Source: Sulfurimonas sp. (GTDB taxonomy: Bacteria; Campylobacterota; Campylobacteria; Campylobacterales; Sulfurimonadaceae). From it: 50,192 bases of DNA. The DNA lies in NCBI GenBank assembly GCA_026996295.1, contig JALWLL010000038.1, positions 3,228-53,419 of the forward strand, read 5' to 3'. Below are positions 1 to 50,192 of this stretch, in pieces. The number at the start of each line of letters is the position of its first letter. Position 1 is the stretch's first letter. The notes beneath the pieces were generated by a model. That model was not told the origin of the DNA. It was given only the letters and a program-made list of their open reading frames with translations, and made no database searches. The translations under genes and the position numbers were made by a program.

Positions 1-699
1 ACTTATTTTCGAGAAGATGAACTTGATGATGATTTTGAATATGTAAGTATCACTACTGATGATGGGGTTGAGCTTGAAGGTGTTGTCTATGAACCAAAAG
101 AGCTTTATAGAAAACTAGCCACTATAGAAGAAACGCTCTTGTTCTTTGGTGGACGTTCACACGACAGTGTGGGGCTTATTAAAAGACTCTCTTCTCGCTT
201 TACACATACAAGGATCATCACATTCAACTACCGCTCTTATGGAAAAAGTAAAGGTTTTGTTAATGAAAAGAATGTTTACAGAGATGGCCTGAAAATTGCA
301 CAGATGGTTCAAAAACATTATGGTGATTTTTATATTCTCGGTTTTTCCATAGGTTCTAGCGTTGCAGCTTATGTTGCAAGTAAAGTAAAGGTCAAAGGGG
401 TGTTTCTTGTCGGTGCATTTGACTCCATAGCCTTGCTCACAAAGTCAAAATACGGAAAAAATCTTTCATGGCTTCTTCGCTATAGATTTGACAACACAAA
501 GTTTGTACAAAATATAGATGCAAAAACATATCTCTTTGTCAGTAAAGATGATGAGATCACATACATAGAAAATGGAAGAAATTTAAAAAAGTATGTGAAA
601 AATCTAGCTGTTTACAAAGAATATGATAATATTTCACATAAAGAATTATTATGGAACGATAATATTGTATATCTAATTAACAAGGCTATAAATGAATAG
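1..699 (+). CDS. alpha/beta hydrolase, 5'-truncated by window edge
   Basis: The frame is open from base 1, so the true start lies outside the window and about 232 residues are visible. The frame reads through TTG at 139, which is probably an internal Leu. The N-terminal part (SITTDDG, then LLFFGGRSHDS) resembles the first strands and oxyanion loop of small serine hydrolases. GFSIGSS around residues 116-122 of the visible part is a GxSxG nucleophile elbow. An acidic residue in SKDDEITY and a His in NISHKELL sit where the rest of the triad would be expected. There is no membrane segment in the visible part, so a cytoplasmic esterase-like enzyme of unknown substrate is likely. The stop overlaps the start of the VanZ-like gene by 8 bases, suggesting translational coupling. 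Confidence 0.8.
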   Translation, partial: TYFREDELDDDFEYVSITTDDGVELEGVVYEPKELYRKLATIEETLLFFGGRSHDSVGLIKRLSSRFTHTRIITFNYRSYGKSKGFVNEKNVYRDGLKIAQMVQKHYGDFYILGFSIGSSVAAYVASKVKVKGVFLVGAFDSIALLTKSKYGKNLSWLLRYRFDNTKFVQNIDAKTYLFVSKDDEITYIENGRNLKKYVKNLAVYKEYDNISHKELLWNDNIVYLINKAINE

Positions 700-1042
700 A
701 TTTTTGGTTGTACTTTTTTTCATGACGCTTTTGAGCATTATGTATTTGGCAACTACTACAAATCCGAACATGGCAGCTGTGCAAAGTATGTGGGATAAAG
801 CAAACCATTTTGCCGCATTTATTACACTGTATATTTTGCTCTCACTGGCATTTAAAGATTTGAGCATAACATATAAAGTATTTTTACTGCTAGGTTTTGG
901 TATGCTGATTGAGATAGTGCAGTATTTTATACCCGGCAGAGAGTTTTCTTTTTTAGATGTTGTTGCTGACAGTGTAGGGATTTTTATGGGAGTTATGTTT
1001 TATAAATTACAGGGATATTACAAAATCTATAAGCTTAATTAA
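692..1042 (+). CDS. VanZ-like family membrane protein
   Basis: A 116-residue protein with three to four hydrophobic segments. It carries the VanZ-like signature: an early D-K-x-x-H-F-x-A-F stretch (DKANHFAAF) followed by a helix with EIVQYFIPGREFSFLDVVAD near residues 70-90. VanZ was first described in teicoplanin resistance, but most bacterial members, including short ones like this, have no known function. The start overlaps the hydrolase stop. This is an inner-membrane protein; any role beyond that is not visible. The family call is fairly certain because the acidic/PGR block is characteristic. Confidence 0.8.
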   Translation: MNRFLVVLFFMTLLSIMYLATTTNPNMAAVQSMWDKANHFAAFITLYILLSLAFKDLSITYKVFLLLGFGMLIEIVQYFIPGREFSFLDVVADSVGIFMGVMFYKLQGYYKIYKLN

Positions 1043-1056
1043 GATAGTATTTACAT

Positions 1057-1722
1057 ATGAAATGGATATATATACTTACTGTAGTTTTGGTTTTTAGTGG
1101 CTGTGACCTTTTGACATCTGAAAGTGAAAAGGCAAAAAAAGCGGAGCAGGAGAGGGCTCTGTTTATGCAAAAGGTACAACAGAGCAAAGAGATACAGCTC
1201 AAAAAACTCTCTGCTCAAACTCAAAAAGATTTAGCGATATTACAGTCAAAAAAGGAACTTGCAGAGATAGAAAAAGCAAAAGAGCTTGAAAAGCTCCGTT
1301 TGCAGGCAGAGCTTGAAAAAGAGAAGATCCTTTTGCAAAACAAGAACAAGCAGCTCGCCTTTGAGCAGAAAATGCAAGAAAAAGAGCGTGAAGATACTAT
1401 GGAGTTGAAGCGTTATATGATGCTTATTTTAGGTATTTTAGTGATGGTAGGTGCTTTTTTTATATACTACTACTTTAAGAAAAAACGTGAAAATGAGCTA
1501 CTTGCGTACAATGATAATCTACAGAAATATTTTTACCAAAAAGAGAATGAAGCACGAGTCAAGATCGCGGAAAAAATGTTAGATGCTATCTCTTCTGGAA
1601 AACTAGACAAAGAACAGGAAAATCAGCTTATCAGTGCATTTAGCGGCAGCGCAAAAGGAAACTACCAAAAACAGCTTTCCTCAAAAGAGGAGGATATTAT
1701 AGAGAGTGAAGCGCTCAAATAA
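1057..1722 (+). CDS. putative inner-membrane lipoprotein with coiled coil and transmembrane helix
   Basis: No family recognised. The 221-residue product starts with a short signal ending in a lipobox (LVFSGC, Cys16). The residue after Cys16 is Asp, the classical inner-membrane retention signal in Lol sorting of Proteobacteria. Residues 24-118 are a highly charged, nearly continuous coiled coil rich in K, E and Q. Residues about 120-140 form a strong transmembrane helix followed by KKKR. Residues 145-221 are a polar tail, presumably cytoplasmic. If both anchors are used, the coil would lie in the periplasm between them. The gene ends inside a terminator hairpin. The lipobox may instead be part of an uncleaved signal anchor. 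Confidence 0.7.
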   Translation: MKWIYILTVVLVFSGCDLLTSESEKAKKAEQERALFMQKVQQSKEIQLKKLSAQTQKDLAILQSKKELAEIEKAKELEKLRLQAELEKEKILLQNKNKQLAFEQKMQEKEREDTMELKRYMMLILGILVMVGAFFIYYYFKKKRENELLAYNDNLQKYFYQKENEARVKIAEKMLDAISSGKLDKEQENQLISAFSGSAKGNYQKQLSSKEEDIIESEALK

Positions 1723-1748
1723 AATACCCTTATTTGAGAAGTTTTTTC
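1714..1748 (+). terminator. rho-independent terminator hairpin between convergent genes
   Basis: CTCAAATAA at 1714-1722 and its exact reverse complement at 1730-1738 enclose a 7-base loop. On the plus strand a T-run follows at 1742-1747. The arms contain the stop codons of both convergent genes (1720-1722 plus, 1730-1732 minus). The stem is AT-rich, so efficiency may be moderate. On the minus strand there is no T-run after the stem. Confidence 0.6.
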
Positions 1749-2542
1749 ATAAGTTCTATGTGGTAACTCTCTTGGAAGTTGATGAAATTAAAGAACTTTG
1801 ATAGCTCTTCATCTTTTATGGCATCACTAAGCTCTTTGCACATCTCTTTTGCAGCTTCCTCTTCGGCTATCCCATCAACAATGAATTTTTGTATATCATC
1901 AACCACGTAGGTCATCTCATGCAACTCTCTTGGAAGAGCTAAGATACCAAGTTTTGCCATCATATTTCCAAAAGATTTCAAATGAAAATGGGATTCATCG
2001 ATAAGATCTTGAAATACATTGAACTGGGTTAGATCTGTTGTCCTTGCCTGCATATAGGCATATACCAAAATAAGCTCATACTCTTTGTAGGACTCTTCAA
2101 ACAAAAAAAGTGTCAGAGCATCGATCTGCTCCTGTGCCAGATTACTGTGTGGCCATTGCCTTTTCATGTTAAATGCAGTGACCTCTTTGTTGTTTGTTTC
2201 TTTTTTAAGAATTTCTGAGATATATTGGGTAAGGTAAGCATCATCACTTCTGAGTCTGAAACCAAGCTCATTTTGAGGATAATAGTTCTGTATGTTTTGT
2301 ATATCCTGTAAAAGTTCACTCAAAACTTCAAAAACAGACTCTTTTTTGTAGAGTATCATATCTCTGTCATAGTTATAGTTATTATTATCTTCTAAAACAG
2401 CTGTAGCGATCCATTTCATATGCCTAAAAGCGATAAGTGAAAAATCATAGAGTCTTGACTTGATCTCCTCATCGTTTATACTAAAAGAGGCAAAGGTGAT
2501 CCTGAGCCACAGTTGATGTTTTTGCTGAAACAATTTATCCAT
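1730..2542 (-). CDS. ferritin-like helical (possible di-iron) protein next to an IscU-like scaffold
   Basis: About 270 residues, all-helical, with no signal peptide. Several helices carry ferritin-type Glu/His pairs: FRHMKW near the N-terminus, EESYKEYE in the middle, DESHFH about 35 residues later, and QESYH near the C-terminus. This spacing suggests a four-helix di-iron or haem-oxygenase-like fold; iron binding is inferred. The start is the second ATG (2540-2542), because GAGGAG stands 7 bases before it; a longer frame to 2566 would put the site inside the gene. It overlaps the scaffold gene by 8 bases, so the two are translationally coupled and probably act together on iron or Fe-S clusters. 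The name of the family is not known to me. Confidence 0.65.
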   Translation of the reverse strand: MDKLFQQKHQLWLRITFASFSINDEEIKSRLYDFSLIAFRHMKWIATAVLEDNNNYNYDRDMILYKKESVFEVLSELLQDIQNIQNYYPQNELGFRLRSDDAYLTQYISEILKKETNNKEVTAFNMKRQWPHSNLAQEQIDALTLFLFEESYKEYELILVYAYMQARTTDLTQFNVFQDLIDESHFHLKSFGNMMAKLGILALPRELHEMTYVVDDIQKFIVDGIAEEEAAKEMCKELSDAIKDEELSKFFNFINFQESYHIELMKKLLK

Positions 2543-2999
2543 TTTCATTCTCCTCGTTGATATCACAGCTCTCTTTCATTTTTACAATATGAACTTCCTC
2601 TTTTTTGCCATTGATCAGATTTTCATAGTTTTTCATAGAAGCTATAAAGGCACTAAAAACGATATCTGCACAAACCTGTTGTTGGGCTGAGAGGTCTCCA
2701 AGCTTTTCGTGCATTTTGTTTATAGCCTTTTGAGCGTATTGAAGCTCATTACCTTTGATCATATCTGTAAACATAGAACCTATCACAACCGTATCCTGGC
2801 AACCGTTTGTTGCAAATTTGACATCTTTTACTGTCTCATCTTCTAGAAGTGTGTAAAATATAACATACTCACCTGTTTTTTCATCAGTAGCGACACCGAT
2901 GCCGTTTGCATTATCGAGCTTTCCATAATTTTTTGGATGCATAAGGTGTTCAAGAACCTCCGCATCCATCCCCTTGGGTAGTTTTACATCTTCAAACAT
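2535..2999 (-). CDS. IscU/NifU-N-like Fe-S scaffold protein with altered active site
   Basis: 154 residues. The N-terminal EHLMHPKNYGKLDNANG matches the IscU start (HYxNPRNxG). Of the three cluster cysteines of IscU, two are found: Cys67 in NGCQDT and Cys110 in QQVCAD. The first is replaced (KTGEY, with Thr42 where IscU has CGD), the usual Asp is Glu44, and the His before the last Cys is Val109. An extra Cys lies in the C-terminal tail (KESCD). The protein is therefore unlikely to hold a cluster exactly like IscU. It is followed, with 8 bases of overlap, by a ferritin-like gene. A possible TATAGT -10 element lies at 3029-3034 on the minus strand. Family membership is confident; function is open. 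Confidence 0.75.
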   Translation of the reverse strand: MFEDVKLPKGMDAEVLEHLMHPKNYGKLDNANGIGVATDEKTGEYVIFYTLLEDETVKDVKFATNGCQDTVVIGSMFTDMIKGNELQYAQKAINKMHEKLGDLSAQQQVCADIVFSAFIASMKNYENLINGKKEEVHIVKMKESCDINEENENG

Positions 3000-3171
3000 A
3001 ATGACTCTTTTATTTTATTTAAACTCATACTATATTTTATTATGATTAACATAAGAATAACTAAAAACTGTATAATTCCTTTTAATTTATAAGGCTTTAC
3101 TTTACCTGTGTATCCTGTATATTGTAGTTTTGAAGATAATGTTTTTTTCTTTTTTTTATCTGTCTTTAATC

Positions 3172-3203
3172 AATTTCACTGTAAATTTCTGGAATGTGAA
3201 ATT
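3172..3203. repeat. inverted repeat in intergenic region
   Basis: AATTTCAC at 3172-3179 is exactly repeated in reverse complement at 3196-3203, with a 16-base spacer. It lies just downstream of truA (minus strand), but no T-run follows in the minus direction, so it is not a classical terminator. The rest of the 3000-3221 gap is AT-rich, with T-tracts and a TATAAT at 3071-3076 on the plus strand that faces no gene. Confidence 0.35.
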
Positions 3204-3221
3204 AGATGCGAAAAAGTAGTT

Positions 3222-3932
3222 TTAATATTTGATGTTACTAAGGTAAAGCCCGTTAGAATCTGCTGGTTTTAGCTTGTAGTTCTTCTCACGGTTGAGCTGT
3301 TTTTGAATAGATTGCCCATCGAGTGTAAGCAGTGCGGCAACCATAAGCCTTATCTGTGAACGTAAAAAACCGTTGGCTTCAAAATAAAGCACTATATACT
3401 TTTTGTGTTTGTAGGCAAAGGCTTTGTAGATAATTCTTTTGGTGGAGTTGCTCTCACTTCCTGTTTTCATAAAGTATTGAAAATCATGCTCACCCACAAA
3501 AAGTTGTATGTTTTTTTGAACTCTTTTGTAGTCTATTGTATCTACAAAGGTTACGAGATCAGCTTCAAAGGGATTACAAGCACCTTCTTTGATAACATAC
3601 CTGTACACTCTTCGTTTGGCACTGTAGCGTGCGTGAAAATCATCATCTACTTTAGAGATACTTTTTATATGTATAGAAGTAGGCAGCATCTTGTTGAGTA
3701 CTGTGTGTAGTTTAAGTAAATCTGTCCAAAAGATCGGCAGATCAACATGGCACACCTGTCTTGAGGCATGTACACCTTTGTCTGTCCTTCCAGAAGCTAT
3801 CACTTTAGAGTCTATCCCTATCTTGCAAAGAACATGCTGGAGTGTACCCATAATCGTATTGGAGGATTCTTTTTGTATTTGAGAGCCTAAAAAATGGCTG
3901 CCATTATAGGATATGGTAAGTGCACAGCGCAT
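3222..3932 (-). CDS. truA: tRNA pseudouridine(38-40) synthase TruA
   Basis: TruA converts uridines 38-40 of the tRNA anticodon stem to pseudouridine. The 236-residue protein is of normal length. It starts with the family pattern LTISYNGSHFLGSQ and carries the catalytic block ASGRTDKGVHA, with nucleophile Asp51. FEANGFLRSQIRLMVAALL near the C-terminus matches the conserved FxGxxFLxxMVR region. It follows the LptF/G gene with no spacing, as the last gene of the minus-strand run from coaBC. The same neighbourhood is known from Campylobacter jejuni. Confidence 0.96.
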   Translation of the reverse strand: MRCALTISYNGSHFLGSQIQKESSNTIMGTLQHVLCKIGIDSKVIASGRTDKGVHASRQVCHVDLPIFWTDLLKLHTVLNKMLPTSIHIKSISKVDDDFHARYSAKRRVYRYVIKEGACNPFEADLVTFVDTIDYKRVQKNIQLFVGEHDFQYFMKTGSESNSTKRIIYKAFAYKHKKYIVLYFEANGFLRSQIRLMVAALLTLDGQSIQKQLNREKNYKLKPADSNGLYLSNIKY

Positions 3933-4952
3933 TTAAAACCTTGCGACAATAGTTTTTTTATAGTACAGGTATGTTGCCAAAAGCCAAGTTAGAGCAACGA
4001 CACCAATAGTATAAAATGATAAAATACTTTGAAGGGCAATGGTTGCACCGTAAAAGATCACAATACCCAAAAAGAGGTAGAGATAGACTCTCCCTTTTTG
4101 ATGTCTCACATGCACTATGCCGATAGCTGCCACTAAAAAGAGGCTAAGAACCGGAAAGAGGCTTAAAAGTGTATCGGTGATAAACATATGTTTTTTATTT
4201 TCTCTTCTGTGTTCTGACTTCCAGTATTGCAAGGGTGTTCTGTATGTTGTAAGATCTGTGCTCATTGTATCATTGATATACATGGTTTCAAAGTTTATTT
4301 GTGAGAATTTTTCTTTTGAATAGCTATACCCCTCACCATCGCTGAGTTTTAAGCGTAAAATACCTGAGTCATTGATGATCTCAGCTTTTTTAGCGCCTAT
4401 GAGTATCTCCTCTTTTTCATCTTTGTTAAATAAGAATACATCACCGTAGGTACCATCAGAGTTATTCGCTCCCACATAAAGCAGCCACTCACCAAAGCTG
4501 TGACCGAATTCAGAAGCAGAGAGGTTAAACTTTGCTTCACTCTTTTTGTAGGATACGAAATTACTTGAGAGCACCGTTGTATGAGGAAAGAGTATGAAAA
4601 AGTCAAAAGCCAAAAGTGCAGACAGCAGCATAGCAGGCTTTAAAAGGGTTTTTATAATAAATTTAGGATGGATCCCAAGTGCAAACAGCACCACCATTTC
4701 ATTGTCTGTTGAGAGCCTGAACAAAGATAAAACAGCGGCAATAAAAAAAGTGACAGGTAAGGTATAAAATAAAATTTCGGGCAGGATAAAAAAGTAAAGT
4801 TTTGTCATCTCCCAGATACTTATTTGGATCACTGCCGTATAGGTTGCAAGCTTGATCAGAAATATAACAGAAGCTATCGCAAAAAGGGGCAAAAATATCG
4901 ATAAAAAAAGTACAGATAGGTTGTTGATTATATATTTTTGTAATCTGTCCAT
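3933..4952 (-). CDS. LptF/LptG family lipopolysaccharide export permease
   Basis: 339 residues with the YjgP/YjgQ layout: an N-terminal helix (about 12-35), two more helices (about 50-75 and 100-125), a periplasmic beta-rich domain (about 130-260) and three C-terminal helices (about 265-335). In the Lpt system these permeases pair with LptB ATPase to extract LPS from the inner membrane. FALGIHPKFIIKTLLKPA after helix 2 corresponds to the conserved cytoplasmic coupling region. Whether it plays the F or G role cannot be decided from this sequence. The stop directly abuts the truA start, and the prepilin peptidase ends 3 bases before it. Confidence 0.88.
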   Translation of the reverse strand: MDRLQKYIINNLSVLFLSIFLPLFAIASVIFLIKLATYTAVIQISIWEMTKLYFFILPEILFYTLPVTFFIAAVLSLFRLSTDNEMVVLFALGIHPKFIIKTLLKPAMLLSALLAFDFFILFPHTTVLSSNFVSYKKSEAKFNLSASEFGHSFGEWLLYVGANNSDGTYGDVFLFNKDEKEEILIGAKKAEIINDSGILRLKLSDGEGYSYSKEKFSQINFETMYINDTMSTDLTTYRTPLQYWKSEHRRENKKHMFITDTLLSLFPVLSLFLVAAIGIVHVRHQKGRVYLYLFLGIVIFYGATIALQSILSFYTIGVVALTWLLATYLYYKKTIVARF

Positions 4953-4955
4953 ATC

Positions 4956-5771
4956 TTAGTAATTTGCCTCGATATACGCTAAAATAGGGCTGTCAAATAT
5001 ATAAACTATAAAAGTTGCCATAGCTAAGAACGGTACAAAAGGAACTCTTTGCTCCTCGGCAGACCTGTTTCTCAGTGCAAGCATCACGGGAAGTGCCAAA
5101 AGGGCAGATAAAAATATAGCCACCAAAGTTAATTTTACACCTAAAAGTGCACCCATGGTTGCAGCGACCATAATGTCACCTTCCCCCATAGCCTCTATGA
5201 ATGGGTAGGTGTGATAGTTTTTTGTCCATGAGGTCATAGTTTTTTTTGCATGACGTCTTGCCGAAGATGTTAAGATATAAGAGAGACTAAATCTTAAAAG
5301 AGTAAAGCCCCCCGCAAAAAGTAGGGCGTTTTGCAGGTTAAGGATAACTCCATTGAGGCTCCACGCGCCAAAAACAGCAAAAAGGATCGCTAAAAGATTC
5401 AGTGAATCCGGAACCATTTTGTATTTAAAATCTATCATAGAGAGTGCTAAAAGCATTAAAAAACTCATGGCAATCATTAAAACAGGAAAACTTATACCAA
5501 ATTTGTTGGCAAGTACAACAAATACCAAGCCGCTGAGAAGTTCTATGGCGGGATACATAGGGGATATTTTACTGTGGCAGTAAGAGCATTTGCCCCGTAA
5601 AAACAACCAAGAAAAAATCGGTATATTATGCCATGGTTTTAGGGGTTGTGAGCAACTGTAACAGTGTGAAGCACCAAACACAACACTCTCATCTTTTGGT
5701 ATTCTTAAAATAACTACATTTAAAAATGATCCTATTGTGATACCCAGTATAAATGCAATGAATAATTCCAT
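4956..5771 (-). CDS. type IV prepilin peptidase (A24 family)
   Basis: A 271-residue inner-membrane aspartic protease that cleaves, and in full-length members N-methylates, type IV pilin-like leader peptides. The N-terminal methyltransferase region has the zinc-type pair CYSC...CSYC at about residues 37-64. Catalytic aspartates are expected in MIDFKYKMVPD and in EAMGEGDIMVAA. Eight or so membrane helices fill the rest. It overlaps uppS by one base (TAATG). No pilin or type II secretion gene is in the window, so its substrates lie elsewhere. The position between uppS and the LptF/G gene matches C. jejuni. Confidence 0.93.
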   Translation of the reverse strand: MELFIAFILGITIGSFLNVVILRIPKDESVVFGASHCYSCSQPLKPWHNIPIFSWLFLRGKCSYCHSKISPMYPAIELLSGLVFVVLANKFGISFPVLMIAMSFLMLLALSMIDFKYKMVPDSLNLLAILFAVFGAWSLNGVILNLQNALLFAGGFTLLRFSLSYILTSSARRHAKKTMTSWTKNYHTYPFIEAMGEGDIMVAATMGALLGVKLTLVAIFLSALLALPVMLALRNRSAEEQRVPFVPFLAMATFIVYIFDSPILAYIEANY

Positions 5772-6448
5772 TATTTTAAGCCTCCAAAACGGCGTTCAAT
5801 TTTTGTAAATTTTTTGATAATCTGCTCAAGATCTTTTGTGTCAAAATCCGGCCAGAGAGTATCACAGAAAAAGAGTTCTGCATATGCCGACTGCCAAAGC
5901 AGGAAGTTTGAAAGCCTATGGTCACCTCCCGTACGGATCAGCAGGTCAACATTATGCTTGCAATCAAGTGCATTACTCAGCATCGCTTCTGTGATATTAT
6001 CACTTGAAGTTTTGATTTTGTTAATTGCTCTGAGTATTTCATCGTGTGCTCCGTAGTTGAGGGCGAGACTTTGCACAAGGCCGTCACAGTGGGCGGTTTT
6101 TTCTTTGACATCTTTTATCGTTTTTTGGAGTGATTTTGAAAATGCTCTAATATCTCCAATGGGTTCAAACCTTATGTTGTGCTCGAGATAGCTTGGAAGT
6201 TCATTTTTTAAGTATTTCTCTAGAAGTTTCATCAAAAATTCTACTTCCAGGCGGGGTCTTTTCCAGTTTTCTGTGGAAAATGCATAAAGAGTAAGCCTTT
6301 CTATATCTTCGTGGTTGACACAATATGTTGTAATCTTTTTAACAACTTTTGCTCCTGCTTCATGCCCTTTGACTCTTTTTTTTCCTTGAAGTTCTGCCCA
6401 GCGACCGTTTCCATCCATGACGATGGCTATATGTTTTGCTCTGTTCAT
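5771..6448 (-). CDS. uppS: undecaprenyl diphosphate synthase (isoprenyl transferase)
   Basis: This cis-prenyltransferase makes C55 undecaprenyl diphosphate, the carrier lipid for peptidoglycan and surface glycans. The 225-residue protein begins with HIAIVMDGNGRWA, containing the catalytic Asp and the diphosphate-binding Gly-Asn-Gly-Arg. It has YAFSTENWKRP at about 75-85 and DLLIRTGGDHRLSNFLLWQ at about 168-186. The C-terminus (WPDFDTKDLEQII) is also typical. It overlaps the FliK-like gene by 4 bases upstream and the prepilin peptidase by 1 base downstream. Its product would feed the polyprenyl-phosphate-dependent glycosylation genes at 11089-16803. Confidence 0.97.
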   Translation of the reverse strand: MNRAKHIAIVMDGNGRWAELQGKKRVKGHEAGAKVVKKITTYCVNHEDIERLTLYAFSTENWKRPRLEVEFLMKLLEKYLKNELPSYLEHNIRFEPIGDIRAFSKSLQKTIKDVKEKTAHCDGLVQSLALNYGAHDEILRAINKIKTSSDNITEAMLSNALDCKHNVDLLIRTGGDHRLSNFLLWQSAYAELFFCDTLWPDFDTKDLEQIIKKFTKIERRFGGLK

Positions 6449-7197
6449 ATGCTTATGTCCAAAAGTGAATTTCTATTTGTGTGGTATAAAGGCTTTATAC
6501 CCTCATTAAGATCTATGTTAAGATCATAAGAAAAGTTTTTCATATCATTTTCCAAAAAAGTTTTAGTTGTCTCAAATGCGACATTTAAAGTGATCTTTAC
6601 ATTCGTTTGCTCTACAGCAATGAGCCCGGAAATCGGTCCTAAGGCTTCAAGTGCCGCATAGAAATCTATTTGAGTTTTTTTTGTTTTCTTATTGTACCTT
6701 TTTTTAAATTGTAAAATAGAAAAAGAGTTGTGAAATAAAAGAGGAATTGTAAAAACCTGATTTTGAAGCGATAGTAAAAGTGTAGAAATATTGCTAAATT
6801 CCTCTTTTGTACTACTTTTGCCAAGTTGCTCAAGTATATGTTGCTTGAAGTTTGTCGAGGGGTTTTTAGAGCTTAAGATCGTTTGCAGATCTTTTAAGGA
6901 GTAGTGTGTATGTGAAGTTTTCAAACTTTGCAATATACTTGGCATTTTAAGCAATTGAGTAAGTTTGACACTTTTATGCTTAGTATGAGATAACAAAGAC
7001 CAGTACTTATCTCCCTGCGTTAAGGGTTTGTCGCTGTAGGCATTTAATGTTTTGTTATTGAGCATGACAGTGTAGTTGTTTTTCCCAAGTGATTTTAAAA
7101 CATCTATGGAGGCTAGTTTAGAGAGTGCATTTGAAGCATTTGGAGTTGTTGAGAGCACTTTTGCTATCGACTTGAGCTCACTGAGAGAGAAATTCAT
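6445..7197 (-). CDS. hypothetical protein with possible FliK C-terminal-like domain
   Basis: 250 residues, no signal peptide or membrane segment. The N-terminal 130 residues are polar, rich in Ser, Lys, Leu and Asn, and of low conservation type. Residues about 165-225 (FYAALEALGPISGLIAVEQTN, then ITLNVAFETTKTFLENDM) resemble the FliK hook-length-control C-terminal pattern, in which a beta-strand region is followed by a helix beginning near ETRxxLE. This is weak similarity judged by eye. It overlaps coaBC and uppS by 4 bases each, so it is clearly part of the operon. It could equally be an uncharacterised Campylobacterota-specific protein. Confidence 0.65.
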   Translation of the reverse strand: MNFSLSELKSIAKVLSTTPNASNALSKLASIDVLKSLGKNNYTVMLNNKTLNAYSDKPLTQGDKYWSLLSHTKHKSVKLTQLLKMPSILQSLKTSHTHYSLKDLQTILSSKNPSTNFKQHILEQLGKSSTKEEFSNISTLLLSLQNQVFTIPLLFHNSFSILQFKKRYNKKTKKTQIDFYAALEALGPISGLIAVEQTNVKITLNVAFETTKTFLENDMKNFSYDLNIDLNEGIKPLYHTNRNSLLDISI

Positions 7198-8462
7198 AGT
7201 CTCTTTGCATGCTCAAGTATATCAAAACTTACGCTGAGTTTATCAGCACTTTTGAGAGACTCAATGGCATCGGGGGTGATAAACTCTATTTGATTGGTAT
7301 CACTGCCAAAACTTGAGTGATCTTTGAGTACATTGAGGCATACGGCATCTATATTTTTAGTATCGATCATCTTAGAAGCGTTATGTTGCGCATTTTGTGG
7401 ATCCAGTTCCGCTTTAAAACCTACAGTTACGATACCGTCTTTATCAATAGAGCTGAGTATATCTATATTTTGTTTGAGTTGGAGTTCCCACTTTTCACCC
7501 AAAAGCTCTTTTTTGAGTTTCGTATTTTGTGAAAACTCCACAACATAGTCACTGACAGCTGCAGCCATAAAAAGGTAAGGTTTCTTCTGAATGATGTGGA
7601 TATGTTCATCTCTCATAAGTGTCGCTTTGGAGAGTTTGCCTTTTTTTGCGATACGGATAGAGTCAACAAGATACTCATACATCTCTGCAGAACTTTGTAC
7701 ATCGATTTTGTGCATATTTTTTGGAAGTTCGCTTTCAAAACGTGTAGCTATGAGGTTGACATCCGCACCTTTACAGTAAAGTGCAGCAGCAAGGGAAGAA
7801 GCCATTTTACCACTTGAGAAGTTGGATATATAACGAACTTCATCGATCTTTTCTATGCTGCCGCCCCCTGTGACAATCACACGTCTGTCTTCCCAAAACT
7901 CCTCTTTTAAAAGAGCTCGTGCCGAATGCCAAAATATATCCATAGGTTCTGCCATAGCACCATCACCCGTTGTTTTACATGCGAGCTCTTTTGTCTGCGT
8001 ATCAACAATATCATAGTTGGCAATGGCGAGCATCTTCAAATTTGCCTGTGTTATGGGGTTTTTGAGCATATTTGTGTTTGCAGAAGGTGCAAGTATTGTA
8101 ACGCCTGGATAGGCAAGTGCGCACTGAAGGAGCATATTATCAGCTATGGCGTTTGCAAGTTTTGCGATAGTATTTGCCGTTGCGGGGGCTATAACAAAGA
8201 GATCTGCCCACTCTGTAGTTTGTATATGGTTATGGTTATCTACCCATGATTCATTGGTGTCATCAAGTACTTTGTTGGATGTAAGTGTCTCAAAAGTCAG
8301 TGGTGTGACAAATTTTTTACTTGCATCACTCATAACCACTTTTACATCAGCGCCTGCTTTGATAAAGAGTCTTACAAGTTCAAGTGACTTGTACACAGCG
8401 ATAGAACCTGTAACACCCAGTAGTATGTTTTTACCTTGAAGTAGATCTGGTGGAATAAGCAT
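7194..8462 (-). CDS. coaBC: bifunctional phosphopantothenoylcysteine decarboxylase / phosphopantothenate-cysteine ligase
   Basis: CoaBC performs two steps of coenzyme A synthesis: ligation of cysteine to 4'-phosphopantothenate, then decarboxylation. The N-terminal flavoprotein domain (residues about 10-180) has GVTGSIAVYKS and the ANTNMLKNPITQ substrate loop. The C-terminal ligase domain has VTGGGSIEKIDEVRYISNFSSGKM and AAAVSDY. The start is ATG 8460-8462, with AAGG a few bases upstream. An earlier TTG at 8501 would add 13 unlike-family residues and is disfavoured. That gives 422 residues, close to the usual 400-420. It is the first gene of the minus-strand run down to truA. Confidence 0.95.
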   Translation of the reverse strand: MLIPPDLLQGKNILLGVTGSIAVYKSLELVRLFIKAGADVKVVMSDASKKFVTPLTFETLTSNKVLDDTNESWVDNHNHIQTTEWADLFVIAPATANTIAKLANAIADNMLLQCALAYPGVTILAPSANTNMLKNPITQANLKMLAIANYDIVDTQTKELACKTTGDGAMAEPMDIFWHSARALLKEEFWEDRRVIVTGGGSIEKIDEVRYISNFSSGKMASSLAAALYCKGADVNLIATRFESELPKNMHKIDVQSSAEMYEYLVDSIRIAKKGKLSKATLMRDEHIHIIQKKPYLFMAAAVSDYVVEFSQNTKLKKELLGEKWELQLKQNIDILSSIDKDGIVTVGFKAELDPQNAQHNASKMIDTKNIDAVCLNVLKDHSSFGSDTNQIEFITPDAIESLKSADKLSVSFDILEHAKRL

Positions 8463-8645
8463 GACAAACCTTGTAGTTATATAGAGGGTGTATTTTATCA
8501 AAAAATCTATTTAACATAAATTCTTTTGAAATGTTACTTATATAAACAGTTGCTTTAAAGATATTCGGTAATGTAAATAGTAAGTGTAAATTTTTCTAAA
8601 TTGGAATATGATATAAATATGATAAAAAAGTAAAAAAGGCTATAT

Positions 8646-9449
8646 ATGACAAAATCTTTACTGGAAAATATAAACTCTGTTCCTGCACTTCCGGAGTCAG
8701 TGCAGGCAGTTGAAAAAATTTATCAAGACCCAGACTCTACCTTTGAAGATATGCAAAAGGCGATAGAGAAGGACCCTTTATTGACCGCTGATATCTTAAG
8801 GATCGTCAATTCACCTATGTATGGCATGAGAAGTACGATCACAGATATAAAACAGGCCATATCGCTCTTGGGGAAAGAGTCTGTGAGAACTTTTGTGCTT
8901 GCAAGTGCCGTAAACTCATTTGAGATAAACCTCTCCCCTTATAATATGAGTAAAGATGATTTTAGACGTGCATGTGATGTGCAGCTGGCATTGATGATCA
9001 ACTGGCTGATCAGGCGTCAGTCCAAACGCCTTTCAAAACTTGGGCCTGCTGCATTTTTAGTTGATCTTGGACGTGTTATTATCAGTAAAACACTTATGGA
9101 AGATGATAAGGCAGATACGATTCAAGAAGCATTGGCAAAGGGTAAAGATATAGCACAAGCAGAAAAAGAGGCGTGTGGTGCACAAACGACTGATGTAACT
9201 GCTACGCTGTTTCATCATTGGAATCTTGACCCGGATATTATTCATATTATTCGTTACAGTGACGATCCGGATGGAACCTATGAAGAGGAAAAAGAGATGG
9301 CGGCAGAGTTAAAAGCTGTTCGTGAAACTGTACTTCCAAACGGAGAGATTACACAGGAGTCTATTGCAACTGCTAAAGAGACCATAGAGGAGTTTGAGCT
9401 TGATTTAGAGAGTTATGAAAGAGCATTAGAGAGGGTTTTAAACTCCTGA
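8646..9449 (+). CDS. HDOD domain protein
   Basis: 267 residues made largely of one HDOD domain, a non-catalytic relative of HD phosphohydrolases found in bacterial signalling proteins. Recognisable blocks are LPALPESVQAV (residues about 10-20), DPLLTADILRIVNSPMYG (about 44-61), the helix ITDIKQAISLLGKESVRTFVL, and LGPAAFLVDLGRVII. The second half has TDVTATLFHHWNLDP, the usual distal HDOD helix. AAGG precedes the ATG by 6 bases. It is a single gene divergent from coaBC and convergent with glmU, whose shared terminator lies at 9474-9507. In Campylobacterota such proteins are linked to motility or stress signalling; the partner here is unknown. Confidence 0.9.
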   Translation: MTKSLLENINSVPALPESVQAVEKIYQDPDSTFEDMQKAIEKDPLLTADILRIVNSPMYGMRSTITDIKQAISLLGKESVRTFVLASAVNSFEINLSPYNMSKDDFRRACDVQLALMINWLIRRQSKRLSKLGPAAFLVDLGRVIISKTLMEDDKADTIQEALAKGKDIAQAEKEACGAQTTDVTATLFHHWNLDPDIIHIIRYSDDPDGTYEEEKEMAAELKAVRETVLPNGEITQESIATAKETIEEFELDLESYERALERVLNS

Positions 9450-9473
9450 AATAAGTAATATACTAAATAATAT

Positions 9474-9507
9474 GAACTAAGAAGAAGCTTACGCTTTTTC
9501 TTAGTTC
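9474..9507. terminator. bidirectional terminator hairpin
   Basis: GAACTAAGAAGAAGC at 9474-9488 pairs with 9493-9507 across a TTAC loop, giving a 15-base stem with a single G-T pair. TTAGTTCTTTT follows on the plus strand and an A/T-rich tail on the minus strand. It contains the glmU stop codon (9501-9503) and lies 24 bases after the HDOD gene, so it probably ends transcription in both directions. Confidence 0.75.
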
Positions 9508-10808
9508 TTTTCAAAAAACTTATAGTAAAAATCTTTAATTGAGCTGAGCTTTGTTCTACTAATCGCCAAAGAGCCTTTTGTGACCTTACCGCTTGTCACT
9601 GTTGTACCTGCAGCTATCATCACATCATCTTCGATCGTCACCGGAGCAACGAGTTGTGAATCACTTCCGATAAAAACGTTTTTACCAATAATAGTTTTGT
9701 ATTTTTTGATACCGTCATAATTACAGGTGATGGTTCCGGCACCTATATTGGTTCCCTCATCTACTTGAGCATCACCTATATAGCTTAGATGACCGGCTTT
9801 GACACCTTTAAGTGAACTTTTTTTGATCTCCACAAAATTGCCTATATGGGTATCTTCCAAATAAGAAGCGGGGCGAAGATGTGCAAGTGGACCAACATCG
9901 GAGTTTTTAACAATGCTCTCTTCTATAATGCTTCCAGCTTTGATATGAGAATGCGATATAAGCGTGTTACCGGTCAATCGACAGCCGTTCTCAACAATAC
10001 ACTCACCCTCAAATGTGACATCATCTTCTATATATATAGTTGATGGAAGCTGCATAATAACACCGGCATTCATCCATGAAGTTTTAATGCGATCTTGCAT
10101 AATCACTTCTGAATCAGAGAGATCTTTTTTTGAGTTAACCCCTTTAAAATGCTCTTCATCTACCAAAAGGGGTACGATTTTAAGGCCATCAGCTCTTGCC
10201 ATGGAGATCACATCTGTCAGGTAGTACTCCTCTTGAGCATTATCGTTATTTAAAAGTGGGATATACTTTTTTATGACATCTTTTGAAAATGCATAAATAC
10301 CTGCATTGACATGTGTAATGAGAAGTTCATCTTCTGAAGCATCTTTTTGTTCTACTATATATTTTACTTCATCGTTTTGGATCTTAACCCGTCCGTAACC
10401 GTCTGGATCTTCCAGATCAAAAATAGACATGATAATATCAGCATCTACATCTAAAAAACCTTGCAGTGCTTCTGCAGTTATCAGAGGCATATCACCATTG
10501 AGCACTAAAACTTTTTCATTTTTGGGTGCTATGTTTTTCATGGCACCACCCGTTCCCGGAAAATTCTCTGCATCTTGTACAACAAAAGTTACAGCGTCAT
10601 TGAAAAAGCTTTCCATCTCTCCGATAACTGCTTCTTTTTGGTGAGCTACAACAACACTGATATCATTGGATACTTCCAGTGAAGCCTTGATGATATGATA
10701 GAGCATCGGTTTACCGCAAATGTTATGAAGCACTTTTGCTTTTGCTGATTTCATACGACTGCCTTTACCGGCAGCCAGGATAACTATGCTTAAATTTTCT
10801 TTATTCAT
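9501..10808 (-). CDS. glmU: bifunctional N-acetylglucosamine-1-phosphate uridyltransferase / glucosamine-1-phosphate acetyltransferase
   Basis: GlmU makes UDP-GlcNAc, precursor of peptidoglycan and lipid A. The N-terminal uridyltransferase has [18 protein letters not shown] (residues about 11-28), LNGDMPL and EQKDAS. From about 250 the protein is a left-handed beta-helix of hexapeptide repeats, with the acetyltransferase active-site region HLRPASYL, the block GTITCNYDG and the C-terminal [11 protein letters not shown]. The 435-residue length is normal. It stands alone on the minus strand, with a 280-base leader gap that contains inverted repeats. Confidence 0.97.
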
Positions 10809-10940
10809 CTATACTCACTTTTGTGTATTGGTTTTGGTTATTTTAAATTGATTTGCTATTTTACCATTAATTGTGATAAATTTCGAGTCTAATGTTGTTG
10901 GGGTTATCTTAATAATGAGTAAACCCATCTTACAGGTCTG

Positions 10941-11071
10941 AAAGTGCAAGGGTTTTGTAGCACTTTGCTCCTTGATGCTTATGTTAAGCTCTTATGAAAG
11001 TAAACCATAAGAGAGAGTTTCATTCTTCTCCTGTAGAGTCTGCCATTTTATGCGTACAGAATTTTCTACAG
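10941..11071. repeat. cluster of four inverted repeats in the gap between the PAP2 gene and glmU
   Basis: This gap (10809-11088) has no open frame worth reporting. It holds four perfect inverted repeats in sequence: AAAGTGC 10941-10947 with 10960-10966; GCTTA 10977-10981 with 10985-10989; CTCTTATG 10989-10996 with 11006-11013; and CTGTAGA 11031-11037 with 11065-11071. None is followed by a T-run. On the minus strand they lie between the end of the PAP2 gene and the start of glmU. They could be a structured RNA leader, a processing site, or the worn remains of a small repeat element. Confidence 0.4.
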
Positions 11072-11088
11072 TATCAAGTATAGTTTTG

Positions 11089-11766
11089 TTAGTTGTGTTT
11101 TTTATCATAAAGTTTGTCTTTCATCTTGGAATAGATAAAGATTGTTGAGAGAGTACCAACTAAAATGCCGGCAAGTATATCGCTGATAAAATGATCGTTT
11201 GCCAAAAGTCTGCTACTAGCCAGTATGATGGCACTAAAAAGCCATATATAGATATATTTTGGAAAAAAGATACTTAAGTATGTGAAAATTGCAAATATGG
11301 TAGTGGTGTGCCCTGAAGGAAATGATGTGTATGTTGTTGGAGCATCAGTGAGAGTAAAGAAGTGGTATTTCATCTTCTCTATAAATCCCATATCAAAATT
11401 TTGAAAAGCCAAAAAGCCGTATTCATCTCTATCATTTTTGAGTCCCCAAGGTCTGATTCTGCCAAAAAACTGTTTAAAGAGAAGGCAAATAGCACCAGAA
11501 AAAAGATTGATGTAGAGTAAAAATAAAAATCTGTTGGCATATAGAGTGTTGTTTTTGAGAAACTTAAAAAAAAGATATCCAAGTATTGCTGTTATTATAT
11601 ACCAGTGTGACTCACCAAAAATACTGATAATATCACCGATATCTTCATAAGTATCTGTATGCTCTAAAAAATATCTTGCCACATTTTTATCGACAAAGAA
11701 GTAGGATATAAAGATCATAGATATGAGGGTAAAAATATATAGTATATACTGCTTTTTAGAAAACAT
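11089..11766 (-). CDS. PAP2 family membrane phosphatase
   Basis: 225 residues with six hydrophobic segments and all three PAP2 motifs: KQFFGRIRP (motif 1), PSGHTTT (motif 2) and SRLLANDHFISDILAG (motif 3, with the catalytic His and Asp). The family removes phosphate from membrane lipids such as undecaprenyl diphosphate, phosphatidylglycerol phosphate or lipid A 1-phosphate, with the active site facing the periplasm. The start is ATG 11764-11766, overlapping the preceding GT39 stop by one base; an upstream GTG at 11793 is less likely. As the last gene of a glycosylation run, it may recycle the polyprenyl carrier or dephosphorylate lipid A. The substrate cannot be read from the sequence. Confidence 0.9.
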   Translation of the reverse strand: MFSKKQYILYIFTLISMIFISYFFVDKNVARYFLEHTDTYEDIGDIISIFGESHWYIITAILGYLFFKFLKNNTLYANRFLFLLYINLFSGAICLLFKQFFGRIRPWGLKNDRDEYGFLAFQNFDMGFIEKMKYHFFTLTDAPTTYTSFPSGHTTTIFAIFTYLSIFFPKYIYIWLFSAIILASSRLLANDHFISDILAGILVGTLSTIFIYSKMKDKLYDKKHN

Positions 11767-13205
11767 TATTGAAGACCTTGAAAATTTGTACACATTGTCA
11801 TTTGGACACTGTTTATCTTTTTGTTGTTTATAATAATATCAAAACTATCAACCATTTTAACTTCATCGCACTTCATATAACTTCTGATATCTTTTTGAAA
11901 AAAATGGGTCGTAATTACCAATAGATCTTTTCCAATGGGATTGTCTTTTTCCCAAATATCAAACTGATCTTCTCTTGTATCTATGAGAAACAGCTCTGAG
12001 TTATAATTTTTATTATAGTATATTGCACGAGAAGCCAAAGTCCAGTTTGTAACGGCAATGGCCTGTTTTTCTCTATCATCTATATGCTCATTTGCTTTTT
12101 GCATGATAGTATCCCAACCATAAATATCACGATGAAGTGACTGATAGTCTTTTTGAGGAATAAATTTAAATGCAAGTTCTGCATAAGCCAAGGCGCTGAG
12201 TAAAAGTCCAAAAGCGATAGAAAAATAAAGATATTTTTTGAGTTTACTTCCAGCCTGCAATGCATAGTAACTGCCAATAGGAATAAAGAGCATATAAAAT
12301 AAAGCACTCCAGTGTGGCAGGGCAGTTTTATACAAAGCGGCATAGGTAAAAAATGAAATAAGTACCAATCCAAAGAGTGCACTGAGAAAGAGGGTCGGGT
12401 TTTTACTATATAGTGCTTTATATAGTCCATAAAAAGCTAGTGGAAATAAAAATGGATTGTATGCGCCAAATTGTGCTGCGAGTGATTTGAAAAAACCACT
12501 CCAATCGATACCACTCTCACCTACAACATGTTCACTCTGATAGGTGAAACTTGACCAGTCGTTTTGTATGTTCCATATGATAACGGGAGAGATGATGAAA
12601 AGTGCGACAAGAATCGCCGGAATAATTTTTGGAGTATACAAAAGATCAAATCTTTTTTTGATGAGTATATAAAGAACTATGGGAACGATAAATAAAATCG
12701 CTGTATATTTTGAGAGACCTGCAAGACCAAGTAAAACACCAAGCAGCAGCCAGTTCTTTAAGCTGTTTTCGTTTTCAATTGCAATGACTGTGAAAATTAC
12801 AGGGAGTATCAGCAAGAAAAGCAGGGTATCGGGCATCAGCATGATAAAAAGGGCATTAAATAAAAAAGAGGCATAAAGAGCTAATACGGCGACAAAAGCA
12901 TGATTGGAATTTTTATCGATATCATAAATGAGCTTGTAAATAAATACAGAGGTGATAAAACCAATAACAATCGCGGCAACTCTTGCCCCGAATTCATTGG
13001 TGCCAAATACAGAAGTAAAAAGGTACTGCACCCAGCCGACAAGGGGAGGATGGTCAAAATAACTCAGATCTAAATTGAGTGCATAAAGAACATAATGAGC
13101 TTCATCAACACCAAGTCCCACATGGGGAGCCAAAAGTAGCCGCAAAGCAGCTACAGCGGTGATGAAGTAGAAAAAACTTCTATGTTGTTTAGCTGTTAAG
13201 TTCAT
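11766..13205 (-). CDS. ArnT-like glycosyltransferase family 39 membrane protein
   Basis: 479 residues with 11-12 transmembrane segments. The first periplasmic loop holds VDEAHYVLY (acidic pair near residues 32-33) followed by YFDHPPLVGW, the signature of the PMT/ArnT group. These enzymes transfer a sugar from a polyprenyl-phosphate donor to lipid A, another glycan or protein on the periplasmic face. A soluble C-terminal part runs from about 340. The start is ATG 13203-13205, right after a TTG in frame, and overlaps the GT9 gene by 17 bases. A second, divergent copy lies at 15409-16803. The donor sugar and acceptor are unknown. Confidence 0.88.
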   Translation of the reverse strand: MNLTAKQHRSFFYFITAVAALRLLLAPHVGLGVDEAHYVLYALNLDLSYFDHPPLVGWVQYLFTSVFGTNEFGARVAAIVIGFITSVFIYKLIYDIDKNSNHAFVAVLALYASFLFNALFIMLMPDTLLFLLILPVIFTVIAIENENSLKNWLLLGVLLGLAGLSKYTAILFIVPIVLYILIKKRFDLLYTPKIIPAILVALFIISPVIIWNIQNDWSSFTYQSEHVVGESGIDWSGFFKSLAAQFGAYNPFLFPLAFYGLYKALYSKNPTLFLSALFGLVLISFFTYAALYKTALPHWSALFYMLFIPIGSYYALQAGSKLKKYLYFSIAFGLLLSALAYAELAFKFIPQKDYQSLHRDIYGWDTIMQKANEHIDDREKQAIAVTNWTLASRAIYYNKNYNSELFLIDTREDQFDIWEKDNPIGKDLLVITTHFFQKDIRSYMKCDEVKMVDSFDIIINNKKINSVQMTMCTNFQGLQ

Positions 13206-14412
13206 CAAGTTTGAATTTTAGTGTATTAAATACCCAATCAGGGGTGATAACTTGAATACATTGGTTGTCAGAACATGGTGTTTTTCTGTGATTTGAAGCA
13301 CTGACACAAGGACTACAAGCCATACCTGCATAAATAGGAGTTGTTGGACCAAGTGAGCCGTAAAGAGCAGGGGTTTCGGGACCAAAAATAACAAAAGTAT
13401 GCATATCGGTTATAGAAGCAAAGTGTGCAGGACCCGAGTCATTTGTAAGCATAAAAGCACTTACACTGTAGAGTGCCGGAAGCTGTAAGAACTTGACTGC
13501 ACCTGCAAAGTTGATGCATCGTTTTGAATCTACATAACGGCATAAAAGCTCCGCACCCTCTTTTTCAGAAGGAGCACCGGTAAGAAGGACTATAACGTCT
13601 TTATTGTACTCAAGAATTTTTTTGATCACATCTCCATAATTCTCTCGATCCCAACGGCGTTGTGGCAGAAGATCAGAAGCATTTGAATTGACCAAAATAA
13701 CAGGGTTTTTATCTTTCTCAAAGCCCTCATAAAGATCTGAAATGATACTTAAAACAGCTTGCTTCTCTTCATCGCATATGGTTGCTTTTGCTATCTCGAT
13801 CTCACTATCGGGAATGATGCGTTTTGTAAATGGAAGTTCCTGTTTTTGGCTAAGGAGCGCATCTACAAGAGAGATGAAATTTTTTGCTATATGTTGGTGG
13901 GGATTGTATGCGACCTTGTGCGTTAAAAAGTCACCTCTATAGAGACCTTCATTGTGAAATGCATGGAAGCCTACAGTGTTTACAGCTCCGCACGTTGCTG
14001 TTAAAAGGGCAGTAAAACGGGAGAAAAGCTCCAGATCTATGACAGAATCTATTTCATTTTTTCTACACCAGCGTAAAAATGCAAAGGCACTACTGGCAAG
14101 TGCAACCATAGAACTTTCATCTATAGTAAAGATATTTTCCTCTTTGACAGTTTCAAGAAGTTGCAGACTCACTTTGTTTTTTGAGAAGATAACGAAAAAA
14201 AGTTCACCTTCTATATTTGCTTTGAGTTTTCTCATCGCGGGATCAACAATAATAGCACTTCCCATCTCTGAGAGTTCGATTAAAAGTACATTTTTTGGTT
14301 TTATTTTCTTTGGTGGAGCAAAAAAGTGAATTGTTTTTTTTATGAGAGTTCCTGCAAATGTTAATGGAACACCGGCATAATGGTCTATATTTCTCATTGT
14401 ATCTACGTTCAT
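13189..14412 (-). CDS. glycosyltransferase family 9 (heptosyltransferase-like)
   Basis: 407 residues with a GT-B layout. The first Rossmann half begins near residue 40 (NVLLIELSEMGSAIIVDPAM). The second half has VILVNSNASDLLPQRRW, VIVLLTGAPSEKE and the donor-binding block LTNDSGPAHFA followed by VIFGPETPALYG, which is characteristic of GT9. Four cysteines near the C-terminus (ACSPCVSA, TPCSDNQC) could bind a metal or form disulfides and are also seen in some GT9 members. The family adds heptose or related sugars during LPS core assembly. The N-terminal 35 residues are a family-untypical extension. It sits between the flippase-like gene and the GT39 gene. Confidence 0.88.
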   Translation of the reverse strand: MNVDTMRNIDHYAGVPLTFAGTLIKKTIHFFAPPKKIKPKNVLLIELSEMGSAIIVDPAMRKLKANIEGELFFVIFSKNKVSLQLLETVKEENIFTIDESSMVALASSAFAFLRWCRKNEIDSVIDLELFSRFTALLTATCGAVNTVGFHAFHNEGLYRGDFLTHKVAYNPHQHIAKNFISLVDALLSQKQELPFTKRIIPDSEIEIAKATICDEEKQAVLSIISDLYEGFEKDKNPVILVNSNASDLLPQRRWDRENYGDVIKKILEYNKDVIVLLTGAPSEKEGAELLCRYVDSKRCINFAGAVKFLQLPALYSVSAFMLTNDSGPAHFASITDMHTFVIFGPETPALYGSLGPTTPIYAGMACSPCVSASNHRKTPCSDNQCIQVITPDWVFNTLKFKLDELNS

Positions 14413-14436
14413 AAAGTTGTTTCCTTTTTTAAATTA

Positions 14437-15342
14437 TTATGTTGCACGTTTACTTTTTACCCAGAAGTAAGCACCCGGAGCCGAACTGAGTATGAGAAGC
14501 ATTCCATAGAGGATACTCATAGCCAGTACTTTTGTCTCATCTGCACCGACAAGCATAAATATACCAACCATAGCACCCTCTCGGATACCCCATCCTGCTA
14601 AAGAAATAGGGATGATGGTGAGCAAAAATACAGGTGGAACAGCGATAAGAAATGTTTGAAATGACATATGAAAGTCAATACTCCAAGCCAAAGCATACAA
14701 TACTAAAACTGACAGAAAATGAACACCCACAGAGATGGCTATATGTTTGACAAGTGTAAGTTTTGATCTATAGAGGTTGTTTAGTCTTCTTGCAAGTCTG
14801 TGAAAAAGATTTAAAAATTTATAATTTGCAAGAAATGTAATATGTTCTAGATAAAACAAAAATATAAATCCGGAAATTCCAGATATGGCTATGAATATGA
14901 TGAGGAGAGAAAAATCTTTATCGAATGTTCCAAAAAACAAGATACTCGCAATCAGGTTGAGTACCAAAAGACCGACAAGACCAACAACCCTATCAACAAA
15001 AATACCGTAAAAAGCATCTTTTTTATCATACCCTTTTTGGGTGAGATCAATGATCCTGACGGCATCACCGCCTATGCTGCTTGGAAGCACCTGGTTAAAA
15101 AAAGTTCCTTTGAAATAACTCTGTACATAGTAAGAAACTCTCTCTTTAAAAACTAAAAGCTGCATAATAAGACGCCATCTGTAAGCCGCTAAAAAGGTAC
15201 TTCCCATTTGAAAGAGCAGGGCAACAAGAATAGTTCCGCCGTGAGACTTGGCGAGAATATGCACCAGATTGTCAAAATCCACATATTGAAACAGAAAATA
15301 GAACATAACAATAGTGATGATCAACTTTACGATATTCTTCAT
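14437..15342 (-). CDS. UPF0104 / lysylphosphatidylglycerol synthase-type membrane protein
   Basis: 301 residues with seven or eight transmembrane helices and the LPG_synthase_TM pattern: YRWRLIMQLL, FKGTFFNQVLPSSIGGDAVRI at about 85-105, a DRVVGL block, and ISLAGWGIREGAMV near 250. In AglD and MprF relatives this domain moves or carries lipids. The lysyl-transferase half of MprF is absent, so lipid-linked sugar flipping or transfer is the best guess. The start is ATG 15340-15342; a preceding in-frame TTG gives a frame two codons longer. It lies between GT39 and GT9 genes, fitting a lipid-linked glycan pathway. Confidence 0.85.
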   Translation of the reverse strand: MKNIVKLIITIVMFYFLFQYVDFDNLVHILAKSHGGTILVALLFQMGSTFLAAYRWRLIMQLLVFKERVSYYVQSYFKGTFFNQVLPSSIGGDAVRIIDLTQKGYDKKDAFYGIFVDRVVGLVGLLVLNLIASILFFGTFDKDFSLLIIFIAISGISGFIFLFYLEHITFLANYKFLNLFHRLARRLNNLYRSKLTLVKHIAISVGVHFLSVLVLYALAWSIDFHMSFQTFLIAVPPVFLLTIIPISLAGWGIREGAMVGIFMLVGADETKVLAMSILYGMLLILSSAPGAYFWVKSKRAT

Positions 15343-15408
15343 TTTCAACCAAGCTTTAAATTAATGTTATGTTATCAAAACTATAATTAATAACTTATAA
15401 GAGAGATT

Positions 15409-16803
15409 CTATTTTGCATCACTTACTCTGTATATGTAAAGAGTTTTTTCACCGTGGAGACCTTTTTTTACTTTGAGTGTGTTGAGAAGCTTTACATTTT
15501 CATACAGTTTTTGTAGTCGTTTTTCCTCGGGATCCCTTGTCAGTACCAAGCCGTTTTGCAAGAAATCTTCTTTTCTCCACATATCGTATTGGGAAAATCG
15601 TGTTGGAAGAGCTATGTCGGTTTTTGGATGTGACTCAAGATAGTAGTTCAAGTATGCAGCTATTGTGAGATGGTCACCATAAAAATGATCCCCCTTTTTT
15701 GCATATGTTTGTAAAAGCTGTACCGCTTCTTTGTTTCCATACATTCTGTCTTGAACAACTTCAAGGTAAAATATAAAAGCAAATCGTGCTATAAGTGTGA
15801 GTGTTATAGCTATGAAAAGTCCTGTTTTAAAAGTTTTTTTCATATTGTAACGCTCAAAAATATAGGCTGCAAGTAGTGCACCGCCTATATATGCCGGAGC
15901 AGTGTAGTTCAATTCCATTCGTGTAAATAAACTTTTATAGAAGAAAAACAGAAGCACTACTACAACACTTAATGCAAGAAAAAAAAGTTTGTTTTCTTTA
16001 AAATAGAGTTTATCCTTTAGTAAAAAATAAAACAAAACTCCCGTAAAAACAGGAGTAAATATTCCAAATTGTCCGGCGAAAAATTCAAAAAACAGGTTAG
16101 GATGGAGTGTAAATGTTTTCGTTGATCCATGCTCGAGTTGAAATGCAAAACTTATCCAGTCATTTTGATAGTTCCACCACAGCATAGGCGAGACTACTAC
16201 GGAAGCAACAAGCACTGCAAGATAGAAGTTGATATTAGTTAGTATGTCGCGTCTTTTAAAGACTATGAAAATGAGAAGCATAGCTACAAAAAGTATGGCA
16301 GTGTACTTGCTGAGCATCATAAATCCCAACATCAATCCTGTTAAAAAGTAGTCTTTTGTTTTACCAAAAAAGATAGCTTTATATGAGTAATATAAACTGA
16401 GTGACCAAAACAGTATAAGTGGAGAATCGGGCGTTGTTAGTATATATCCTGCATGAACTAAAGGGATGCTTGAGAAAATCAACAAAGCGTTTATGGCGAT
16501 TTTTTCGTTAAACATTTCACAAGCGAGCTTAAAAAGATAGAGTGCAGAGATACTCAAGCAAAACACATTGACAAGTCGCACACCCCATTCTGATTCTGAA
16601 ATAAAGTTCGTTATATAGATCAAGTAAGCTATCATAGGCGGATGATCGTAATAACCGAGTTGTAAGTTATGACTCCACATCCAATAATATGCTTCATCTC
16701 CGTGTAGAGGTAAAAAAGCGTTATATACAGTGCTTAGAAGTGCTAAGAGGAGTATGATGGTATAGGCACTTTTTTTAGGAGATTTGTAAATATATTCAAG
16801 CAT
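15409..16803 (-). CDS. ArnT-like glycosyltransferase family 39 membrane protein (second copy)
   Basis: 464 residues with about 11 transmembrane helices. The family block HGDEAYYWMWSHNLQLGYYDHPP stands at residues about 35-57. LTTPDSPLILFW and MLSKYTAILF match the same regions of the neighbour at 11766-13205, showing the two are paralogues that have diverged widely. Members transfer sugars from polyprenyl phosphate at the periplasmic face. It is the first gene of this minus-strand cassette; its promoter would lie in 16804-16953. Two GT39 enzymes in one cassette suggest two sugar additions or two acceptors. Confidence 0.88.
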   Translation of the reverse strand: MLEYIYKSPKKSAYTIILLLALLSTVYNAFLPLHGDEAYYWMWSHNLQLGYYDHPPMIAYLIYITNFISESEWGVRLVNVFCLSISALYLFKLACEMFNEKIAINALLIFSSIPLVHAGYILTTPDSPLILFWSLSLYYSYKAIFFGKTKDYFLTGLMLGFMMLSKYTAILFVAMLLIFIVFKRRDILTNINFYLAVLVASVVVSPMLWWNYQNDWISFAFQLEHGSTKTFTLHPNLFFEFFAGQFGIFTPVFTGVLFYFLLKDKLYFKENKLFFLALSVVVVLLFFFYKSLFTRMELNYTAPAYIGGALLAAYIFERYNMKKTFKTGLFIAITLTLIARFAFIFYLEVVQDRMYGNKEAVQLLQTYAKKGDHFYGDHLTIAAYLNYYLESHPKTDIALPTRFSQYDMWRKEDFLQNGLVLTRDPEEKRLQKLYENVKLLNTLKVKKGLHGEKTLYIYRVSDAK

Positions 16804-16898
16804 TGTGATAGCGTCCGTTATAAAAAAATTTGTGACGTAATTGTACTCTTTTTTATATATTTATGAAATAAAATAGACTAAAACATATACTTTAATGT

Positions 16899-16925
16899 TT
16901 TACATAATATTTTTTGTGGTATCAT
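16899..16925 (+). promoter_or_regulatory. possible sigma-70 promoter of the motA operon
   Basis: TTTACA at 16899-16904 and TATCAT at 16920-16925 lie 28 bases before motA, with a 15-base spacer, shorter than ideal. No sigma-54 (GG-N10-GC) or clear sigma-28 motif is seen in this gap. This is a tentative reading. Confidence 0.3.
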
Positions 16926-16953
16926 AAGCCTAAAATATTTGTAAGGTCTGCGG

Positions 16954-17718
16954 ATGGATTTAGGTACGGTCATTGGTATAGTTTTAATTATGGCACTTTT
17001 ACTCGGTGCCATGGCAATGGGTGTTGGTGTTGGTGCATACATTGATATTCCATCTGTTTTAATCGTTGTTGGTGGTAGTATCGGTGCATTGATGGTCTCT
17101 TACAAGCCTTCTCAAATGAAGTTATTTGTAAAAATATTTATGATTGCTATCAAGCCCCCTGAAGAAGATTTGAATGAACTCATAAAGAAGCTTGTTGAGT
17201 TTGCGACAAAGGCAAGAAAAGATGGTATTTTAGCCTTGGAGAGTGAAGTGAACTCAGAGCCAAATGAGTTTTTGAAAAAAGGTCTTTCAATGGCAATAGA
17301 CGGAAGTGAACCAGATACAATACGGGAACTTCTAGAGATCGAGATGGAACAAACAAGTACACGCCATGCAGTGAATGGTTCCATTTTTAATAACTGGGCA
17401 GGCCTGGCAGGAGCTATGGGGATGATCGGTACACTTATCGGTCTTGTTGCGATGCTTTTAAACATGGCTGATCCTTCAGCAATTGGACCTTCTATGGCAG
17501 TTGCTTTGCTTACGACGATGTATGGTGCGATGATCGGTAATATTTTTGGAACACCGATCTATAATATTTTAACTATTAGAAATAATGAAGAAACACAGGT
17601 AAAAGAGATGATCCTCTCGGGAATTATGTCGATCCAATCAGGAGATGCACCGAGGGTTTTGGAAGCTAAGCTTCTGAGTTATTTACCTCCGGCAGATCGT
17701 GTAAGTCAGTTTGACTAA
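16954..17718 (+). CDS. motA: flagellar motor stator protein MotA
   Basis: MotA forms, with MotB, the proton- or sodium-driven stator of the flagellar motor. The 254-residue protein has four membrane helices (about 5-25, 30-50, 148-170, 180-205). Between helices 2 and 3 lies a charged cytoplasmic loop that contacts FliG. ALMVSYKPSQMK, GSIFNNWAGLAGAMGMIGTLIGLVAML and the SIGPSMAVALLTTMYGA-like stretch are diagnostic. AAGG stands 7 bases upstream of the ATG. MotB follows after 12 bases. Confidence 0.96.
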   Translation: MDLGTVIGIVLIMALLLGAMAMGVGVGAYIDIPSVLIVVGGSIGALMVSYKPSQMKLFVKIFMIAIKPPEEDLNELIKKLVEFATKARKDGILALESEVNSEPNEFLKKGLSMAIDGSEPDTIRELLEIEMEQTSTRHAVNGSIFNNWAGLAGAMGMIGTLIGLVAMLLNMADPSAIGPSMAVALLTTMYGAMIGNIFGTPIYNILTIRNNEETQVKEMILSGIMSIQSGDAPRVLEAKLLSYLPPADRVSQFD

Positions 17719-17730
17719 TGGAAACGATTG

Positions 17731-18507
17731 ATGGCTAAGAAAAAATGTCCTGAATGTGAAGAGTGTCTGCCTGCGTGGTTGGCAGCATTTGGGGACTTGA
17801 TGTCTCTTCTTTTATGTTTTTTTGTTTTACTTTTATCTATGTCAAGTATGGATGCTAAAAAAGTTTCAGAAGCTATTGGTTCACTCTCCGGTGCCATGAG
17901 TGTTTTAGAGGGTGGTACAAAAACTGAAATATCGAAACAAAGAATTCAGGAATCCACCCCCATAGAGTCTCAAGATGAAACTTCTGAGATGGTCAATAAA
18001 GTAACTCAAGCTATCATAGATGCCAATGAGATGATGGAAAAAGGTCATGGACCTAGCATCTCCCTTGAAGAGGCGCAAGAGGGTTTTGTGATAGAACTTC
18101 CGGCAGCACTCTTGTTTAAAGCGGGCAGTGCAACAATAGACAACGAAGATGCTTTGTTGTTTTTAAAACGTGTTGCTTTGATCATAGGTGAGCTGCCAAA
18201 CAACATGGAAGTTTCGGTTCAGGGACATACAGACAACCAGCAACCCGGACAAAACTCTCCCTTTAAAGACAACTGGGAACTCTCAACTGCCAGAGCGATC
18301 TCTGTACTGCAAGAGCTGATACTTGACGGAGTTGATCCTAAGCGCATAAGCGCAGCGGGCTTTGCTCAGTACAGACCAAAAGCTACTAATGCGACTAAAA
18401 GTGGACGTGAAAAAAATCGTCGGGTTGAGCTTCACTTTTATGGCAATAAGTCAGATCAAAAGGCAAAGATGAAGCAAACAATTTTAGATAAGGCTACAGC
18501 GCAATAA
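17731..18507 (+). CDS. motB: flagellar motor stator protein MotB
   Basis: MotB anchors the stator to peptidoglycan. The 258-residue protein has a single membrane helix near the N-terminus (about 15-40), with the ion-carrying Asp in AAFGDLMSLLLCFFVLLLSMSS. A linker follows, then a C-terminal OmpA-like peptidoglycan-binding domain (GHTDNQ, NWELSTARA, AGFAQYRPK, NRRVELHF). The start is ATG 17731-17733 with GGA 8 bases upstream; an adjacent TTG at 17728 is less likely. A CPECEEC cysteine cluster at the extreme N-terminus is unusual for E. coli MotB. The stop overlaps fliP by one base. Confidence 0.95.
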   Translation: MAKKKCPECEECLPAWLAAFGDLMSLLLCFFVLLLSMSSMDAKKVSEAIGSLSGAMSVLEGGTKTEISKQRIQESTPIESQDETSEMVNKVTQAIIDANEMMEKGHGPSISLEEAQEGFVIELPAALLFKAGSATIDNEDALLFLKRVALIIGELPNNMEVSVQGHTDNQQPGQNSPFKDNWELSTARAISVLQELILDGVDPKRISAAGFAQYRPKATNATKSGREKNRRVELHFYGNKSDQKAKMKQTILDKATAQ

Positions 18508-19241
18508 TGTTAAAATTATTTCTACTGCTTTTCGCACTTGTCTCAGGACTTGGAGCGGAAGCTGTCACCATCCCAACTGTGGATCTTACACTCTCAGCAC
18601 CAAGCTCTCCACAGCAGCTAGTAAGCTCACTCAATGTTTTAGTATTACTGACATTTTTATTTTTAGCACCAAGTATGGTGCTTGTTATGACCACCTTTAC
18701 AAGGTTTGTCATAGTGTTTGGTTTTTTGCGTCAGGCTCTTGGAACACAACAGGTACCACCGACACAAATACTCGTAATGCTTGCGATGATACTCACATTT
18801 TATGTGATGGAACCCGTAGCAACAGATGCTTATAAAGCCGGTATCAAGCCTTATATAGAGGAGCAGATAGGGTATGAAGAAGCATTTGAAAAAACTGCGT
18901 TGCCTTTTAAAAACTTTATGGTGAGAAACACAAGAGAGAAAGATCTTGCGCTTTTTTTTAGAATCAGAAATCTACAAAATCCGGCAACGGTAGCAGATGT
19001 TCCACTCTCAGTGATCATTCCGGCTTTTATTATAAGTGAGCTTAAAACAGCTTTTGAGATAGGTTTTTTACTCTTTTTGCCATTTTTGGTTATAGATATG
19101 GTTGTAGCTTCCATACTGATGTCTATGGGTATGATGATGCTTCCTCCTGTTATGATCTCACTACCGTTTAAGATACTTGTTTTTGTGCTCATAGATGGCT
19201 GGAACTTGCTTATTGGGAATTTAATTTCATCTATAAAATAA
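18507..19241 (+). CDS. fliP: flagellar type III export gate protein FliP
   Basis: FliP builds the core of the flagellar export gate with FliQ and FliR. The 244-residue protein has a cleavable signal peptide (about 1-18), as in other bacteria, then four membrane helices. LTFLFLAPSMVLVMTTFTRFVIVFGFLRQALGTQQVPPTQIL, read here in parts, is the classical N-terminal block, and PAFIISELKTAFEIGF with MSMGMMMLPPVMISLPFKI forms the C-terminal part. It overlaps motB by one base. In C. jejuni fliP lies next to glmU; here the glycosylation cassette and motAB separate them. Confidence 0.97.
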   Translation: MLKLFLLLFALVSGLGAEAVTIPTVDLTLSAPSSPQQLVSSLNVLVLLTFLFLAPSMVLVMTTFTRFVIVFGFLRQALGTQQVPPTQILVMLAMILTFYVMEPVATDAYKAGIKPYIEEQIGYEEAFEKTALPFKNFMVRNTREKDLALFFRIRNLQNPATVADVPLSVIIPAFIISELKTAFEIGFLLFLPFLVIDMVVASILMSMGMMMLPPVMISLPFKILVFVLIDGWNLLIGNLISSIK

Positions 19242-19256
19242 TATATAGGAAAGAAT

Positions 19257-20363
19257 TTGGATTGTAAATATTTTGGAGAGTGTGGAGCCTGCAGGCTTTA
19301 TGAAGATGGGTATGATGCCCAGTTACAAAATAAGCTTGAGTTAAATAAAAAACGCTTTGAAAAGTTTTATACCGATGAGATCTCTGTGTTTAGATCACCG
19401 CAACAGCATTACAGATCAAGAAGTGAATTTAAAATCTGGCATAAAGATGATGATATCTATTATGCGATGAATCATTTAGAGCATAAAGGTGTTGTTCTCA
19501 TAGATGAATGTCCTCAGGTTAATATTTATATCGGGTCACTTATGCCGAAGCTTCTTGATGCCATTAAAAAATACAAACTAGGCTTTAAACTTTTTGGAGC
19601 AGACTTTTTAAGTTCAAGTAGAGGTGAGATCGTTGTTTCACTTTTGTACCATAGAAAACTTGACAGTGAGTGGCTTGAAAAAGCCAAACAAATAGCCGAG
19701 GAGCTTGGCATATATATCATAGGCAGAAGTAGAAAACAAAAACTTGTTATCGGGCAGGATTATGTTATAGAAAAGCTGCAAATCGATAAGCAAGAGTATA
19801 AGTTTAAACAGATAGAGAACAGTTTTACACAGCCAAATGCACGTGTCAATGAGCAGATGATCTCTTGGGCTATGAAAAATTTTGCCAACATCGGCGGTGA
19901 TCTTTTAGAGCTATACTGTGGGGCAGGGAACTTTACCATACCCTTTGCAAAGCACTTTGAAAAGGTTTTAGCTACAGAGATATCCAAATCTTCCATAAAT
20001 GCCGCAAAAGCAAATATGCTTTTAAACAATGTTACTAACATCGAGTTCGTGCGTATGAGTGTTGAAGAGTTTGTTCAGGCAATTGACGGCATCCGTGAGT
20101 TCAGACGCATGAAAGAGATACATATAAATGCTTACGAGCTTAGATCTATTTTTGTCGATCCTCCAAGAAGCGGTATGGATGAAAGTTCGTGTGCTTTTGC
20201 ATCAAGACATGAAAATATTTTATATATTTCATGCAATCCTCAAACTCTGGCTCGTGATTTGGAACTTCTGTGTACAACACACAAGGTTATCGATATGGCG
20301 CTTTTTGATCAGTTCCCATATACACACCATGTTGAGATGGGTGTTATGCTGAAAAAAAGGTAA
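19257..20363 (+). CDS. trmA: tRNA (uracil-5-)-methyltransferase TrmA
   Basis: TrmA makes ribothymidine at tRNA position 54 using S-adenosylmethionine. The 368-residue length equals that of the E. coli enzyme. LLELYCGAGNFTIPFA is the SAM-binding motif, FVDPPRSGMDE follows, and YISCNPQTLARDL holds the nucleophilic Cys. QHYRSRSEFKIW near the N-terminus is also conserved. The start is TTG 19257-19259, chosen because AGGAAAG stands just before it and the frame begins only 15 bases after fliP. It is not functionally related to its flagellar neighbours. Confidence 0.95.
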   Translation: MDCKYFGECGACRLYEDGYDAQLQNKLELNKKRFEKFYTDEISVFRSPQQHYRSRSEFKIWHKDDDIYYAMNHLEHKGVVLIDECPQVNIYIGSLMPKLLDAIKKYKLGFKLFGADFLSSSRGEIVVSLLYHRKLDSEWLEKAKQIAEELGIYIIGRSRKQKLVIGQDYVIEKLQIDKQEYKFKQIENSFTQPNARVNEQMISWAMKNFANIGGDLLELYCGAGNFTIPFAKHFEKVLATEISKSSINAAKANMLLNNVTNIEFVRMSVEEFVQAIDGIREFRRMKEIHINAYELRSIFVDPPRSGMDESSCAFASRHENILYISCNPQTLARDLELLCTTHKVIDMALFDQFPYTHHVEMGVMLKKR

Positions 20364-20366
20364 GCG

Positions 20367-20990
20367 ATGAAAACACTTCTTATGCTTGTGAGTATGTTGT
20401 CATTTTTAATGGCAGATGATCTCAATAGGCTTGAATCTATCTTAGATGATATCTCTAAACTTGAAGCGAAGTACAATGCCTGCAAAGATGAAGTGAAAAG
20501 TAAAACTTTAAGTGTGCTAAAAAGTGATCTATTTGATACGCAAACTCTCCAAAAGAGTTGTCGTGAGCAAGAGCAAAAGCTCTTGGAATTTAAAAATATT
20601 TTAGCCTCTAAAGATGAATTTACGCAAGAACTTCAAAACAAAGTAAAACAACTCAGCGATAAGATCATAAACGTTTTGCAAGAACAAAAGGGTATAACTT
20701 CCCATATAACGGATAAAACAAAGTTTTTAGAAGAAAAATATAAAGAGATTTTAAAAATCAAAGATATTGAAATAAAAAATTTGGAAAATAGAATAAATAC
20801 AGCAAAAAACAGTATGGTTGAATGTATGAAAGTATTTGAAAAACCAAATGAATTTCCAAAATTAATGATGAAAAAAGAGTATTCGCAAGATGAATTTGAA
20901 CATGGTGACCCAAATTTTGTTGATGAAAGAGTAAGTAAAAATGCACAAGAAAAACAATCATCTTTATATGAGCGTATCTTTGGTAAATAA
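20367..20990 (+). CDS. exported coiled-coil protein of unknown function
   Basis: No family recognised. The 207-residue product has a signal peptide (MKTLLMLVSMLSFLMA, cleavage probably after Ala16). The rest is almost wholly helical, with heptad-like E/K/L patterns at about 18-150. Three cysteines (39, 65 and 153) could form disulfides in the periplasm. The tail (about 155-207) is polar and ends in YERIFGK. It is three bases after trmA and overlaps recQ by one base (TAATG), so it is co-transcribed, though no functional link is seen. Confidence 0.7.
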   Translation: MKTLLMLVSMLSFLMADDLNRLESILDDISKLEAKYNACKDEVKSKTLSVLKSDLFDTQTLQKSCREQEQKLLEFKNILASKDEFTQELQNKVKQLSDKIINVLQEQKGITSHITDKTKFLEEKYKEILKIKDIEIKNLENRINTAKNSMVECMKVFEKPNEFPKLMMKKEYSQDEFEHGDPNFVDERVSKNAQEKQSSLYERIFGK

Positions 20991-23083
20991 TGCCCAATAA
21001 ACTACTCAAAGAAGTTTTTGGACATGATAGCTTCAGAGCTTTTCAAGAAGAAACACTTAATGCCATTGTAAATAAAAGAGATACGCTCACAATTTTGCCC
21101 ACAGGCGGCGGTAAGTCTTTATGTTACCAGCTTCCCTCTCTTATGATGGATGGTGTCACGGTTGTTATCTCTCCGCTTATCGCTCTTATGCAGGATCAGG
21201 TAAGAGGACTGAAAAGCAACGGTGTCGCCGCTGAAATGATAAACTCTTCCCAAGATACCCAAACGATACAGCAAATCTATAAAAAACTGAGAAGTGCTGA
21301 AATAAAACTTTTGTATATTGCTCCAGAAAGACTCAGTGCCTATGGTTTCATAGAGCTTCTGCAGGAGTTGAAAATCAATTTTTTTGTGGTAGATGAAGCA
21401 CACTGTGTAAGTGAATGGGGTCATGAATTTAGGGCAGAGTACAGAAATCTTCACCGCTTAAAACAGATCTTTGTAAACACTCCAATAGCCGCATTTACGG
21501 CAACTGCAACAAAAAAAGTGCAAGAAGATATAGTTCAGACACTGCATCTGCACAACCCTTTACAACTCAGAGGTCAAACCAAACGTGAAAATATCACGAT
21601 AACTTCTCAAAAAAGGGTTGCAAACGGCAGAGAACAACTGCTCGACTTTTTAAAACAACATCATGGAAGTTCAGGTATCGTCTATGCTTTTAGTAGAAAA
21701 GATGTGCAAAATGTTGCTACATTTTTACAACAAAAGGGTTTTCGCGCTGATGCATATCATGCAGGGCTCTCTAATGAGGTTAGAGAAAGGGTGTATCACG
21801 ATTTTTTGTATGAAAAGCTCGATATAGTTGTAGCCACTATTGCATTTGGTATGGGGATTGATAAAAGCAATATCCGTTTTGTTGTGCATATGAGTATGCC
21901 TAAGACCATGGAGAACTACTATCAGGAGATCGGTCGTGCCGGCAGAGACGCAATGGAAGCAACAACACTTCTTTTGTTTAGTAAATCAGATGAGATACAA
22001 AGACGAATGCTTATAGATAATCTTGAAAACGTAGAGTATAAAGAGCTTTTATACAACAAGCTCAAAAAGATGTACACCTATGCTTCCTCTTGCGAGTGCA
22101 GACACAAGATAATAGCTGAGTATTTTGATGATAAACTGGAGTCTTGTGAAAATATTTGTGATAACTGTTTACGTGGAGAAGTTGAGCAGATAGATATAAC
22201 GCAAGATGCTATGAAACTGCTTTCATGTATATACAGATGTGAACAGCGATTTGGACTCAATCACATCATAGATGTTCTTCGTGGTTCAAAAGCTCAAAAA
22301 ATTGTACAGTTTTCACATGATAAACTCTCTGTTTATGGCATAGGAAGTGACAGAAGTAAAAACGAATGGTCTGTTATCGCAGATAGACTTTTTGAGTTAA
22401 ATGTACTTGAGACAGGCCAACACAGAGCTATAAAGATTAAAGAAAAAGGTTTTTTGATACTGCAAAAAAAAGAGAGTGTCACTATTGAGGCTTACAAACT
22501 TGATGTTGGGCAGAGAGATCAAAAAGAGATACAAAAAGAGCAAATCAAAGATGAGATGTTTGAAAAACTGAAGGCTTTAAGGTTTGAGATCTCCCAAGAA
22601 GAGAATCTGCCGGCATACATGATATTTTCTGATAAGGTTTTGTTGGAGTTAAAACAGCAGCTTCCTCAAAACAAAGAGGAGATGCTTCGTATCAATGGTA
22701 TCGGTGAAGTGAAATATGAAAAATATGCTCAAAGATTTTTAGATCTTTGTAGTACACTTAAAGAGGAGAACAGATCTAGCAAAGAGGCTCTGAAGCCACT
22801 TACAAAAACATATCTGGAGACTTTGGAGCTTCTTGAGAGTGGATGCAACATACAGGAGGTAGCTTCTCAAAGAGAGCTGCAACTCAATACGGTCGTTTTT
22901 CATGTCGGTTTACTACATGAGCACAACAAGATTTCAGAGCAACAAAAAGATGCACTCTTAAAACCCTTACAAAGTATGTATCCTGAGGATATGAAAAGTT
23001 GGTGCAAAAAGGGTCTTGAGCTTGAGAGTATACTCAAGCTCAAACAGTACTTAGCACTTTATGAGAGCCTTTTTTTAAAATAG
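20990..23083 (+). CDS. recQ: RecQ-like ATP-dependent DNA helicase
   Basis: A 697-residue 3'-5' DNA helicase of the RecQ family acting in recombination and fork repair. LPTGGGKSLCYQLP is Walker A, VVDEAHCVSEWGHEFR is motif II plus the aromatic loop, FTATATKKVQ is motif III, and YYQEIGRAGRDAM is motif VI. CECRHKIIAEYFDD with CENICDNC forms the zinc-binding RQC site. A winged-helix region follows, then an HRDC-like domain at about 515-595 (LPAYMIFSDKVLLEL). The C-terminal 90 residues form a helix-turn-helix of the HTH_40 type (SGCNIQEVASQRELQLNTV). It is the last gene of the motA run. Confidence 0.95.
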   Translation: MPNKLLKEVFGHDSFRAFQEETLNAIVNKRDTLTILPTGGGKSLCYQLPSLMMDGVTVVISPLIALMQDQVRGLKSNGVAAEMINSSQDTQTIQQIYKKLRSAEIKLLYIAPERLSAYGFIELLQELKINFFVVDEAHCVSEWGHEFRAEYRNLHRLKQIFVNTPIAAFTATATKKVQEDIVQTLHLHNPLQLRGQTKRENITITSQKRVANGREQLLDFLKQHHGSSGIVYAFSRKDVQNVATFLQQKGFRADAYHAGLSNEVRERVYHDFLYEKLDIVVATIAFGMGIDKSNIRFVVHMSMPKTMENYYQEIGRAGRDAMEATTLLLFSKSDEIQRRMLIDNLENVEYKELLYNKLKKMYTYASSCECRHKIIAEYFDDKLESCENICDNCLRGEVEQIDITQDAMKLLSCIYRCEQRFGLNHIIDVLRGSKAQKIVQFSHDKLSVYGIGSDRSKNEWSVIADRLFELNVLETGQHRAIKIKEKGFLILQKKESVTIEAYKLDVGQRDQKEIQKEQIKDEMFEKLKALRFEISQEENLPAYMIFSDKVLLELKQQLPQNKEEMLRINGIGEVKYEKYAQRFLDLCSTLKEENRSSKEALKPLTKTYLETLELLESGCNIQEVASQRELQLNTVVFHVGLLHEHNKISEQQKDALLKPLQSMYPEDMKSWCKKGLELESILKLKQYLALYESLFLK

Positions 23084-23096
23084 AGGAGGTTTTTTG

Positions 23097-23609
23097 TTAC
23101 TCTCCGCCCCAAGGCATATTTTCCTCTTTCCATCCAAAGATGAAACCATCTTCAAGATTGTATGCCGTTATGCCTTCTTTTGCGAGTATATCTGCAGCAG
23201 CTTTGGAGCGTGGTCCGCTTCTACAGACTAAAATCACCTTATCAACACCTTTGAGTTTCATAGCTTTCATCACCTCTTCTACAAAATGTTTGTTTTTTAC
23301 CTCTTTGGCATTGTAGAGCTTCATGGCAGATTTATGATCTTTTACTTTTGAGTTTTTTATCTCATACTCAGCACTTTTGACACGTGTTTGTATAGATTTT
23401 GGCACATAAGTCCAATCAAATGCAGGGATATTTATAAACCCTTCTCCATGTCCTGTATAGATATACTCCAGCGTTGTTCTTACATCTATTATGATCGCTT
23501 TACCCTCTTTTTGCATCTCATAGGCTTCATCTGCACTGATGTCATCCTCATAAGAAAATGCAAAAGAGAAGCTTATAACACTAAGCATAGCTAAAAATAG
23601 TTTCATCAT
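23097..23609 (-). CDS. periplasmic rhodanese-like protein
   Basis: 170 residues. A signal peptide (LFLAMLSVISFSFAFS) is followed by a single rhodanese domain: ADEAYEMQKEGKAIIIDVRTTLEYIYTGH at the N-terminal side, read in parts, and the active-site loop VCRSGPRSKAA with catalytic Cys. The domain ends in GFIFGWKEENMPW. Such exported rhodaneses move sulfane sulfur or sulfide in the periplasm, consistent with a sulfur-metabolising host; the substrate is not known. The start is ATG 23607-23609 (or the next ATG), 5 or 8 bases after AGGA. A longer frame to 23705 lacks such a site and would run over both divergent promoters. Confidence 0.88.
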   Translation of the reverse strand: MMKLFLAMLSVISFSFAFSYEDDISADEAYEMQKEGKAIIIDVRTTLEYIYTGHGEGFINIPAFDWTYVPKSIQTRVKSAEYEIKNSKVKDHKSAMKLYNAKEVKNKHFVEEVMKAMKLKGVDKVILVCRSGPRSKAAADILAKEGITAYNLEDGFIFGWKEENMPWGGE

Positions 23610-23637
23610 TTTATTCCTAATTTTTGATATAAATGTG

Positions 23638-23643
23638 ATTATA
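23638..23643 (-). promoter_or_regulatory. TATAAT -10 element of the rhodanese gene
   Basis: The minus strand reads AAAGATATAATCACA over 23634-23648, 29 bases before the start codon. Exactly the same 15-mer precedes sdhA (39711-39725). No good -35 box is seen, which is usual for Campylobacterota promoters. Confidence 0.5.
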
Positions 23644-23673
23644 TCTTTTATATGTAAACGGTAGATTAAATAA

Positions 23674-23682
23674 TGATATAAT
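23674..23682 (+). promoter_or_regulatory. extended -10 promoter (TGATATAAT) of the TrkA-like gene
   Basis: A perfect TATAAT at 23677-23682 preceded by TG at the extended -10 position, 25 bases before the ATG at 23708. Because it overlaps the possible upstream ATG at 23681, it supports the later start. Confidence 0.6.
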
Positions 23683-23707
23683 GACAAAAATTTTAATAGA
23701 GACAAAT

Positions 23708-25114
23708 ATGAAAAAAATATTGATCATTAGTGATGGAAGTGCCGGAGAGCACTTTATTCAAAGGGTTATAGAGACTTATACCAGTGAAAATATATATTAT
23801 GTAGTGCAGCTAAAAGAGAAAAAATATGAAAATGTAAATCCTGCAAGATTTAAGTTTTTTGAATTTGATCCTACAAGTTTTTATAAGCTTTCCAATCTCT
23901 TAAAAATGGAGTTTGTTCAGGTTTTCATATCGATGGAAAATCTTGCAGATGTGGAAAACACTATCAAAAATATCAGAGCTATAAAAAAACAGCTTCGAGT
24001 CATAGTACTTTCAAAATGGAACATCAACAATGAAGATCCCAATGTGGTGTTGGTAAACTCCAATGAGATACTTGCTTCACGTCTTTTGGATTATCTTCCT
24101 AATGTTCCTGTGATTGCCCAAAATGTAGGGATAGGTGAGGGTGAGATCATGGAGGTTCTTGTCCCGTTTGGAAGTTCATTTGTTTACAGACATATTGGGG
24201 TGATTGAGCAAAAAAACTGGCGTATTGTTGCTATCTATAGAAACAGAAAGCTTATTATGCCTTCACGCAGGCGTATGATACAGCCAAATGATCTTCTTTT
24301 ACTTGTGGGTGAGCCGGCGGTATTGAAGTCGGTATATAGAGCAATTAAGCGTGAACTTGGGCAGTTTCCGGAACCTTTTGGTTCAAATCTTTATCTGTAC
24401 ATAGATATGAATCTCATTAACCACTACACCATTGAAGAGTTGGTAAGGCGCGCTGTTTTTGCACATAAAAAATTTAAACATGATCTCATCATAAAAATCG
24501 TTAACCCTGGAGATTTTGAAGTTATTCGCTATATAAAAGAGTACAGAAGTGATAATGTACTCATAGATATTGAGTATGATTATAAAGATCTAGAGAGTGC
24601 TTTTCATAAAGATATTCAGAAGTATCATGTGGGTCTTGTGATAGTTTCAAAAGAGATCTTTGCTGATTTTGGTGCTAGAAAACTGTTGTATGAGTCACAT
24701 GTTCCGATTTTAAAAATTTCAGATAAATCTTTTTCAAATGTTAAAGAGGCAGTTTTGGTCTTGACGGAAAACCGCGATCTTGAGAAGATATCATCTACCA
24801 TATTTGATATCTCTGAGCAGATGAGTTTTAATATAGAGCTGCATAATTATGTTACGGAACATCAGGAGGAGAAAGAACCTGTGATAGAGCATTACTATAA
24901 TCTCTCAACGATTTTTTCCAAGTCGATCAAAGTGATCAAGGATACGGATAACCCCATAAGGGTTTTAAAACAAAAAGAAAATTTCATACAAATTTTGCCT
25001 TTTACAAAAAAACTGACACAAAGAAGAATATACTCACTTTTATCGACCGACAGCGAAAGACTTTACCATAAACTTGATGATTATCATCAAATATTTATAC
25101 CGGTTCAACTCTAA
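23708..25114 (+). CDS. TrkA-like (RCK-domain) potassium channel/transporter regulatory protein
   Basis: 468 residues. The N-terminal part (about 1-135) is a Rossmann-like fold starting KKILIISDGSAGEHFI, an atypical TrkA-N nucleotide-binding loop. Residues about 140-220 are an RCK_C (TrkA-C) domain: GEIMEVLVPFGSSFVYRHIGV with IQPNDLLLLVGEPAVL. The remaining 240 residues contain another alpha/beta domain that I cannot name. No membrane segment exists, so it would control a separate K+ channel or transporter; none is next to it. The ATG at 23708 has GAGA 6 bases upstream and a matching promoter. Orphan proteins of this type are common in Campylobacterota. Confidence 0.75.
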   Translation: MKKILIISDGSAGEHFIQRVIETYTSENIYYVVQLKEKKYENVNPARFKFFEFDPTSFYKLSNLLKMEFVQVFISMENLADVENTIKNIRAIKKQLRVIVLSKWNINNEDPNVVLVNSNEILASRLLDYLPNVPVIAQNVGIGEGEIMEVLVPFGSSFVYRHIGVIEQKNWRIVAIYRNRKLIMPSRRRMIQPNDLLLLVGEPAVLKSVYRAIKRELGQFPEPFGSNLYLYIDMNLINHYTIEELVRRAVFAHKKFKHDLIIKIVNPGDFEVIRYIKEYRSDNVLIDIEYDYKDLESAFHKDIQKYHVGLVIVSKEIFADFGARKLLYESHVPILKISDKSFSNVKEAVLVLTENRDLEKISSTIFDISEQMSFNIELHNYVTEHQEEKEPVIEHYYNLSTIFSKSIKVIKDTDNPIRVLKQKENFIQILPFTKKLTQRRIYSLLSTDSERLYHKLDDYHQIFIPVQL

Positions 25115-25193
25115 GAGGCTAAGATTTAGTGATTTTTTAGTATTTTTTAAGTATTATATATCCACTTAATAAAATAAATTTTTTGGATAGATA

Positions 25194-26255
25194 ATGCAAG
25201 TAAATATTCCCCTGAAAAAAGTTGTTGATGACTCATACGATATAACGATAGATACACTTCCAAAGATCCATTTTGATACGAAAGTGGCTATTGTTAGCAA
25301 CCCTAAAGTAGCCGGGCTCCATTTAGGCTATCTTCTTTCAAAGATAAGTGCCAAAGAGCTTTATATAATTACCGTACCAGATGGTGAAGAGTACAAAAAC
25401 CAAGAGAGTATCGATATGATTTTGGAATCACTTTTCAATCACCGCTTTAACAGAAAATCTCTTCTTATAGCCTTTGGCGGTGGTGTGATAGGGGATATGA
25501 CGGGGTATGCTTCTAGTATTTATCAAAGGGGGATCGATTTTGTTCAGATCCCGACAACTTTGCTTTCTCAGGTTGATGCGAGTGTCGGCGGTAAAACAGG
25601 AATGAATAATAAATATGGCAAAAATCTTGTTGGTGCTTTTCATCAGCCACGGGCTGTGTATATAGATCCTTACTTTTTAACGACACTTCCTTCTCGTGAA
25701 TTTGGTGCGGGTGTTGCAGAGATTGTAAAAATGGCAGTCACTTTTAACAAAAGTTTTTTTGAATTTTTAGAAACAGCAGATCTGAACAATCAAGAAGTAC
25801 TTCAAGAAGCGATAAAACAAGCGGTACAAACAAAAGCAGATGTTGTTGCACAAGATGAAAAAGAGCATGGTTTACGTGCTGCACTCAACTATGGACACAC
25901 TTTTGGTCATGTTATAGAGAATGAAACAAAATATAAAAAATATCTTCATGGAGAAGCTGTAGCTATCGGTATGGTGATGGCCAATGAAACTTCTGTAAAA
26001 ATGGGTTTGATGCGTGCAGAGGAAGCACAGCGCATCAAAGCACTGCTTCAAAAGTATGATCTTCCAACCACATATACCATAGATGATGTTGAGGGTTTTT
26101 ATGAAACATTTTTCTTGGATAAAAAAAGCTCTGATTCAGCGATAACTTTTATTTTGCCTGTTGGGCTTGGTGGTGTAAAGATCACGGATAGATGTGATAA
26201 AGAGCTTATACTCTCAGTATTGCACCATTTTAGTGAACAAGATGAGGAAAATTAA
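25194..26255 (+). CDS. aroB: 3-dehydroquinate synthase
   Basis: AroB cyclises DAHP to 3-dehydroquinate, the second step of the shikimate pathway, using NAD+ and a metal. The 353-residue protein carries FGGGVIGDMTGYASSIYQRG, IPTTLLSQVDASVGGKTGMN and the metal-binding regions EIVKMAV, LNYGHTFGHVIE and LHGEAVAIGM. Length and order are normal. GGATAG precedes the ATG. It heads the string aroB-mscS-mtaB-ftsH-like, an order recalled from H. pylori (HP0283-HP0286) and C. jejuni (Cj1008c-Cj1005c). Its stop overlaps mscS by one base. Confidence 0.97.
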   Translation: MQVNIPLKKVVDDSYDITIDTLPKIHFDTKVAIVSNPKVAGLHLGYLLSKISAKELYIITVPDGEEYKNQESIDMILESLFNHRFNRKSLLIAFGGGVIGDMTGYASSIYQRGIDFVQIPTTLLSQVDASVGGKTGMNNKYGKNLVGAFHQPRAVYIDPYFLTTLPSREFGAGVAEIVKMAVTFNKSFFEFLETADLNNQEVLQEAIKQAVQTKADVVAQDEKEHGLRAALNYGHTFGHVIENETKYKKYLHGEAVAIGMVMANETSVKMGLMRAEEAQRIKALLQKYDLPTTYTIDDVEGFYETFFLDKKSSDSAITFILPVGLGGVKITDRCDKELILSVLHHFSEQDEEN

Positions 26256-27922
26256 TGAAAAAAATACTCCTTTTACTTCTTCTCATCTCCTCCGTAGTAC
26301 TCTCACAGGGGAATGTTACAACAGTATCCGCACCACAGGAAGAGCCCCCAAAAGAAACTCTGGATGCACAAGAGCTTGAGAAAATCGAGCTTGAAAAAGA
26401 GCGCCAGAGACAGCTTGAACTCTCCTCCTATCTTCAAAAACTTCAAGAGGTTGAGAACAAGATATCAGAAGAGAATGTCTGGATAAAGAGTTATGCTTCT
26501 TATTTAACTTCCATAGAAGTAAGAGAAGCATTGAAAAAAATCAAAAAAAGAATTGCTTATTTAAAGAAAAAAGGGAAAACCCCAAATGATATGGATGAAC
26601 TTGCAGCTCTAATTTCCAAAGAAAAAATCTTGACATCACAGATAGAAGCGCTCAAAAAAAGAGGTGATGCACCATTTTCAGAGCTTTTAACACCTTCTAA
26701 AATCGATGAAGTCCCAACCATCAGCAACCCTTTTGATATTTTTATGGGTATATCACTTGTCAAGACACTCAATGCTGATTTTGATGATTATGTGAAGAGA
26801 AAAGAGGAGTTGACAAATCTTATATCGCTTCTTCAACAAGAGCTTGAGATCTATAAAAATATTGCTCCTTTGGATAAAGAGAAAAAATACGCTCAAATAG
26901 CAAAAGACAAAGAGAAGCAACTCGAGAGACTTGAGACTGCACTTGATACTATAACGGTAACAGCAGAGGTGTATCAAAAACGCTTAGAACTTATAACACT
27001 CAATATCAATAAAGCTGTAGAAGAACAGATATGGGGCGTCATAAGAATCTCAGTTATAATCATCATTATCTTTGTGATCTTTTTTCTTATGCGTTTGGCA
27101 GTAAAGAAGTACATTACAGACAATGAACGTTTTTATATGGCAAATAAGATCATAACATTTGTCAATGTCACCATAGTGATCTTGATTCTGTTTTTTAGTT
27201 ACATTGAAAATGTCAGCTATCTCGTGACCATTTTAGGTTTTGCATCCGCCGGTATCGCCATCGCCATGAAAGACTGGTTCATGAGTATTTTGGGCTGGCT
27301 TGTGATTGTTTTTGGTGGGAGTATCCATGTGGGGGACAGAATCCGTGTCGATATGGACGGTATGCGTTATGTAGGTGATGTGATGGATATCTCGTTGCTT
27401 CGTATGACCATACTTGAAGATATAACATTGACCTCTATTACACAAAACAGACGTGCGGGAAGGATCATCTTTATACCAAACAATTATGTGTTTACACATA
27501 TGATCGCAAACTATACGCACTCCTCACTGAAAACTGTTTGGGATGGTGTCAAGATCACCATAACATTTGACTCTAACCATAAAAAAGCGATGCACCTTGT
27601 CAAGGAGATAACAAAAAAATTCTCTAAAGGATACACCGATATTACACGGAAACAACTCAATAAGCTTAGACACCACTACAGCTTGAAAAACACAAATGTG
27701 GAGCCGAGGATTTTTTCTTTTATAGAACCTAACGGTATCGATATAGAAGCGTGGTACTTAACAAATGCATATGCAACGTTAACACTCAGAAGTGTGATCT
27801 CTACAGAGATCATAGATGCTTTTAATGCCGAAGATGACATAACCATTGCATACCCAACACAAAAACTTCATGTTTCTATGAAAAGTGAAGAACCTGCAAA
27901 ACATGCACATGAGATTGTTTAG
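26255..27922 (+). CDS. MscS-family mechanosensitive ion channel
   Basis: 555 residues. A signal peptide (about 1-20) is followed by a long periplasmic coiled-coil region (about 30-235). Three membrane helices follow (about 262-285, 300-322, 325-350). The pore helix and beta domain are the MscS hallmark: GFASAGIAIAMKDWFMSILGW, then GGSIHVGDRIRVDMDG. A C-terminal alpha/beta domain ends near residue 540. The channel opens on membrane tension and releases solutes under osmotic downshift. The long extracytoplasmic region makes it a larger MscS type, nearer to MscK/MscM than to E. coli MscS. It is translationally coupled to aroB and abuts mtaB. Confidence 0.92.
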   Translation: MKKILLLLLLISSVVLSQGNVTTVSAPQEEPPKETLDAQELEKIELEKERQRQLELSSYLQKLQEVENKISEENVWIKSYASYLTSIEVREALKKIKKRIAYLKKKGKTPNDMDELAALISKEKILTSQIEALKKRGDAPFSELLTPSKIDEVPTISNPFDIFMGISLVKTLNADFDDYVKRKEELTNLISLLQQELEIYKNIAPLDKEKKYAQIAKDKEKQLERLETALDTITVTAEVYQKRLELITLNINKAVEEQIWGVIRISVIIIIIFVIFFLMRLAVKKYITDNERFYMANKIITFVNVTIVILILFFSYIENVSYLVTILGFASAGIAIAMKDWFMSILGWLVIVFGGSIHVGDRIRVDMDGMRYVGDVMDISLLRMTILEDITLTSITQNRRAGRIIFIPNNYVFTHMIANYTHSSLKTVWDGVKITITFDSNHKKAMHLVKEITKKFSKGYTDITRKQLNKLRHHYSLKNTNVEPRIFSFIEPNGIDIEAWYLTNAYATLTLRSVISTEIIDAFNAEDDITIAYPTQKLHVSMKSEEPAKHAHEIV

Positions 27923-29170
27923 ATGAAGAAAAAAGTATTTTTTAAAACCTTTGGATGTAGAACCAATGTATATGATTCGCAGGTGATGATGAGCTCTATG
28001 CGGGAGTATGAAGTAACAGAAAATGAGTCAGAAGCCGATGCTATTGTTATCAACTCCTGCACTGTTACAAACGGAGCCGATACCCATGTACGTTCTTATA
28101 TCTCCCATGTAGAAAAAACAAGCGGGGCAAAAGTGTTTTTAACCGGATGTGGAGCCCATACAAAAGGGGAATCCCTTTTAAAAGAAAATCGTGTGCATGG
28201 AGTGTTCGGACAAAGCGAAAAAGAGAAAATCGATTTTATGCTTTCTCAGGAAAAACCGTTTTATGATCCGGGTGATTTGAACCATATAGATGAGACGGTA
28301 GTTGATGACTTTATAGGCAAAAGCAGGGCGTTTATAAAGATCCAAGAGGGGTGTAGTTTTCGTTGCTCTTATTGTATTATCCCTTTTGTACGCGGTGATG
28401 CCAGAAGTATGAATGAGCAGAAGATACTTGAGCAGATATCACGGCTTGCACTCAATGGTTTTGGAGAATTTATTTTGACCGGAACAAATGTCGGAAGTTA
28501 CGGTCAGGGAAGTGGTACTTCTATAGCAAAACTGATGAAAAAAATATCTCAGATACGTGGAGTAAGGCGCATACGCATAGGAAGTGTCGAGCCCATACAG
28601 ATCGGTGATGAGTTTAAAGAGATCCTTGATGAACCATGGCTTGAAAAACATTTGCATATAGCCCTGCAACACACTTCTGTAAAAATGCTTAAGTTGATGA
28701 ACAGAAGAAATGTATATAAGCAGGACAAAGAGCTGTTTGAGTTTTTAGCAGAGAAAGGTTTTGCCATAGGTACAGACTTTATCACAGGTTTTCCGGGGGA
28801 GAGTGAAGAGTTATGGAGAGAAGCTATGAACAATGCAAAGGCATTACCTTTGACACATCTGCACGCCTTTACATACTCCAAACGCGATGGTACACCGGCA
28901 GCTGTGATGAAACCTGAGGTGAATGGTAAGATTGCAAAAGCAAGGTTACATGAACTTGAAGCATTAGTGGAGCAAAAAAACTTTGCGTTTAGAAATAGCC
29001 GTAAAACACAACTACAGGTACTTGTTGAGAAGGAGAAAGATGGTCTTTTTTATGGACTTGATCAGTACTTCAATAAGATAATCATAGAATCCAAAGAAGA
29101 TCTTCTTGGCAACTGGATCAATATTGAAAACTATGAAGTCAAGGGAGATGCCAATTATGCTAGAGTCTAA
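27923..29170 (+). CDS. mtaB: tRNA t6A37 methylthiotransferase MtaB
   Basis: MtaB adds a methylthio group to t6A at tRNA position 37. The 415-residue protein has the N-terminal MTTase domain (TFGCRTNVYDSQ-like start, then NSCTVTN and LTGCGAHTKG, supplying the three cysteines of the auxiliary cluster). The radical-SAM core follows, with EGCSFRCSYCIIPFVRG (CxxxCxxC). ITGFPGESEE and HLHAFTYSKRDGTPA fit MtaB better than MiaB. A short TRAM-like tail ends the protein. The ATG follows the mscS stop directly, and the FtsH-like gene starts 14 bases inside its end. Confidence 0.93.
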   Translation: MKKKVFFKTFGCRTNVYDSQVMMSSMREYEVTENESEADAIVINSCTVTNGADTHVRSYISHVEKTSGAKVFLTGCGAHTKGESLLKENRVHGVFGQSEKEKIDFMLSQEKPFYDPGDLNHIDETVVDDFIGKSRAFIKIQEGCSFRCSYCIIPFVRGDARSMNEQKILEQISRLALNGFGEFILTGTNVGSYGQGSGTSIAKLMKKISQIRGVRRIRIGSVEPIQIGDEFKEILDEPWLEKHLHIALQHTSVKMLKLMNRRNVYKQDKELFEFLAEKGFAIGTDFITGFPGESEELWREAMNNAKALPLTHLHAFTYSKRDGTPAAVMKPEVNGKIAKARLHELEALVEQKNFAFRNSRKTQLQVLVEKEKDGLFYGLDQYFNKIIIESKEDLLGNWINIENYEVKGDANYARV

Positions 29171-30800
29171 AACAAATCGTATTGCACTGTATGTGTCCGC
29201 CTTTGTTGTTGTTGCGCTTATTCTTTTTGCCGCACTCAGAGATAATGCAGATCCTATTACCCTTAAAGAGGCGACCAAGTTGTTAAGTGAACATCAGGTT
29301 AAGGATGTTATTGCAACAAAAGAGTATGTATATCTTAAAACTTCGGATAACTTTTATAAAATTGCATCTTCGCAAGTAAATCCGAAAATGTTTATAGACT
29401 ATAAAGTTGAGATACAAACCGGATCGAGTATTATTGTTTATATATTGTTTTTGATTTTATTTTTAGGTCTTGGAACACTCCTTTATAGATGGTGGCAAAA
29501 ACGGGAGTCTTATCCAAGTACTCACAATCTTTCTGAGTCATCTTCTTTACTTCCACAAAACAGCTCAAGTATCGAGCCTATCAAAAGTGATGTTACATTT
29601 GATGATATCGGTGGTATCTCTGATGTAAAAATAGAACTTGAAGAGATCATAGACTTTATGAAAAATCCCAAAAGGTACAAAAATTTTGGAGCAAGAATGC
29701 CTAGAGGAGTTCTTTTAGTAGGACCTCCAGGCGTTGGTAAAACTATGATAGCAAAAGCGGTGGCACATGAAGCGGGTGTGCCGTTTTACTACCAAAGTGG
29801 TGCCTCTTTTGTTCAGATATATGTAGGAATGGGAGCCAAAAGAGTGCATGAGCTCTTTTCGGCTGCAAAAAAGAACTCACCCTCTATTATTTTTATTGAT
29901 GAGATCGATGCTGTAGGTAAAAAAAGAGACGGTCAACGTAATGATGAAAGAGAAGCTACACTCAATCAGCTTCTGACAGAGATGGATGGTTTTGAAGGTT
30001 CAAGCGGAGTGATTGTACTGGCTGCTACCAACAAAATTGATGTGCTTGATTCTGCACTCTTGCGTGCAGGAAGGTTTGACCGTAGAATATTTGTAGAGCT
30101 TCCAACCAAAAAAGAGAGAGAGTCCATACTCTCAAAATATTTGCAAAAGGTACCGCATGAACTTGACGTAAAAGCTGTTGCCAATATGACAGTCGGCTTT
30201 AACGGTGCGGCGCTTGCTGCATTGGTCAACGAGGCAGCACTTCTTTCTTTGAGAGAAAATGATTTTCAGGTAACGATTGAGCATTTTCACCATGTAAAAG
30301 ATAAAGTGATGTTTGGAAAGAAAAAACTAAAAATGTTAAGCGATGAGCAAAAAAAATATCGTATAACGTATCAGTCAGGCAAGGTGCTCAGTGCTACATA
30401 CTTTGATCTGCCGTTTGAGAAGCTGATGCTCTCCAATGAAAAACTCACGCCAAATGTAGATGAGCCACTGATTAAGCATGAACTTGAATCAAGAATAAAA
30501 ATGCATTTAGCCGGTATAGTTGCTTGTTCTATAAAATACAATGAACACTCCAGTAGTGCCAAAGATGACCTTGATGAAGCAAAAGAGCTCATCGAAAAAA
30601 TGATTAACAAGTATGGTATGGGAAGTTCTTTAATATCTTCACAAGCGGAAGAGGAAGTGATTATGAACAGGCTTTACGGTGAGTGTACGGTGCTGCTTGA
30701 AAAGATGAGTCATGTGATGCAGTCGATCGAAAAAATCTTGTATGAGAGAGAAAGCATAACAAAATCAGAGGTTAAAAAATTAATAAATGAAGTTCTTTAG
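29157..30800 (+). CDS. FtsH-like membrane AAA+ ATPase lacking the protease zinc motif
   Basis: 547 residues in the FtsH layout. It has a membrane helix (about 9-27), a short periplasmic domain, a second helix (about 91-110), then the AAA+ module with Walker A GPPGVGKT (189-196), Walker B IIFIDE (244-249) and the arginine-finger block RAGRFDR (303-309). In the C-terminal M41-like region, the position of HEXXH reads YQSGKV (405-410), so both His and the Glu are lost, while the later Asp (KDDLDEA) remains. It is therefore probably an unfolding or chaperone ATPase rather than a protease. The start is ATG 29157, with GGGAG 9 bases upstream. It overlaps mtaB by 14 bases and bioV by 14. Confidence 0.88.
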
Positions 30801-31308
30801 CGGTTTTTCGTTGCAAAATGAGTCTTACCTTTTTCAGAGGTATAGAGATGATTCACACTATTGCGTTGGCGGCTTTAGTTATGGAGCTATTAAGGCTTTA
30901 CGCTATGCTCAAGAACAGCTCAAAAACAACAAACGTCTTGATAGAGTACAACTCTTTTCGCCTGCTTTTTTTCAAGGCACTTCTGAAAAGTTCAAGCGAT
31001 TACAACTGCTTTCTTATAAGAAAAACAAAGAGCTGTATTTAAAAACATTTATCAAAAGCTGTTTTAAGCCTTATGAGCACAAAATAGTGCAACACTCTCA
31101 CTCAAGTTATGAAGAACTAGAAGAGCTGCTGTATTATGTATGGGATGAAAAAGTGCTAGAGGATTTAGTATCTCAGGGAGTTGTTATAGAAGTATATCTT
31201 GGGGCTAAAGACAACATCATAGAAGCGAGCAGGGCAAAAGAATTTTTTTTAGAGTATTCCTGCGTTACCCTGATACAAGAAGCAAACCATTTTTTACAAA
31301 CAAACTAA
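30787..31308 (+). CDS. bioV: pimeloyl-ACP methyl ester esterase BioV
   Basis: A 173-residue minimal alpha/beta hydrolase. VGGFSYGA holds the nucleophile Ser31, KDN gives Asp142, and EANHFL gives His168, a complete catalytic triad in the expected order. The start [12 protein letters not shown] and the small size match BioV of Helicobacter and relatives, which removes the methyl ester from pimeloyl-ACP to end the synthesis of the biotin precursor. No other biotin gene is in the window. It overlaps the FtsH-like gene by 14 bases. A different small esterase cannot be excluded, since the family call rests on recollection of the BioV type. Confidence 0.75.
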   Translation: MKFFSGFSLQNESYLFQRYRDDSHYCVGGFSYGAIKALRYAQEQLKNNKRLDRVQLFSPAFFQGTSEKFKRLQLLSYKKNKELYLKTFIKSCFKPYEHKIVQHSHSSYEELEELLYYVWDEKVLEDLVSQGVVIEVYLGAKDNIIEASRAKEFFLEYSCVTLIQEANHFLQTN

Positions 31309-31325
31309 TACAAAAAGGAGATAAT

Positions 31326-31859
31326 TTGAGTGAAATAAAAATAGGTGTTATAACGGCAAGCGATCGTGCAAGCAAGGGGATATATGAAGATATTTCCGGT
31401 GTAGCGATTCAAGATACTATGAAAGAGTACTTGGAGAGTGATTTTGAGATTGTTTATAGATGTATTCCCGATGAGCAGGATATACTAGAGCGTACTATGA
31501 TCGAGCTTTGTGATGATGAGGGGTGTTGTCTTGTGGTTACCACAGGTGGCACAGGTCCCGCACTGCGTGACGTGACTCCAGAAGCCACTGAAAATGTATG
31601 TCAAAAGATGATGCCAGGATTTGGCGAGCTTATGAGACAGGTTTCTTTACAGTATGTTCCAACGGCGATATTGTCGCGTCAAAGTGCAGGGATACGAGGC
31701 AAATCTCTTATTATCAACCTTCCCGGAAAACCGAAGTCGATTCGCGAGTGTTTAGATGCGGTATTTCCGGCAGTGCCATACTGCATAGATCTTATAGAGG
31801 GTCCATTTATGGTCACTAATGAAAATGTTATAAAGGCATTTAGACCAAAGGTAAAATAA
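31326..31859 (+). CDS. mogA: molybdopterin adenylyltransferase MogA
   Basis: MogA adenylates molybdopterin before molybdate insertion in molybdenum-cofactor synthesis. The 177-residue protein has GVITASDRASKGIYEDISG, the TTGGTGPALRDVTPEAT substrate-binding block, ILSRQSAGIRGKSLIINLPGKP (read in parts) and AVPYCIDLIEGPF. This pattern is of the MogA rather than MoaB type. The start is TTG 31326-31328, supported by AAAGGAG 6 bases before it. It lies 17 bases after bioV and 77 bases before katA. Confidence 0.93.
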   Translation: MSEIKIGVITASDRASKGIYEDISGVAIQDTMKEYLESDFEIVYRCIPDEQDILERTMIELCDDEGCCLVVTTGGTGPALRDVTPEATENVCQKMMPGFGELMRQVSLQYVPTAILSRQSAGIRGKSLIINLPGKPKSIRECLDAVFPAVPYCIDLIEGPFMVTNENVIKAFRPKVK

Positions 31860-31866
31860 TTACTAA

Positions 31867-31880
31867 ATAATAATAATTAT
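31867..31880. promoter_or_regulatory. possible PerR/Fur-like box upstream of katA
   Basis: The sequence ATAATAATAATTAT is palindromic in 12 of 14 positions and lies 57 bases before the katA start. Catalase genes of this phylum are commonly under PerR or Fur control, whose boxes are AT-rich palindromes. In so AT-rich a genome the match alone is weak. Confidence 0.35.
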
Positions 31881-31930
31881 CCCTTAAGGAGTATTGCAAT
31901 ATAGTTTTGTAATAAAAATATTATAAGGGA
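31880..31930 (+). promoter_or_regulatory. katA leader inverted repeat that masks the ribosome-binding site
   Basis: TCCCTTA at 31880-31886 is the exact complement of TAAGGGA at 31924-31930, and AAGGGA (31925-31930) is the ribosome-binding site, 6 bases before the katA ATG. Inside it, ATTGCAA (31893-31899) can pair with 31907-31913 with one G-T pair. Together they could fold into a two-part hairpin covering the binding site. A possible TATAGT at 31900-31905 could instead start transcription inside the repeat, in which case the left arm would be present only in longer transcripts. Confidence 0.4.
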
Positions 31931-31936
31931 CTTATT

Positions 31937-33364
31937 ATGAAACAGCTTACATCAACAGCAGGCAACCCAATAGGGGACAATCAGAACTCATTAACGGCAG
32001 GAGAAAATGGTCCTGTTTTAATGCAAGATTATTACTTGATCGAAAAACTTGCACACCAAAACAGAGAACGTATTCCAGAAAGAGCCGTCCATGCCAAAGG
32101 TTCGGCTGCTCATGGAAAGCTCACTATCACACATGATATTACCCAATACACCAAAGCAGATATATTTTCAGAAGTAGGCAAAGAAACTCCACTGTTTTTG
32201 CGTTTTTCAACAGTTGCCGGTGAAAAAGGAGCTGCTGATGCTGAGAGGGATGTTCGCGGATTTGCAATCAAGTTCTATACTCAAGAGGGGAACTGGGATT
32301 TGGTCGGAAACAATACCCCGGTATTTTTTATTGGGGATCCCTATAAGTTCCCCGATTTTATCCATACGCAAAAAAGAGATCCAAAAACCAATATGAGAAG
32401 CAATAGCGCTATGTGGGATTTTTGGTCTAAACATCCTGAGAGTCTCCATCAAACAACCATATTGTTTTCAGATCGCGGCTTGCCTACAAGCTACAGACAT
32501 ATCAATGGATATGGTTCACACACCTATAGCTTTATAAACCATAACAATGAAAGGTTTTGGATCAAGTTTCACTTTAAAACGCAACAGGGTATCAAAACGA
32601 TGACAAATGAAGAAGCAGGTGCAGTTATTGCCAAAGATAGAGAAAGCGCACAAAGAGATCTTTATGAAGCGATAGAAAATGGGAACTACCCAAAATGGGA
32701 TATGAAAATACAGATCATGACGCAAGAGCAAGCACAAAATCATGCAGATAATCCTTTTGATGTAACAAAAGTTTGGTCACATAAAGATTTTCCACTTATT
32801 GATGTGGGTGTTTTGGAGTTAAACAAAAATCCAAATAACTATTTTAATGAAGTGGAACAGGCCTCATTCAGCCCTTCAAACACAGTGCCAGGAATAGGTC
32901 TCTCTCCAGATAAAATGTTGCAAGCCAGAGCCTTTTCATATCCGGATGCACACAGGTATAGAGTTGGAACGCATTATGAGATGCTACCAATAAACAGACC
33001 CTTAAATGAGGTGGCCAATTATCATGCTGATGGTGCAATGAACTTTGGTGATATTCACAAAGAAAATGGAGTCAATTATGAGCCAAACAGTTTTGGGGGT
33101 CCAAAAGAAAACCATATCTATGATGAACCGGCCATAGAGTTGCACGGCGATGCTACAAGATATGACAGAACTCTCAACAACGACTACTTCAAACAACCAA
33201 GAGATCTGTTTCATTTGATGAGTAAAGAGCAAAAGCAACAACTTTTTTGCAATATAGCAGCTTCCATGGAAGGTGTGCAACAAAGTATCATTGATGAACA
33301 AATGAAGCTTTATGAGCAGGTTTCACCTGAGTATGCAAAGGGTGTTAAAGAGGCTTTGGGATGA
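31937..33364 (+). CDS. katA: catalase (small-subunit, haem)
   Basis: This enzyme disproportionates hydrogen peroxide. The 475-residue monofunctional catalase has catalytic His52 in [12 protein letters not shown], Asn125 in [10 protein letters not shown] and the haem-ligand Tyr in [25 protein letters not shown] and the NDPYKFP-like [15 protein letters not shown] are conserved. Its size places it in the small-subunit, clade 3 type used by Helicobacter and Campylobacter. No signal peptide is seen, so it is cytoplasmic or exported without one. The downstream ankyrin gene overlaps it by 4 bases. Confidence 0.98.
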
Positions 33365-33858
33365 GTATCAACATCACTGAAGAAGAGGAGCAAAGGTATG
33401 CTCAGCTTCAACTGATAGCTCTCAATTTTGCAAGAGACGGTAATACGCAAGAACTCAAAAAAATGCTTGATTATGGTATGAATGTCAATCTCTGTACACA
33501 TAACAATGATACACTTTTGATGCTTAGCTCATATAAAGGGCATCTTGAGCTCACAAAAATGCTTTTAGAATACGGAGCAGACATCAACAGAGTCAACAGT
33601 AGAGGGCAAAGCCCACTTGAAGGGGTTTGCTTTAAAGGTGATCTTGAAATGCTTAAGCTCCTTATTCAACATGGTGCTGAGCATAAGGGAAGAGCAATGA
33701 TGTACGCATCTATTTTTGGTAACAAAGATATTGTGCTGTATTTACAAAGCCTCGATGCAAGTTCTGCTTCATCTAAGTTTTTAGGTATAAGATTTGAATA
33801 TATAGCAGCTTTTACAAGTGGTGTCAGATCTCTTTTTTTTAAAAAACAAACAGCATAA
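33361..33858 (+). CDS. ankyrin-repeat protein coupled to catalase
   Basis: 165 residues with three to four ankyrin repeats at about 20-125, seen in [29 protein letters not shown] and [24 protein letters not shown] (both read in parts). No signal peptide. The start overlaps the katA stop (ATGA). The same arrangement occurs in C. jejuni (katA followed by Cj1386), where the ankyrin protein is reported to help haem reach catalase; that role is likely here too. The last 40 residues are not repeat-like and end in lysines. Confidence 0.9.
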
Positions 33859-33867
33859 GCAAGCTAT

Positions 33868-35172
33868 TTACTGACCGTTGTACTCTCTGTGAAAAAAGTG
33901 ACCGCGGATAAGCCTTCCGTAAAAAAGTTCAAATACAACTGAGGTACATAAAAAAATTACAAAGACCCATATAGCTTTTGGATTGGTAGAGTAAGTATGT
34001 AAAAGCAGCGTGATAAGTGCTGCAAAGCTACTTATTATTGCTATGAGTACGATCACTTTGTTAGCACCTATTGTTGGCGAGAGCTTTAGTGCTGCCATAT
34101 TGACAATGGTAAATATCAGTAAAAATCCGGCACTTCCAATGATGGCAATTTCAGTCAGGTTAATGGTATTGGCAATAATGAGGCTTAAAAAAGTAATAAC
34201 AAAAATATCGATATTTGGGATATTTTTTTTCTCTTTGCTTAGAATTTTTGGCAGTACACCTTCTTTGGCGAGAAAAAATCCGAGTCTGGCATTACCGTAA
34301 ATTGTTGCATTGATCGCTGAAAATGTAGAGAGCAAAGCGGCAATGGCCACAATTGTAAAACCTATCTCTCCAAGTGCCGGCTTTGCGGCAATAGCCAAAG
34401 CATAATCTTTGGCTTGCATCAGTTGATCTTCAGAAACCACACCGACTGTTACCAAAGAGATCAGTACATAGAGCAAGATGACAAAGAGCACTGAAGCATA
34501 AAATGCTCTCGGAAGATTCTTTTTAGGTTCTTTTATATCTTCTGCTGCATTTGCAATCAGTTCAAAGCCTTCATACGCCACAAATATGATCATCCCTGCC
34601 GTTACAATTGCTAGCGGTGCTTCCCAGTGCACCACAGAGATACGCTCAGTATCTATAAAAGGTATGCCTGAAGCTATGATTAAGATTAAAAGTGTAACTT
34701 TTATGATCACTATGAAAGATTCAGACTTACTAACAAAAGATGCACTGATAAGGTTAATGAGTGCCGGCAAGATGATGGCTATCGTAATTAACATGTGTTT
34801 GATCCATACAGGTGTGGCATCAGTACTGAAAAATGTTTGCGCATAAGATGCAAAAGCGGTTGCGTATAAAGAGATAGTTATAAGATAACTGAGCCAAAGC
34901 ATTGCATTGACGCTGCTTGAGAGGATATTTTTTTTAAAAGCATTGTCAATGAATACAACTGTCCCTCCTCGGTTTTGATATCTAAGAGAAAGTTTCGCAT
35001 AAGAATAAGATGTCAAAAGTGCCACAAGACCTGCAAATAAAAAAGCTACCGCTGTGGCGCCATGTGCAAGGGAAACAGCTTCTCCAAGAACAGCAAAGAT
35101 CCCTCCACCTACCATACCACCTATGCCGATGGAGATGGCACCGACAAGACCAACTTCCCTAGTTTCTTGCAT
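33868..35172 (-). CDS. APC-superfamily amino-acid permease
   Basis: 434 residues with 12 transmembrane helices. The N-terminal GIGGMVGGGIFAVLGEA is the substrate-binding first helix of the amino acid-polyamine-organocation family. FVAYEGFELIANAAEDIKEPKKNLPRA (read in parts) is the helix 6 region and following loop. It probably imports or exchanges an amino acid; the substrate is not readable. The ATG has AAGGG 6 bases upstream and an extended -10 promoter 35 bases upstream. It stands as a single transcription unit converging on the ankyrin gene. Confidence 0.9.
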   Translation of the reverse strand: MQETREVGLVGAISIGIGGMVGGGIFAVLGEAVSLAHGATAVAFLFAGLVALLTSYSYAKLSLRYQNRGGTVVFIDNAFKKNILSSSVNAMLWLSYLITISLYATAFASYAQTFFSTDATPVWIKHMLITIAIILPALINLISASFVSKSESFIVIIKVTLLILIIASGIPFIDTERISVVHWEAPLAIVTAGMIIFVAYEGFELIANAAEDIKEPKKNLPRAFYASVLFVILLYVLISLVTVGVVSEDQLMQAKDYALAIAAKPALGEIGFTIVAIAALLSTFSAINATIYGNARLGFFLAKEGVLPKILSKEKKNIPNIDIFVITFLSLIIANTINLTEIAIIGSAGFLLIFTIVNMAALKLSPTIGANKVIVLIAIISSFAALITLLLHTYSTNPKAIWVFVIFLCTSVVFELFYGRLIRGHFFHREYNGQ

Positions 35173-35206
35173 ACAAGCCCTTGTTATTATTTAGTTGTGT
35201 ACAAAT

Positions 35207-35215
35207 ATTATATCA
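35207..35215 (-). promoter_or_regulatory. extended -10 promoter (TGATATAAT) of the permease gene
   Basis: The minus strand reads TGATATAAT, identical to the element before the TrkA-like gene (23674-23682). It ends 35 bases before the permease ATG. Confidence 0.55.
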
Positions 35216-35243
35216 GATTACAACCTAAATGATATTGCATTTG

Positions 35244-36020
35244 CTAGATCCAAAGCCTTATTCCAACAGGACAGTGATCTGAACCGCCGATATCATCCAG
35301 GATGAAAGCATCTTCGAGGTTTTCTGCCAACTCTTCACTGATAAAGAAATAGTCTATTCTCCATCCCACATTATTAGCTCTTGCATTTGCTCTATAGCTC
35401 CACCAGCTATAACTCTCCTCTTTGTCTCCATGAACATACCTGAATGTATCTATATAGCCATGCTCTAAGAGTTTATCTATCCATTGGCGCTCTATCGGTA
35501 AAAATCCTGATTTTTTAGAGTTTGCTTTTGGATGTTTGAGATCGATCTCTTTATGTGCAGTGTTGACATCACCACAGATGATAATCGATTTTCCATCCTC
35601 ACGAAGTTTTTCACAATGGAGTAAAAAATCATCATAAAACTTCATCTTATGTGCAAGTCTGTCATCATCTTTTTGTCCATTTGGAAAATAAACATTGAAA
35701 AGAACGATATCACCATAGTGTGTTTCTATGATTCTACCCTCATTGAGTGTATCAATATCGGGACAGGTAGAGTGAAAATCACTTTTAAGTACACTGTATG
35801 TAGCAGTTCCGCTGTAGCCTTTTTTGAGAGCCGGATTTATGAGAACCTCTTCATAATGTTTTTGAAAAAGATCGGTTGGTATTTGCTCTTTAAGCGCTTT
35901 GATCTCTTGGAAGCATAAGATGTCAGGATCTCGTTCATCAATCCATTTAAGGGCTTCTTTGTTACTTACAGCGCGTATTCCATTAACATTCCAAGAAATT
36001 ATTTCAATTGTTTGTGACAT
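35244..36020 (-). CDS. xthA: exodeoxyribonuclease III (AP endonuclease)
   Basis: 258 residues of the exonuclease III/ExoA family, which cuts abasic sites and trims 3' ends in base-excision repair. The blocks are ISWNVNGIRA, ILCFQEIKA (metal-binding Glu), YSGTATYS, FNVYFPNGQ, ICGDVNTAHKEIDL (catalytic Asp and Asn) and the C-terminal RIDYFFIS with GGSDHCPVGI (catalytic His). All catalytic residues are present. The start is ATG 36018-36020, followed at once by SQTIEIISWN. A longer frame to 36056 adds 12 residues with no family match. Confidence 0.96.
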   Translation of the reverse strand: MSQTIEIISWNVNGIRAVSNKEALKWIDERDPDILCFQEIKALKEQIPTDLFQKHYEEVLINPALKKGYSGTATYSVLKSDFHSTCPDIDTLNEGRIIETHYGDIVLFNVYFPNGQKDDDRLAHKMKFYDDFLLHCEKLREDGKSIIICGDVNTAHKEIDLKHPKANSKKSGFLPIERQWIDKLLEHGYIDTFRYVHGDKEESYSWWSYRANARANNVGWRIDYFFISEELAENLEDAFILDDIGGSDHCPVGIRLWI

Positions 36021-36086
36021 GAAGATCCATTTGAGAGTTGTAGTGTATGCTTCCAAGAAAAATCTTGGAAGTAGAAAGTGTTATGA

Positions 36087-36968
36087 CTAAACGAAGTTTA
36101 CGTTAGCGAGGTGATGATCTAAACCAAGTTCTTTGGCAGAACAACCAAGGGCAAGTCCAAGCATTTGTTGCATGTGAAGAACAGGAAGTTCAACCTCACG
36201 ACCGATCGCTTCACTCGCATGATGTGTTTGTGTATCAAGTTTTAGGTGACAAAGTGGACATGGCGTAACCATCCAGTCAGCATTTCCATCCATAGCACCC
36301 GCAATTGCATTTCCTGTTAAAATAGCAGCAGTTCGAGGTGCTTGCAACTCTACATGAAAACCACAACATTTTGTTTTCTCCTCATAATCTACAGTTTCGC
36401 CACCACAAGCGATGATCAAATCATCGAGTGAAGTAGGGCGGTAAGCAGATTCTGGAGTTTTATGCGTTTTATTTTGAAGCTCAGAAGGGCGGATATTGTG
36501 ACAGCCGTAAAATGGTGCGATATTAAACTGGCTTAGTGGAGTAACCACCATCTCTTTTATTTTCTCAAGACCGATATCATCGATGATCGCATAAAGGAAG
36601 TGAGTAATATCTGAAGTACCCTTGTATTCGAGTCCAACTTCTGCAAGCTTCTCGTTTACTTTTGCCTTTAACGCTTCATCATTATCAAGACGGTGCTTGG
36701 TCATTGCAGTATTGAGTTGACATGTATTACAAATAGTTACCATAGTAAGCTCATGCTTTTCAGCATAAGCTATATTTCTGGCATTTAAAACCAAAGAGAG
36801 GAAGTCATCATAGTCTTGCAGATGAGAAGCCCCACAACAAGAAGCCTCTGTAAGTTCAACAAGTTCAATTCCAAGTTTATCTGCCACTGCTAACGTTGAC
36901 ATCATTTGCTCTGGAGTACTTTGCTTTGCGGTACAACCAGTAAAAAGTGCATATTTTAATTTTTCCAT
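36087..36968 (-). CDS. sdhE: succinate/fumarate oxidoreductase subunit E (CCG-domain protein)
   Basis: 293 residues with two cysteine-rich CCG domains, the HdrB-like type: early TGCTAKQ, EASCCGAS and TICNTC, then a second set YGCHNIRP, KTKCCGFH and CPLCHLKLD. Such SdhE/MfrE subunits replace the haem membrane anchor of classical complex II and carry Fe-S clusters that pass electrons to or from quinone. There are no transmembrane helices, so the subunit is peripheral. The ATG has AGGAG 7 bases upstream. It is the third gene of sdhA-sdhB-sdhE. SdhE here is not the E. coli flavinylation factor of the same name. Confidence 0.9.
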   Translation of the reverse strand: MEKLKYALFTGCTAKQSTPEQMMSTLAVADKLGIELVELTEASCCGASHLQDYDDFLSLVLNARNIAYAEKHELTMVTICNTCQLNTAMTKHRLDNDEALKAKVNEKLAEVGLEYKGTSDITHFLYAIIDDIGLEKIKEMVVTPLSQFNIAPFYGCHNIRPSELQNKTHKTPESAYRPTSLDDLIIACGGETVDYEEKTKCCGFHVELQAPRTAAILTGNAIAGAMDGNADWMVTPCPLCHLKLDTQTHHASEAIGREVELPVLHMQQMLGLALGCSAKELGLDHHLANVNFV

Positions 36969-36978
36969 CTACTTACTC

Positions 36979-37959
36979 CTAGAACTTTGCAGTTGAAGAT
37001 GACTCAACAAGTTTTTTGATTTCATCAAGGTTATCAGATTTTGGCATATTCCACGGCATAACAATTTTGCCTTTTTTAAACATTTTGAGTGCAACAGGAA
37101 TATGTTTCACAATAGAAGGCCCCTCAGAATAAAGTACCAATCCGCCCTCATCAAGAACACCGTGTTTCTCAATAGAGTGTTTAAAACCAACAGCGTGGCG
37201 AGTTGCTACGTTCGATGTTGCAACACCCTCTTTAAAGAGCATTTGGTGCAGTTTTGTGATCTTGTCAATTGGATTGATCTCTTTTGGACACACCTCTGCA
37301 CACTCATAACATTTTACACAGTCCCAAACACCTTGCTTCTCTTCATGAAGTTCCGTAAGTCTGCTTGTATGTGCTTCATCACGTACATCAGCTTCAAAAC
37401 GATAGGCTTTTGCAAATGCTGCCGGACCAAAGAAGTCTTCATTGATCTCAACAACAGGACAAGCATAATGACATGCACCACACTGAATACAAAGGTCAGC
37501 TTCTAAAAGCTGCTCGGCCTCCTCAGGTGATACCAAGTGCTCTGTTTCAGGTTCTTCTACAACATCAGAAATAAGATATGGATGCACTGCATCGTGTTTA
37601 TTCCAGAAGTCCGCCTTATCGATGATCATATCTTTTACTGCTCTTTTGATACTTAACGGCTCAATAGTCAGTTCATTTCCAAACAGCTCGATCATGTCGT
37701 TCATGCGCTCTTTACAAGCAAGAGTTGAACGTCCGTTTACTTTGATCGCACAAGCACCGCAAATACCGTGACGGCAACTGCGACGGTAAGAGAAGCTACC
37801 ATCGTGATCCCACTTGATTCTATTTAGTATGTCTAGTACAACCTCTTCAGAAGTAACCTCCATAGTATAATCTTCGTAGTACGGAAGATAATCATCATCA
37901 GCATTAAAACGAAATACTTTAAAATTAACTTTTTGTGTAGTAATTGTATTTGTACTCAT
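36979..37959 (-). CDS. sdhB: succinate/fumarate oxidoreductase iron-sulfur subunit
   Basis: 326 residues. The [2Fe-2S] plant-type domain has Cys62, Cys67, Cys70 and Cys82 (SCRHGICGAC and TLAC). The C-terminal half has CIQCGACHYACP for [4Fe-4S], and CVKCYECAEVCP, supplying the third cluster. At 326 residues it is longer than E. coli FrdB/SdhB (about 240), which is usual for the SdhABE/MfrABE type. It carries electrons between the flavoprotein and the SdhE subunit. GGGGAA stands just before the start. It is spaced 10 bases from sdhE and 9 from sdhA. Confidence 0.93.
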   Translation of the reverse strand: MSTNTITTQKVNFKVFRFNADDDYLPYYEDYTMEVTSEEVVLDILNRIKWDHDGSFSYRRSCRHGICGACAIKVNGRSTLACKERMNDMIELFGNELTIEPLSIKRAVKDMIIDKADFWNKHDAVHPYLISDVVEEPETEHLVSPEEAEQLLEADLCIQCGACHYACPVVEINEDFFGPAAFAKAYRFEADVRDEAHTSRLTELHEEKQGVWDCVKCYECAEVCPKEINPIDKITKLHQMLFKEGVATSNVATRHAVGFKHSIEKHGVLDEGGLVLYSEGPSIVKHIPVALKMFKKGKIVMPWNMPKSDNLDEIKKLVESSSTAKF

Positions 37960-37968
37960 AAGTTCCCC

Positions 37969-39681
37969 TTAGTAAGTTCTAGCTTTTAGCTCATGTTTGC
38001 CAAGAGTAACATCCATGTAGTCAAGTGTAATATCACCATTTTCATCCATATAAGCCATTGTGTGTTTTAAGAAGTTTTCATCATCACGGGTATCAAAGTC
38101 CTCTCTAAAGTGAGCTCCACGACTCTCGTTACGCGCGATAGCGCTTTCAGTAATAAATGCTGAATAATCAAGCATATGACCAAACTCTAACGCTTCCTGG
38201 AGTTCAGTGTTGAAGACCTTGGACTTGTCTTTAATACGAATATTTTTAAATCTTTCTCTAAGTTCTTTGATTTTTGCTATAGCAATCTCAAGAGTCTCTT
38301 TCGTTCTAAATGCACCGGCATTAGCTGTCATACATTGTTGTAGCTCTTCTCTTAAACCTGTTATGGTTTCATCACCGTTATTGTTAAGAACCCAGTTGAT
38401 TTCGTTTAGTGCTGCTTGAGCATCTTCTTGTGTTGCAGGACGAAGTTCGATATCGTCGATCTCATTCACCATTGTTTTACCAACAAAACGACCAAACAGT
38501 AAAGCCTCAAGTACAGAGTTCGCACCAAGACGATTGGCACCGTGAACAGATACACATGAACACTCACCTGCAGCGTAAAAACCTTCTACATATTCTTCAT
38601 TGTTTTTACGTACATTTCCTGCTATATTTACAGGGATACCACCCATTGAATAGTGAGCAGTAGCAGAGATGAGAATCGGCTCTTTGATCATGTCAAGACC
38701 TAAGAAAGTGATAGCAAGATCACGAAGCTCAGGAAGTCTTTCCATAATAAGATCACGTCCAAGATGTGTTAAGTCAATATAGACAGCATCTTTTCTCGGG
38801 CCGACACCACGTCCCTCTCTAATCTCATTTAAAATTGCACGAGACACAACATCGCGAGATGCAAGCTCAAGAGCATTTGGAGCATATTTTTCCATAAAGC
38901 GTTCACCTTCGGAGTTGATCAGGCGACCACCTTCACCACGTGCTGCTTCTGAGATCAAGACACCGTTGCCTGAAAGACCTGATGGGTGAAACTGTACAAA
39001 CTCCATATCTTCCAAAGGCAAGCCATGACGAGCCACTATGGAAAGTCCGTCACCTGTATTGGCATGAGCATTTGAGTTGATTTTAAAACAACGTGCATAT
39101 CCACCGGTTGCAAACATTACACTTTTTGCATTGAAGATTACCGTTTGCATATCGCGAATGTTAAACGCTACAACACCGGAAACCTTGCCATCTTTATAGA
39201 TAAGGTCAGCTGCGTACCATTCATCCCAAAACTTTACGCCTGCGCGATGAGCCTGTTCATAAATAGTTTGAAGTAAAGTTAATCCTGTTCTGTCTTTTGC
39301 GTAACATGCACGAGGAGAAGATTGTCCGCCAAAAGGGCGTTGAGCAATTTTCCCATCAGCAGTACGGCTAAATGCCGCACCCATTCTTTCTGCCCAACGG
39401 ATCGTTTCAGGAGCTTTTTGACACATAAATTCTACAGCATCCTGATCAGCTAAATAATCACTTCCCTTGACTGTGTCAAACTCATGTAATTCAACAGAAT
39501 CTTCATCACTAAATGCTGCATTAACACCACCTTGAGCTGCACCGGAGTGACTTCTCAAAGGATGAAGTTTTGTAATAACAGCAACTTTTTTTCCTGCATT
39601 TTGCAACTCTCTGGCTGCTGCACATCCCGCTAGACCTGCACCAACAATAATTGCATCGTAAGTATAAATAGGAATACTCAT
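37969..39681 (-). CDS. sdhA: succinate dehydrogenase/fumarate reductase flavoprotein subunit
   Basis: 570 residues. The N-terminal dinucleotide fold ([15 protein letters not shown]) is followed by [10 protein letters not shown], with His45 the covalent FAD attachment site. Substrate and catalytic regions include [19 protein letters not shown] and [31 protein letters not shown] completes the active site. There is no twin-arginine signal, unlike periplasmic MfrA of Campylobacter and Wolinella, so this is probably the cytoplasmic complex. Which way it works (succinate oxidation or fumarate reduction) cannot be told from sequence. AAGGA lies 6 bases before the ATG. Confidence 0.95.
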
Positions 39682-39714
39682 TCGCTTTCCTTTATCAAAA
39701 ATAAAATAATTGTG

Positions 39715-39720
39715 ATTATA
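39715..39720 (-). promoter_or_regulatory. TATAAT -10 element of sdhABE
   Basis: A perfect TATAAT on the minus strand, 33 bases before the sdhA start, inside the 15-mer AAAGATATAATCACA, which is identical to that before the rhodanese gene (23634-23648). Confidence 0.5.
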
Positions 39721-39771
39721 TCTTTATGCGCCTTTATAAAGACTAAATGTGAGGTTTGTATGAATGTTACT

Positions 39772-39786
39772 ATGGTTTGTTACCAT
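39772..39786. promoter_or_regulatory. palindrome upstream of sdhABE, possible operator
   Basis: ATGGT and ACCAT flank a 5-base centre TTGTT, about 50-65 bases upstream of the sdhA -10 element. The position would suit an activator site. It also lies 42 bases beyond the stop of the degenerate GGDEF gene, but no T-run follows, so a terminator is less likely. Confidence 0.3.
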
Positions 39787-39827
39787 TTGAGACATAAATA
39801 TCTTTGATGGAAAGAGATTTGAAATAC

Positions 39828-41027
39828 TTATAAATTGCTTTCAGCCAAATCTCTAATTTGTGAAATTCTATTCTTGCCGTTGTTCTTAGCATGCTTTAAA
39901 ACCTCTTTTGCTTTTCGTATAGCATCTTCAAGAGCTTGATTGTGTGGTTTTATAACAAACCCGCCACTCACGGTAATATTTACAAATCCTTTGTTAGGTA
40001 TTTTAAACTTGGTATCTTCAATACTTGATCTTATCACTTCGATCTCTTTAAAAGCCTCTTCTTTACTTGCTCTTGAAAGGATAATGGTAAATTGATTGTA
40101 GTCTGTTCTGGCAATAACATCTGTTGCCTGCTCATGAAGTGAGATCGTAAATGCGATCTTTCGCAGTATTGTTTGTGTAACCTCTTGTGGAAAAGCTTTG
40201 TTTGTTTTTGAGAAGTTGTCTATCTCAAGTACAGTCACAGAAGTAAAGTTACTCTCTTTCATCCCTTTTTTTTCTGTATAAGAGTTTAAAAGACCTTTGT
40301 TGTTGTTTATGCCCGTAACTGCATCAAGCATTTCGGGGTTATCAGAATTGAGAGGTTTTCTATGTATCCTCAGTGATATAGCATCGATCTCTTCTGTATA
40401 GATATTGTAGTTTGTTTTATGTGATGCATATAAAAATAAAATATCCTGATAGATCGCATTGAGTTTTTTTCTATACCAAAGAGCAATGATAAACAGTATG
40501 ACAAAAATTGCCAAGGCTAGTTTTTCGTATATGTAAAATTTTTGTTTATCATAAGAGATATTTCTAAATATCATGTTATTAATATGCTCATTGATCTCAT
40601 TAAACGCATTTTTTAAATTTTGCTCTCTTTGAAGTATCGATTCTTTTGAGTCTGTGTAGTACTCCTGCGCTCTTTGGTTGAATGCAGTTGTGAGTTCTGA
40701 GAGTTTGTTAAGATCCGCAAGGTACTCTTTGGAATTTTGCAGTAGATACCTTCCTGTTATGTCGAGTTTGTAAATATTGTGTAGTTTTCCTATCTCGTTG
40801 TGCAATTGCGCACTTTTTCCGTTGAACTGTATCAGTGCAAGCTCTATATCATCTTTTTTGAGTCGTGTAAGTGTAGATATGATCTTTTTTTGATTGTTTA
40901 GATTATCTATTTTTTTATAAGAATTGTTTTGTTCCGCCATAAGTAAAAATGCAACACCCGCAATAAAAGAAGTGAGTAATAAAATTAAGCTTATATGTTC
41001 AAATATCTTCTTTATCGATTGTTTCAT
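39828..41027 (-). CDS. membrane-anchored GGDEF-domain protein with degenerate active site
   Basis: 399 residues. An N-terminal membrane helix (about 10-30), a helical periplasmic sensor region (about 35-160) and a second helix (about 165-185) precede a GGDEF domain (about 235-395). DAVTGINNNKGLLNSY matches the D-x-LTGLxNRR start. The signature site reads RTDYNQF instead of RxGGDEF, so all metal- and GTP-binding residues of the motif are replaced. KHAKNNGKNRI at the end is typical. It is probably not a diguanylate cyclase but a GTP- or c-di-GMP-sensing or structural protein. AGGA stands 8 bases before the start. It is divergent from thiL. Confidence 0.88.
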   Translation of the reverse strand: MKQSIKKIFEHISLILLLTSFIAGVAFLLMAEQNNSYKKIDNLNNQKKIISTLTRLKKDDIELALIQFNGKSAQLHNEIGKLHNIYKLDITGRYLLQNSKEYLADLNKLSELTTAFNQRAQEYYTDSKESILQREQNLKNAFNEINEHINNMIFRNISYDKQKFYIYEKLALAIFVILFIIALWYRKKLNAIYQDILFLYASHKTNYNIYTEEIDAISLRIHRKPLNSDNPEMLDAVTGINNNKGLLNSYTEKKGMKESNFTSVTVLEIDNFSKTNKAFPQEVTQTILRKIAFTISLHEQATDVIARTDYNQFTIILSRASKEEAFKEIEVIRSSIEDTKFKIPNKGFVNITVSGGFVIKPHNQALEDAIRKAKEVLKHAKNNGKNRISQIRDLAESNL

Positions 41028-41043
41028 GTAATTATCCTAATGA

Positions 41044-41052
41044 TGTTATAAT
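41044..41052 (+). promoter_or_regulatory. extended -10 promoter (TGTTATAAT) of thiL
   Basis: TATAAT at 41047-41052 preceded by TG at the extended position. It lies 87 bases before the preferred TTG start of thiL (42 bases before the alternative GTG). Confidence 0.5.
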
Positions 41053-41138
41053 AGCGCATCATTTTATATCGGCAGTGTTTAATAAATACTTAAGTGAACC
41101 TCTTAATTATTTTTACCATTGTTATTAAAGAAGTTTTA

Positions 41139-41957
41139 TTGAATTTAGAGAATTATTTTATTGCACAGTTTCAAAACAAGCATATTGGTGATGATGGTGC
41201 TCTTGTTGGAAAGAGTGTTTACTCAAAAGATGCTTTTTTTGAAAATGTACATTTTAAAACGCAGTGGATGACACACTACCAAATAGCAAAAAAAGCGATG
41301 TTGGTAAATATCTCCGATGCTGTTGCAATGAATGCCAAGCCAAAATATGCACTTTTGAGTGTTGCGATGCCAAGTTCAATCACTCAAGCACAAATGAGAG
41401 CGCTCTCAAAAGGGTTTCAAGATGCGGCAAAAGAGTTTGGCATCGCCATAATCGGCGGTGATACAATCAGCAATACCAAGCTGGATATAACGATCACAAT
41501 TATTTCAGAAGCAACCCGTCCTTTACTGAGAAAAGGTTTACGTTGCGGAGATCTACTTGCTTACACGGGTGAGCTTGGAAGATCAAAAAAAGAGTTGCAA
41601 AAACTGCTTCGCCTAGGAACTATACATACAGCATCAAAGTTTGTAAATATACAACTCAGAGATGATTTTATCAGACGTTCACGAACTCTTTTGCATGCCG
41701 GTATGGATATCTCAGATGGTCTTTTCAGTGACCTTGAAAAGTTGGCAAAAGTAAACCGTGTGGGCTTCAGGTTTGTACAAAAAATATCAAAAGAAGTTGC
41801 CTGCAGCGGGGAAGAGTACGAGATGCTTGTTGCTTTTTCTCCAAGAAATAAAAAAGCACTTCTCAGACGTGCACAACAAACACGAACACCACTGAAGGTT
41901 TTTGCAAAAGCATTACGCAAAAAATATACAAATAGATGTAAAGCACATCATTTTTAA
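41139..41957 (+). CDS. thiL: thiamine-monophosphate kinase ThiL
   Basis: ThiL phosphorylates thiamine monophosphate to the active cofactor thiamine diphosphate. The sequence has HIGDDGALV (metal-binding Asp pair), a KKAMLVNISDAVAMNA stretch, IGGDTIS and GMDISDGLFSDLEKL. At 272 residues it is shorter than the roughly 325-residue E. coli enzyme, as is normal in this phylum. The start is uncertain: TTG 41139-41141 (MNLENYFIAQF) fits the family and has AAGAAG before it; GTG at 41094 would add 15 hydrophobic residues. truD follows after 20 bases. Confidence 0.9.
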   Translation: MNLENYFIAQFQNKHIGDDGALVGKSVYSKDAFFENVHFKTQWMTHYQIAKKAMLVNISDAVAMNAKPKYALLSVAMPSSITQAQMRALSKGFQDAAKEFGIAIIGGDTISNTKLDITITIISEATRPLLRKGLRCGDLLAYTGELGRSKKELQKLLRLGTIHTASKFVNIQLRDDFIRRSRTLLHAGMDISDGLFSDLEKLAKVNRVGFRFVQKISKEVACSGEEYEMLVAFSPRNKKALLRRAQQTRTPLKVFAKALRKKYTNRCKAHHF

Positions 41958-41977
41958 ACACAAATAAGGCTAATTAT

Positions 41978-43051
41978 ATGGATAGATTTTATTCACTTGC
42001 TCATGCAAGCATCGACTTTCATTTTAAACAAACTCCACGAGATTTTGTTGTTGAAGAGATTCCTCTTTATGAGTTTTCTGGAGAGGGTGAGCATTTGGTT
42101 TTATTTGTAAGAAAAAAAAATCTCTCAACCCTTGAACTTGTGAGTGCGATTGCAAAGTATTTGGGAATTAAAAATAAAGAGATCGGTTATGCAGGTCTCA
42201 AAGATAAACATGCAATGACCAAGCAATACATCTCACTTCATAAAAAATATGAAGAAGCTATGGAGAGTTTTTCACATGAAAATGTGAAAATACTTTCAAA
42301 AACCTACCATAACAACAAAGTAAGAATAGGGCACCTCAAGGGGAACAGATTTTTTATTAAGCTAAAAAAAGTCAATCCGACATCTGCACAAAAGATAGAG
42401 GAAGCTTTAAAAAATATAGCAAATTTTGGTATGCCGAACTTTTACGGTTATCAACGCTTCGGCAATGATGGTGATAACCATGTACTAGGTGAAAAAATTG
42501 CAAAAGGTGAAAAAAAAGAGCGTAATCCCAAGATAAAAAAGTTTCTTATCAGTGCATACCAGAGTCATCTTTTCAATTTGTGGCTTAGTAGAAGACTTGA
42601 GATCAACACGCTTATAGAGAGTTTTAAAACAACAGAGCTTGAAACGCTTTTAAATATCTCCTCTTTAGAGATAGATAAACTTAAGAAGCAATCACACCCG
42701 TTTAAGCTTATTTCGGGAGATATAATGCAACATTATCCCCATGGAAGACTTTTTGATTTTGACGGAAGTGAAGATGATATCAAGAGGTTTGAAACAAGAG
42801 ATATTTCGCCAACGGGGCTGTTATGCGGCAAAAAAACAAAGATAGCATCAGATACTGCGCGAACTATAGAAAAAGAGTTTGATGATATGATCAATGCTGA
42901 TGGTGCAAGACGTTATGCCTGGGTGTTTCCAAGTGAAATAGAGGGGCGTTTTAAAGAGGTGGAAGCTCAGTATGAGATGAATTTTACACTTCCAAAAGGC
43001 TCTTATGCAACGGTACTCATAGAAGAGATAGCAAAACGTAAAATTATATAA
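41978..43051 (+). CDS. truD: tRNA pseudouridine(13) synthase TruD
   Basis: TruD makes pseudouridine 13 in tRNA-Glu and others. The 357-residue protein has the active-site block GYAGLKDKHAMTKQYISL (read in parts), with catalytic Asp76. NFYGYQRFGNDGDNHVLGE, typical of the TruD domain, follows near residue 150. AAGG stands before the ATG. It is followed 16 bases later by psd and preceded 20 bases earlier by thiL, so the three are probably one transcript. Confidence 0.95.
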   Translation: MDRFYSLAHASIDFHFKQTPRDFVVEEIPLYEFSGEGEHLVLFVRKKNLSTLELVSAIAKYLGIKNKEIGYAGLKDKHAMTKQYISLHKKYEEAMESFSHENVKILSKTYHNNKVRIGHLKGNRFFIKLKKVNPTSAQKIEEALKNIANFGMPNFYGYQRFGNDGDNHVLGEKIAKGEKKERNPKIKKFLISAYQSHLFNLWLSRRLEINTLIESFKTTELETLLNISSLEIDKLKKQSHPFKLISGDIMQHYPHGRLFDFDGSEDDIKRFETRDISPTGLLCGKKTKIASDTARTIEKEFDDMINADGARRYAWVFPSEIEGRFKEVEAQYEMNFTLPKGSYATVLIEEIAKRKII

Positions 43052-43067
43052 CAGGATAGAGAAGTTC

Positions 43068-43889
43068 ATGAAAAAACATATAACATCAGTCATTTCACAA
43101 AATTTTGGAAAATTTGCAAACAAAGAGTTTCCTAAGTGGTTTCAAAAAATAGTAAATAACTCCTATGTCAGATTAATGGGGCTGGATATGAGTGAGTTTC
43201 ATTCTCCTCAAACATACAGATCACTCAATGCACTTTTTACAAGAAAGCTCAAAGAGGATAGAAAATATTCACTTGATGCCGATGACTTTATATCACCTTG
43301 TGATTCCTTGATATCGGAGTGTGGTAAGCTTGTGCAAGATTATGCCCTTCAAATCAAAGGTATGCGCTACAAAACTGATGAACTTTTAGGTGAAAATTTT
43401 ACAGAAGATGAAAAAACTAAAGTGCACGATGGTACTTTTATAAATTTTTATCTTTCTCCAAAAGATTATCATAGATATCATATACCTATGAATTTAAAAG
43501 TTCTCAAGGCTGTACATATTCCGGGAAAATTTTACCCTGTAAACTTCCCTTCACTGAAAAAGCGTTTGAATCTTTTTATAGAAAATGAAAGGGTGGTACT
43601 GCAGTGTGAAACTTTTGATAAAAAGATCTTTTATATGGTACTTGTGAGTGCTTTAAATGTTGGTGTTATGCAAGTAAGTTTCGAGCCTAGGATCCAGACC
43701 AATGCCAATGTTGAAGGTGAACAGGTATATACATTTGACGATCTCTACCTAAATAAGGGTGATGATTTTGGATGTTTTGAAATGGGTTCAACTATTGTCA
43801 TTGTAGCACAAGAGGGTATGTTTGAAGAGCTTTTTGTAAAAGCCGGAGATAAGGTTCACTATGGAGAGACTATAGCCAAGTTACAATAG
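43068..43889 (+). CDS. psd: phosphatidylserine decarboxylase proenzyme
   Basis: Psd makes phosphatidylethanolamine in the inner membrane. The 273-residue proenzyme has FRSLNALFTRKLK-like pattern (YRSLNALFTRKLK), SPCDSLISECGK and the catalytic His region FINFYLSPKDYHRYHIP. HIPGKFYPVNFPSL is conserved. FGCFEMGSTIVIV near the C-terminus contains the Gly-Ser-Thr self-cleavage site that makes the pyruvoyl group. No processing residue is missing. GAGAAG lies just before the ATG. It ends just ahead of the hairpin shared with ychF. Confidence 0.95.
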   Translation: MKKHITSVISQNFGKFANKEFPKWFQKIVNNSYVRLMGLDMSEFHSPQTYRSLNALFTRKLKEDRKYSLDADDFISPCDSLISECGKLVQDYALQIKGMRYKTDELLGENFTEDEKTKVHDGTFINFYLSPKDYHRYHIPMNLKVLKAVHIPGKFYPVNFPSLKKRLNLFIENERVVLQCETFDKKIFYMVLVSALNVGVMQVSFEPRIQTNANVEGEQVYTFDDLYLNKGDDFGCFEMGSTIVIVAQEGMFEELFVKAGDKVHYGETIAKLQ

Positions 43890-43897
43890 CTGTAGTG

Positions 43898-43931
43898 CTT
43901 TAGATTTAATGTTTACACATTAAATCTAAAG
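43898..43931. terminator. bidirectional hairpin between psd and ychF
   Basis: A perfect 14-base stem (CTTTAGATTTAATG at 43898-43911 and its complement at 43918-43931) with a 6-base loop lies between the convergent psd and ychF genes. It reaches 19 bases into ychF and contains its stop codon. No clear T-run follows on either strand, so it may also act as a 3' stabiliser. The match is too long for chance. Confidence 0.6.
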
Positions 43932-45013
43932 TGCATTACATCACCATCTTGAACGATGTACTCTTTTCCTTCTAGCCTCATTTTTCCGGCTTCTTTTGCT
44001 TTTGCTTCGCCACCATATGTTATGAAGTCTTCATAGCTGATAACCTCTGCACGGATAAAACCTTTTTCAAAATCATTATGGATCGCTGCTGCTGCTCGGG
44101 GAGCCGTAGAGTTTTTATAGATGGTCCAGGCACGAACCTCTTTCACACCTGCTGTGAAGTAGCTCATCAGACCGAGTTTATCAAACCCTTTGTGTATGAT
44201 CTGCTCTAAACCCGATTCTTCAACGCCAAGTTCATCAAGAAACTCTTTTGCCTCATCCTCTTCAAGACCGATAAGCTCCTCTTCAACCTTTGCGCATAGT
44301 TTGATAAGTTCACAGTTGTTTTTTTGTGCATGATCTTTGAGTGCTTTAACATACTCATTGTCTTCTAAAAGACCTTCTTCATCGGTGTTGGCACCGTACA
44401 TGATCTCTTTATCTGTTAAAAATCTGACCTCACGGTTAAGTTGTGCGTACTCGTCTGTGTCTGCTTGCTCAAAGTTACGGGCAAGGTTTCCATCACCAAG
44501 GAACTCTAAAAGCTCTTCAGCCATCTCAAGTATTGCTTTGGCACTTTTGTCGGCTTTGGCCTGTTTTTTGAGTCTCTCTATTCTGTTACTGAGGACTTCT
44601 ATATCTGCAAGGATAAGTTCACCTTCTATGATCTCAACATCACGAAGAGGATCAATACTTCCTTCATTGTGCACAATATTTTCATCTTCAAAACATCTCA
44701 CGATTTGAAGTATAACTTCTGTTTCGCGTATATTTGAGAGAAACTTGTTTCCAAGACCTTCCCCTTGAGAAGCCCCTTTTACCAGACCGGCGATATCAAC
44801 AAAGTCTAAGGTGGAGTACTGAATTCTTTCAGGGTTGACAATTTTTGCAAGCTCTGCAAGCCTTTTGTCTGGAACAGGAACGACCGCTTTGTTCGGTTCT
44901 ATCGTACAAAAAGGATAGTTTGCCGCTTCTGCATTTTGTGCTTTTGTGAGTGCGTTGAAAGTTGTTGATTTACCTACGTTTGGAAGTCCTACTAGACCTA
45001 TGCTTAATCCCAT
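43913..45013 (-). CDS. ychF: redox-regulated ATPase YchF
   Basis: YchF is an Obg-family P-loop protein that prefers ATP, binds ribosomes and is linked to stress responses. The 366-residue protein has G1 GLPNVGKST, the YPFCTIEPN switch, DIAGLVKGASQGEGLGNKFL and, at the NKxD-like position, the YchF-typical altered region LIKLCAKVEEEL. A helical insert (about 130-200) and a C-terminal TGS domain (about 280-365, AWTIYKNSTAPRAAAAIH) complete it. The start is ATG 45011-45013 with AGGGTT just before; a frame to 45049 adds 12 unlike-family residues. Confidence 0.97.
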   Translation of the reverse strand: MGLSIGLVGLPNVGKSTTFNALTKAQNAEAANYPFCTIEPNKAVVPVPDKRLAELAKIVNPERIQYSTLDFVDIAGLVKGASQGEGLGNKFLSNIRETEVILQIVRCFEDENIVHNEGSIDPLRDVEIIEGELILADIEVLSNRIERLKKQAKADKSAKAILEMAEELLEFLGDGNLARNFEQADTDEYAQLNREVRFLTDKEIMYGANTDEEGLLEDNEYVKALKDHAQKNNCELIKLCAKVEEELIGLEEDEAKEFLDELGVEESGLEQIIHKGFDKLGLMSYFTAGVKEVRAWTIYKNSTAPRAAAAIHNDFEKGFIRAEVISYEDFITYGGEAKAKEAGKMRLEGKEYIVQDGDVMHFRFNV

Positions 45014-45090
45014 TTTAACCCTTTGTATTGCGTAAAAATAATTGCGCAATTCTAACTAAATTTTACTTCGAGTTTTTATAAATGGATGTT

Positions 45091-47037
45091 TTAGCAGGCA
45101 ATAAGAGCTTTTTCCTGTGGTTCGGCTAGGTAAAACCCTTGTGAGCGATCTATAAAGAGCTCTTTGACTTTTTCGTTGATTGCTGTATTGTGAACAAACT
45201 CAGCAACCGTTAAAATACCGAGTCTTTTTGCAAAGTCAACAATGGTTTCAACAACAATCTGAGCTTCTCTGTCAGTATCAAGATTTTTTATAAGAGTTCC
45301 GTCAATTTTAATGTAGTCCACATTGAGTTGCAAAAGGTGTTCAAAGTTAGAATATCCACTTCCAAAATCATCAATAGCAATACGACATCCAAGAGCTTTC
45401 ATCTCTTTTATAAAGGCAGAAACTTCTGTATAATTTTCAATCCCCTCTGATTCAAGTATCTCGAAGATGATTTTTTTGGAAACATTATATTTTTCAAGTT
45501 GGTATTTTATATACTCAACAATCTCCGGATCAAGCATATCTTCTACTGACATATTGATGGAAAAATCACACTCGATATTTTCAAAGTATTGGCAGCTTTT
45601 TTTGACCATAAGCTTAGTCAGTTTGCTGTAAAGTCTACTTTTTTTGGCTATTGTTAGAAATTGTCCGGGACTTAGTACCTTTTGATCGCTGTCAATAAGA
45701 CGAATGAGACATTCATAACTTGCGATTTTATCTGATTGGTTATCAAAAATAGGTTGAAAGTAGGGAATGATATTATTTGTTTCGATGGCTTTTTTAAGTT
45801 TTTTAACCCACTCCATATTTTCTTTGTACTGCTCTTCAATGTTGGAGCTTTCATCATAAAGCAAAAATGATTTATGTTGTTTTTTGGCAGACTTTAGTGC
45901 GATATCCGCTTTTTCTAGTGCACCGTCAAGTTGAAAAACACCGCCGACTGTGACTCTTATGGCGAGTTCATTGTTTTCATGGAAAAAGACCATTTTTTCA
46001 ACATGATATACAAGGTTATTTGCTATGTACATAAACTCCTCTAAAGAAGGTTTGTGCATAAAGAAAAGGGCAAACTCATCTCCCGAGAGACGCTTAAGCT
46101 CTATATGATCGGCATCATTGAACATACCTTTGAGTCTGTTTGCAAATTTTTTCAAAATATTATCACCTGCAACATGACCGTAAAAATCGTTGATCTCCTT
46201 GAAATCATCTATGTTTATGATGAGTAAGGCACCATCTTTTACAGCGCTGAGATCATTGAGTAAGCTTAATCTGTTTGGTAAGCCTGTTAGAGTGTCTATG
46301 TAGAGTTGTTGACGTAGTTCCAAGGTTTTTTCTTTAACTGTTTTCTCAAGAACCTGGTTTATATTTTGCTGTTTTGTTGAATACTCGAGTATTTTTTTCT
46401 GCATATCATTTAGAGCATGAGAGATAAGACCTATCTCGTTGTTTTGTTTAATGTAAGGTATTTTTATTTTTTTCTTTGGAGAATAGTTTTTTAGTGATTT
46501 AGCGATTTTTTTGAGTGGAGAGAGAAGTTTTTTGACATAAGCACCAAAAATAAAAAAGACGATAGCAAGTATTACAAGCAAGATCACGATGAGTGTTGTA
46601 TATCTGTCGATAAGTTTATTGTAATTTTCACTCGAATACACTAGAACAATGGTTCCTAAATGTACACTTGAGTTTGGCTTAAATATATCTCTTTCAACTA
46701 TAAAAGAGTCATTGATCTCATCAAGATATTCAAGTGATTTTTTTTGGTTGATAAGTTTTTTATCTGTGAAGATCTCTACTGCTAAAACATTTGGATTTTG
46801 AATAAGCTGAAGTGCAATATTTTCTACCTCTGCATCAAGTCCCAGGTACATGTTAAGGGAGACAAGAGGTTCAATGGTGCTGACTATAAGTTCTGCTTTT
46901 TCTACTTCTATTTTGTAAAAAGCTTCTTTGTTGATTTTTTCAAAAACTGTAAATATGGCAATAATGGCAAAAAATGAGATAAATCCAGTCGAAAGTACTA
47001 TCTTTGTAGAGAGTGACTTTATCTTTTTATTTTTCAC
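45091..47037 (-). CDS. membrane GGDEF-EAL cyclic-di-GMP signalling protein
   Basis: 648 residues. A membrane helix (about 12-28), a periplasmic domain of about 110 residues, a second helix (about 140-165) and a HAMP-like linker come first. The GGDEF domain (about 245-395) reads RLSGDEFALFF, a usable variant. The EAL domain (about 405-640) has YECLIRL, NMSVED, EILESEGI, DDFGSGYSNFEHL and YIKIDGTLI, so most metal and catalytic residues are present. It may make, break or switch between the two activities on c-di-GMP. The layout of the N-terminal part resembles YfiN, and a YfiR-like gene lies just upstream (112-base gap). The gene is the last of the run at the window's right end. Confidence 0.9.
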   Translation of the reverse strand: MKNKKIKSLSTKIVLSTGFISFFAIIAIFTVFEKINKEAFYKIEVEKAELIVSTIEPLVSLNMYLGLDAEVENIALQLIQNPNVLAVEIFTDKKLINQKKSLEYLDEINDSFIVERDIFKPNSSVHLGTIVLVYSSENYNKLIDRYTTLIVILLVILAIVFFIFGAYVKKLLSPLKKIAKSLKNYSPKKKIKIPYIKQNNEIGLISHALNDMQKKILEYSTKQQNINQVLEKTVKEKTLELRQQLYIDTLTGLPNRLSLLNDLSAVKDGALLIINIDDFKEINDFYGHVAGDNILKKFANRLKGMFNDADHIELKRLSGDEFALFFMHKPSLEEFMYIANNLVYHVEKMVFFHENNELAIRVTVGGVFQLDGALEKADIALKSAKKQHKSFLLYDESSNIEEQYKENMEWVKKLKKAIETNNIIPYFQPIFDNQSDKIASYECLIRLIDSDQKVLSPGQFLTIAKKSRLYSKLTKLMVKKSCQYFENIECDFSINMSVEDMLDPEIVEYIKYQLEKYNVSKKIIFEILESEGIENYTEVSAFIKEMKALGCRIAIDDFGSGYSNFEHLLQLNVDYIKIDGTLIKNLDTDREAQIVVETIVDFAKRLGILTVAEFVHNTAINEKVKELFIDRSQGFYLAEPQEKALIAC

Positions 47038-47149
47038 AAAAAAACCTTCAGTTTAGTATCTAAGTCTAATGACGAGATATTGTAACATACTTACATTATC
47101 TCCATTTTAATTTTTAAATGTAATACGGTGTACCCCATAGTGTAAACCT

Positions 47150-47689
47150 TTAACTTTCATCAATAAAGCGAACCATCTGTAAAAAAACATTGACAAAGTC
47201 TATGTTATGTGTATATAGATTGTTTTTGTTAAGATATAAAACAGTTGACTTCTCCAGCATCAACGAAAGTAGCAGACCGTTTTTAAGATTACTCACATCA
47301 TAAGCAAAGGAGATAACACCCATTTGCTTGGCGATCTTTGCTACATTTGATATGTGTTCTTCTGAGTTAAGTACATAAAACGCAGAGGTTTTTATGTGTG
47401 CTGAAAGTTCAGAAAATTCAACCAAATTTATCTTATATGTAAAGCCCTCAAGAGAGTTTGCAAACTCTGTGTTGATATATTTAGCAACCTCTTTAGCTGT
47501 TAAATAATCAGTTTTTTCATAGACAATGGTATAAACAACTTTTCCATCCACAAGTTTGTTTTTAAGCTTCTTATCAAGCAAAAGAATCTTTGGAAATATT
47601 GACGCCTGCGCTTTGAGAAGTACCTCGTTATAGGTATATCCGTGAACAAAAGTGATAAAGATAAAAAACGTTACAACTATCTTCATCAT
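47150..47689 (-). CDS. YfiR-like (DUF4154) periplasmic protein
   Basis: 179 residues with a signal peptide (IVVTFFIFITFVHG, cleavage near residue 17). The mature part has the pattern of the YfiR/DUF4154 family: early KAQASIFPKILLL, middle SAFYVLNSEEHISNVAKIAKQ, and SFAYDVSNLKNGLLLSLMLEKSTVLYLN near the C-terminus, read in parts. In Pseudomonas YfiR holds back the cyclase YfiN from the periplasm. The gene abuts the receptor stop (TAG then ATG) and precedes a membrane GGDEF-EAL gene, so a similar relay is likely. The family assignment was made by eye. Confidence 0.7.
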   Translation of the reverse strand: MMKIVVTFFIFITFVHGYTYNEVLLKAQASIFPKILLLDKKLKNKLVDGKVVYTIVYEKTDYLTAKEVAKYINTEFANSLEGFTYKINLVEFSELSAHIKTSAFYVLNSEEHISNVAKIAKQMGVISFAYDVSNLKNGLLLSLMLEKSTVLYLNKNNLYTHNIDFVNVFLQMVRFIDES

Positions 47690-49792
47690 CTAAAACTCTT
47701 TCACAAAAGTAACAAGAAAATTTCTACCCTCTTGGGTATAGTCTTCTACATATGTGTTGGGTGGAGACGGGTACTTGACATTCTCATCAAAAAGATTTTT
47801 TAGACTCAGAGTTATCTTGTAGTCATCCTGAATGTTTTTATAAGTTGCAGAGAGATCAAGAGTCGTGTACGCATCTACTTTTTCACGTGTATCGGTAGAT
47901 ACCCTGTCTTTTGAACCGATATATTTAAGAAGTGAGCTCAAAGAGAGGGCAGAGTTTAGGTTGTAAATATAGTACGCCTTTGCCATATGATGTGCTATAT
48001 TTGCCAGTGATTCAGTTCTGTCCTCATCTTTTATGTGGGCTCTTCCCGTTACATAGGAGTAGTTGACATATACTTGATCAACAGAAGTGATATGCCCTTT
48101 ATACTCAAGCTCTAAACCGTATATATTTGTATCTAGCACATTTCTGTAGTTTGCATCAGTTACTGAGTTGTAGATCTGGTCTTTATTTGCCAGATAAAAA
48201 ATATTTGACTGAATATAGGTGTCAGCGGAGAAGTTTCTTATATATGCAAACTCATACGCCTCTACACGTTCGGGGTTTAGGTCTGTACTGCCTATTCTTG
48301 AGTGGTTGTTTTTAGTAAACATCTCTTGCCACGATGGATTTCTGTGAGACTTGCTGTACATCACTTTAAAGATGTTGTTGTAATCATACTGATATACCAT
48401 AGAGACCCTTGGCTCAAAACCGGCATCTTTGTAGGTGGTTTGTTCATAGTTGAAACCAAAAACAAAACTCAAAGCAGGACTGTAGTTGAACTCATCTTGC
48501 AGAGAGTACACGATCGTGTCTCGTTTGGCATTTTTATCAAAAAACGGATAGGTATCTGTATAATCCACCAAGGCAGCATCTCCATTTGCCCAGTTGGAGA
48601 GTTTTGAGCGCATCTCTATGGTGTTTTCTTTTGTATATCTGTAACCGAGTGTGAAAGTATGACCTTGTATAGCTTTGTATTTTAAGTAAGAGGATTGGTA
48701 TAACATCCTTTGTTTTGCATAATGCTCTCCATAGATACCATCACTAAATGTGACAGGTATGACCGTACCGTTGGTATCAAAGGTTAACATATCTATAAAC
48801 TCAACACCATCTGGAAGAAGTTTTGATTTTGAATCAAATGCATCCTCCTTGATTCCCCCTTTAATCTCCAAGCTATAGCTGGCAGTTGTTTTTTTGTAGC
48901 CAAGTTCAAGGTAGTTGTTTGGAAGTTTGACCCTGTCATCATCTTGTGGCAAAGCTAGGTTGATCCCGTAAGCGCTCCCTTGCGTGTGATTGAGCAGCCT
49001 CATTTTTGCAAAAAAGTTTTTGTACTCTAGATTAACTCCCAAAGAGTACTCTTTAAGCCAAAGGGGAGCATCTCCTGAGCGTGAAAAAGCAGAGTTGTCT
49101 ATACCTAGTGTAGAGTTGCTAAATGCACCCTGAGAGAGTCCATCGGGACCGGAAGAGAGCTTTTTGTTGTCTTGTTGATAAAAAAAGTCTATAAAAACTT
49201 TTAATTCCTCTGTTTTGATGGTTTTGAAAAAACCACCCATTTTATAATCGTAGGAACCATACTTAAAAATGAGTTTATCTTTGGTATCAAAGCCTTTAAA
49301 ATCTTCTGCATAGGTGATGACGTTTATAGAGCCTGCATAGGCATTGACCCCATCTGTTTTACTTCCGGGACCCCGCACTATCTCTATACGCTTTATCATC
49401 TCTATAGGAAAAGAGAGGTACTCCGGGTAGGCATCAAAAAAGATATTATTTACAAGTACATCATCAATAAAAAGTTTAGATTGCCCATAAGCAAGGGGAT
49501 TGGAACCTCTAAAAATAGGTGTTTGAATATTTGTATTGTCTGTTGCCATATCAACACCTGGAACAAGTTCAAGTGCTTGCTTTAAATTGGATATACCAAG
49601 TTTTTCCAGTTCTTTTCCATAAAAAACAGAGATTATATAAGGCTGGTAGTGTTCATTTTGTTTGGTGATAGTTGCTACTTTATTATAGTGCTTCATATCA
49701 TCAGAAATAATATTAATTACTTCATTTTTTTCTGCATAAATATTTGTACTGAATCCTAGAAGCAAGAATGCAGTGACTAAGCTAGTGTTCAT
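47690..49792 (-). CDS. TonB-dependent outer-membrane receptor
   Basis: 700 residues. A signal peptide (about 1-20, ending NIYA) leads to a plug domain with ISVFYGKELEKLGISNLKQAL, VPGVDMATD, PIFRGSNPL and IEIVRGPGS...AGSINVIT (about 50-165). A long beta-barrel follows, with many alternating aromatic strands, ending in NFLVTFVKEF with a C-terminal Phe, as needed for barrel insertion. The ligand cannot be read; no siderophore, haem or cobalamin gene is adjacent. It overlaps the acyltransferase gene by 4 bases and abuts the YfiR-like gene. TonB and ExbBD are not in the window. Confidence 0.93.
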   Translation of the reverse strand: MNTSLVTAFLLLGFSTNIYAEKNEVINIISDDMKHYNKVATITKQNEHYQPYIISVFYGKELEKLGISNLKQALELVPGVDMATDNTNIQTPIFRGSNPLAYGQSKLFIDDVLVNNIFFDAYPEYLSFPIEMIKRIEIVRGPGSKTDGVNAYAGSINVITYAEDFKGFDTKDKLIFKYGSYDYKMGGFFKTIKTEELKVFIDFFYQQDNKKLSSGPDGLSQGAFSNSTLGIDNSAFSRSGDAPLWLKEYSLGVNLEYKNFFAKMRLLNHTQGSAYGINLALPQDDDRVKLPNNYLELGYKKTTASYSLEIKGGIKEDAFDSKSKLLPDGVEFIDMLTFDTNGTVIPVTFSDGIYGEHYAKQRMLYQSSYLKYKAIQGHTFTLGYRYTKENTIEMRSKLSNWANGDAALVDYTDTYPFFDKNAKRDTIVYSLQDEFNYSPALSFVFGFNYEQTTYKDAGFEPRVSMVYQYDYNNIFKVMYSKSHRNPSWQEMFTKNNHSRIGSTDLNPERVEAYEFAYIRNFSADTYIQSNIFYLANKDQIYNSVTDANYRNVLDTNIYGLELEYKGHITSVDQVYVNYSYVTGRAHIKDEDRTESLANIAHHMAKAYYIYNLNSALSLSSLLKYIGSKDRVSTDTREKVDAYTTLDLSATYKNIQDDYKITLSLKNLFDENVKYPSPPNTYVEDYTQEGRNFLVTFVKEF

Positions 49793-50192
49793 TTTTTTGT
49801 TTTTCCCAAGAGATCAATAAATTCTTTATTGTCATTTTCTAGTTTTTTTGTATTTAAGATACAAGGATATCTTAAACCCATTTTTCCATGCAGTTGTTTT
49901 TCTCCGATGATTTCATAATTCATATTACTCATTTTTAACAGGCGTATAAAACTCGGTTCAAGTGCGCCATATGTATATTCTATACCTAGTTCTGACATTT
50001 TTAAGTATATCGCTCTCTTTAATTCATGTATGATTTTTTTTGTTGTTTTAAAGTTTCTATATTTTGAATCAATAAAGATTCTTGAAAGTTCACCGAGTTT
50101 ATCTCTTTCAAACATATCAGTATCAAACTTCATACAGTTTTCAGTAGGGTAACCATGTGGACAGTGATGTATCAAGCGAAGTGTGGCAGCTA
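49789..50192 (-). CDS. FeeM/autoinducer-synthase-like N-acyltransferase, truncated by window edge
   Basis: The frame stays open to base 50192, so the N-terminal part is missing; about 133 residues are visible, without a certain start. The pattern GELSRIFIDSKYRN, a helix ELKRAIYLKMSELGIEYTYGALEPSFIRLLKMS (read in parts) and YEIIGEKQLHGKMGLRYPCIL matches the GNAT-type N-acyl amino acid synthases (FeeM) and the PEP-CTERM/exosortase-associated acyltransferases. These use acyl-ACP to acylate an amino acid. Two Cys and two His lie near the visible N-terminal side (HHCPHGYPTENC). The stop overlaps the receptor start by 4 bases. The assignment is by eye and moderate in certainty. Confidence 0.6.
   Translation of the reverse strand, partial: AATLRLIHHCPHGYPTENCMKFDTDMFERDKLGELSRIFIDSKYRNFKTTKKIIHELKRAIYLKMSELGIEYTYGALEPSFIRLLKMSNMNYEIIGEKQLHGKMGLRYPCILNTKKLENDNKEFIDLLGKTKK

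Follow-up and report, generated by a model that had tools for sequence, protein, structure and literature searches.

In Sulfurimonas sp. and in relatives from its order, a gene for an IscU-like protein with a rearranged set of cysteines lies directly upstream of a gene for a tandem ferritin-like protein. The best-supported reading of this pair, to which we give a probability of about 0.4, makes it an accessory iron/sulfur module, with a diiron protein that would feed or protect a remodelled scaffold; the binding of iron and of a cluster, an interaction between the two proteins and the direction of any transfer are what we infer. The pair lies in a stretch of 50,192 nucleotides, here termed the window (GenBank assembly GCA_026996295.1, contig JALWLL010000038.1, positions 3,228 to 53,419). 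Both open reading frames lie where an earlier sequence-only reading had placed them. The features are:

2535..2999, minus strand: IscU-like scaffold, 154 aa, stop at 2535-2537 (PF01592, predicted fold, residue counts)
1730..2542, minus strand: tandem ferritin-like protein, 270 aa from the ATG at 2542 (structure model, match to 9viw, ligand counts)
2535..2542, minus strand: overlap of scaffold stop and ferritin-like ATG, 8 bases, ATGGATAA (sequence)
2550..2555, minus strand: GAGGAG, Shine-Dalgarno-like, 7 bases 5' of the ferritin-like ATG (sequence)
3045..3065, minus strand: candidate upstream element, TTTAGTTATTCTTATGTTAAT / TTTAGTTANNCTTATGTTAAT, 5' of the operon (by eye)

The 8-base overlap given by the sequence-only reading is right if translation begins with the ATG at 2542, preceded by GAGGAG at a distance of 7 bases; an alternative in-frame GTG at 2566 would give 278 aa and an overlap with the scaffold of 32 bases. 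The two genes are probably translationally coupled. Fusion into one gene was considered and rejected: long open frames are found in a few genomes, and at the loci inspected the scaffold lies in another frame. The 3045-3065 element might be a promoter or regulator site; close variants stand at the same place, 5' of the scaffold gene, at several loci of the same genus (by eye). It has one match in the window versus 0.09 expected, and this is the sole perfect copy in the genome. A wider regulon acting through it was rejected, as a whole-genome search with up to three mismatches gave two matches (the perfect copy and one three-mismatch site), no more than the two of the reversed control. A search for RNA families and tRNAs found none in the window.

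How general is the pairing? The nearest named relatives of the window are metagenome-assembled genomes called Helicobacteraceae (L003, with a scaffold 97% identical), Sulfurimonas and Sulfuricurvum, from which the order surveyed was taken as Campylobacterales. A survey of 348 genomes of this order gave 138 partner matches, spread over 137 genomes; in 103 of these 137 the scaffold gene is adjacent on the same strand, always upstream (103/103), in ten families. The proposal that the scaffold is coupled to an iron- or oxygen-type protein thus stands as that of a conserved unit, and the separation of the two genes in most relatives, named beforehand as grounds for giving it up, is not what is found. 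A scan with the scaffold as query, one genome per species, gave 16 loci; the partner adjoins in all 15 from Campylobacterota, and the single Chloroflexota locus is without it. Within the family of the window, 82 of 151 genomes match the partner, one of them over just 22 residues. Phylum-wide, profile A4 matches 43 of 249 genomes, all 43 from the same order, an unspecified share of that sample lying outside the order.

The other partner matches number 35 of the 138. In 25 of them (23 in families f13 and f16, plus G244 and G185) the genome has no scaffold match, so that the ferritin-like protein would have a scaffold-independent use there; no scaffold lay nearby in any of ten solo genomes fetched (G165, G182, G221, G162, G185, G244, G209, G326, G335, G360). 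In G427, G201, G386 and G317 a broken, partial or contig-cut scaffold adjoins the partner. Both genes are present and unlinked in G448; in G401 the scaffold and a partner fragment are on different contigs and apparently unlinked; no scaffold match accompanies the partner in G443 and G456; the partner of G371 is at a contig end; and one match, in G384, is a second fragment. On the scaffold side there are 137 matches in 125 genomes, 103 next to the partner and 34 apart. About 28 of these 34 are taken to be other paralogues, by score, length and place (some of them having been fetched), and six are taken as the paired type: those of G448, G401, G386, G205, G354 and G446. The last three carry a three-Cys-type scaffold and no partner match, the cysteines having been read in G205 and G354. 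The scaffold reading frame is interrupted by a stop or frameshift in a few copies, e.g. in G006 and G427.

The outer neighbours differ across paired loci (TruA and LptF/G in the window); gene names are assigned by eye unless a family search is cited. A divergent radical-SAM-like gene is present at seven loci (L049-L052, L054, L057, L058). A psd-like gene follows the partner directly, with a gap of -4 to 32, at 16 of 16 tested loci from families f4, f6 and f7 (L081, L083, L085, L086, L088-L098, L108), and at no locus from other families, where some flanks are short. This gene resembles a phosphatidylserine-decarboxylase-like open reading frame of the window itself, at 43068-43889, about 40 kb from the pair. 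In f16 the solo ferritin-like gene (L069, L070) has a PdxA-like gene on one side and 2-oxoacid:ferredoxin-oxidoreductase-like genes on the other; a KdsB-like gene lies farther out. Elsewhere in the window, at 31937-33858, a catalase-like open reading frame overlaps an ankyrin-repeat-like one by 4 bases.

The scaffold passes the Pfam NifU_N cut-off (PF01592, 67.9 bits, cut-off 22) and falls below every NCBIfam equivalog cut-off: NifU_clost 80.8/187.9, SufU 42.6/92.5, NifU 41.4/273.3 and IscU 39.8/192.4 bits. Its AlphaFold model has a pLDDT of 84.0, with the C-terminal tail that carries Cys145 below 50. Foldseek places the model with 7c8m at E 1.1e-11, and the best solved structures are A. fulgidus IscU 4eb5, IscU 7c8m and A. 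aeolicus IscU 2z7e, all at Z 17.7. dN/dS against the nearest relative, L003, is 0.05 for the scaffold and 0.08 for the ferritin-like partner; four more distant comparisons gave 0.05-0.09 with dS near saturation, and two further ones gave no dS.

Alignment with the NifU of the same genome puts scaffold Thr42, Glu44, Cys67, Val109 and Cys110 at the NifU Cys, Asp, Cys, His and Cys, which bears out the replacements and the two retained cysteines described by the sequence-only reading. Residue counts come from an alignment of 105 scaffold-type rows, 101 of them distinct and 76 from loci with the partner; L140, L145, L146 and some partial rows lie outside it, and very divergent members may be missing since rows were collected with sequences and profiles of the family itself. 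Where 74 is the denominator, two rows (L044, L083) are cut by a stop or frameshift. Among the 76 distinct paired rows, position 42 is Thr in 40, Asn in 18, Ser in 17 and Ala in one. The three canonical cluster cysteines are thus never complete, the first being absent in 76/76, and the canonical Asp two residues past it and the His before the third Cys are both missing, with Glu44 in 76/76 and His at position 109 in 0/74. Cys67 is present in 76/76 rows and Cys110 in 74/74. To speak of 'two of three cysteines' was accurate for Cys67 and Cys110 but incomplete, as Cys145 of the C-terminal tail is equally conserved (74/74). His137 is found in 39 of 40 close rows and 52 of all 74 paired rows. In IscU, the LPPVK-type HscA motif stands before the third Cys; the window scaffold has LSAQQ there, and no LPPVK-like stretch is seen over 24 diverse rows, in which the segment is variable. 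What computation shows is a rearranged set of cysteines (67, 110, 145), together with Glu44, on an IscU fold. Because it has this fold but lacks the full canonical cysteine set, the protein is better said to work like an IscU than to be one.

The model of the partner is helical throughout, with a mean pLDDT of 93.0 and eight main helices, which may be read as two four-helix bundles. Its alignment has 84 rows, 78 labelled paired and six solo, a few of them being one genome under two locus names; the 78 are all rows outside the six solo loci and include L080-L083, which have no intact scaffold adjoining. Candidate diiron ligands of the C-terminal bundle, E154, E183, H187, E228, E258 and H261 (270-aa numbering), are present in 78/78 non-solo rows. 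In the six solo rows five of the ligands are retained and E183 is Asp in four. A metal site, the lack of which would have spoken against the original proposal, is therefore conserved as a candidate. Set against the diiron pattern E, ExxH, E, ExxH, helix B' carries E-S-x-x-H (E-x3-H) rather than the usual ExxH. In the N-terminal bundle H41 is kept and position 38 is Ala in 38 rows, Glu in 23 and Leu in 10; its site is mostly lost, leaving the full candidate diiron set to the C-terminal bundle. The ferritin-type Glu/His pairs claimed at the outset are real and stand in helices, and the full ligand set is confined to one bundle. Cys235 is present in 78/78 non-solo and four of six solo rows.

What is the partner related to? 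Among proteins of solved structure, PDB 9viw ('Bacterioferritin', 306 aa) alone is a strong relative by sequence, at 3.3e-16 versus profile A2. By fold the partner matches 3hl1 (CC_0557; Z 14.6, rmsd 3.0 A, 186 aligned), and the N-terminal bundle matches bacterioferritins at Z of about 10.8; this bundle fills the VIA fold list, and the identity of the C-terminal bundle rests on the 9viw sequence match. Foldseek with the partner model gave no match at E <=0.001 (best 0.029). Rubrerythrin (PF02915) scores 17.5 bits against the window partner, below its 22.8 cut-off, and matches 15 of 22 members of profile A2 at E <=0.1 (best 1.8e-4). It is the only Pfam family at E <=1 for the partner, and no RIC or hemerythrin-like family matched.

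Comparison with known systems brings out what is particular to the pair. With the IscU/NifU N-terminal domain (2z7e, 9wfy 'IscU', 4eb5, 7c8m) the scaffold has in common the fold and the second and third cluster-Cys positions; it differs in the first Cys, replaced by Thr, Ser or Asn (Ala once), in Glu for Asp, in the absent His, in the extra invariant tail Cys and in the coupling of its gene to a ferritin-like gene. The partner matches 9viw in sequence along both bundles and 3hl1 by fold. In alignment, the first bundle of 9viw carries ExxH motifs as well, where the site of the partner is mostly lost, and we know of no scaffold partner for either protein. The rubrerythrin match is weak and at the C-terminal helices, and, unlike rubrerythrin, the window partner contains one Cys only and no rubredoxin-type Cys pairs. 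RIC proteins are hemerythrin-like, consist of one bundle and are encoded by a gene that is not known to lie beside IscU, whereas the window partner is tandem and ferritin-like and its neighbouring scaffold is altered. RIC (YtfE/ScdA) is likewise a diiron four-helix-bundle protein, one reported to act with an IscU-type scaffold (PMC8117158); the site here is a candidate one. A literature search, judged by titles and abstract openings, found no description of an IscU-like/ferritin-like pair, and to judge from its sequences this looks like an undescribed iron-handling pair.

The host genome (2.1 Mb, 119 contigs, 100% complete) has its own NifU (143.5 bits) adjoining a NifS-like open reading frame (by eye). 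SUFBD gave no match in this genome, with the control positive in 14/14, and frataxin none in 199 genomes of the order, this one included, with the control positive in 1/14 (E. coli). As the NifS-NifU locus is present, the pair would be an addition to the NIF system, not a replacement. A link to nitrogenase as the main role was considered and rejected: a search found no nifD in the genome. Among 151 family genomes, the ferritin-like gene and nifD occur together in 39, the ferritin-like gene only in 42, nifD only in 22 and neither in 48 (Fisher p 0.046, kinship uncorrected, the 22-residue match of G033 omitted and presence scored on the ferritin-like gene alone).

Eighteen IscU-like proteins without an adjoining partner, here called type 2 (L077, at 3073-3612, and L109-L125), have Cys67, Cys110 and Glu44 in 0/18 and Cys145 in 17/18. 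Loss of cluster chemistry is therefore possible in this family, and a cluster device distinct from Isc, Nif and Suf, as the sequence-only reading proposed, is no more than a possibility. Nor can Cys145 be conserved solely as a canonical-site ligand. In a tree with a midpoint root and two very long outgroups, type 2 is one clade (100/99) inside a 45-row branch (100/100) that holds 25 paired rows. One reading is that the cluster-type residues were lost in a single event, in a copy already without its partner. Among 58 genomes of the genus of the window, both genes occur in one, the ferritin-like gene only in 27, type 2 only in 21 and neither in nine, type 2 being assigned by match profile with 12 of 22 genomes fetched and read; the two are near-exclusive there (Fisher 8e-8, kinship uncorrected). 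In family f4, type 2 and the ferritin-like gene co-occur (G188, G309).

What might the pair do? In the accessory iron/sulfur module, the candidate diiron protein would hold or supply iron and would consume O2 or peroxide beside the scaffold. The scaffold would accept sulfur from NifS on Cys110, and its Cys67, Cys110, Glu44 and Cys145 of the tail might together hold either a cluster or an intermediate of iron and sulfide; the product would go to repair or to particular client proteins, accessory to NifU. Iron donation from RIC/YtfE to IscU is a functional precedent, from a different protein family: YtfE is reported to interact with both IscU and IscS and to promote the formation of clusters in IscU (PMC8117158). 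The module has difficulties. The scaffold would have to work with no LPPVK-like stretch, no canonical His and no first Cys, and E-x3-H in helix B' is a departure from ExxH. Cys145 persists in 17 of 18 type 2 proteins and sits in the low-confidence tail of the model, the 25 solo ferritin-like genes do without a scaffold, and 34 of 137 scaffold-type matches stand apart from a partner. Three genomes have a three-Cys-type scaffold and no partner match, two (G443, G456) have the partner and give no match for the scaffold, and the psd-like neighbour at 16 loci is not accounted for. A bolder version, distinctly unlikely in our estimation, would make the pair a separate cluster-assembly station in an order that gave no frataxin match, with the third cluster Cys relocated out of the first loop and into a mobile C-terminal tail, and the tandem ferritin-like protein as dedicated iron donor and oxygen shield.

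The chief rival, unlikely but serious, turns the relationship around: the ferritin-like protein would do the work, as a diiron peroxidase, oxidase or oxygenase, and the IscU-like protein would be dedicated to it as a chaperone or metal loader and would build no Fe-S cluster. As 25 genomes carry the ferritin-like gene and give no scaffold match, it can be the primary component; the missing first Cys and His of the scaffold fit this idea, and the psd-like gene downstream at 16 loci might point to clients in a pathway of lipid metabolism. The invariant Cys67 and Cys110 of complete paired rows, however, are more in keeping with a chemistry of sulfur or clusters than with the handing-over of iron alone, and in three genomes a three-Cys-type scaffold is kept with no partner match. 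Could the scaffold be a sulfur carrier instead? Invariant cysteines and one invariant acidic residue suffice for persulfide transfer, and Cys145 on a flexible tail suits a shuttle, so that the protein might serve as a sulfurtransferase of the zinc type (a SufU-like use) that receives persulfide from NifS and is shielded from peroxide by the ferritin-like protein. SufU-type zinc sites include the first Cys and the Asp. Both positions are replaced here, the protein reaches 42.6 with the SufU model, whose cut-off is 92.5, and the genome has no SUFBD match, all of which makes this use improbable. Least probable is a pair that plays no part in assembly, being either a sensor of clusters or a regulator, or else a paralogue in decay. 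The unpaired branch without canonical cysteines and the stops or frameshifts in a few scaffolds (G006, G427) point that way; against it stand dN/dS values between 0.05 and 0.09 wherever a comparison gave one (six in all, dS mostly near saturation), the invariant residues of paired copies and presence across ten families of the order.

Where Fe-S cluster assembly obtains its iron has long been an open question, above all when frataxin is missing. A conserved pair of scaffold and putative diiron protein is a specific, testable candidate for such a source, and the rearranged cysteine set probes how far a 'three-cysteine' scaffold can be rebuilt.

Two smaller observations concern other unpaired scaffolds. 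A third altered IscU-like set (L079, L127, L128 in f10; L078, L126 in f6) has Cys67 in 5/5, Cys110 in 2/5 and no tail Cys at 145. At L076 (1614-3924) and L075 (60-2460), a partnerless scaffold lies after a TolC-like gene and directly before response-regulator-like and sensor-like genes (by eye).
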